DNA of 35,319 nucleotides from Candidatus Eremiobacteraceae bacterium (GTDB lineage Bacteria; Vulcanimicrobiota; Vulcanimicrobiia; Eremiobacterales; Eremiobacteraceae). Below, in pieces: positions 1-35,319 of the stretch; position 1 is the stretch's first letter; the number at the start of each line of letters is the position of its first letter. The DNA is taken from contig DATFYX010000031.1 in the NCBI GenBank assembly GCA_035314825.1, positions 1-35,319 on the forward strand, in the 5' to 3' direction. The notes beneath the pieces were generated by a model. The model had not been told where the DNA came from. It saw nothing but the letters and a program-made list of their open reading frames with translations, and searched no databases. Both the position numbers and the translations under genes were made by a program.

Positions 1-1
1 C

Positions 2-1417
2 AAAGAGAAGATTCCCGTGGAGCGCGCCAAGTTTATCGAGGGCTGTGTCCGCAGCGGCATGGACGAGCAGCTGGCGACGAAGATCTGGCAGTTCATCGAA
101 CCGTTCGCTGGCTACGGGTTCCCCAAAGCCCACGCGGTGTGCTATGGTTTGCTCGCTTACCGCACGGCCTGGCTCAAAGCCAATCATCCGCTCGCGTTCA
201 TGGCCGCGCTGCTCTCGTCGTTGAAGAACAACGTCGACAAAGTGGCCGAGTATCTGGCGGAATGCGCCATCATGAAGGTGCCCATCCGGCCTCCGGACGT
301 CAACGAATCGGGCACGGACTTCACCGTCACCGACGGCGCCATCCGCTTCGGGCTAGGCGCGGTTCGCAACGTCGGCGAGAACGCGATCGCCGAATTGATC
401 GCCAAGCGAACGCAATCGCCCTTCGTCTCGCTGGCCGACCTGTGCGCGCGGGTCGACGGCCGCCAGGTCAACAGGCGCGTGCTCGAGTCGCTGATAAAAG
501 CTGGTGCGCTCGACGCGTTCGGCGGCCGCGCCGCACTGCTGGCAGGGCTCGATGGCGCGTTGGACTACGGCGCGCAGATCCAGCAGGAGCGGGATCTCGG
601 CCAGACGTCGCTGTTCGGCGGCGCGGGCGCGGAGCATCTGCCCCCGCCCAGGCTGCCGGACGTGCCCGAGGCGACGCCGTCTGCGCGGCTCGCACAAGAG
701 AAGGAAGCGATCGGGGTTTATATCTCCGGGCACCCGCTTGCGGACAAAGCGCGCGAACTGGCACGGCGCACCACCTCGACGATCGCGGCGCTGCGCGAAA
801 GCGCAGAAGATGAAGTCGTGTGGGTCGGTGGCGTCATCACCTCGGCGCGCCGCGTCATCACCAAGACGGGCGACCAGATGCTCATCGCGCGCTTAGAGGA
901 TCAGAGCGCCGCGATCGAAGTGGTCGTGTTCCCGAAGTGGTACGCGGAGGCGGCGCCGATCCTCTCCGCCGACCAGATCGTCGTCATCAAAGGCCGCGTC
1001 AAAGAGCGCCGCGCGTTGGGCAAGCCTGCGGCGGTCGTTGCGCCGACGGACGACAACCCCGACGACGAACGTGTCGAGCTGACGCTGCAGGCGATCGAGG
1101 CGTGGCCGTTCGAGAAAGCTCGCATCCTCTCGGATGCGGCAACGCGCTCTTCGAACGCGCCCAACGCGATCATCGCGCGCAGTGCGCCCGTCGCGATCCA
1201 CATCCGCATGCTCGGCGACGGCGACGATGCGACGCGCCTTTCGCGCCTGCGCGACATGGTGCTGGCCGCGGGCCTCGGCGATGGGAGAATCGTCCTGCAC
1301 GCTCCCGCGGATGGCGAAAGCCGGCCGCTCTCGCGCACCCTGCGCATCACGGGCGAGCTCCGCGACGAGCTCGCGCGCGTGTTCGGCACCGACAACGTGT
1401 GGGAAGGCGCCGCGTGA
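2..1417 (+). CDS. dnaE: DNA polymerase III alpha subunit, C-terminal part (5' end outside window)
   Basis: Replicative DNA polymerase, cytoplasmic, catalytic subunit of the Pol III holoenzyme. The reading frame is open from the first bases of the window, so the gene begins upstream and only about 471 C-terminal residues are visible. The motif GYGFPKAHAVCYGLLAYRTA is characteristic of the DnaE tail-finger region. It is followed by a helix-hairpin-helix segment (VNRRVLESLIKAGALDAFG) and, around fragment residues 270-345, an OB-fold (WVGGVITSARRVITKTGDQM, then VVFPKWY and IKGRVKERR) of the kind that binds single-stranded DNA. The PHP and palm domains with the catalytic aspartates lie outside the window. 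The stop TGA overlaps the GTG of the next gene (GTGA), suggesting translational coupling. A PolC-type enzyme is excluded by the domain order and motifs. Confidence 0.96.
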   Translation, partial: KEKIPVERAKFIEGCVRSGMDEQLATKIWQFIEPFAGYGFPKAHAVCYGLLAYRTAWLKANHPLAFMAALLSSLKNNVDKVAEYLAECAIMKVPIRPPDVNESGTDFTVTDGAIRFGLGAVRNVGENAIAELIAKRTQSPFVSLADLCARVDGRQVNRRVLESLIKAGALDAFGGRAALLAGLDGALDYGAQIQQERDLGQTSLFGGAGAEHLPPPRLPDVPEATPSARLAQEKEAIGVYISGHPLADKARELARRTTSTIAALRESAEDEVVWVGGVITSARRVITKTGDQMLIARLEDQSAAIEVVVFPKWYAEAAPILSADQIVVIKGRVKERRALGKPAAVVAPTDDNPDDERVELTLQAIEAWPFEKARILSDAATRSSNAPNAIIARSAPVAIHIRMLGDGDDATRLSRLRDMVLAAGLGDGRIVLHAPADGESRPLSRTLRITGELRDELARVFGTDNVWEGAA

Positions 1418-2244
1418 AACCGCCCGCGCTGATCGCGCTCGACGTCGACGGCACGCTCATCGGGCCATCTCTGACCGTCGACGAATGCAACCGCGACGCG
1501 ATCGTGCAGATCACCTCGCGCGGCGCCACGATCTGTCTGGCGAGCGGGCGCATGTTCGCGGCGGCTCGGCCGTTCGCCGCAGACTTGGGCCTGCCGGGAC
1601 CGATCATCGTTCTCAATGGTGCGGCGATCTACGACGCGACCAGCGGCGTCAGGCTGACCGCGACGCCGCTGCAGCCGGCGACGGCACTGCGCGCGTACGA
1701 CGACCTCAAAGCCAACGGCTTCCACCTGCAGCTGTACTTCGGCGACGATCTGTACCTCGACGAGCTTGACGAGCGCGCGCGCGCCTATCTGGAACTGTCG
1801 CGCGTCGAGCCGATCGTGGTGGATGACCTGCGTCCGCTGCTCGACGGCTCGCCGCCCGGCGACATCGGCCCGATGAAGGTGCTCGCCGTCGACTCGCCCG
1901 CGCGCGTCGCCGCGCATATCCCGAAGCTCGCGCAGATCATGGGCGACGCGGCCCTGGTCTTCAAGAGCCAACCAAACTATCTGGAAGTGACGGATCCGGA
2001 GGCGACCAAGGGACACGCGTTGAGCTGGCTTGCCAAGTCGATGGGTCTGGCGTTGGATGACCTTGCGGCGATCGGCGATTCGGACAACGACGTGCCGATG
2101 CTGCAAGCCGCGGGCCATTCGTTTGCCGTCGCCAACGCCAGTCCGGCGGCGCGCGCCGCGGCGCAGCGCGTCGTAGCCGCCCAAGACCGGTGCGGCGTCG
2201 CCGAAGCATTGCAGCTTCTCATGAACGGACAGGCCGTTGGCTAG
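1414..2244 (+). CDS. Cof-type HAD-superfamily phosphatase
   Basis: Probable cytoplasmic sugar-phosphate or nucleotide phosphatase of the Cof/type IIB HAD family, 276 aa, the usual length. Visible HAD motifs: motif I DVDGTL near residue 10, with the nucleophile and acid/base aspartates; motif II as the serine in LASGR; the lysine of motif III (TKGHALSWL); and motif IV GDSDND near residue 218, which binds Mg2+. The cap domain between motifs II and III is of C2 type by length. The GTG start at 1414 overlaps the dnaE stop by four bases, and the gene's own stop overlaps the TTG start of ftsQ by eight bases, so dnaE, this gene and ftsQ look co-translated. The substrate cannot be told from sequence. 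Confidence 0.9.
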   Translation: MKPPALIALDVDGTLIGPSLTVDECNRDAIVQITSRGATICLASGRMFAAARPFAADLGLPGPIIVLNGAAIYDATSGVRLTATPLQPATALRAYDDLKANGFHLQLYFGDDLYLDELDERARAYLELSRVEPIVVDDLRPLLDGSPPGDIGPMKVLAVDSPARVAAHIPKLAQIMGDAALVFKSQPNYLEVTDPEATKGHALSWLAKSMGLALDDLAAIGDSDNDVPMLQAAGHSFAVANASPAARAAAQRVVAAQDRCGVAEALQLLMNGQAVG

Positions 2245-3010
2245 CGTCACTGCCGGCCAACGGCGCGCGGCTGCGTCGCGCAGCGCACTCCTGCGCCGCG
2301 TCGGCCTGTTCGCCCTTACGCTGGCGGCGGCGGCCCTGCTGTCGTACGGGGGCATGCTGCTCGCCGCGGATCCGCGCCTGGCTTTGGGCGACGTCGTGGT
2401 GAGCGGTGCGCGTCGCACGCCCGCCGCTGATGTCATCAACGCCGCGGCATTGCCGAGCGGGCGCAACGTCTGGCTGCTCAACACCGGCGCGGCGGCCCGC
2501 GCCGTCGAAACGTTGCCGTGGATCGGCTCGGCTCGGGTCGAGCGCGGCTGGCCGAACCTGGTGACTATCTCGGTGGTGGAGCGAGCGCCCGCAGCTCGCG
2601 TGCGCTTGGACGCGGGCGCAGACATGCTGGTGGACCAGGACGGGAGAGTGCTCGGTCCTGCGTCGCTGGACGCGGACCAGGCGCTGCCGCTGCTACGCGT
2701 CACGCCGCTGCCGCCCGACGCGGGCACAGCGGGGGCGCAACTCGGCGGGACCTCGATCGGCGACGCGCTCGACGCCGCGCGACAGCTCGCCGCGCTTGGC
2801 GTCCACATGACGGAAATCCGCAGCGAGCGGGTCATGGGATTCAGCGCCATCACCAGCGCCGGTTTGCGCGTGGTATTCGGCGATCTCGATGGGCTCGCAG
2901 GTAAAGTCGCGCTGTTCGACGCGATCAGCAAGCACATCGCGCAGCCGCAAACGGTCGAGTACATCGACGTGCGCAGCACGGCAGCACCGACGGTGCAATA
3001 TCGGCGATGA
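2237..3010 (+). CDS. ftsQ: Cell division protein FtsQ/DivIB
   Basis: Bitopic inner-membrane divisome protein that links FtsA/FtsZ-associated factors to septal peptidoglycan synthesis through FtsB/FtsL. 257 aa: a short basic cytoplasmic N-terminus, one membrane helix near residues 22-43 (LFALTLAAAALLSYGGMLLA), then a POTRA domain (LALGDVVVSGARRTPAADVI ... LPWIGSARVERGWPNLVTISV) and a beta domain. The POTRA pattern with PWI..A.V.R.WP.....V.ER is diagnostic of the FtsQ/DivIB family. The start chosen is TTG at 2237, inside the end of the preceding gene. ftsA follows after 183 bp; murC/murB, the usual upstream neighbours, are absent here. Confidence 0.9.
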   Translation: MASVTAGQRRAAASRSALLRRVGLFALTLAAAALLSYGGMLLAADPRLALGDVVVSGARRTPAADVINAAALPSGRNVWLLNTGAAARAVETLPWIGSARVERGWPNLVTISVVERAPAARVRLDAGADMLVDQDGRVLGPASLDADQALPLLRVTPLPPDAGTAGAQLGGTSIGDALDAARQLAALGVHMTEIRSERVMGFSAITSAGLRVVFGDLDGLAGKVALFDAISKHIAQPQTVEYIDVRSTAAPTVQYRR

Positions 3011-3074
3011 AAAATTGCAAAGACAAAAGAGGGAACTCGTTTTGCGCTTGGAATGCGTTCTCTTCATGTGAGTG

Positions 3075-3094
3075 CGGCGACCTTCGGGTCGCCG
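3075..3094 (+). other. UUCG-loop hairpin between ftsQ and ftsA
   Basis: Perfect 8-bp stem (CGGCGACC / GGTCGCCG) closed by a TTCG tetraloop, 64 bases after the ftsQ stop. No T-run follows, so it is not a standard intrinsic terminator; it may protect the ftsQ mRNA 3' end or lie in the ftsA leader. Confidence 0.55.
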
Positions 3095-3113
3095 AACGCG
3101 TTCTATGGCGAGG

Positions 3114-3179
3114 TTATCCACATCCCGTGTGCATGAGTGGCGGCGCGCCTGTGCACAACCGCGCTGTGTCTGTGGAGAA
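3114..3179. promoter_or_regulatory. DnaA-box-like cluster upstream of ftsA
   Basis: The gap before ftsA holds a perfect consensus DnaA box TTATCCACA at 3114-3122, a reverse-orientation near match TGTGGAGAA at 3171-3179 (one difference from TGTGGATAA), and a weaker TGTGCACAA at 3150-3158. The last box ends four bases before the GAGGA ribosome-binding site of ftsA. The sites are seen directly; DnaA control of ftsA/ftsZ is inference. Confidence 0.5.
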
Positions 3180-3193
3180 TATGAGGACGAGTC

Positions 3194-4423
3194 TTGGCGC
3201 GTAGCGACATCATTGCCGGCCTCGACATCGGCACGACGAAAACGGCCGCGGTCATCGCCAGCCAGAACCCGCAGGGAGCGATGGATATCATCGGCTTCGG
3301 GGTCGCGCCATCGCTCGGGCTGCGCAAAGGCGTGGTGACGGATCTGGAAGAGACCGTGAAGTCGATCGAGGCCGCCGTCGAGAGCGCCGAACGCATGGCC
3401 GGCGTCAGCATCGCGTCTGCGTATGTGGGAGTCACCGGCGAACACGTGCGCTCGCAGAACACGCACGGCATCGTGGCCGTCGGCGGCGACGAGCACGAAG
3501 TGGCGCCGCTCGACGTCAAGCGCGTGGTGGACGCGAGCACGATCATCAATGTGGGCGCCGACCGGCAGATCATCCACACGTTGCCGCGCGAGTTCGCGGT
3601 CGACGGCCAGAACGGCATCACCGATCCGGTCGGCATGGCCGGCGGTCGGCTGGAAGTCGACACGCACGTCGTCACCGCGGGCGCATCGTTCGTCACCAAC
3701 GTGCTCAAGTGCGTGCACCGCGCCGGCATCGAGCCTGTGGGCGTCATCTTCGAGCCGCTCGCATCGGGCGCTGCCGTGCTGTTGCCCGAAGAACGCAACG
3801 CGGGCGTGGCGCTGCTCGACATCGGCGGCGGCACGACAGACCTCGCGGTCTACTGGGGCGGCGGCGTCTATCACACGTGGACCGTGCCGGTGGGCGGCAA
3901 CATCGTCACCAACGATATCGCGCTCGGCCTCAAGACGAGCTTCCAAGAAGCCGAGACGATCAAGCACGTCTACGGCACCGCCGATCTTTCGCTCGACCTC
4001 GATCAGGACACGTTTGAGGTGAAGTCGCTGTCAGGCCGCACGAGCCGCGGCGCCTCGAAACATTTCTTGCGCCAGATCATCGTGGCGCGCATGACCGAGA
4101 TATTCAAGCTCGTGCGCGCGAATCTCGCCGAGAACTGCCCGCCCGAGGTCATGCTGGCCGAACTGGTGCTCACCGGCGGTGGTTCGCAGCTCGGCGGCTT
4201 GGATGCGCTCGCATCCGACTACTTCGATTTGCCGGCGCGCATCGGCCATCCGATGCATGTCGGCGGCCTCACGGAGACCATCAAGAACCCGGCGTATGCC
4301 ACCGCAGTCGGGCTCGTGCTTTTCGGCGCCGCTGGAGACGGCGGGGGGAAACCGGAGCGCACGAATGGTCGCGGCACATGGTCGCGTGTCGCGACCTGGG
4401 TTGGCCAGGTCTTTCGGCTGTGA
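3194..4423 (+). CDS. ftsA: Cell division protein FtsA
   Basis: Actin-like ATPase that anchors FtsZ to the cytoplasmic membrane and recruits later divisome proteins. 409 aa, a typical length. Motifs: phosphate-1 loop [14 protein letters not shown] near residue 9; an SHS2 (1C) insert around residues 85-165; phosphate-2 loop [14 protein letters not shown] near residue 213; adenosine motif [10 protein letters not shown] near residue 325. The protein ends in [12 protein letters not shown], an amphipathic helix matching the FtsA membrane-targeting sequence. The TTG start at 3194 is supported by GAGGA six bases upstream and by the [15 protein letters not shown] beginning. ftsZ starts 19 bases after the stop. 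A close alternative (MreB, PilM) is excluded by the SHS2 insert and the C-terminal helix. Confidence 0.96.
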
Positions 4424-4442
4424 AGCCAAGGGGAGAAACAGG

Positions 4443-5507
4443 ATGACGGAACATCCACGGCGCTACGTGCCCGAGCACATGGCGAGCATCAAGGTGATCG
4501 GCGTCGGCGGAGGAGGCTGCAACGCTATCAACCGCATGGTCGACGCCGGCATCAGGGGCGCCGAGTTCTATTCGATCAACACCGACGTCCAGGCGTTGAA
4601 GAACTCGCGCACTGAGAACACGCTGCAGATCGGACAGAACCTGACGCGTGGCCTGGGCGCGGGAGCCGATCCGGAGATCGGCCGCCAGGCCGCCGAAGAA
4701 TCAAAAGAAGACCTGGCCATGCTGGTCGAGGGAGCCGATCTCGTGTTCATCGCTGCCGGCATGGGCGGCGGCACGGGCACCGGTGCATCGCCGATCGTCG
4801 CGGAGATGGCGCACGGCGCAGGCGCGCTGACCGTCGGCGTGGTCACCAAGCCGTTCGGGTTCGAGCTGCGCAAGCGCGCGCAGATCGCCGAACGCGGCAT
4901 CGCCGATCTCGAGCAGAAGGTCGACACGCTCATCGTCATCCCGAACGACCGGCTGCTCTCGATCATCGAAAAGCGCACGCCGCTGACCGAAGCCTTCCGC
5001 AGCGCTGACGACGTGCTGCGCCAAGGCATCCAGGGCATCACCGATCTCATCACCCAGCCCGGCTTGATCAACCTCGACTTCGCCGACGTGCGGCGCGTCA
5101 TGACCGACGCAGGCTCGGCGCTGATGGGCATCGGCAAGGCCTCCGGCGAGAATCGCGCGGCGGATGCGGCGCAAAAGGCGATCTCCAGCCCGTTGCTGGA
5201 GGCGACGATCGACGGCGCGCGCGGCGTGATCTTCAACATCTACGGCGGACCGGATCTCTCGATGTTCGAGGTCAACGAGGCGGCCGAGCTGATCAGCAAA
5301 GCCGTCGATCCCGACGCCGAAGTCATCTTCGGCGCGACGATCGAGGAGAACATGAACAGCGAGGTGCGCGTGACCGTGCTCGCGACCGGCTTCGGATCGC
5401 GTGCGCGCGAGAAGACGCGCGTCGTCGGCGTCGGCGAGATCGAAAAGGTCAAGCCCGTCAACATGGACGAGATCGAGGTCCCGGCGTTCCTACGGTACTC
5501 GCGCTAA
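4443..5507 (+). CDS. ftsZ: Cell division protein FtsZ
   Basis: Tubulin-like GTPase that forms the Z-ring. 354 aa. Features: N-terminal [13 protein letters not shown] nucleotide-binding loop near residue 20; tubulin signature GGGTGTG at about 108-114; T7 catalytic loop [11 protein letters not shown] near residue 210. The short linker is followed by the conserved C-terminal peptide [10 protein letters not shown], which binds FtsA and other partners. The linker is very short, so the C-terminal peptide sits close to the GTPase core. The ATG start at 4443 has GGGGAGAAACAGG just upstream. Twelve bases after the stop is a 22-nt palindromic hairpin, which probably ends or stabilises the transcript. 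Confidence 0.98.
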
Positions 5508-5513
5508 CGCCCC

Positions 5514-5540
5514 ATGGAGCGGTCGAATTTATTCGACCGC
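5514..5540. repeat. 27-bp palindromic repeat, copy 1 (3' of ftsZ)
   Basis: A 27-bp sequence identical to the one at 17256-17282. Its last 22 bases form a perfect inverted repeat with arms GCGGTCGAAT and ATTCGACCGC around TT. It lies between the ftsZ stop and the stop of the convergent NUDIX gene, touching the latter. A bidirectional 3'-end hairpin or a REP-like dispersed element are both possible. Confidence 0.85.
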
Positions 5541-5971
5541 TACGGGCGCCACGGCGCACCGATATAGCGGCAGCCGTGGAACCCGGTCGTAAGGTCGTCG
5601 GCGATCTGCTCGCCGGCATCGGGATAGATCGCCAGACGCCGCAGGTCGGCGATCGGATGCCAGACGCACGCAGCCACGCGCGGGTCGAGCGACGCACCGA
5701 GCGGCCCGCGCAAGGCCGCCTCGAAGACGAGCTGGATGACGTGGCGTGCACCCGACGGCGCGCGCGTTTCCACAACGTAGCGAAAGGCGCCGATGTCGGC
5801 CGCTGCTCCCGCCTCTTCGGCCAACTCTCGCGCCAGCGCCGCAGGGGCGGTCTCGCCGGGTTCGACGCCGCCGCCCGGCAGCAGAAACGCGACGTGACTC
5901 CCGCGCACGTGTTTGGCGAGCAGTACGCAGCCGTCTTGGAGGCACAGCGCAGCGACGCGGGTCCGCAGCAT
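5540..5971 (-). CDS. NUDIX hydrolase
   Basis: Cytoplasmic pyrophosphohydrolase acting on a nucleoside-diphosphate-linked substrate, 143 aa, the size of a single NUDIX domain. The Nudix box is complete near residues 33-55: GGGVEPGETAPAALARELAE followed by EAG, fitting GX5EX7REUXEEXGU with both metal-binding glutamates. Substrate specificity cannot be read from sequence. The gene is convergent with ftsZ; the palindromic repeat lies between them. Upstream, only 26 bp separate its start from the divergent SRPBCC gene, so promoters must overlap or lie in the coding regions. Confidence 0.9.
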   Translation of the reverse strand: MLRTRVAALCLQDGCVLLAKHVRGSHVAFLLPGGGVEPGETAPAALARELAEEAGAAADIGAFRYVVETRAPSGARHVIQLVFEAALRGPLGASLDPRVAACVWHPIADLRRLAIYPDAGEQIADDLTTGFHGCRYIGAPWRP

Positions 5972-5997
5972 CGCGCTGGCTATTCGGAGGTGTCACG

Positions 5998-6486
5998 ATG
6001 AAAGCCGTTTGCAGCGAATGCATCGACATCGCTCTGCCGGTCGGCCGGGTGTTCGAGTTCGTATCGGACCTGGCGCGCTGGCCGCTGTGGCTGAGCTTCG
6101 TCGTGTGCGCCCAAAGCCCGGACGAGCAGGAGGTCGAGATCTGCATGCAGCGCGGCAAGCGCCGCTGGCGCGAGACTTTCGACGTGATCCGCTACGTGCC
6201 CAACGCGTTCTTCTGGCTCGAGGGCGCGCTGTCGGCGGCGCGGCGTATCGAGTTCCGCTTCGAACAGCGCCGCACGGGCACGCGGCTGCATTGCTCGATC
6301 GGCTATCCGGTCTATGGCGGCGGCTTAGGAGTCGCGCGCGATGCGTTGTTCGAGCGCCGCAGGGTCGCGCGCGATCTCGAGCGCTCGCTGCTGGGTCTGA
6401 AGACCACGCTTGAAGACGCCCATCGCGTCGACGAGGCTGAAGAAGGTATCGTTATGGGGAGCGCAAATCAACCGCTTCCTGCCTGA
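5998..6486 (+). CDS. SRPBCC/START-like family protein
   Basis: 162 aa. The opening ECIDIALPVGRVFEFVSDLA followed by RWPLW matches the N-terminal strand-helix pattern of polyketide-cyclase/SRPBCC proteins, which bind hydrophobic ligands in a helix-grip fold. The C-terminal helix region (RDLERSLLGLKTTLED) also fits. Ligand and role are unknown. The ATG start at 5998 follows GGAGG with six bases between. The stop overlaps the next start by one base (TGATG), so this gene and the FmdB-like gene are probably one operon. Confidence 0.75.
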   Translation: MKAVCSECIDIALPVGRVFEFVSDLARWPLWLSFVVCAQSPDEQEVEICMQRGKRRWRETFDVIRYVPNAFFWLEGALSAARRIEFRFEQRRTGTRLHCSIGYPVYGGGLGVARDALFERRRVARDLERSLLGLKTTLEDAHRVDEAEEGIVMGSANQPLPA

Positions 6487-6842
6487 TGCCGACGTATGAT
6501 TACCGCTGCAAACAGTGCGGCACCACCCATGAGATCGCTCACGGCTTCAACGACCCCCGGCCGACCACGTGTCCGGCGTGCGGGGGTCAGCTAGCGCGCG
6601 TCTTCCATCCGGTGGGCGTCGTGTTCAAGGGCTCAGGCTTCCATAAGACCGATTACGCCGGCACGGGCGCCAAGAAGGACGCGGCTGAACCGGCCGCGCC
6701 CAAGGCCGACAGCGCCAAATCGGATGGTGCCAAGACGGAAGGCTCGGCTTCGTCCGCACCGGCTGCGCCGAAGAGCGAGAAGCCGCCGGCCGCGACCCCG
6801 CCGCCCGGCAAGTCGGATTCCAAACCGTCCGGATCGAGTTGA
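6486..6842 (+). CDS. FmdB-family zinc ribbon protein
   Basis: 118 aa. The N-terminal 45 residues match the FmdB/CxxC_CxxC_SSSS putative regulatory domain: MPTYDYRCKQCG...CPACGG, with two CxxC pairs expected to bind zinc, and a phenylalanine-rich VVFKGSGFHKTDY end typical of the family. From about residue 55 the protein is a low-complexity Ala/Lys/Pro/Ser tail, likely disordered. The family has been suggested to have regulatory roles, but no molecular function is established. The one-base overlap with the upstream SRPBCC gene and one-base gap to the downstream gene indicate an operon. Confidence 0.85.
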   Translation: MPTYDYRCKQCGTTHEIAHGFNDPRPTTCPACGGQLARVFHPVGVVFKGSGFHKTDYAGTGAKKDAAEPAAPKADSAKSDGAKTEGSASSAPAAPKSEKPPAATPPPGKSDSKPSGSS

Positions 6843-6843
6843 G

Positions 6844-7203
6844 ATGTTCCATGTCATCGGCGTGACGCTCGTGCTCATCGCGCTTCTCGCGGTCGCGGGC
6901 GGCGCTGCGTTCGTCGCGGTGCGTCTCGTCCAGTTCGCGCGCGCGGGCAAGGCACTACGCCGCCATCCGATCTTCGAAGCCGATTGGCGCGCGCACCAGC
7001 AAGAGACGGTGCAGCGCATACGTGCGGGTGGCGCCAAGCTTAAGGAAGACATAGGTAGCCTCGCCGCCGCAATCGCTCGGCTCGCGCTGGCGCTGGATGA
7101 ACTCGGCGCGCTCGCGTACGGCAGCTCGCGCCCGATCGAGCGGATCCTGCGCATCGGCCTTCCGTGGCTAGCCGGACTGCTGCGCGCGCCCGAAGGCCGC
7201 TGA
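6844..7203 (+). CDS. Small membrane protein of unknown function
   Basis: 119 aa, no family recognised. One N-terminal membrane helix near residues 4-26 (VIGVTLVLIALLAVAGGAAF) is followed by a basic segment and an amphipathic helical region (about residues 55-90) with a possible second hydrophobic stretch near the end. The ATG lies one base after the stop of the FmdB-like gene, so it is probably expressed with that gene. It ends seven bases before the convergent aroA stop. Confidence 0.65.
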   Translation: MFHVIGVTLVLIALLAVAGGAAFVAVRLVQFARAGKALRRHPIFEADWRAHQQETVQRIRAGGAKLKEDIGSLAAAIARLALALDELGALAYGSSRPIERILRIGLPWLAGLLRAPEGR

Positions 7204-7210
7204 TCGACCG

Positions 7211-8506
7211 TCACCCACGTTCGGCATACGCCGCGTGCCACGCCGCCTCAAATCCTGGAAACGATGTGCCGATGCACACGGCGTCGTCGATGGCGATCGG
7301 CGCTTTCGCGGCGGCTGCCAGCACCGCGGCCGTCATGCCGATGCGATGGTCCCCGCCCGTGGCGATCCGCTCGGGCGGGCGGAGCGGCCGCCCACCGCGC
7401 ACAGCGATGCCATCGGGCAGTTCGGTCACCGCGACGCCGAACGCGCGCAGCAGCTCGACGGTAGACGCGATGCGGTCGGACTCCTTGCCGCGCAGCTCCT
7501 CCGCCCCACGCACGACGAACGCGCCCTGCGCGGTAGCCGCCACCGCGCACAGCAGCGGGATCTCGTCGATGAGGTTCGGGATGCGCGCCGGATCGAGCTC
7601 GACGTTGCGCAGGGGCGCGGCCGACGACACCTCGATGTCGGCTACCGGTTCGCCGTGCATGACGCGCAAACCGCGGATGCTGATGTGCGCGCCCATGTCG
7701 CGCATGACGTCGAGCGCAGCAGTGCGCGTCGGATTGATGCCCACACCGAGTACTGAGATGCGGCTGCCCTGCACGCAAGTGGCCGCGGCGATGAAGTAGG
7801 CCGCTGACGAGACGTCGCCCGGGACCTCGTAGTCCGCGAGCGCATGCAGCGATGACGGCTGCACGCGCACGCGCAGGCCCTCGATCGCGAGCGCGGCGCC
7901 CATCTCGGCGAGCATCAGCTCGCTGTGGTCGCGGCTCTGGCACGGACTGGAAATAGTCGTCGTGCCGCGAGCCCGCAGCGCTGCGAGCATGATCGCCGTC
8001 TTCACCTGCGCCGAGGCGGTCTCGAGCTCGTGCGTGATCCCGTGTAAGCGCGTATCCGAGCGCGAGAGAGTCAGCGGTGCGTGCCCGCCTGGCGAGCTGC
8101 GCACGTCCGCTCCCATCGCGCGCAGCGGCACAGCGACGCGCTCCATCGGCCTGCGGCGCAGGCTCTCGTCGCCGTCCAACACCGCGTTGGCCCGCCCGGC
8201 CAAGAGCCCGGCAAGCACGCGCATCGTCGTGCCCGAGTTCCCACAGTCGATGGGAGCCGCCGGGTCGCGGAATTCGCCGGCGCCATCCACAGCGAGCGCC
8301 GTGCCGTCGTCCTCGACACTCACGCCGAGGCCGCGCAGGGCGCGAATCGTCGCAGCCACGTCCTCGCCGCGGTTGATGCCGAGCACGCGCGTCCTGCCGG
8401 TCGCTGCGCCTGCGAATATCAGGATGCGGTGCGAGATCGACTTGTCGCCCGGCACGCGCAGGGGTCCGTGCAGACGCTCCGGCGCGCGCAACTGTATGGA
8501 TGTCAC
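7211..8506 (-). CDS. aroA: 3-phosphoshikimate 1-carboxyvinyltransferase (EPSP synthase)
   Basis: Sixth step of the shikimate pathway: joins shikimate-3-phosphate and PEP to EPSP, cytoplasmic. 431 aa, the normal length. Motifs: LRVPGDKSISHR near residue 16 with the substrate-binding lysine, serine and arginine; IDCGNSGTTMRVLAG near residue 86, containing the family's LxxGNxGTxxR element; and ELRGKESDRI near residue 345. The start is GTG at 8506 with no strong ribosome-binding site, so a slightly different start is possible. The gene is divergent from ctaA across a 128-bp gap that must carry promoters in both directions. Confidence 0.96.
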   Translation of the reverse strand: MTSIQLRAPERLHGPLRVPGDKSISHRILIFAGAATGRTRVLGINRGEDVAATIRALRGLGVSVEDDGTALAVDGAGEFRDPAAPIDCGNSGTTMRVLAGLLAGRANAVLDGDESLRRRPMERVAVPLRAMGADVRSSPGGHAPLTLSRSDTRLHGITHELETASAQVKTAIMLAALRARGTTTISSPCQSRDHSELMLAEMGAALAIEGLRVRVQPSSLHALADYEVPGDVSSAAYFIAAATCVQGSRISVLGVGINPTRTAALDVMRDMGAHISIRGLRVMHGEPVADIEVSSAAPLRNVELDPARIPNLIDEIPLLCAVAATAQGAFVVRGAEELRGKESDRIASTVELLRAFGVAVTELPDGIAVRGGRPLRPPERIATGGDHRIGMTAAVLAAAAKAPIAIDDAVCIGTSFPGFEAAWHAAYAERG

Positions 8507-8634
8507 GCGGCCAGCTTGCGACCCGCAGATGCCGTCACCTCCTGCGCGCGGTTGACGAAAGTCGGGCGCATCGCACGAGCGCTGCGCGCTGCGAACAGGA
8601 TATCAGCGAAGCCCATCTTAAGACTCGAACGTCC

Positions 8635-9615
8635 ATGAGCATCGCCGCCGCCGCTTCGAGCGTGTCCGTCAAGACGCTGCGTTACACGAGCCTGGGCTCG
8701 GCGCTGTTCGCCCTCGCGCTCGTCGTGTGGGGCGGCATCGTGCGCATCAATGGGGCCGGCATGACGTGCCCCGATTGGCCGCGCTGCCGCGGCGCCTGGT
8801 TCCCAGCCCTCAACGACAGCGTCGTCTACGAATGGACGCATCGGCTCGGCGCGCCCATCCTCACGCTGTTGATCGTCGCCACGTTCATCGCCGCGTGGCA
8901 GGCGCGGCGCGAACTGCCCGCAGCCTGGCGCGCCGCATGGTACCCGGCCGGCTTGCTGGTCGCGCAGATCATCGTCGGCGGCCTCACGATCAGGTACATC
9001 AACAATCCACCCAGCGTCGCTGCGCATCTCGGCCTGGGCATGTTGACCTTTGTGAGCCTGCTCGTCGTATGGTATGCGGCCGCGCAGCCGGCGGGCACGA
9101 CGGCGCCGTTCGATTCGCCCGCAGCTTCGCTGTCGTTCAGCCGGCTCGCGCTGTCTGCCGCTGCCGTCACATTCGCCGCGATCCTGGCTGCCGGGTATAT
9201 GAGCGCTTCAAACGACGGCCTCGCATGCACGCAATTCCCGCTTTGTAACGGATGGGGGGCGCCGCAGTCGCTGGCCCAACAGATCCACATGGCGCATCGC
9301 TTGCTCGCGTATGCAGCCTTCGCGCTTGTGCTGGTCTTGGGCCTCATCGGGATGCGTAGCCGAGACGCGCGCACGCGCTCCCTCTCCGCCCTTGCGCTGG
9401 TCCTCGCTGTCGTGCAGATCGCGTTGGGAGTCGCAACCGTGATGACCGCCCTTGAGCCCGTCTTGCGCTCGCTGCATCAAGCCAACGGTGCTCTCCTGTT
9501 CGCGACCCTCGTCATCCTCACGTATGCCGCCTATGCAGCCACGGCCGCTCCGGCCGGCACCGGCGCTGCAGACCCGGCACCGGCGCCGCAGCGCGCCGTC
9601 GCGCAAAACCCGTGA
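8635..9615 (+). CDS. ctaA: Heme A synthase CtaA
   Basis: Membrane enzyme that oxidises the C8 methyl of heme O to the formyl group of heme A. 326 aa with about eight membrane helices. The CtaA/COX15 pattern is clear: RINGAGMTCPDWPRCRG near residue 38, which includes the conserved cysteine pair loop, and heme-ligand histidines in WTHRLGAP, AAHLGLG, MAHRLLAY and SLHQANGALL. ATG at 8635 is chosen because it precedes the first hydrophobic segment by a short leader. The stop overlaps the ctaB GTG by four bases. Together with ctaB and the oxidase genes 2.5 kb downstream it forms a complete heme-A respiratory set. Confidence 0.93.
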   Translation: MSIAAAASSVSVKTLRYTSLGSALFALALVVWGGIVRINGAGMTCPDWPRCRGAWFPALNDSVVYEWTHRLGAPILTLLIVATFIAAWQARRELPAAWRAAWYPAGLLVAQIIVGGLTIRYINNPPSVAAHLGLGMLTFVSLLVVWYAAAQPAGTTAPFDSPAASLSFSRLALSAAAVTFAAILAAGYMSASNDGLACTQFPLCNGWGAPQSLAQQIHMAHRLLAYAAFALVLVLGLIGMRSRDARTRSLSALALVLAVVQIALGVATVMTALEPVLRSLHQANGALLFATLVILTYAAYAATAAPAGTGAADPAPAPQRAVAQNP

Positions 9616-10517
9616 GCGCACTGAGCGTCGCGATGGGCGACGCGCGCACCATGGTGCGCGACTACGTCACGCTGACCAAACCGAACGTGATGTCGCTGTT
9701 GCTGTTCACCACGCTGGCGGCGATGTTCATCGCGCAGGGCGGCGTGCCCAACGCGTGGCTGATGATCTGCACGCTGCTGGGCGGCGCGCTCGCGGCGGGA
9801 TCGTCCGGCGCGCTCAACATGTACTTCGACCGCGACATCGACGCGGTCATGAGCCGCACCCGCAACCGCCCGATCCCGAGCGGCCGGCTACCTGCGGCCC
9901 ATGCGTTGGTGTTCGGCATCGTCCTGGCGATCGCGTCGTTCGCGGTGCTTGGGTTGACCGTCAACCTGCTCGCCGCAGCCCTCGCGCTGGCCGGCATCGC
10001 GTTCTACGTCGGCGTCTATACGCTGTGGCTCAAACGCACGAGCGTGCAGAACATCGTCATCGGGGGCGCTGCCGGCGCCGTGCCGCCGCTTGTCGGGTGG
10101 GCGGCGGTCACCGGCAAGCTCGACTTCACGGCCGCCCTGCTCTTCACGATCGTGTTCCTGTGGACGCCCCCTCATTTCTGGGCGCTCGCGCTCATCGCCA
10201 AGGGCGAATACGCGAAGGTCGGCATCCCGATGCTGCCGGTGGTTCGCGGCGACGCCGAGACGAAACGCCAGATCATCATCTATAGCGTGGTGCTCGTCGC
10301 CCTGACGCTTGCCTTAGTGCCGCTGCACGTGATGGGAGGCGTCTACCTGGCTTGCGCGGTGGCGCTCGACGCCGCGTTCCTCACCTGCGCGGTGCGCGTT
10401 GCGCGCGACGGCTCGATCCAGAGCGAGCGCGCCATGTACAAATTCTCGATGTTATACCTCGCCTTGCTCTTCGTCGCCATGGTGGTGGACCGGTTCGGAC
10501 ACGGTCCGGGGGCGTGA
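9612..10517 (+). CDS. ctaB: Protoheme IX farnesyltransferase (heme O synthase)
   Basis: UbiA-superfamily prenyltransferase that attaches a farnesyl group to heme B, making heme O for CtaA. 301 aa, about nine membrane helices. The prenyl-diphosphate/Mg2+ motif appears as NMYFDRDID near residue 75, followed by SRTRNRPIPSGR, a hallmark of CyoE/CtaB. Also typical are YTLWLKRTSVQNIVIGGAAG and WTPPHFWALA. The GTG start at 9612 overlaps ctaA, and its stop overlaps the next GTG (GTGA), so ctaA-ctaB-MFS appear translationally coupled. Confidence 0.96.
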   Translation: MSALSVAMGDARTMVRDYVTLTKPNVMSLLLFTTLAAMFIAQGGVPNAWLMICTLLGGALAAGSSGALNMYFDRDIDAVMSRTRNRPIPSGRLPAAHALVFGIVLAIASFAVLGLTVNLLAAALALAGIAFYVGVYTLWLKRTSVQNIVIGGAAGAVPPLVGWAAVTGKLDFTAALLFTIVFLWTPPHFWALALIAKGEYAKVGIPMLPVVRGDAETKRQIIIYSVVLVALTLALVPLHVMGGVYLACAVALDAAFLTCAVRVARDGSIQSERAMYKFSMLYLALLFVAMVVDRFGHGPGA

Positions 10518-11929
10518 GCTCGGCGCACGCCGCATACAGGCCTAGCGGCGTGCTTGCGCCGCTCGCCCTCGGGATGTTCATGCGCGCGCTGCAGCTGACG
10601 ATCATCGCACCGTCCTTGCTGGACATGGCGACATCGTTGCGCGCCGGACTTGCGAGTCTCGGGTGGATCATCGTCGCCTATGCCACCGGCTCGCTGATCG
10701 CGCAGCCGATCGCGGGCCGCCTCTCCGACGCGAAAGGCCGCAAGCTCGTCTTCGTGGCGGCAATCGCGCTGTTCGGGCTCGGCTCGCTGGTCTGCGCGCT
10801 GTCCACATCGTTTGCCGTCTTGATCCTGGGGCGCGTGATCCAGTCGCTCGGCGCGGGCGCGGTGGCGCCGGCGGCTACCGCGATCATCGGCGACTCGGTG
10901 CCAGACGACAGGCAGGGCGGCGCGCTCGGGCTGATCTACGGCGCGTTCGCGCTTGCGGCCGTGGTCGGATCCGTCTTAGGCGGCGTGCTCATAGACGCGG
11001 GCCACCGGCTGCATCTGCAGTTCTCCTGGCATCTGATCTTCTGGGTCAACATCCCGCTGGCGTTGATCACGTTGCTGCTCGCCGCGGGCCTGCCGGCGGA
11101 CAAGGCGCCGCGACAGCGTGTCGGGTTTGATGCGGGCGCCGTTGCGCTCATCGTCGGCTTTGCCGCCTGTGTGATGGGAGCCGGGGCCGCGCCGCCGTTG
11201 CAGCTCCCGCTGTGGCTCGGCGCCGCCGTCGCATGTGTTGTCGGACTCGTCATGTGGGAGCGGCGCAGCGCTGACCCCTTGATCGATCCTGCCCTGCTGC
11301 GCGAGCCCGGCACAGCGCTCGTCTACGCGATCGCCTTCGTGTCGGCGATTCCTATCTTCTCGGTGACGATCTACTCGGCCACCTACTACATGGCGCGCTT
11401 CCATGCGAGCGCGGCGCAGGCCGGCCTCGCGCTCTTGTTCCTCGCGCTTCCCCTGGGCCTCGGTCAAGGGGCCGGCGGGCGGCTGCTCAACCGATTCGGA
11501 CCCAAGGGCGTGCTCGCGACGGGACTCGCCGTATTGGCTGCCGGACTGGCATTCCTGGCATTCGATCCGCAGTTGTGGGGCGTGCGCATCGGACTGGCCC
11601 TGTCCGGTCTTGGCATGGGCCTAGGGACCGCACCTCCGAACGTGCTCATCTACCGTTATGTGGACGCGAGCCGTCGCGGCGCCGCGACCGGCCTGCTGAC
11701 GATGTTCGCAAGTTCCGGCGCGATCACGGCGCCGGCGATCGTCACGGCGTCGTTGAATCGCGGCCTCGATGCGGCAATCGATTTCCGCGCCGAGTACCTG
11801 GTCGCGTTCGCGCTTGCGCTCGGATGCATTCCACTGGCGACGCTGCTTCCGGTCGCGGCTCCCCCCGCGCGGCCGAGGGAATCCGAACCCGTGGCGGTAA
11901 CTCGGACTCCATACCCAGCGGTCGAATGA
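10514..11929 (+). CDS. MFS transporter, DHA2/EmrB-like drug exporter type
   Basis: Inner-membrane secondary transporter of the major facilitator superfamily, 471 aa. The motif-A loop GRLSDAKGRK lies near residue 73 between helices 2 and 3, and motif C-like ALAAVVGSVLGGVLIDAG follows in helix 5, a feature of drug:H+ antiporters. Length and the number of hydrophobic segments suggest 12-14 helices. Substrate unknown. The start is GTG at 10514, overlapping the ctaB stop, which puts this exporter in the heme-A operon. tRNA-Leu begins one base after its stop. Confidence 0.88.
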   Translation: MSSAHAAYRPSGVLAPLALGMFMRALQLTIIAPSLLDMATSLRAGLASLGWIIVAYATGSLIAQPIAGRLSDAKGRKLVFVAAIALFGLGSLVCALSTSFAVLILGRVIQSLGAGAVAPAATAIIGDSVPDDRQGGALGLIYGAFALAAVVGSVLGGVLIDAGHRLHLQFSWHLIFWVNIPLALITLLLAAGLPADKAPRQRVGFDAGAVALIVGFAACVMGAGAAPPLQLPLWLGAAVACVVGLVMWERRSADPLIDPALLREPGTALVYAIAFVSAIPIFSVTIYSATYYMARFHASAAQAGLALLFLALPLGLGQGAGGRLLNRFGPKGVLATGLAVLAAGLAFLAFDPQLWGVRIGLALSGLGMGLGTAPPNVLIYRYVDASRRGAATGLLTMFASSGAITAPAIVTASLNRGLDAAIDFRAEYLVAFALALGCIPLATLLPVAAPPARPRESEPVAVTRTPYPAVE

Positions 11930-11930
11930 A

Positions 11931-12015
11931 GCCGAAGTGGCGGAACTGGCAGACGCACGCGACTCAAAATCGCGCGAGGTCACCCCTCATGTGGGTTCGA
12001 TTCCCACCTTCGGCA
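11931..12015 (+). tRNA. tRNA-Leu (CAA)
   Basis: 85-nt cloverleaf with a long variable arm, as expected for leucine. The acceptor stem GCCGAAG pairs with CTTCGGC, with discriminator A at 12015. The anticodon stem CGCGA/TCGCG encloses the loop CTCAAAA, giving anticodon CAA (codon UUG). The T arm GTGGG TTCGATT CCCAC is intact. The 3' CCA is not encoded. It begins one base after the MFS stop, so it may share that transcript. Confidence 0.96.
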
Positions 12016-12089
12016 TACGACAAAACCACCATGGGCGGCGAGGATGCATCTGCGCCGCCGTGTAAGCGCCCGGCCGGGGGAGCTCACAG

Positions 12090-13184
12090 CTGAACGAGAC
12101 ACGCAGAGCGCCGCTGCTGGACACCGAGTTCTGGTCGGTGACGTTCATCTTGACCGTCATCAGCGGCTTGCTGATGTGGGGCGTCGTCGTCTTTCCGATC
12201 GACGACTACTTGCCGCGCGCCTCGTCGGCCGCCACCGACATCGATTTCATCTTCCGCTTCATGGCCTTCTTCGGCGTGCCGATCCTCGTCTACGTCAACG
12301 GCTTCTTGCTGTATTTCGCCTGGCGCTACCATACGCGCAAGGGCGACGATCTCATGGCGGTCGGCTCGGACATCCACGACCAGCCCGCGCTTGAGGCGGC
12401 CTGGACGATCATCCCATCGATTCTGATGCTGATCCTCGGCGTGATCAGCTATCTGGTGATGCCCAAGTACTATCTCGCCAGCGCGGCCAGCGTCGCGACG
12501 ATCGAAGCCGTCGGGCACACGTTCTATTACGAATTCCGCTATCCGGGTCTGAAGCATCCGGTCGAGAACGAGATGCACCTGCCGATCGGCAAACAGGTGA
12601 CCATCGACCTCACCTCGTCTGAAGACGACATCCGCAATGCCGTGATCCACTCGTTCTGGGCTCCCGAGTTCCGCGTCAAGCAAGACATGATCCCGGGCAT
12701 GATCGTGCCGATCCACTTCACGCCGACGCGCATCGGCACGTACCGCATCATCTGTACCGAATTCTGCGGGCTCGGCCATTCGGAGATGGTGGGCAAGGTC
12801 GTCGTCGAGTCGCAAGCGGACTTCGACGCCTGGTTCAAGAGCCAGCAGCAGCTGCAGGCGAGCGCCGGCATGCAAGGGCCGATCCCGATCGCCAACGGCG
12901 ACGCTGCCGCGGGCGGCCGCGTGTTCGCCACGAAATGCACGGGCTGCCATGCTGTCGGGCCGTTCTCGGAGCGCAAGGTCGGCCCGGGGCTAGGGAACCT
13001 GTTCCACGACCCGGATCATCCGGACTTGGTGACGGGCAAGCCGGCCGACCCGGATGACGTCGCCGACGTCATCGAGCACGGAGCCTCAGGCGACCTGGGC
13101 ACCATGCCGAACATGCAGGTCAACCAGTTGACGGACAAGGACGTCGCAAACCTGGTCGCCTACCTCGAGTCGCTGCACAAGTAG
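12090..13184 (+). CDS. ctaC: Cytochrome c oxidase subunit II with fused cytochrome c (caa3 type)
   Basis: Electron-entry subunit of the aa3-type oxidase. Hydrophobic segments occur near residues 16-38, 48-75 and 108-128, one more than the usual two. The periplasmic CuA domain is complete: a histidine in VIHSFWAPEF and CTEFCGLGHSEM supplying two cysteines, histidine and methionine. The C-terminal about 90 residues are a cytochrome c domain with heme motif CTGCH and a likely axial methionine in GTMPNM, so this is a caa3 oxidase. No ATG/GTG/TTG lies between the upstream stop at 12063 and GTG at 12138; CTG at 12090 has GGGGGAG seven bases upstream and keeps a short polar N-terminus, so it is preferred. 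GTG at 12138 is the alternative. Confidence 0.93.
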   Translation: MNETRRAPLLDTEFWSVTFILTVISGLLMWGVVVFPIDDYLPRASSAATDIDFIFRFMAFFGVPILVYVNGFLLYFAWRYHTRKGDDLMAVGSDIHDQPALEAAWTIIPSILMLILGVISYLVMPKYYLASAASVATIEAVGHTFYYEFRYPGLKHPVENEMHLPIGKQVTIDLTSSEDDIRNAVIHSFWAPEFRVKQDMIPGMIVPIHFTPTRIGTYRIICTEFCGLGHSEMVGKVVVESQADFDAWFKSQQQLQASAGMQGPIPIANGDAAAGGRVFATKCTGCHAVGPFSERKVGPGLGNLFHDPDHPDLVTGKPADPDDVADVIEHGASGDLGTMPNMQVNQLTDKDVANLVAYLESLHK

Positions 13185-13210
13185 TAGTAGAAGAAGGACG
13201 AGCAGGCCAC

Positions 13211-14866
13211 ATGTCGATCGCGCAGCTCCAAGCCGAAGCCAGCCACGCGCACATCCATCCGCCGCCGCAAGGCTTCATCGCGAAGTACGTGATCAGCTTC
13301 GACCACAAAGTCATCGCGGTCCAGTACTTCATCACCAGCGGCCTGTTCTTCGTGCTTGCGGGCCTGCTGGCCGAGCTGGTGCGCGCACAGCTCATGCACG
13401 CGCACAACACGCTGCTCAGCCCCCAGACCTTTAACGAAGCCTACAGCATTCACGGCACCGCGATGGTGTGGCTCGTCATCATCCCGATCATGACCGGCGG
13501 TTTCGGCAACCTCGCGATGCCGCTGCAGATCGGCGCGCGCGACGTCGCCTTCCCCTGGCTCAACATGTTCAGTTTCTGGCTTTTCCCGCCGGCAGGCTTG
13601 CTCATCTTCTTGAGCTTCCTGTACGGCGCCCCGCAGGCAGGCTGGACCGAATATCCGCCGGTCAGCCTGCACACGCCAGGCACTGCGCTATGGTGTGCCG
13701 GCGTCTTCCTCATCGGCGTGTCCAGCACGATCACCGGCATCAATTTCATGGTCACGATCATCAAGATGCGTTGCCCCGGCATGACGTGGACGCGCATGCC
13801 GCTGTTCACCTGGGCGACGCTCGTGACCGCGTTCCTCTCCGCGATCGCGACGGCCAATCTTTCCGCGGCCCTGGCCGGCCTGTTCATCGAGAAGGTCTTC
13901 AGCGTGCCGTTCTACGATCCGGCCAACGGCGGCAGCCCGGTGCTGTGGCAGCACGTGTTCTGGTTCTACTCGCACCCGGCCGTCTACATCATGATCCTGC
14001 CGGGCTTCGGCATCGTGTCGGAGGTGATCCCGGTCTTCGTGCGCCGGCCGATCTTCGGCTACAAGGCGATCGCCTATTCGTCGGTGGCCATCGGCCTGGT
14101 GTCGTTCATGGTGTGGGCGCACCACATGTTCACCAGCGGCCTGTCGCGCTGGGTGCAGCTGCCGTTCATGATCCTCACCATGGCGGTGGCGATCCCCACC
14201 GGCATCAAGATATTCTCGTGGGTAGCCACGTTTTGGCGCGGGCACGTGCGTTTGAGCACGCCGCTGCTCTTCGTGATCGGATTCCTCTCGATGTTCACCT
14301 TCGGCGGCGTCACCGGCGTGATGCTCGCATCGGTGCCGGCGGACATCCACGAGCACGGCACGTATTTCATCGTCGCCCATCTGCACTACGTGTTGGTCGG
14401 CGGCAGCGTGTTCACGATCTTTGCGGGCCTGTATTATTGGTGGCCCAAGATGACCGGCCGCTTGCTCGACGAACGCCTCGGCAAGTGGCACTTCTGGATC
14501 GCGTTCTTGTCGTTCAATGCGACCTTCTTGCCGATGCACTGGCTCGGGCTGCTGGGCATGCCTCGTCGCGTGGTCTACTACGACCCGCAATTCGAGCCGA
14601 CCAACATGTTCGTCTCGATCTCGGCCTTCGTGCTCGGAGCCTCGATGCTGATCTTCGCCTACAACGCGATCCGCAGCGCGAAGTACGGCAAGATCGCCGG
14701 ACCCAACCCGTGGGGCGGGCGCACGCTCGAGTGGATGACCTCGTCGCCGCCGCCGTATTACAATTTCGCCGAGATCCCGATCGTGCTGGACGGCCCGTAC
14801 GACTACGGCAAGCCGCTGCCGTATGCGAACATCTCGCAAGACCTGGCCACGGAGCCGGTGGCGTAA
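13211..14866 (+). CDS. ctaD: Cytochrome c oxidase subunit I
   Basis: Catalytic subunit of the heme-copper oxidase, reducing O2 to water while pumping protons. 551 aa, about 12 membrane helices. Metal ligands visible: low-spin heme a histidine in YSIHGT near residue 79; CuB histidine and cross-linked tyrosine in WFYSHPAVYIMILPGFG near residue 256; the CuB histidine pair in AHHMFTSG near residue 303; and heme a3/a histidines in AHLHYVLVGG near residue 390. YSHPAVY replaces the HPEVY of A1 enzymes, so this is an A2-type oxidase, lacking the D-channel glutamate and using the Tyr-Ser pair. It lies 26 bases after subunit II and 3 before subunit III. Confidence 0.97.
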   Translation: MSIAQLQAEASHAHIHPPPQGFIAKYVISFDHKVIAVQYFITSGLFFVLAGLLAELVRAQLMHAHNTLLSPQTFNEAYSIHGTAMVWLVIIPIMTGGFGNLAMPLQIGARDVAFPWLNMFSFWLFPPAGLLIFLSFLYGAPQAGWTEYPPVSLHTPGTALWCAGVFLIGVSSTITGINFMVTIIKMRCPGMTWTRMPLFTWATLVTAFLSAIATANLSAALAGLFIEKVFSVPFYDPANGGSPVLWQHVFWFYSHPAVYIMILPGFGIVSEVIPVFVRRPIFGYKAIAYSSVAIGLVSFMVWAHHMFTSGLSRWVQLPFMILTMAVAIPTGIKIFSWVATFWRGHVRLSTPLLFVIGFLSMFTFGGVTGVMLASVPADIHEHGTYFIVAHLHYVLVGGSVFTIFAGLYYWWPKMTGRLLDERLGKWHFWIAFLSFNATFLPMHWLGLLGMPRRVVYYDPQFEPTNMFVSISAFVLGASMLIFAYNAIRSAKYGKIAGPNPWGGRTLEWMTSSPPPYYNFAEIPIVLDGPYDYGKPLPYANISQDLATEPVA

Positions 14867-14869
14867 GCG

Positions 14870-15454
14870 ATGGCGACGCACGCGCTGCCGGTCAGCGACG
14901 CCGAATACGCCGAAGTCCGCGGCCACCGGCTGGTCGGTTTCCTGTTCTTCCTGGTCTCGGACTCGATACTGTTCTGCTCGTTCATCTTCGGCTATCTCTA
15001 CATCCGGGCGGCCTCGCCCGGCTGGCCTCCGCCGGGCGTGGAACGTCCGGGTCTCTATCTCGCGGCCGTCAACTCGATCGTGCTGTTCGGTTCCGGCGTG
15101 ACCATGCATCTGGCGATGGAAGCCTGGCGCCACGCGAACCGCTCGCGCTTCACAGCCTTCATCATCGCCACCATTGTGCTCGGTCTCGGATTCTTGTCAG
15201 GGCAGGCCTACGAGTACACGCATCTGCACGACACGTGGGCCGGCAGCACCTTCGGGGCGTCGTTTTTCACGCTGACGGGCATGCACGGCTTCCACGTCTT
15301 CATCGGCGTGATCTTCCTGATCACCGTGCTGCTGCAGACGAGGCGCGGCGTATACGACCAGACCCGTTACTTCGGCCTGACGGCGGCGACGTTGTACTGG
15401 CATTTCGTCGACGTCATCTGGGTCGCGCTGTTCTTCTTGTTCTATGTCTATTGA
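14870..15454 (+). CDS. ctaE: Cytochrome c oxidase subunit III
   Basis: Membrane subunit that stabilises subunit I and its proton uptake. 194 aa with five predicted membrane helices, the short bacterial form. Family features include LFFLVSDSILFCSFIFGYLY at the start, GQAYEYTHL in the middle, TLTGMHGFHVFIG with the conserved histidines, and WHFVDVIWVALFFLFY at the end. The ATG lies three bases after the subunit I stop. A small hairpin (GGCGCG at 15461-15466 with CGCGCC at 15476-15481) lies in the 40-bp gap before the next small gene. Confidence 0.95.
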   Translation: MATHALPVSDAEYAEVRGHRLVGFLFFLVSDSILFCSFIFGYLYIRAASPGWPPPGVERPGLYLAAVNSIVLFGSGVTMHLAMEAWRHANRSRFTAFIIATIVLGLGFLSGQAYEYTHLHDTWAGSTFGASFFTLTGMHGFHVFIGVIFLITVLLQTRRGVYDQTRYFGLTAATLYWHFVDVIWVALFFLFYVY

Positions 15455-15494
15455 CGTAGTGGCGCGTTCTTCGACCGCGCCGAAGGAATAGGGG

Positions 15495-15692
15495 ATGGAC
15501 GGATCGATCCTATTGCGGATCATAGCCGGCGCCGGGGCGCTGGTGGTCGGCTTTTTCGCGGTCAAGGCGCTCTACGAGGAGTGGCCGAAAACCGCGCTCG
15601 AGGATCAGGTCACCAAGATCATGATGGCGCTGCTCACGCTGGGCTGCATCATCGTCCTCACCGTCGCGCTCGGCAAAGCCGGGCACGTCTAG
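15495..15692 (+). CDS. Small two-helix membrane protein in the oxidase operon
   Basis: 65 aa with two hydrophobic segments (residues about 5-23 and 41-60) separated by a charged loop (EEWPKTALEDQVTK). No family is recognised with confidence. Its place directly after subunit III and its size suggest a subunit IV-like or assembly protein of the caa3 oxidase, which is inference from position. The ATG at 15495 follows a purine-rich stretch (GAAGGAATAGGGG). The next small gene starts nine bases after its stop. Confidence 0.65.
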   Translation: MDGSILLRIIAGAGALVVGFFAVKALYEEWPKTALEDQVTKIMMALLTLGCIIVLTVALGKAGHV

Positions 15693-15701
15693 GAGGCTGA
15701 C

Positions 15702-15899
15702 ATGGCACAAGGCGCGGAGGTCGACGAGTACGACATCCCGCAAAGCCGCGGGACCCCGGCGCTCGTTCGCTGGCTCGGCGTCGTCGGCGTCGCGATGATC
15801 GTCTTCATGGGAGCGATCACGATCGTGGAGGCCGGCGCAAATCACTATTGGCCCGCGAAAGACACGCCGACGGTGCCGCTGTCAGGCAGCTTGAGCTAG
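15702..15899 (+). CDS. Small single-helix membrane protein in the oxidase operon
   Basis: 65 aa: a polar acidic N-terminus (AEVDEYDIPQSRGTPA), one membrane helix near residues 24-44 (LGVVGVAMIVFMGAITIVEA) and a short proline-rich tail. No family recognised. A strong ribosome-binding site (TAGGAGG, five bases before the ATG) supports that it is a real gene. It is probably the last gene of the oxidase operon. Its TAG stop overlaps the TAG of the convergent gene at a shared CTAG. Confidence 0.65.
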   Translation: MAQGAEVDEYDIPQSRGTPALVRWLGVVGVAMIVFMGAITIVEAGANHYWPAKDTPTVPLSGSLS

Positions 15900-16480
15900 G
15901 GCTTCAGCTTCGGCGGCCGCGCACCGCCGACGCCAAGCATCGGGAAGTCTTCGGGCAGGATGCCCGTGGCGCGCCCGTCGATGGTATGAATCCCCCCGAA
16001 CTCGCTGAACTCCATGAACGCAGGGTGCTCCTCATCGGGCAGCGCCCGCTCCCCCGTTGCAACCCATTCGCACGCCGTGCGCCCGTCTTCGAGCACGACC
16101 GCGATGTAGCCGCTGCTTCCAGGCAGCGATCGCTCATCGGGCGCGCGCGTTCGCACGTAGCCGTCGACGATGAAGATCGGCTCGCGGGTCTGCAGCAGCG
16201 CCCGAATCGGGTAGACGAGCAGCGCGACCGCATAGAGCACGAAGCAGACGGCGCCGAAACCGAAGACCCAGGCGAAGTAGATGTAGCCTTGATGTTCTTT
16301 GGCGTCGGCCATGTGGACGATGGCCAGCGTGAATAGCCCGAACGCCAGCGCAAGCGCCCCCGGCTCGAGCGCGACCACGAAGCGGCCGCTCGCGCCGCGC
16401 CAGACCACGCGCCGCTCCTCAGGGCGCCAGGGCCGCATGGCGATGCTTCGCCGGCGTTGGCTCGGGCTCAAGGGCTCCAT
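15896..16480 (-). CDS. Unknown membrane protein, convergent with oxidase operon
   Basis: 194 aa from the chosen ATG at 16480, which has GAGG six bases upstream; an internal ATG at 16438 would give 180 aa. Two hydrophobic segments (VALEPGALALAFGLFTLAI and YFAWVFGFGAVCFVLYAVAL) form a membrane hairpin, followed by a mainly beta, charged C-terminal half (EPIFIVDGYVRTRAP ... SGYIAVVLEDGR). This layout resembles small PH-like membrane proteins, but no family is firmly recognised. Its 5' end overlaps the 5' end of the divergent SCO gene. Position suggests a link to oxidase biogenesis, as inference only. Confidence 0.65.
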   Translation of the reverse strand: MEPLSPSQRRRSIAMRPWRPEERRVVWRGASGRFVVALEPGALALAFGLFTLAIVHMADAKEHQGYIYFAWVFGFGAVCFVLYAVALLVYPIRALLQTREPIFIVDGYVRTRAPDERSLPGSSGYIAVVLEDGRTACEWVATGERALPDEEHPAFMEFSEFGGIHTIDGRATGILPEDFPMLGVGGARPPKLKP

Positions 16481-17255
16481 GACGGCCTCGGTGTTCGGGG
16501 CGGCATGCGCTTTCGCCCTGGCGTCCGCCGTCTGCGCATCGGCGCGCGCCGCATCCGCCACGCCGGCCCCCAACCCGTTCGACCAGCCGGTTCACCCGCT
16601 CGGAGTCGGAGACGTCCTGCCTGACGCGACCTATGTCGATCAAGCCGGCCGCCGCGTCTCCATCCAGCAGTTGCGGGGCCGCACGCTCGTCATCGGTTTT
16701 ATCTATACGAACTGCGCCGACGAGTGCCCGATCCTCACCGAGAAATTCGGCCGGCTGCAGGCCGCCCTGCCGGCCGACCGTTTCGAGCTGCTCGAGATCA
16801 GCATCGATCCCGCACGCGATACTCCGTTGGCGATCGCGAACTTCGCGCGCAGCCGCGGAGTGCGCGGCGAGAATTGGCGCGTGCTGACCGGCGACGCGTC
16901 ACTGGTCGACTCGTTCGCCAAGCCGCTCGGCGTGTCGGTGGTTCAAGGCGATCGTGGTCAATTGCTGCACAGCGAGAGGACGGTGATCGCCGGGCCAGAC
17001 GGCCGGATCGACCTTCTTGTCGATGACGCCGGATGGACCGCCACGCAGCTGGTCGCCGCGGCGCGCCATGCCGATGGGTTGCCGTCAAACGGGTTGGCGC
17101 GCTTCGACCTGGCGCTTGGCAAGGCGGTGCAAGCCGTGTGCGGCGGTTCGACCGCAGCGAAGTCCGGGATATGGGATCTGGTAGGGGTCTTGGGTGTCAT
17201 CGTCGTCGGCGGCTTGGTCGCGCTGCTGCTGGCACGCCGCCTTTTTCTCACCTGA
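16437..17255 (+). CDS. SCO1/SenC-family copper chaperone
   Basis: Thioredoxin-like copper/thiol protein that loads or reduces the CuA site of cytochrome oxidase subunit II, periplasmic. 272 aa. An N-terminal signal (LRRRWLGLKGSMTASVFGAA...) is followed by the SCO domain: LVIGFIYTNCADECPILTEK gives the CxxxC copper motif near residue 100, and LLHSERTVIAGPDGRI gives the third, histidine ligand. A C-terminal membrane helix (LVGVLGVIVVGGLVALLLA) would anchor it. ATG at 16437 is used; 16443 is equally possible, and 16479 would remove the basic signal-peptide start. Its place after the caa3 genes fits CuA assembly. The palindromic repeat begins at the first base after the stop. Confidence 0.9.
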   Translation: MAMLRRRWLGLKGSMTASVFGAACAFALASAVCASARAASATPAPNPFDQPVHPLGVGDVLPDATYVDQAGRRVSIQQLRGRTLVIGFIYTNCADECPILTEKFGRLQAALPADRFELLEISIDPARDTPLAIANFARSRGVRGENWRVLTGDASLVDSFAKPLGVSVVQGDRGQLLHSERTVIAGPDGRIDLLVDDAGWTATQLVAAARHADGLPSNGLARFDLALGKAVQAVCGGSTAAKSGIWDLVGVLGVIVVGGLVALLLARRLFLT

Positions 17256-17282
17256 ATGGAGCGGTCGAATTTATTCGACCGC
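17256..17282. repeat. 27-bp palindromic repeat, copy 2 (3' of SCO gene)
   Basis: Identical over 27 bp to 5514-5540, with the 22-bp inverted repeat at 17261-17282. It begins immediately after the SCO stop codon, so both copies sit just downstream of a + strand gene. No T-run follows the hairpin. Confidence 0.85.
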
Positions 17283-17349
17283 AGGCACGACAACCGATCC
17301 GGGGGAAACCACCGCAACCGGGCGTCGAAGAGGACTTGGAGGCTTGGAG

Positions 17350-17691
17350 ATGATGACGCGCAATGCATCGATGTTGGCCACGGCGTCCGTAACGGCGTTG
17401 CTCCTCGGCGCGTGCACGAACCCGACGACGCAGGGCGATTACGGCGCGCTCGCCGGCGTCGTGTCGTCGAGCGCCGGACCAGTCGCGGGCGCGCAAGTAT
17501 GCGTCGCCGTCGTCGACTGCGCGACGACCGCGGCGGACGGCACGTATAAGATCTCAACGGTGCCCGGAGATCCGACCGGCGTCATGGAGACGGTGACCGC
17601 GAGTGCGACCGGTTATCAGCCCTTTACCACGCAAGTGCACATAACGTCAGGGCAGCAAACGCCTCTTAATATCACGCTCGTCCACGTCTAA
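17350..17691 (+). CDS. Small lipoprotein with carboxypeptidase-regulatory-like fold
   Basis: 113 aa. A signal peptide ends in the lipobox LGAC near residue 24, so it is predicted to be lipid-anchored. The mature part (GALAGVVSSSAGPVAGAQVC ... TTAADGTYKISTVPGDPTG) follows the G-x-V...AxV...T.ADGxY..x.VPxG pattern of the CarboxypepD_reg-like/transthyretin-like beta-sandwich, which is common in cell-surface proteins with unknown ligands. The ATG at 17350 is supported by GGAGG with seven bases between; a second ATG follows directly. It lies alone between the SCO gene and the IclR operon. Confidence 0.8.
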   Translation: MMTRNASMLATASVTALLLGACTNPTTQGDYGALAGVVSSSAGPVAGAQVCVAVVDCATTAADGTYKISTVPGDPTGVMETVTASATGYQPFTTQVHITSGQQTPLNITLVHV

Positions 17692-17704
17692 GCGGCGCAA
17701 ACGC

Positions 17705-17810
17705 GTACGGGATAGGCGTTTCGCAGACAGGAACCGGCGCGGGGGTGCGCCAAGAGCCGTCCCGTTACAAGTGTCCCAATGAGCATCGGCCGCCTACTAA
17801 CGGCCGGTGC
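17705..17810 (+). promoter_or_regulatory. Structured leader upstream of the IclR gene (candidate cis-regulatory RNA)
   Basis: A closing helix ACGGGA (17707-17712) with TCCCGT (17760-17765) encloses a hairpin GGCGC/GCGCC (17736-17740 with 17747-17751). Downstream is a 10-bp hairpin with one G-U pair (17783-17792 with 17801-17810, loop CCTACTAA) followed by TTTGCGCT, weakly terminator-like. CCGTTA at 17762-17767 can instead pair with TAACGG at 17798-17803, which would break both. This is riboswitch-like logic, but no known class is recognised. Confidence 0.35.
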
Positions 17811-17862
17811 TTTGCGCTCCCCGGCAGCGAGCGCACGAAACTCGAGGGGGTTGGAGGACAGC

Positions 17863-18690
17863 GTGGTTATTTCGTCCGGTGAGACCGCCGCCGCAAAGCC
17901 GCGAGGCGAGTCCAAAGTCAACTCAGTCGACCGCGCATTGGTCATCCTCGAGTACCTGGGAACGCAGAGCAAGGAAGTCGGCGTCCGGGAGCTCGGCCAG
18001 GCGATCGGACTCTCGAAGAGCAGCGTTCACCGCATACTCCAGACCTTGCGCGCCCGCGGCTTCGTCAAATGGAACCCCGACAACGCCCGCTATTCCCTGG
18101 GCATCAAGGCCTTCGAGGTAGGCTGCGGCATCCTGCGGTCCATGGAGGCCCACACCGTCGCCAAACCGGTCCTGGAGCAGCTGGCCGTTGCGCTGGGCGA
18201 GACGGTTTTCTTGGGGGTCCTGGACGACACCGAGCTGGTCTATATCGAAAAAGTGGACGGCCGCCGGCCGGTCAAGATGTACGCCGACATCGGCGCGCGC
18301 CGGCCGATGCACTCCACCGGCATCGGCAAGGCGCTGCTCGCGCATCTCGATCGCGCCGAGATCGACCGCATCATCGCCAGCAAGCCGCTCGCCCGCTACA
18401 CGAAGAACACCATCACCGATCCCGAGGCGTTGCGCCTCGAGCTGGAAAAAGTCCGCCGCCAGGCCTACGCGGAGGACAACGAAGAGACTGAAGAAGGGCT
18501 GTACTGTGTCGGCGCGCCGCTGTTCAACTATTCAGGCCGACCCGTCGCCGCGATCTCCGTCGCGGTGCCAAAGTTTGGGCAGCAGCAGCTGCCGCGCGAT
18601 CGCGTCATCAAGCACGTCGTCGCCGCGGCGCAAGAGATCTCCGCCAAACTCGGCTACAGCGGCCGCGCGAAGAACGCCGCTCTCGGCTAG
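17863..18690 (+). CDS. IclR-family transcriptional regulator
   Basis: Dimeric or tetrameric DNA-binding regulator with a small-molecule-binding domain. 275 aa from GTG at 17863, chosen because GGAGG stands five bases upstream and the length then matches the family; an upstream ATG at 17779 would add 28 unusual residues. A winged-helix HTH spans about residues 18-75 (SVDRALVILEYLG ... LSKSSVHRILQTLRARGFV), followed by the IclR effector domain (about 90-260) with YIEKVDGRRPVKMY and MHSTGIGKALLAHL. IclR proteins often control glyoxylate, glycerate or aromatic catabolism; the next two genes are glycerate-pathway enzymes, so those are likely targets. The reductase gene starts nine bases after the stop. 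Confidence 0.92.
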   Translation: MVISSGETAAAKPRGESKVNSVDRALVILEYLGTQSKEVGVRELGQAIGLSKSSVHRILQTLRARGFVKWNPDNARYSLGIKAFEVGCGILRSMEAHTVAKPVLEQLAVALGETVFLGVLDDTELVYIEKVDGRRPVKMYADIGARRPMHSTGIGKALLAHLDRAEIDRIIASKPLARYTKNTITDPEALRLELEKVRRQAYAEDNEETEEGLYCVGAPLFNYSGRPVAAISVAVPKFGQQQLPRDRVIKHVVAAAQEISAKLGYSGRAKNAALG

Positions 18691-18699
18691 GCGCGGGCG

Positions 18700-19686
18700 A
18701 TGAGCCAGCCCAAGCCTCGCGTGTTCGTCACCCGCGTGATCCCCGACGCCGGTCTGACGCTGCTCGAACGCCACACCGATCCCGATGTCTGGCCGCACGA
18801 CCGCCCGCCGACGCGCGAGGAGCTGGTGCGCGGCTGCAAGGACGCAGACGCACTGGTCTGCCTTTTGACCGAGAAGGTCGACGCCGAAGTGCTCGAGGCG
18901 GCCCCCAAAGTGCGCATCGTCGCCAACGTCGCCGTGGGTTTTGACAATCTGGACGTCGCGGCAGGCACCAAAGCCGGCGTCGTCATGACCAATACGCCCG
19001 GCGTGCTCGACGACACGACCGCGGACCTCGCGTTCGCCCTCCTGCTCTGTACGGCGCGGCGCCTAGCCGAAGGGGATCGGCTGACGCGCACCGGCAGGTG
19101 GGGCGGCTGGGGTATCATGCAGCTGCTCGGCCACGACGTCCATCACGCGACGCTCGGCATCGTCGGATTCGGACGCATCGGGCGCGGCGTGGCGCGCCGG
19201 GCGCTCGGCTTCGACATGACCGTTCTCTATTCCGACGAATTCCCGGCTCCACCGGACGTCGAGCGCGAGCTGCGCGCGGCGCGCGTGCCGTTCGAGGAGC
19301 TGCTCACCCGCTCGGATTTCATCACCCTGCACACGCCGTTGCTGCCCGGCACCAAGCATCTCATGAACTCCGCGGCATTGCAGAAGATGAAGCCCACCGC
19401 GTGCCTGATCAACACATCGCGCGGTCCGGTCATCGACGAGGCGGCGCTCGTCGAAGCGCTGCGCGACGGCACGATCGCGGGCGCCGGGCTGGACGTGTAC
19501 GAGAACGAACCGAAGCTCTCGCCCGGGTTGGCACAGCTTGAAAACGTCGTGCTGCTGCCGCATATCGGCAGCGCGAGCTATGCGACGCGCGGCAAGATGG
19601 CGCAGATGGCGGCCAACAACGTCATCGCCTTTTTCGAAGGCAAAGCGCCGCCCAACGCGCTCAACCCCGAGGTGCTCAAACGCTAG
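18700..19686 (+). CDS. D-2-hydroxyacid dehydrogenase (hydroxypyruvate/glyoxylate reductase)
   Basis: NAD(P)H-dependent reductase of the D-isomer 2-hydroxyacid dehydrogenase family, 328 aa. Rossmann motif GIVGFGRIGRGVARR near residue 154. The catalytic triad is visible as arginine in LINTSRGPVIDEAALVEALR, glutamate in LDVYENEP and histidine in LLPHIGSAS. VGFDNLDV and NTPGVLDDTTADLAFALLL are typical of the glyoxylate/hydroxypyruvate reductase subgroup. It probably makes D-glycerate from hydroxypyruvate or glycolate from glyoxylate. The glycerate kinase directly downstream favours the hydroxypyruvate role. Cofactor preference is not determined. Confidence 0.92.
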   Translation: MSQPKPRVFVTRVIPDAGLTLLERHTDPDVWPHDRPPTREELVRGCKDADALVCLLTEKVDAEVLEAAPKVRIVANVAVGFDNLDVAAGTKAGVVMTNTPGVLDDTTADLAFALLLCTARRLAEGDRLTRTGRWGGWGIMQLLGHDVHHATLGIVGFGRIGRGVARRALGFDMTVLYSDEFPAPPDVERELRAARVPFEELLTRSDFITLHTPLLPGTKHLMNSAALQKMKPTACLINTSRGPVIDEAALVEALRDGTIAGAGLDVYENEPKLSPGLAQLENVVLLPHIGSASYATRGKMAQMAANNVIAFFEGKAPPNALNPEVLKR

Positions 19687-19700
19687 CAGGCCGGCGGGCC

Positions 19701-20828
19701 ATCCGCAAGATCGTCATCGCCCCCGACAAGTTCAAGGGCAGCCTCAACGGGATCGAAGTTGCGCGGGCGATCGAGGCGGGGTTCAAGCGCGTGTTCTCCG
19801 ATGCGACCTATGAGCTGGTGCCCGTGGCCGACGGCGGCGATGGCACGCTCGATGCGATGGTCTGCGCGTTGAACGGGCGCAAGATCGAGATGACGGTGTC
19901 TGGACCCGATGGCAAGCCCGTTTCGGCCCCCTACGGCTTGCTGCCTGAAAACGTCGCAGTCGTCGAAATGGCTCGTGCGAGCGGCCTTGCGCTGCTCCCT
20001 CCCGGCAGCAACGACCCGATGACGGCCACGAGCTACGGCACTGGCCAGCTCATCGCCGCCGCGCTCAAAGCCGGCGCCACGCGCATGATCGTGGCGATCG
20101 GCGGCAGCGCGACCAACGACGCGGGCACCGGCGCGCTGCGCGCGCTCGGCACCCGTTTTCTCGATAGAGATGGCGAGGAGCTGCCGCCTGGTGGCGCGGC
20201 GCTTACCCGGCTGCGGCACATCGACACGGGCGATTCCGACGCGCGGCTTTCCGGCACGAGGATTGAGATCGCCTGCGACGTCACGAACCCCCTCGTCGGT
20301 CCCAACGGGGCTTCCGCGATCTACGGACCGCAGAAAGGCGCATCACCGGCTCAAGTGCGGGAGCTCGACGAGGCCCTGGCGCAGTTCGCGATCATCGCCG
20401 CGAAGACGACCGGCGTAGACGTGCGGGATATTCCCGGTGCAGGTGCGGCCGGCGGATTCGGCGGCGGATTTCTGGCGCTTGCAGGCGCGCAGTTGCGTCC
20501 AGGCGCGCAGCTGGTGCTCGACGTGCTGGGATTCGCCCAACGCTTGGAAGGCGCCGACCTGGTCATCACCGGCGAAGGCCGGCTCGACAAGCAGACGCTG
20601 AACGGCAAAGCGCCCTATGCCGTTGCCCAAGCCGCGCGCGCTCGGGGGATCCCGGTCGTCGCGCTTGCAGGCAGCATTGCCCTGTCCGAAGACGAACTCG
20701 AGTCGGCGGGAATAGAGAAAGCTGTTGCGATTGCGCCAGCGACGATGCCAGTGGATCAAGCTATGCGTCGTGCGCGAGAGCTGATCGAAAGCGCTGCATT
20801 CCAGCTTGCGGGGAGGCTACCGCGATGA
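19701..20828 (+). CDS. Glycerate kinase (GarK/GlxK family), apparent AUC start
   Basis: Phosphorylates D-glycerate to a phosphoglycerate that enters glycolysis. 375 aa from 19701, matching the usual family length. Family motifs: IVIAPDKFKGS at the very start, VADGGDGTLDA, IGGSATNDAGTGAL and ITGEGRLDKQTLNGKAP. The conserved N-terminus is encoded from an ATC codon at 19701; the first canonical start in frame is GTG at 19791, which would delete the KIVIAPDKFKGS strand. No ATG, GTG or TTG is available in between or just upstream, so either AUC initiates or the true base is G. The stop overlaps the next ATG (ATGA). Confidence 0.9.
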   Translation: MRKIVIAPDKFKGSLNGIEVARAIEAGFKRVFSDATYELVPVADGGDGTLDAMVCALNGRKIEMTVSGPDGKPVSAPYGLLPENVAVVEMARASGLALLPPGSNDPMTATSYGTGQLIAAALKAGATRMIVAIGGSATNDAGTGALRALGTRFLDRDGEELPPGGAALTRLRHIDTGDSDARLSGTRIEIACDVTNPLVGPNGASAIYGPQKGASPAQVRELDEALAQFAIIAAKTTGVDVRDIPGAGAAGGFGGGFLALAGAQLRPGAQLVLDVLGFAQRLEGADLVITGEGRLDKQTLNGKAPYAVAQAARARGIPVVALAGSIALSEDELESAGIEKAVAIAPATMPVDQAMRRARELIESAAFQLAGRLPR

Positions 20829-21910
20829 GCCACATGGACGAGCGCGCCAGGGGATCCATCGGAGATCTGCGCGCGTTTCAGAAACCTGGTTTGGAGACAT
20901 TCAAGCGTTACATCCGCGGCGAACTTCCGGCCCCTCCCATGTTTCGACTCCTTGGGATACGGCCGACTGAAGCAGGCCTCGGCAAGACGACGTTCACGAT
21001 GCCGGTGACGCGATGGTTGGAAGACGGCTTCGGTTTGTATTGGGGCGGCGTGTACGCGCTCTTCGCTGACGCGCCGCTTGCCGCCGCCATCTGGACGACG
21101 CTGCCCGCAGGTAAGACCGTCACGACGTCGGAGCTCAGCATGTCATTCGTCAGGCCGATGAGCAGGAAGACCACGAACATGATCGGGCGTGCCGAGATCA
21201 TTCATTCGGGCAATCAGGTAGGATTGTCGATCATCCAGATCACCGATCACGAAGGGCGCCTGCTTGCATTTGGGAGCACCCGGTGCCTGATCTCTGACGT
21301 GCCGCTGGACTTGGAAGCCGAGTACCCGCCGCCTGATGTCGGGCCAACCGATCTGGTGGATCCTTATCTGCGGCCGGCTCCCGAAGACGGCTATTTCAGT
21401 CTCGACGAGGTGATGAACGGAACCCCGATCGACCTGCAGCGGCGAACGATCGCCGGCGAAAAAGTCTTTCCTGTATTCCAGCTCACCGGCTATCGCCCTA
21501 CGTCGGTTGATGACGGCCGGCTCAGGAGCGTCATGCCGTCGTCGGCGTGGTTCTCGAACGGCGGACCTTCGATCTACGGTGGACTGCTCGCGTGGGCTGC
21601 GGACTTCACGATGGGCGGGGCGGTCTATTCCACCCTTTCGGCCGGCGATGTTTTCGCGACATTGGATATGCAGATCCGGTTCACAAGACCGGCCCTCATC
21701 AACTCCGGAGACTTCACGCTCGACGCGACGGTGAATCATCGCGGCCGGCTGCTGCGGGTCAGCTCCTGCAACATCGACAACGCCGAAGGAAAGCGCATAG
21801 CGATGGCAACCGCTTCCGCGCTGGTGGTCAAGGGCGGCGTCCGCGAGCTGCGCAAGGGACGGTTGCCCGAAGAGATCCTGGCTGAAGTGTCGGAGCGACC
21901 GAGAGGCTAG
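20825..21910 (+). CDS. Tandem hot-dog thioesterase-family protein
   Basis: 361 aa with two hot-dog-fold halves. The first (about residues 40-160) contains WGGVYALFADAPLAAAIWTT followed by ELSMSFVRPM; the second (about 215-345) contains YGGLLAWAADFTMGGAVYST followed by DMQIRFTRPA. Both match the PaaI/4HBT pattern of a GG...A.D..... helix followed by a beta strand ending in RP. Such proteins hydrolyse acyl-CoA thioesters, but the substrate is unknown. The four-base overlap with glycerate kinase makes it part of the IclR-reductase-kinase operon. Its TAG overlaps the stop of convergent yvcK in a CTAG. Confidence 0.8.
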   Translation: MSHMDERARGSIGDLRAFQKPGLETFKRYIRGELPAPPMFRLLGIRPTEAGLGKTTFTMPVTRWLEDGFGLYWGGVYALFADAPLAAAIWTTLPAGKTVTTSELSMSFVRPMSRKTTNMIGRAEIIHSGNQVGLSIIQITDHEGRLLAFGSTRCLISDVPLDLEAEYPPPDVGPTDLVDPYLRPAPEDGYFSLDEVMNGTPIDLQRRTIAGEKVFPVFQLTGYRPTSVDDGRLRSVMPSSAWFSNGGPSIYGGLLAWAADFTMGGAVYSTLSAGDVFATLDMQIRFTRPALINSGDFTLDATVNHRGRLLRVSSCNIDNAEGKRIAMATASALVVKGGVRELRKGRLPEEILAEVSERPRG

Positions 21911-23277
21911 CGCGCGCTGGCTTGGCCGCCGACGATCTGCGGCACGTCGTTCGGGACCCCGCGGCCTTCGAGCTTGTCGTAGATCAGCTTCATGAGGCTA
22001 TGCGCGAGCTTGCCGGCATCGTGGCGCACCAATTGGGTCTCTGACACGAACTTTCCGTAGATCGGCGTGACCCCCATCGCGGCGACGGCTTTGACGTCCG
22101 GACGCACCTGATATGCGCGCTCGGATTCGTAGCGGCGCAGCAAGCGATGCGGCTGCTCGACGTTGACGAGCACGTAATCGAAGATCTGGCGCCCGGTGCC
22201 TTTGAGCAATGCCCGCACGTGGTCGGCGGCGGTCATGCCGTCGGTCTCGCCCGGCTGCGTCATGATGTTGCAGACGTAGATCTTGAAGGCCATGGAGTGT
22301 TCGATCGCTTCGGCGATGCCGGGTACCAAGAGGTTCGGCATCACGCTGGTGTACAGGCTGCCCGGACCGAGGATGATAGCATCGGCTCCCAAGATCGCCT
22401 CGATCGCCTCGTCCAGCGGCTCGCAGTCGCCCGGGATCAGACGCACCGAGACGATCGGCGACGACGTGTGTGAGATGGACGACTCGCCGCACACGACCGT
22501 GCCGTCAGCCAGCGTTGCCTCGAGCGCCACGTCAGCGAGGGTCGAAGGCAGCACGCGGCCTTTGATCGCGAGCACGCGGCTGCTCTCTTTGATCGCGCGG
22601 TCGAAGTCGCCGGCGATGCCGCACATCGCGGCCAAGAAGAGATTGCCGAACGAATGCCCGCTCAGCCCGTCGCCTTCGTTGAACCGGTATTGGAAGAGCG
22701 CTGCCATCGTCGATTCGTTGTCGGCCAGCGCCACCAGACAATTGCGGATGTCGCCGGGCGGCAGCACGCCCAACTCCTGGCGCAGGCGGCCGCTCGAGCC
22801 GCCGTCGTCGGCGACCGTGACGACCGCGGTCAGATTCGCCGTATATTCCTTGAGACCGCGCAAGAGCGTCGACAGGCCGGTGCCGCCGCCGATCGCGACG
22901 ATCCGGTAACCGCGCGCCAGCTGGCGGCGCTCGTAGACGACGTCGATCAAACGCTCCTCATCGCGCGGACTCACCGCGGACACGATGGATCGCATCCACT
23001 GCCGGATGCCGAGGTACACGCCGAACAACCCGACGACGATGAACGCCCACTCGATGGTGACCGGCGAGATCATGTCGCGCCCGATGAGCTGGCGGTCGAT
23101 GTACTCGTTGATATGGAAGTTGAGGAACGGCGCGTGCGCTAGCAGACGCACGAAGCCGTCGAGGAACAGCGCGCCGCCGGCCAGCGCTAAGAACAGCCAG
23201 CGCTTGACCTTGATGCCCGGCGTGAGCCAGCGCATCGCGTGCGACCAGGCTTGGCGTCCGGAATTATTTTCGCGCAT
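21907..23277 (-). CDS. yvcK: YvcK/CofD-like protein with N-terminal membrane anchor
   Basis: Gluconeogenesis factor/CofD-like family, known in Bacillus to bind UDP-sugars and affect cell-wall precursor flux. 456 aa, longer than the usual about 320. The extra N-terminal part has two hydrophobic segments (WLFLALAGGALFLDGFVRLL and WAFIVVGLFGVYLGIRQWM), so the enzyme domain would be membrane-tethered. The core from about residue 125 shows IVAIGGGTGLSTLLRGLK, VTVADDGGSSGRLR, GHSFGNLFLAAM and LGPGSLYTSVMPNL. The ATG at 23277 has GGAG seven bases upstream and overlaps the rapZ end by 14 bases, indicating an operon. whiA, the usual third partner, is not next to it. Confidence 0.94.
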   Translation of the reverse strand: MRENNSGRQAWSHAMRWLTPGIKVKRWLFLALAGGALFLDGFVRLLAHAPFLNFHINEYIDRQLIGRDMISPVTIEWAFIVVGLFGVYLGIRQWMRSIVSAVSPRDEERLIDVVYERRQLARGYRIVAIGGGTGLSTLLRGLKEYTANLTAVVTVADDGGSSGRLRQELGVLPPGDIRNCLVALADNESTMAALFQYRFNEGDGLSGHSFGNLFLAAMCGIAGDFDRAIKESSRVLAIKGRVLPSTLADVALEATLADGTVVCGESSISHTSSPIVSVRLIPGDCEPLDEAIEAILGADAIILGPGSLYTSVMPNLLVPGIAEAIEHSMAFKIYVCNIMTQPGETDGMTAADHVRALLKGTGRQIFDYVLVNVEQPHRLLRRYESERAYQVRPDVKAVAAMGVTPIYGKFVSETQLVRHDAGKLAHSLMKLIYDKLEGRGVPNDVPQIVGGQASAR

Positions 23278-24181
23278 CGCGAAGCTCCACGAACGCGCGC
23301 ACGTTATGGGTGCGCAGATGAGCGGCCAGCTCGGTCGCCAGATACACGGAACGATGGCGGCCGCCGGTGCAGCCGATGCCGATCGTCAAGTGCGCCTTGC
23401 CTTCGCGGATGAACAGAGGGACGAGGAAGTCGACGAAGCGGTAGAGCTCGCGTTCGAACGCCTGGACGTCCGCATCGCGCTTGAGAAACTCGACCACGGC
23501 CGGATGCGTGCCGGTGAGCGGGCGCAGCTCGTCGACGTAGTTGGGATTGGGAAGAAAGCGCGCGTCGAAGACCAGATCGGCGTCCAGCGGCACGCCGTGC
23601 TTGTAACCGAAAGCCACCACCGAGACGGTGAGCACGCCGGGCTCGGCGGTCGCATCGGCGGCATGCGCCAAGCGCTCCTTGAGCGCGGTCAGCGTCAGGG
23701 ATGAGGTGTCGATGATGACGTCAGCCGCGTCGCGGATGGGCTTGAGCTCGTGGCGCTCGGCGCTGATGCTGTCCGTCACCCGGCCGTGGCCCGCCAGCGG
23801 GTGCTTGCGCCGCGTCTCCGAGTAGCGGCGGACGAGCACCTCGTCGCTCGCGTCCAAGAACACGACGCGATACGCGATGCCCTCGTCTTCGAGCGCGCGC
23901 AGCTGGCCCAGCAGATCGCCGAACATCTCTTCGCCGCGTATGTCGAGCACGAGGGCCACGTGCTGCAGATTGCGGCTGCTGGAGAAGAGCTCGGCGAACT
24001 TGGGGATCAGGCTGGGCGGGAGGTTGTCGACGCAGAAATATCCCAGATCTTCGAGGCACTTGGCGGCCTGGCTCTTGCCGGCGCCGGACATGCCGGTGAC
24101 GATCACCACGTGCGGCGAAGGCAGCGCGCGGACCGGCTGCCGGGCGCTTGTGACGGATTGCTCGAACTGTCTTGATTTCAC
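23264..24181 (-). CDS. rapZ: RNase adapter/nucleotide-binding protein RapZ
   Basis: P-loop protein of the RapZ/YvcJ family; in E. coli it controls the glmS-regulating small RNA GlmZ, and in Bacillus it lies with yvcK. 305 aa. Walker A GMSGAGKS at about 30-37, followed by LEDLGYFCVDNLPPSLIPKF; the C-terminal domain has GIGCTGGRHRSVYL. The start is GTG at 24181, giving a normal-length protein. An open frame continues upstream into the divergent DUF2203 gene, but that part shows no family match. No convincing ribosome-binding site is seen, so initiation nearer the P-loop is possible. Confidence 0.94.
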   Translation of the reverse strand: MKSRQFEQSVTSARQPVRALPSPHVVIVTGMSGAGKSQAAKCLEDLGYFCVDNLPPSLIPKFAELFSSSRNLQHVALVLDIRGEEMFGDLLGQLRALEDEGIAYRVVFLDASDEVLVRRYSETRRKHPLAGHGRVTDSISAERHELKPIRDAADVIIDTSSLTLTALKERLAHAADATAEPGVLTVSVVAFGYKHGVPLDADLVFDARFLPNPNYVDELRPLTGTHPAVVEFLKRDADVQAFERELYRFVDFLVPLFIREGKAHLTIGIGCTGGRHRSVYLATELAAHLRTHNVRAFVELRDARK

Positions 24182-24259
24182 CTGATTGGGTATTGGCGGT
24201 CGGCGCGGCTCTGCCCCGCCGCAGCGGAAGAAGCCTGGGGTGGGGCGAAGCGGGGTCCC

Positions 24260-24661
24260 GTGAAGATATTCAGGCTTGAAGAGGCGACGGCGCTGTTGCC
24301 CATCATCAAGCCGCTGCTGGAACAGGTGACGCGCCGGCGGCGCGACTACGCCATCGCGATGCTCGAGGCCGAGGTCGCGCGCGGCTTTGCCGCGACGCCG
24401 AGCGAAGGACGCGACTCGTTGGTGATGCGCCGCGAAGCGCGCGAGCTGCACGAGGAGATCGGCGCGCGCATCGAAGCGATCCAACGGCACGGCTGCATCG
24501 TCAAAGATCTGGATCTGGGACTGGTGGACTTTCCCGCGTTGCGCGGCGGACAACTCGTGAACCTGTGCTGGCAGATGGATGAGCCGTCAATCGCGCATTG
24601 GCATGGCGTCGAAGAGGGCTTTGCGGCGCGCAAGCCGCTCTCGCGCAGACGCACCACGTAG
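24260..24661 (+). CDS. DUF2203 family protein
   Basis: 133 aa, cytoplasmic, mostly helical. MKIFRLEEATALLPIIKPLL at the start, a long helical pair with charged residues (about 20-80) and the later HGCIVKDLDLGLVDFPALRG plus LCWQMDEPSIAHWHGVEEGF match the DUF2203 family, in which a GLVDFP motif and a W...E..I..WH motif are conserved. The family has no known function. Start GTG at 24260. It is divergent from rapZ across a 78-bp gap and convergent with the RNase P RNA gene. Confidence 0.88.
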   Translation: MKIFRLEEATALLPIIKPLLEQVTRRRRDYAIAMLEAEVARGFAATPSEGRDSLVMRREARELHEEIGARIEAIQRHGCIVKDLDLGLVDFPALRGGQLVNLCWQMDEPSIAHWHGVEEGFAARKPLSRRRTT

Positions 24662-24668
24662 ATGTGGT

Positions 24669-24688
24669 CCCGCGCTCTTGAGCGCGGG
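24669..24688. terminator. Strong hairpin between DUF2203 gene and rnpB
   Basis: Perfect inverted repeat CCCGCGCTC / GAGCGCGGG with TT between, eight bases after the DUF2203 stop and 11 bases beyond the 3' end of rnpB on the other strand. No T-run on either side, so it may be a bidirectional 3'-end hairpin rather than a classical intrinsic terminator. Confidence 0.5.
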
Positions 24689-24699
24689 CGTTCGAATAT

Positions 24700-25069
24700 G
24701 CCGAGACGTGCCTGTAAGCCGGGTTCTGTAGCGGCGTGAGCCGCGACGATCATCTCTCTGCGACGTCCGTCGCCGGACGCCTGGTGCGACGTGATGTGGG
24801 AACCGGCGGGCCGCCGGCGCCTCCTTGCGGAGACGATCCCAACCGTCTTGCTCCGAGTGGGGTTTGCCCGTCAGCCGCCTTTCGGCGGCCCCGGTGCGCT
24901 CTTACCGCACCATTTCACCCTTACCACGAGGCTTGCGCCTTGGGCGGTATGTTTCTGTGGCACTTTCCTTCGAGTCGCCCCGACCAGCCGTTAACTGGCA
25001 CCCTCGCCCGATGGAGCCCGGACTTTCCTCAAGCGATCGAATCGCCCGCGATCGTCCGGCACGCTCGGC
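24700..25069 (-). ncRNA. rnpB: RNase P RNA, bacterial type A
   Basis: Catalytic RNA that matures tRNA 5' ends. On the minus strand the conserved core segments appear in order: GAGGAAAGTCCGGGCTCC near the 5' side, GAAAGTGCCACAGAAACATA followed by CCGCC, GGTAAGGGTGAAATGGTGCG followed by GTAAGAGCGCACC, and at the 3' end AGAGAGATGATCG with ACAGAACCCGGCTTAC. The terminal helix P1 is formed by GCCGAG-CGTGCC and GGCACG-T-CTCGGC, which sets the ends; length about 370 nt. The GGCTTAC element near the 3' end can pair with the tRNA 3' end region as in known RNase P RNAs. A perfect TATAAT lies six bases upstream of the 5' end. Confidence 0.97.
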
Positions 25070-25075
25070 CCGTGG

Positions 25076-25081
25076 ATTATA
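25076..25081 (-). promoter_or_regulatory. Minus-strand -10 box TATAAT of rnpB
   Basis: Perfect consensus TATAAT six bases before the P1 helix of RNase P RNA. It directly follows the TGA of the upstream terpene-cyclase gene (TGATATAAT), so the rest of the promoter lies inside that coding end. No good -35 hexamer is evident. Confidence 0.7.
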
Positions 25082-26131
25082 TCACGAACGAGCCATGCGC
25101 GTGTAGAGCTTGAGCAACGGGTGCGGGTCGAGATCGACACCTGCGTGGCGCAGGATCTCCAGCGCCGCCTGGCGCGCGGACTTGGAGAGCGTCGGGCGAG
25201 TGCAATAGTAGCCGCACATAGCGCGTAGCGCGAACACGTGGGGCTCTGGGTCGGGCAGCGCCGTCAGGCGCTGCTGCGCGATGCGCGCGATCCGCTCGAT
25301 GCCCGCGTGCGCGGCACCCGCGTCGGGATAGCAGGCGACGAAGTTGAGCTCACCGTGAGCCCGGTCTTCGTCCTGATCGACGAAGTAGTCGAGCAGGATG
25401 TGCAATCCGGTGAAATATGGGAAGCACGCGTCATATATCTGTTGGGCGTGCAGGGCCGGCAGACCGCGGGTGAACGCCGCGTGCGCGAGCGCGAACGTCG
25501 CCATCGTCGAGCCGCTGGCCGCGGCGCCCTCAAACCATGTGAGATCGGGGGCGACGTTCCCAAATGCGGCTTCGCATCGGCGCTCACGTTCGCCCGGAGC
25601 CAGATGCTTGAGCGCTTGCAGCTCGCAATAGCGGCGTGTGATGTCTGCGACCAGCGCATTGACGGCGCCGTAGGAAGGCAGGCCGGCGAAACTCGCCTGC
25701 GATTCAGCGACAAGAGCGGCGAGATAGCCGCCGTCAGCCACCCGACGATGTCTGAAGTAATCGCGCAGTGGCGCCCCGGGCGTCACGGCGTCGGCGAGCG
25801 CCTCGTGCAACGCGCGGAAATCGGCCTCGTCCTGCGCGCCGATGCGATCGCATAGATTATCGAGGTAGTCGACCGCCGTCTCGTAGGCTGCCACGAGTTT
25901 GACGAAGCTTGCCGCTTCGGCTGCCGGCAAGAATGTGGCGAAGACGCAGCCGCCATGCACGTGAAAGGCCTTGTGTCTGATGCTCGAGAGCGCTTCGCGG
26001 CGTAGCGACGGATCGGGGATCGCGCCGGCGCGCGTGCGCCAAGCGCGCAATCGCGACGACGCCTTGGGCACGACGGCGGTGAGAAAGCGCAGCGCCAAGG
26101 CGACCGTCTGGTTATCCACGCGAGTGCCCAT
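25082..26131 (-). CDS. DUF2600/YtpB-like terpene cyclase
   Basis: 349 aa, all-helical. It matches the DUF2600 family, whose Bacillus member YtpB is tetraprenyl-beta-curcumene (sesquarterpene) synthase. Two acidic clusters typical of it are present: DYLDNLCDR near residue 88 and LLDYFVDQDEDR near residue 245, expected to hold Mg2+ and the diphosphate of the prenyl substrate. No signal or membrane helix is evident. No partner prenyltransferase is adjacent, so the substrate chain length is unknown. The start is ATG at 26131, 90 bp from the divergent protease gene. The TGA stop abuts the rnpB -10 box. Confidence 0.82.
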   Translation of the reverse strand: MGTRVDNQTVALALRFLTAVVPKASSRLRAWRTRAGAIPDPSLRREALSSIRHKAFHVHGGCVFATFLPAAEAASFVKLVAAYETAVDYLDNLCDRIGAQDEADFRALHEALADAVTPGAPLRDYFRHRRVADGGYLAALVAESQASFAGLPSYGAVNALVADITRRYCELQALKHLAPGERERRCEAAFGNVAPDLTWFEGAAASGSTMATFALAHAAFTRGLPALHAQQIYDACFPYFTGLHILLDYFVDQDEDRAHGELNFVACYPDAGAAHAGIERIARIAQQRLTALPDPEPHVFALRAMCGYYCTRPTLSKSARQAALEILRHAGVDLDPHPLLKLYTRMARS

Positions 26132-26221
26132 ACGACGAGTTCAAGGTCGCAGCCCTGCGCGCGTCGTAGTCCGCAGCCACATTCACGGCGCCGGCAGGGC
26201 TTTGTAGGGAGGTCTCCTTCG

Positions 26222-28882
26222 TTGCGTTACTCAGCCGCGATCTTCGCGTGCATCGCGATGTTCGTCATTTCTTGGTCACCGCAGCCATCGCGGTCCGCGA
26301 ACGTGGTCGCCATCCCGGTCTCGATCACGCCGGTCGGCAGTCCGTCGCCGTCGGCGGTCTCGGCCGGCGATGTCGTCGGCGCCCCCTACGAGAGGTTCAA
26401 AGAGAACGCAGAATCGCAGCCGGGTCTATTCACGGTGTGGCGCAAGAGCGGGCGCGTCTATTTCGAACTCGCCGCGGCGCAGTTCGACACTCCCTACCTG
26501 CTCGTGCCGACCCTTGTCGACGGCATGGATGCGCAGCGCTTCCTCGTCTCCGGCGTGCCCTTCGGCTCGTACCTGCTGCGTTTCCATCGCACCGGCGAGC
26601 GCGTCATCGTGTTCGAAGACAATCCATACGGCAAGGCCAAGCCGGGGACGCCGGCCGCGCTCAGCGTCGCGAACTCCTATCCGCCGTCGGCGATCGCCGC
26701 TGTCGCCATCGCCTCGGTGGATAAGGCGACGGGCAACGTCGTGATCCCCGCAGACTTCCTGTTGACGGATATCAACGATGTCACGAGTCTGATCAACAAC
26801 CCATTCGCGTCCCCGCTCGCGCGCTACTCGCTCAACCCCACGCTGGGCTACTACGGGCCGAGCAAAGCGTTTCCGAAGAACGTCGAGGTCGAGACGGATT
26901 TGACATGGAGCTCCGGGACAGGCGATCCGACGCTCGACGCGGTCCCCGACTCTCGCTATCTCTTCCTCAAGATCCATGACAGCATCTTGGAGCTGCCAGA
27001 CGACGGCTACCGGCCGCGCCTTGCCGACGACCGGGTGGGCTATTTCCTGACGGCGCGGCGCCAGTACGACAACCAGCAGTACGGCGACAACAGTTTTGAG
27101 ATCTACATCAACCGCTGGAACGTCGAGAAATCCGACCCCAACGCGCGCGTCTCGCCGGCCAAGAATCCGATCGTGTACTACATCCTCAACGAAGTACCGG
27201 TGCCGTATCGCGCGCCCGTGCGCGACGCGATCCTGGAATGGAACAAAGCATTCGAAGCGGTCGGCATCACCCACGCGATCGAAGTGCGCCAGCAGCCGGA
27301 TGACCCGAACTGGGATCCTGACGACGCGCGCTATTCGATCGTGCGCTGGGCGACGACGTCGATCCCGGCGTTTAGCGCATTCGGGCCGAGCATCACCAAC
27401 CCGCTCACCGGGGAGATCTTCCGCGGTGAAGTGGTGATGGACGCCAACATCGTTCGCGCGTATAACTTGCGCTACACGGAGATCATCGATCCGACGCGCG
27501 GCGCGTCGGCTGCCGAGCGCTTCGCCTGTCAGATGCACGATTGCGACCTGGCCACCGAGGTGGCCAATCAGCGCGATTGGGCGGTCCTGGCGATGCAGCT
27601 TGACGGGCGCATGGCCGAACCGTCATCGCAGTATACCAACGATTCCATCAAGCAGATCGTGCTGCACGAGTTCGGACACACTCTCGGCTTGCGCCACAAC
27701 TTCGGATCGGAAGTCATCTACACGATGCCGCAGGTCCAGAGCAAGACCTTCGCACGCTCCCACGGGATCGTCGGTTCGGTCATGGCATACACGCCGGTCA
27801 ATCTGTCGCCGCACGGCCAGCCGCAGGGCGAGCTGTTCATGCTCACGCTCGGCCCGTGGGACTACGCGATGATCAAGTACGGGTACGAGCAGATTTCCGC
27901 AAGCTCACCCGAGCAGGAGCTGCCGACGCTGCGCGGGCTTGCTGCGACCTATACCCAGCCGGATCTCCACTATTCGACCGACGAAGACGCGCAATTCGTC
28001 AACGGCTTCGCGACAGATCCGCGCGCGAACCCGTATGACCTCACAAACGATCCCTTGCTGTTCGCACGCAATAATCTCGCGATCGACCAGCGCATGTTCA
28101 ACCTCTTGCTGACGCGCCGCCCGCAGTCGGGCGATAGTTACGAGATCGTGCGCCGCGACGTCGCGACGGTGTTGGCCAACTGGTACCGCTACACGCTGTA
28201 TGCGACGACGTATATGGGGGGCGAGTACTTCACGCGCAATCACAAGAACGATCCTAACGCGAAGACGCCGTTCATCCCGATGCCGCGGACGCAAGAGCGG
28301 CAAGCGTACGAATTGCTGGACCACTACGTGTTCGGCGAGGCGGCGTTCGGCATCTCGCCGCAGCTGCTGAACAGCATGGGTTCCACGCGCTACAACCACT
28401 GGCAGAGCGATCCGAACGACACGGGCAGGCTTGACTTCCCGCTCGAGGTCGCGATCACGAATTTCCAAACGCTCGTGCTGCGCCGCATGTTCGACGCCAA
28501 CGTGCTGGCGCGGCTTGACAGCATGGAGCTGCGTACGTCCAAACCGGGGCAGACCATGAGCCTCGCTGATCTGTTCGACTGGACGTATCAGAGCGTCTAC
28601 GGCGACCTCGCGAAGAGCGGGCTGACGACCATCGGGCCGGTGCAGCGCAGCTTGCAGTACCGCTACGCCGACCTGCTCGCGCACATCGCCCTGCGCCCCG
28701 ATCCGGGCACGCCGAGCGACGCGCGCGCCCTGGCCCGCCATCAGCTGGCCTCGCTTTCGACCAGGATCACGCAGACGCTGAATCGCGACAACCTGGACGA
28801 GGTCACGCAGGCCAACCTCGAGGCGATCCGCAGCACGGCCGACCGAGCGCTTAGCGCTCAGGTGATCACACCGGCGCCGTAG
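26222..28882 (+). CDS. Secreted zinc-dependent metalloprotease (DUF5117/DUF4953 type)
   Basis: 886 aa. A signal peptide (residues about 1-26) is followed by a DUF5117/5118-like N-terminal part (SQPGLFTVWRKSGRVYFELA, then SGVPFGSYLLRF). The catalytic domain carries HEFGHTLGLRH near residue 482, which fits the metzincin zinc motif HExxHxxGxxH, with a downstream Met-turn candidate VMAYTPVNLSPHG. The C-terminal about 300 residues are mostly helical, ending before residue 886. Such proteins are found in diverse bacteria as large exported proteases of unknown substrate. TTG at 26222 is used as start, with GGGAGG about nine bases upstream; it is the last canonical start before the signal peptide. 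Confidence 0.88.
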   Translation: MRYSAAIFACIAMFVISWSPQPSRSANVVAIPVSITPVGSPSPSAVSAGDVVGAPYERFKENAESQPGLFTVWRKSGRVYFELAAAQFDTPYLLVPTLVDGMDAQRFLVSGVPFGSYLLRFHRTGERVIVFEDNPYGKAKPGTPAALSVANSYPPSAIAAVAIASVDKATGNVVIPADFLLTDINDVTSLINNPFASPLARYSLNPTLGYYGPSKAFPKNVEVETDLTWSSGTGDPTLDAVPDSRYLFLKIHDSILELPDDGYRPRLADDRVGYFLTARRQYDNQQYGDNSFEIYINRWNVEKSDPNARVSPAKNPIVYYILNEVPVPYRAPVRDAILEWNKAFEAVGITHAIEVRQQPDDPNWDPDDARYSIVRWATTSIPAFSAFGPSITNPLTGEIFRGEVVMDANIVRAYNLRYTEIIDPTRGASAAERFACQMHDCDLATEVANQRDWAVLAMQLDGRMAEPSSQYTNDSIKQIVLHEFGHTLGLRHNFGSEVIYTMPQVQSKTFARSHGIVGSVMAYTPVNLSPHGQPQGELFMLTLGPWDYAMIKYGYEQISASSPEQELPTLRGLAATYTQPDLHYSTDEDAQFVNGFATDPRANPYDLTNDPLLFARNNLAIDQRMFNLLLTRRPQSGDSYEIVRRDVATVLANWYRYTLYATTYMGGEYFTRNHKNDPNAKTPFIPMPRTQERQAYELLDHYVFGEAAFGISPQLLNSMGSTRYNHWQSDPNDTGRLDFPLEVAITNFQTLVLRRMFDANVLARLDSMELRTSKPGQTMSLADLFDWTYQSVYGDLAKSGLTTIGPVQRSLQYRYADLLAHIALRPDPGTPSDARALARHQLASLSTRITQTLNRDNLDEVTQANLEAIRSTADRALSAQVITPAP

Positions 28883-28934
28883 CTGCAGTCGCGGCGCGAG
28901 GACGCACCGCGCAGGAACCGGAAAGGAGGACCGT

Positions 28935-29330
28935 ATGCGTACCATACTGCCCTCCTTTTTGTTCGGCGCGGCCGCGCTCGCTGCGGCGATCGTCGCCGGC
29001 ACGGGCAACGCGGTGGCCGACGCCCCGACGCCGCCCCCGCAGGCTTCGACGCCGCCCAATCTCATCGTCATTCGCACGTTTGGATTCGTGCCCGCGAACA
29101 TCACGGTGACATCGGGGACGGCCGTCGCATTCCGCAATGAGGACACGACCGCGTCGCACACGGTCGCATCGACGACGGGTGCGTTTGCGCCGCAATTCCT
29201 GGGCTACGGGATGGTCTTCAGCGTGACGCTTGTCAAGGCCGGCAAGTACCCGTTCAACTGCTCCGACGCGCCGTACATGAAGGGCGAGATCACGGTCACC
29301 GGAGGCAGCGCTTCGAGTCCCTCGCCCTAG
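28935..29330 (+). CDS. Exported cupredoxin-like protein with an altered copper site
   Basis: 131 aa. Signal peptide (about residues 1-28) then a plastocyanin/azurin-like domain: VIRTFGFVPANITVTSGTAV, the histidine-containing SHTVAST and the C-terminal loop NCSDAPYMKGEITVTG. Cupredoxins usually carry C-x2-H-P-x-M; here C, P and M are kept but the histidine is replaced by alanine, leaving His, Cys and Met as possible ligands. It may still bind copper weakly or have lost the function. A strong GGAAAGGAGG precedes the ATG by five bases. It is 52 bp after the protease, so co-expression is possible. Stop overlaps the convergent gene in CTAG. Confidence 0.85.
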   Translation: MRTILPSFLFGAAALAAAIVAGTGNAVADAPTPPPQASTPPNLIVIRTFGFVPANITVTSGTAVAFRNEDTTASHTVASTTGAFAPQFLGYGMVFSVTLVKAGKYPFNCSDAPYMKGEITVTGGSASSPSP

Positions 29331-30028
29331 CTCGCCGCTGCGCGGCGCGTTGATGAGCGGCCGGACGCGGCCAGACGCGGCATGCGGCGCGGCAGGACGA
29401 TCGCGCGATCAGAACCCCGCGCGTTCACGCGCACGAACAACGGCGAGATCCGTACTTCAACGGCCTGCGTGAAGAACTCGGCGCCCAGCTGGTAGGCGTT
29501 CCCCTCGAGATGCAAGATGCACCGCGCATTGACGACGGCGGGTGTCGCCGTGTCGCGCCATTGGCGCGGGTCCTTCGCCCACCGGCATAGGAACACGGCG
29601 AACATGTCGCGGCGCAGCCATAAGACCATCGCGAGGGCGAGCAGTCCAAACCCGTAGAGCAGGTTGGGTTGGAACGTCAGGAACGCCCGTACCTGCGATA
29701 TGATATCCGTGTTCGCGGCGTCGCTCGCAGAGGCGAATCGGTTGGCGAGCGATCGGTGGCCGCGCAACTGGGCCGCCGAAGCGTGCGATTGCCGCGCGCT
29801 GGCGCGTGCGACGTGCCCGACCGTGGGAACGTGCTTGCCGTGCAGGTTGGAACCTTGGATCGCTGTGCCCGGCTCTACGTAAGGGGCGAAACCTGAGAAG
29901 CCGAGCATCGGCAGGATGGAGGGTGCCGCCGCGAGTCCGAGCATCAAGCCGCAGAGGACAGCGAAGAGCAGTCCTAATATCTCTTGTAACTGGACCTGCG
30001 GTTCACCGCCCGCGTTCCCACCAGGCAT
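29327..30028 (-). CDS. Unknown two-helix membrane protein
   Basis: 233 aa, no family recognised. Membrane helices near residues 17-41 (ILGLLFAVLCGLMLGLAAAP) and 122-139 (LLYGFGLLALAMVLWLRR) flank a soluble Ala/His/Ser-rich segment of about 75 residues; the C-terminal part after the second helix is beta-like and ends in a basic, Arg/Ala-rich tail. ATG at 30028 has GGGA about eight bases upstream. A perfect inverted repeat lies 36-54 bp upstream, where an operator or promoter would be expected. Confidence 0.6.
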   Translation of the reverse strand: MPGGNAGGEPQVQLQEILGLLFAVLCGLMLGLAAAPSILPMLGFSGFAPYVEPGTAIQGSNLHGKHVPTVGHVARASARQSHASAAQLRGHRSLANRFASASDAANTDIISQVRAFLTFQPNLLYGFGLLALAMVLWLRRDMFAVFLCRWAKDPRQWRDTATPAVVNARCILHLEGNAYQLGAEFFTQAVEVRISPLFVRVNARGSDRAIVLPRRMPRLAASGRSSTRRAAAS

Positions 30029-30063
30029 TCGTCTAATCCCATAAGACAGCCCGGTCCCCCAGC

Positions 30064-30082
30064 GTCACACTACGCGTGTGAC
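30064..30082. promoter_or_regulatory. Perfect inverted repeat upstream of the membrane protein gene
   Basis: GTCACAC (30064-30070) and GTGTGAC (30076-30082) around TACGC. It lies between tRNA-Ala and the minus-strand gene starting at 30028, so it may be an operator for that gene or a 3' hairpin of the tRNA transcript. The choice cannot be made from sequence. Confidence 0.4.
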
Positions 30083-30142
30083 ACTCGAAGGTCCTCGGAC
30101 TGGTGGACTAAAACGAAAGACCCGGAAATTTCGGATAATCTG

Positions 30143-30215
<73 letters not shown>

Positions 30216-30259
30216 GAGCGAGCGGTCCTTTTTCAAGCACCGCCCTTGCGACTCCCGCT

Positions 30260-30721
30260 CTACTTGACCGTCGTGTCGCCTTTGCCGACGATCGCGTCGT
30301 TCGCGGTCATCGACATCGTGATCGGTCCCGTGTAACCCGGCTTGAGATCGAAGTAGACGACCGCTTTGCCGGTGACGCCGGGGTCGAGCGAGTCCGGATC
30401 GCACTTGTTCTCCGCGGATTGGTCGGCGGTGATCACGGTGCCGTCGGAAAGCGCGATCGAGAATTCAGAGGGATCGCACTGGACCGGGTCCTTCGATATG
30501 TTGTGGATCGAGAAGCCCAACCGCAGCAACGCCGCACCCCCGGTCGTCACCGCTACGTCGTCAAATGCGAGGTCGACCGCCTTGCGCATCGGCAGCGCGG
30601 CCTGGGAGGCCTGCGGCGACGCGGCGGCCGGCGCCGTCGTAGTCGCTTCCTTCTTGGAGCAGGCCGGGGAGAGCACGATCAGGAGAGCGAGAGCGCTGCT
30701 AGCGGCGATGGTCCGGTCCAT
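30260..30721 (-). CDS. Putative lipoprotein with DUF4352-like beta domain
   Basis: 153 aa. The signal peptide ends in a lipobox-like SPAC near residue 21, followed by an Ala/Thr/Pro-rich linker and a beta-sandwich-like domain (LLRLGFSIHNISKDPVQCDP ... GKAVVYFDLKPGYTG). The pattern of a conserved asparagine in N.S..P followed by a residue describing F.I.L.DG and later a V.F.......P resembles DUF4352/telokin-like extracellular domains, although the match is loose. Two cysteines (QCDP and NKCDP) may form a disulfide. The ATG at 30721 is chosen since GAGG lies upstream and the signal peptide starts there; the open frame continues upstream without sense. Divergent from the permease gene. Confidence 0.72.
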   Translation of the reverse strand: MDRTIAASSALALLIVLSPACSKKEATTTAPAAASPQASQAALPMRKAVDLAFDDVAVTTGGAALLRLGFSIHNISKDPVQCDPSEFSIALSDGTVITADQSAENKCDPDSLDPGVTGKAVVYFDLKPGYTGPITMSMTANDAIVGKGDTTVK

Positions 30722-30850
30722 GTTGACATCCCTCATTGCGCGAACGGGTGCGATGAACAGGAAACCTCGATTTGAATCGCTTCGGCCATGCGTGCGGGAA
30801 ATCCCACGGAGCGCCCGAAACCACGGCGCGACCGTAGGGAGCTTCTGAGC

Positions 30851-32395
30851 GTGGCAAAGACCGGCAGCGAATTGCGTCGCGCCGTGACGACGTGGGGTTC
30901 GTACGCGTGGGGCTATGCCGACGTCGGCGCCGACATCTATGTCGCGCTCGGCGCGGTCGTGGGCATCGCGGCGGGCGCCTCGAACATCGCGTTCGGTTTC
31001 GCCGGACTCGTCTATGTGTGTATCGGCCTCGCATATACGGAGCTGGCCGCCGCATACCCGATCGCCGGCGGCGGGCAGTTCTTCGTCACTCGAGCGCTTG
31101 GCGATTTCATGGGCTTCGTCGCCGGCTGGGCCGTACTGCTCGACTTCACGATCGACATCAGCTTGTTCGCGTGGTTCACCATCGGCTACGTGAGCTCTCC
31201 CAAGTTGATCCCATGGCTTGCTTCGCCCGAGCATCACATCTATTATTTCATCTGCGTCCTGGCGGTCGCCGGTTTTTTGACGTACATCAATGTGATCGGG
31301 GTCAAGCAGTCGTCGCGCGTCAACGAAGTCGTCGCGGCGGTCGACGTATGCGTCGAGACGTTCATCTTGGCCTGCGGCTTCCTGTTCGCGTGGCACCCGC
31401 AGCTGCTCGTGCATACGATGCAACAGCACTGGCCGACCACCAACGATCTGCTGAAGGGCGTGTCGTTCGCCATCGTTTCGTTCGTCGGCCTCGAGAGCAT
31501 CTCGCAGGCCGCCGAAGAGACGCAGCGCCCGTCGACGGTCATGCCGCGCACGTCGGTCGCGCTCATCTTGACCATTCTGATCTTCGCGCTGGCCTACTCG
31601 AATCTGGTGCTCGGCATGCACGGACCGATCGACGCGAACGGTCACGAGACTCCGCTGTTCGCTTTTTTGGGGAACAGCCAGAACAACGACAAGGCGATCG
31701 CGCTGCTGGCGGGCATGCTGCCGTACGTCGGCGGAGCGCTCGCGTACATCGTGCCTGCCGTCGGTGCGTTCCTGCTCATGATATCCAGCAATTCCGGGGT
31801 GTTCGGCGCATCGCGCATCGCCTATTCGATGGGCAAGTACCAGCTGCTGCCCTCGCTCTTCCAGCAGATCAGCCGCAAGACCAAGACGCCAGTGGTCACG
31901 ATTCTGATCTTCTCAGGGGTCGCGCTCGTCGAACTGCTCGCGGCGTACAGGCAAGGCGACGATGCGATCAACTTCTTGCTGGATCTGTACGCCTTCGGCG
32001 CCGCGCTCTCGTACACGTTGGTCTTCGTCGCGCTCATCACGTTGCGATTCACCGATCCGTGCGCGCCCAGGCGGTTCCGCATGCCGCTCAACTTCCCGGT
32101 GACGGTCGGTGGGCGGACGGCGCCGGTCTCGGCGCTCTCGCTCGTCGGCCTGGCCGGCATTTTCGCCATCCTCATCTTCACGCTGCTCACGCATCCGATC
32201 GGGCGGATCGCCGGGCCGACCTGGGTGCTGCTCGGGATCGTCTTCTTCGCCATCTATCGGACGCGCACGAAGCGCCCGGTCTTCGGCAGCGTGCCGCGCC
32301 ATTGGGTGAAGCTGCACGAAGACACCCTCGCCAATGCGGGCGAGCTTGAGATGCTCGACGAGTACCGCGAGTGCATCGCGGCTCGTGGCAAGTGA
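30851..32395 (+). CDS. APC-superfamily amino acid permease
   Basis: Inner-membrane secondary transporter, 514 aa, with about 12 membrane helices. The first helices show the APC pattern: IYVALGAVVGIAAGASNIAF then LAYTELAAAYPIAGGGQFFV, the equivalents of the substrate-binding broken helix and the AE..A..P..GG loop. Later SFVGLESISQAAEETQRPS matches the conserved F.G.E...AEE...P segment. The substrate is probably an amino acid or related amine, unspecified. GTG at 30851 is preferred (GGGAG nine bases upstream); an in-frame ATG at 30788 would add 21 basic residues. An inverted-repeat hairpin starts five bases after the stop. Confidence 0.88.
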   Translation: MAKTGSELRRAVTTWGSYAWGYADVGADIYVALGAVVGIAAGASNIAFGFAGLVYVCIGLAYTELAAAYPIAGGGQFFVTRALGDFMGFVAGWAVLLDFTIDISLFAWFTIGYVSSPKLIPWLASPEHHIYYFICVLAVAGFLTYINVIGVKQSSRVNEVVAAVDVCVETFILACGFLFAWHPQLLVHTMQQHWPTTNDLLKGVSFAIVSFVGLESISQAAEETQRPSTVMPRTSVALILTILIFALAYSNLVLGMHGPIDANGHETPLFAFLGNSQNNDKAIALLAGMLPYVGGALAYIVPAVGAFLLMISSNSGVFGASRIAYSMGKYQLLPSLFQQISRKTKTPVVTILIFSGVALVELLAAYRQGDDAINFLLDLYAFGAALSYTLVFVALITLRFTDPCAPRRFRMPLNFPVTVGGRTAPVSALSLVGLAGIFAILIFTLLTHPIGRIAGPTWVLLGIVFFAIYRTRTKRPVFGSVPRHWVKLHEDTLANAGELEMLDEYRECIAARGK

Positions 32396-32399
32396 AGAA

Positions 32400-32427
32400 G
32401 AAGAGGGCGGCCGCAGCCGTCCTCTTC
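32400..32427. terminator. Hairpin between convergent APC permease and exported-protein genes
   Basis: 12-bp stem, GAAGAGGGCGGC (32400-32411) with GCCGTCCTCTTC (32416-32427), one G-U pair, loop CGCA. It begins five bases after the permease stop and precedes the stop of the minus-strand gene, so it may end both transcripts. The flanks give at most a short TTCTTC on the minus strand. Confidence 0.7.
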
Positions 32428-32449
32428 GGGTCGTGGTTCGCGCCCGAGC

Positions 32450-33094
32450 CTAATGGACCGGAGCGAGCTTGACGCTGGTCATGCCGAGCGCTTGCGCGAC
32501 ATCGTAGAACGCTTGATTCGAGATCTCGTGGTACTGGAGGTCGGCCTTCTTGCCCAGGCTCGGATCCGCGTCGATGTCGTTCATCACCTGGACGTGGATC
32601 TTGTGCGAGACGGCCTTGTCGAGCAGCAACTCGATCTGGAAGTACCCTTGGCTGTCGGTACCGGCCTTGATGAGCCCTTCCGCCAGCGCCTTGCCTTCGA
32701 GCGGCGCCGGGGCAGGCAGCTTGATGCCGGCCGCGGTTGCGATCTTGAGCGAGTCGTCGACGGCGAAGTCGAACGTCTTGAGCCACAGGGTGACCGCGTC
32801 AGCGCCGTACTGTTTGGACAGTTTGGCGACTTCCGCGTCGACCGTCGGTTTGCCGACCATGCTGACGAGCGCGGTGGCGGTGGAGTAGTTGGCTGCGCCG
32901 CCGCCCGCTTTGACGAGCGCGGCCGTGACGTCGAGCGCGGGAGGCCCGTTGTATACCGGGCCGCCGAAGCGACCGTGCATCTCGCCGTTCACCGTGGTGT
33001 CTTGGCCGGTGTCAGTGCCGGCTGCGAGTGCGGCCGAGCCGGCGCCGAGGATCGCGACCGCTCCGAGCGCCGCGACAAATTTGGAGATGATCAT
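32450..33094 (-). CDS. Exported protein of unknown function
   Basis: 214 aa. A clear signal peptide (about residues 1-25, ending ALAAG) precedes a mature part predicted to be largely helical: PPALDVTAALVKAGGGAANY, VSMVGKPTVDAEVAKLSKQY and LIKAGTDSQGYFQIELLLD. No family is recognised. The repeated theme of amphipathic helices with few cysteines suggests a periplasmic soluble protein. An AAGGAG lies about 11 bases before the ATG. A 10-bp perfect palindrome (GTTAGCTAAC, 33132-33141) stands 38 bases upstream and could be an operator, but that is speculative. Confidence 0.7.
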   Translation of the reverse strand: MIISKFVAALGAVAILGAGSAALAAGTDTGQDTTVNGEMHGRFGGPVYNGPPALDVTAALVKAGGGAANYSTATALVSMVGKPTVDAEVAKLSKQYGADAVTLWLKTFDFAVDDSLKIATAAGIKLPAPAPLEGKALAEGLIKAGTDSQGYFQIELLLDKAVSHKIHVQVMNDIDADPSLGKKADLQYHEISNQAFYDVAQALGMTSVKLAPVH

Positions 33095-33304
33095 GCCCTT
33101 ATTGCTCCTTGCAGGGGTGTAGGGTTGTTCAGTTAGCTAACGTTGCGAAGGCTCGTTCGGATGAGCCCTTTGCTGCGCGCGGCGAAGACAGCCCGCGGGT
33201 TGGGACCTCTCGTGCGACATTTTCGGGTCGAAGGCCCCAGGGGGGAGCGCGGCCCGCATGGCGAACCGCCGCCTAGTCACTCCTCGTCCCGTGGAGGTTT
33301 TATC

Positions 33305-34066
33305 GTGCGCAGATTCATAACGCCGGCACTTTCGCTTTTTGCGTGTGTCGTGCTCTTCGCTTGCTCGTCGACCGGCAACACAACCCTACCGGCCGCCCCC
33401 GCCATTCCGGCGCCGGTGATCGGCCAGTACACCGTCGCGGCCGGCGACCCGGGCGACGGCGGACCTCCTAACGCCGCGGGCTACACTTGGGACATCAGCA
33501 GCATTGTGGCGAATCGCATCGGTCCCCCGGGCGGCACGTATACGGAAATCGTCGTTAGCACGGCATTTGAACACCCCGACGGCGTGGCCGATGGCACAGC
33601 AGGCGGAAGTCTGACGCCGGCTGGTGGTCCAGATTGCGTCGTCAGCGCGTCAAACGCGGTACTCTGCGGCCAGATATACATCGATACGGATGGCAATCCG
33701 GCAACAGGCAACAACGTGACGATTTGCGGCGCCAACGGTTCCTACCCCGGAACCGATTATGTCGTTGATGTGGGTGCAGATGCGCCCCTCAACGGTACCG
33801 GCCAAGCGCCAGTTTTTGCGAGCACCGGTGGCGTTTTGGAATCCATGCAAGTCGGATACGCAACCGTAACTGTCAGCCAAGGCGGAAGTGGGGTGAACGT
33901 GTTCATCCCGATTTCGCTCATCGGTGGCAGCGCAAACGGTCCCTTCAACGTCGGTGTGGCGTGGGGCACCGCTGGGTTTGCAAACGACTGCGCTGCCAAC
34001 ACGGGATTCATCCCCGACTTCCTGGGAGGAAATGGACCCGCGTCGCGCTCGTTTAGCCACCCATAA
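33305..34066 (+). CDS. Tandem paralogous lipoprotein, copy A
   Basis: 253 aa. A signal peptide ends in the lipobox LFAC near residue 19, followed by a linker SSTGNTTLPAAPAIPAPV and a beta-rich domain. It shares with the next gene TWDISS, the Cys-containing CGQIYIDTDGNPATG element, YPGTDYVVD and VNVFIPISLIGG. The D-T-D-G-N-P-A-T-G loop resembles calcium-binding-type loops in bacterial surface beta domains, but no family is certain. GTG at 33305 has GGAGG seven bases upstream. It has its own terminator. Copies A and B match closely in leader, signal and linker but differ more in the mature domain. Confidence 0.8.
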   Translation: MRRFITPALSLFACVVLFACSSTGNTTLPAAPAIPAPVIGQYTVAAGDPGDGGPPNAAGYTWDISSIVANRIGPPGGTYTEIVVSTAFEHPDGVADGTAGGSLTPAGGPDCVVSASNAVLCGQIYIDTDGNPATGNNVTICGANGSYPGTDYVVDVGADAPLNGTGQAPVFASTGGVLESMQVGYATVTVSQGGSGVNVFIPISLIGGSANGPFNVGVAWGTAGFANDCAANTGFIPDFLGGNGPASRSFSHP

Positions 34067-34086
34067 GACGCCCGAGCCAGGACACG

Positions 34087-34118
34087 AGGGTCGCGGTACG
34101 CCGCGGCCCTTTCTTTTC
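34087..34118 (+). terminator. Intrinsic terminator of lipoprotein A
   Basis: 10-bp stem AGGGTCGCGG / CCGCGGCCCT (one U-G pair), loop TACG, followed by TTCTTTTC. It stands 20 bases after the stop codon. The same stem sequence recurs after copy B. Confidence 0.9.
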
Positions 34119-34222
34119 GTGACGCCGCCACCGGAGGGCAACTGTGTCAAGGGGGAGCGCCATGCGCGGAAGAAGCTACCTTTAATCGCAATCGTCACTC
34201 TGCGTCCCGTGGAGGTTTAATT

Positions 34223-34957
34223 GTGCGCAGACTCATAACGCCGGTATTTTGGCTTATTGCAAGTGTCGCGCTGTTCGCTTGCTCGTCCACCGGCAACACG
34301 ACCCTACCCGCCGCCCCCGCGATCCCGGCGCCGGTGGTCGGAAGCAGTTCCACTGTCTCACCCGTTCAGGGCGTAGTGTACCAATGGGACGTCAGCACGT
34401 TACAGTCGCAGCGCATAGGACCACCGGGTGCCGCCTACACTGAGCTCGTGGTCAGCGGGGCGTTCGTGCAGTTTTCTGGGCCGAACGCCGGCCAACCAGA
34501 TGATACCGCTTTCCCGAGTCTGCCGCCAGCTGGCTCCACTTGCACCCTCACCACGCAACTGTGCGGTCAGATCGAAATCGACATTGACAACAACCCGGCC
34601 ACCGGGGCACTCGTCGGTTATTGTGGAGTAAACGGGACGTGGCCCGGCGTCGACTACACGGTTGATCTCGGCACGATTTCGCCGATAAACGCCGATGGCA
34701 CCGCGGAGATCTTCTCGAACGCGACTGGGTTCGAAGCGACTCCGGTCGGCGAGGCGACGATCACCGGTGGAGCGGGCGGCAGCGTGGTGAATGTCTTCAT
34801 CCCGATCTCGCTGATCGGCGGAGCGTCTGGCGGGCCGTTTAACGTCGGATCAGCGTTCGGCAACGTGGCCGGACCCACCGTCTGCGCCGCAAGCAACGGG
34901 TACATCCCGGATGTGAAACACCCCGGACCACCGTCGAATAGTTGGAAAAACCACTAA
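34223..34957 (+). CDS. Tandem paralogous lipoprotein, copy B
   Basis: 244 aa, paralog of the preceding gene. The signal peptide ends in LFAC near residue 19 and is followed by the same linker SSTGNTTLPAAPAIPAPV. Shared elements: WDVSTL, CGQIEIDIDNNPATG, GTWPGVDYTVD and VNVFIPISLIGG, plus a C-terminal cysteine in VCAASNGYIPD. Four mature cysteines could form two disulfides. GTG at 34223 is preceded by the same GTGGAGGTTT leader as in copy A. Likely a surface protein anchored through the N-terminal lipid; ligand unknown. Confidence 0.8.
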   Translation: MRRLITPVFWLIASVALFACSSTGNTTLPAAPAIPAPVVGSSSTVSPVQGVVYQWDVSTLQSQRIGPPGAAYTELVVSGAFVQFSGPNAGQPDDTAFPSLPPAGSTCTLTTQLCGQIEIDIDNNPATGALVGYCGVNGTWPGVDYTVDLGTISPINADGTAEIFSNATGFEATPVGEATITGGAGGSVVNVFIPISLIGGASGGPFNVGSAFGNVAGPTVCAASNGYIPDVKHPGPPSNSWKNH

Positions 34958-34979
34958 GGGAGAGCCAACGGGCAAGTGG

Positions 34980-35014
34980 ACAAGGGTCGCGGCACGCCGC
35001 GGCCCTTGTCTTTT
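34980..35014 (+). terminator. Intrinsic terminator of lipoprotein B
   Basis: 13-bp stem ACAAGGGTCGCGG / CCGCGGCCCTTGT (one U-G pair), loop CACG, followed by CTTTTC. It is nearly identical to the terminator at 34087, so the duplicated unit includes leader, gene and terminator. Confidence 0.9.
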
Positions 35015-35042
35015 CGCGGCGCGGCCCCGATACTAGTAGTGC

Positions 35043-35225
35043 ATGAGCGATCGCACCGCGCGATTTTCGATAGTCATTCCGGCACGCAACGAAGGGCGCT
35101 CGTGTCGCAAGTTCGATCATCTCGGCGACTGGTATCTGCTGCGCAATGCGCCGCGTCTCGCGTCGATGCTCGGCGGACATAACGAAGGCGAGGCAAACCA
35201 CTTCTTCTACGATTTCCCGCGCTAA
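35043..35225 (+). pseudogene. Internally deleted glycosyltransferase family 2 remnant
   Basis: A 60-codon frame begins RFSIVIPARNEG, the hallmark N-terminal strand of GT2 glycosyltransferases (nucleotide-sugar-binding start), and then jumps to RKFDHLGDWYLLRNAPRL and NHFFYDFPR, which look like a GT2 C-terminal tail. A normal enzyme has about 200 residues between these, including the DxD motif, so an in-frame internal deletion is likely. No ribosome-binding site is visible before the ATG. A genuine small protein is the alternative. Confidence 0.5.
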
Positions 35226-35239
35226 GCAAAGGAGAAAGC

Positions 35240-35319
35240 ATGCGTGCCGTCCAGCGTCTAAGGCTAATCCCTCGCGTTATGCTCGCCACACTCGCGATCG
35301 GCGCCTTGATGGCTCCGGC
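35240..35319 (+). CDS. Start of an exported protein (3' end outside window)
   Basis: Only the first 26 codons are visible: basic start MRAVQRLRLIPR, then a hydrophobic stretch VMLATLAIGALMAP, typical of a signal peptide. AAAGGAG stands five bases upstream of the ATG, a strong ribosome-binding site. Product unknown. Confidence 0.6.
   Translation, partial: MRAVQRLRLIPRVMLATLAIGALMAP

Follow-up and report, generated by a model that had tools for sequence, protein, structure and literature searches.

Identical hairpins behind ftsZ and an SCO gene as very probable GTAG-type REP copies of an Eremiobacteraceae REP/RAYT system

Two identical pieces of DNA, each with the makings of a perfect hairpin, stand behind two unrelated genes in a 35,319-nucleotide stretch (the window) of the draft genome of a Candidatus Eremiobacteraceae bacterium (assembly GCA_035314825.1, contig DATFYX010000031.1), and the question they raise is what kind of sequence they are and how it came to lie there. 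A sequence-only reading had described them as identical 27-mers containing a 22-bp perfect inverted repeat, placed right after a stop codon, lacking a T-run and not due to chance, and every part of that description held up. The 27-mers at 5514-5540 and 17256-17282 are identical, and each runs A-TGGAG and then the perfect hairpin GCGGTCGAAT-TT-ATTCGACCGC, an inverted repeat of 10 + 2 + 10 bp at 5519-5540 and 17261-17282. The first copy of the element (5515-5540, forward strand) has a T followed by the head GGAG (5516-5519), arms at 5519-5528 and 5531-5540 and the loop TT at 5529-5530; the second (17257-17282, also forward) has its T and GGAG head (17258-17261), arms at 17261-17270 and 17273-17282 and the TT loop at 17271-17272.

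The first 27-mer starts 6 bp after the stop codon TAA (5505-5507) of ftsZ (4467-5507, forward strand; PF00091 and PF12327), whose start is the prediction of a custom gene caller. This copy lies between convergent stop codons, with that of the facing NUDIX hydrolase gene (5540-5971, reverse strand; PF00293) starting on its final base. The second 27-mer begins immediately 3' of the stop codon TGA (17253-17255) of an SCO1/SenC gene (16479-17255, forward strand; PF02630), in the tandem gap before a gene for a carboxypeptidase-regulatory-like domain (17350-17691, forward strand; PF13620). No T-run follows either copy, and a terminator scan of 5000-18000 listed neither of them. With as many as 3 mismatches allowed, the inverted repeat matches the window at these two places only, and it had no match in any of 100 dinucleotide-preserving shuffles. 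Elsewhere in the window, 11918-11930 (AGCGGTCGAATGA), just 5' of a tRNA-Leu gene (11931-12015), resembles half of the element, which may be chance, and what had looked like a second repeat near 11929 is the tRNA-Leu gene itself.

A dispersed REP/MITE-like element had been one of the two readings offered, with a count across the genome as its check. In the window's genome, a draft of 2,548,101 bases in 89 contigs that is 97.25% complete, the exact 18-bp core GGTCGAATTTATTCGACC occurs 58 times, while GGTCGAATNNATTCGACC occurs at 107 sites exactly and at 188 with up to 2 mismatches, and the reversed control of each search gave 0. The half-element with its head, TGKAGCGGTCGAA, was found 114 times. 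The high copy number of a GTAG-type REP is thus present, at 107 to 188 sites by stringency. Five copies of the same direction lie within about 280 bp in one intergenic gap (C23:12302-12579). Copies were also noted by eye near a contig end in C12, C25 and C79, the last of which terminates exactly at a REP core (C79:8182-8199).

The anatomy of the element was taken from 143 aligned sites that differ from GKAGCGGTCGAATNNATTCGACCG at no more than 4 positions (96 of them exact); they come from 87 joined stretches (333,715 bases) around sites among the matches listed, a sample in which variants on later contigs are under-represented and from which 11 hits at 5-6 mismatches were left out. The reversed consensus gave nothing below 6 mismatches in the same stretches. 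The REP consensus reads TG[G/T]AG-CGGTCGAAT-NN-ATTCGACCG, a hairpin-forming palindrome in the range of 20-40 bp (24 bp with the head) that carries a GTAG-type tetranucleotide at its foot. Among these listed sites the head is GGAG in 85, GTAG in 41 and another tetranucleotide in 17, so that 126 of the 143 begin with GGAG or GTAG, GTAG proper being in the minority, and a T stands 5' of the head in 127. The element is directional, with a loop that is mostly TTTA or TTCA at the listed sites, and its nine stem pairs are 94-100% Watson-Crick there. Compensatory cells of the stem, in which both sides had changed, numbered 17 against 1.8 expected with independent arms, a count inflated by the common descent of the copies, so that the hairpin is supported yet not cleanly tested by it. 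As RNA, the hairpin has a stability of about -16 kcal/mol. The flanking sequence varies between copies, and 28 neighbour pairs lie no more than 120 bp apart among the listed sites (21 in the same direction and 7 inverted).

Enrichment close to stop codons and in convergent gaps, the further check proposed for the element, was found as well. By the calls of a custom hexamer gene caller, which is non-standard, the 143 listed sites divide into 59 in tandem, 23 in convergent and 16 in divergent gaps, with another 44 in predicted genes and 1 at an edge. Of 4000 random positions, 93% fell in genes and 0.3% in convergent gaps (12 of 4000, against 23 of 143 for the listed copies). The median distance to the nearest stop codon is 10 bp, and 66 of the 82 listed tandem or convergent copies have one within 30 bp. 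This placement at 3' ends and in convergent gaps matches that published for GTAG REPs (PMC3733652). Being intergenic at 98 of the 143 listed sites, the element is a predominantly extragenic one, a term that fits loosely given the high intragenic share.

The copies inside genes were looked at closely. Of nineteen genes with copies well inside them that were compared with Pfam, all but one matched a family (18 genes); in 14 genes, holding 18 copies together, Pfam homology lies on both sides of the copy or runs across it, a bracketing that is our own reading of the match tables. These genes are alr, fabH, tilS, mutS2, nuoC, carB, purL and recO, together with those for a NicO-like protein (just under the Pfam cut-off), a DAGK/YegS lipid kinase, an amidase, an AMP-binding enzyme, a rubrerythrin-VIT1 protein and an E2 acyltransferase with three copies in its linker. 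At least 18 bracketed copies, in the 14 genes, are in frame. The element can be read without a stop codon in five of its six frames, and the peptides read from its frames are MERSN[S/L]FDR, DGR[I/M]NSTAP, WSGRI[H/Y]ST, GAVEFIRP and RSNEFDRS. When carB, fabH, alr and purL are aligned to proteins of solved structure, their copies coincide with insertions or with linkers that align poorly; the structure alignment of the lipid kinase begins within the REP copy and so says nothing of its placement. In congeners the purL linker is of similar length and different sequence, so no net insertion is seen there. The three REPs of the 2-oxoacid dehydrogenase E2 linker (C59:44061-44168) are in tandem and in frame, between the E3-binding and the catalytic domain.

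Counted by hand, 25 of the 143 listed copies are 60 bp or more from the edge of the predicted gene that holds them, a figure that omits two copies in a 186-bp low-score ORF. Intragenic copies in a sister genus, by comparison, number 0 of 34 in one genome (G012) and 2 of 49 in another (G005), a difference with a Fisher p of 5e-4, although copies in the same gene are non-independent and the finders differed between the sets. Two contigs of the window's genome not chosen by site gave 24 hits, of which 3 overlap the end of a gene and 4 are internal to one (reversed control 1); the intragenic difference is smaller in this sample, and one of the inside copies (C1:161541) looks like chance. Stop codons in the sister-genus version were considered as the cause of its intragenic rarity and rejected, one variant, worked by hand, being as low in stops as the version here. 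In the published record, Opitutus terrae holds most of the GTAG intragenic REPs (PMC3733652), and for P. fluorescens SBW25 PMC3116915 gives 1,067 occurrences of the most abundant 16-mers, of which 14 overlap genes.

The relatives show how recent this abundance may be. From 107 sites in the window's genome, GGTCGAATNNATTCGACC drops to 1 in the congener G001 and 0 in 59 other relatives, and TGKAGCGGTCGAA is found 0-2 times per genome across 13 genomes of the same family against 114 here. The sister genus g4 (G005 and G012) has nearly the same element, with the stem one pair longer, and a pattern spanning both stem lengths gave 134 matches here, 439 in G005 and 270 in G012, 2 in G011 and 1 in G009 (reversed control 0), and none in the other 9 same-family genomes, two congeners included. 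The count in sister genomes, which had also been suggested, therefore places 270-439 elements per genome in the sister genus and finds the expansion absent in two congeners. The sequence-only reading held that only two copies with no conservation in relatives would speak against a dispersed element; the copy number contradicts this, while the want of conservation in relatives was indeed found, as is expected of a mobile element. Among the genomes of the GTDB collection, from which the window's own may be missing, a scan returned one contig (JAFAKE010000093.1, Candidatus Eremiobacterota isolate CP_BE_RX_3). A virus as carrier of the REP was considered and set aside, with 0 matches to the pattern in viral contigs.

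Single sites carry some of this history. At the ftsZ site, the 36-bp stretch that holds the REP is absent from the alignment of G001, where, in our reading of that alignment, the two convergent stop codons overlap. At the SCO site the REP is absent in the congeners G001 and G002 in an intergenic region too diverged for a clean empty site, and the other sites in two compared 20-kb stretches are mostly too diverged or unaligned for clean junctions. The single G001 copy (C100) sits where the window's genome also has one (C34:39912-39957), and in the window's genome a second copy adjoins it. Because this copy is common to the two genomes by position, it probably predates their split, with the expansion coming later, and the expansion itself is specific to this species.

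An enzyme that could have driven such an expansion was sought in the same genomes. PF01797, searched with a positive control at E up to 0.1, was matched in 10 of 11 other same-family genomes, in all 10 over the curated cut-off, and had no match in three genomes of the window's genus. The NCBIfam model of the REP-associated tyrosine transposase (RAYT; REP_Tyr_transpos, NF047646), in a search with a positive control, had no match in the window's own genome, a family RAYT alignment searched without one at E up to 10 gave nothing in that genome or two congeners, and tblastn of a sister RAYT against fetched stretches of the window's genome also gave nothing. A RAYT remnant there was thus rejected, as the tblastn and genome searches were empty, and the RAYT-family searches found no Y1 transposase of any kind in the window's genome and two congeners. 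A REPtron, a RAYT gene with REPs on its flanks in one genome, is therefore not seen in the window's genome, a 97.25% complete draft in which an assembly gap is possible, at which the copies noted near contig ends might hint; the RAYT would have been lost after the expansion or would lie hidden in such a gap.

In the rest of the family the two are often found together. A G[T/G]AG with a hairpin stands near 11 of 16 RAYT loci, and at 8 of them the gene has one on each side, the two oppositely oriented. Three RAYT genes of genus g4 likewise have G[G/T]AGCGGTCGAGCTTTAGCTCGACCG or its GATTYATC variant on either side, pointing in opposite directions, and the element at these genes reads GTAGCGGTCGAGCTTTAGCTCGACCG or, in a close variant, GGAGCGGTCGAGATTYATCTCGACCG; an element related to that of the window therefore flanks RAYT genes within the lineage, in G005 and G012. 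Six RAYT proteins tested scored 88.7-108.7 bits against the NF047646 cut-off of 80, those of genus g4 scoring 88.7-99.7. Other genera have the same head with different stems, as would be the case if each REP had diverged in step with its RAYT. RAYT genes of sister genera are flanked by genus-specific GTAG hairpins, such as TTGTAGGGCGGACCTTTATGGTCCGCC in G013.

Both sites of the window are, with high confidence, copies of a GTAG-type REP that belongs to a REP/RAYT system of this bacterial family. The dispersed element that had been proposed gains its substance from the well over 100 copies in the genome, the G[G/T]AG head with its hairpin, the ftsZ site that is empty in a congener and the near-identical element that flanks sister-genus RAYT genes. 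A RAYT, which is an HUH tyrosine transposase, would recognise the single-stranded hairpin together with the 5' G[G/T]AG and copy or move the element to new places, and selection would leave copies where they are least harmful: a short way past a stop codon, within a convergent gap or in frame in a protein linker. For the perfect-palindrome group, recognition of the single-stranded hairpin and tetranucleotide by RAYT was shown in vitro (PMC8266576), and the window's element, whose stem has no bulge and whose loop is small and directional, would seem to fit that group. The RAYT itself may have been lost from the window's genome. Counting against a GTAG-type REP are the lack of a detected RAYT or other Y1 transposase in the window's genome and congeners, a head in which GTAG is the minority, the prevalence of singlets or direct repeats, the 44 of 143 listed copies that overlap genes, which is many for a "repetitive extragenic" element, the SCO site without a clean empty junction and the purL copy without a net gain in length. 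A bolder and rather doubtful version is that of an orphan REP population, expanded after the split and in frame unusually often, whose short hairpin has become a peptide module for the linkers and loops of essential enzymes and which may now depend for its movement on a RAYT acting in trans or on some enzyme that is not a classical RAYT.

The other reading offered at the outset, a strongly constrained 3'-end signal, fared badly, since the copies are not kept in 2 congeners and many lie in frame within core genes. In its general form, a terminator or 3'-end RNA stabiliser in which the hairpin is kept at gene ends to end or protect transcripts, it would account for the strong bias towards post-stop positions and convergent gaps, the covarying stem and the -16 kcal/mol fold. 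An intrinsic terminator, however, is a G+C-rich hairpin with a T-run, which is absent here, as are the copies from the terminator scan; a signal of this kind needs no conserved 5' tetranucleotide outside the hairpin, and it sits poorly with at least 18 in-frame copies inside Pfam-bracketed genes and with their lack of conservation in the congeners. As the main role, termination is rejected on the missing T-run and the intragenic copies, and the explanation as a whole is improbable, although individual REP copies may have a secondary RNA effect. Still less credible is a binding site of a DNA protein (a regulator, a nucleoid or gyrase-like target or an uptake sequence) recruited in this species: the element is palindromic, numerous and species-specific, but it has no promoter-side bias (16 of 143 listed sites divergent, against 23 convergent), from its covarying stem the fold seems to be maintained along with the sequence, it occurs in frame within genes and its sister-genus form flanks RAYT genes, and an uptake sequence is further opposed by its non-conservation in congeners. 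Chance or an assembly artefact, for which the 89 contigs of the draft and the ending of C79 within a copy might speak, is practically eliminated by the empty shuffles, the high counts with reversed controls of 0 and the flanks that differ between copies.

Read as a GTAG-type REP, the element brings a REP/RAYT system to light among the Eremiobacterota, and one whose history can be read: one genus has RAYT and abundant REPs and another has one RAYT-less expanded species beside two near-empty congeners. The RAYT/hairpin pairs of the sister genera form a natural set for REP/RAYT co-divergence, and the in-frame copies in core genes are a ready set for testing how proteins tolerate a selfish hairpin. 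For annotators there is a warning that these hairpins are not terminators. Searches of a paper library for palindromic repeats of Eremiobacterota or WPS-2 found no description of this REP family.

Several known systems resemble it in part. With the GTAG REP/RAYT systems (Di Nocera 2013, PMC3733652; Nunvar 2010, PMC2817692) it shares the 5' GTAG-type tetranucleotide, the short palindrome, more than 100 copies, post-stop and convergent-gap placement, some intragenic copies and the flanking of RAYT in a sister genus, whereas here GGAG is commoner than GTAG, no RAYT was found in the genome and the intragenic share is larger than in the RAYT-bearing sister genus. The Group 3 REPtron of Stenotrophomonas maltophilia (PMC8266576) likewise has a bulge-free perfect palindrome, a small orientation-dependent loop and a conserved tetranucleotide, but there the loop is GCT while here it is mostly TT or TC, and the present element is known from sequence alone. 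Rickettsia palindromic elements (RPE) share the in-frame insertion into conserved genes and the encoding of a short peptide; their mark is a CGTC tetranucleotide end (PMC3733652), in contrast to the G[G/T]AG head here, where relatives are linked to RAYT and most copies are intergenic. REPINs (PMC3116915) are also short repeats that form, inside a single genome, the population of a RAYT-type lineage, but they are inverted doublets, whereas here singlets or direct repeats prevail and 7 of the 28 listed neighbour pairs are inverted. The kind of element, its 3'-end bias, its intragenic copies and the loss of RAYT are all already published; moderately unusual is the combination of an orphan population confined to one species with numerous copies that lie in frame in core genes.
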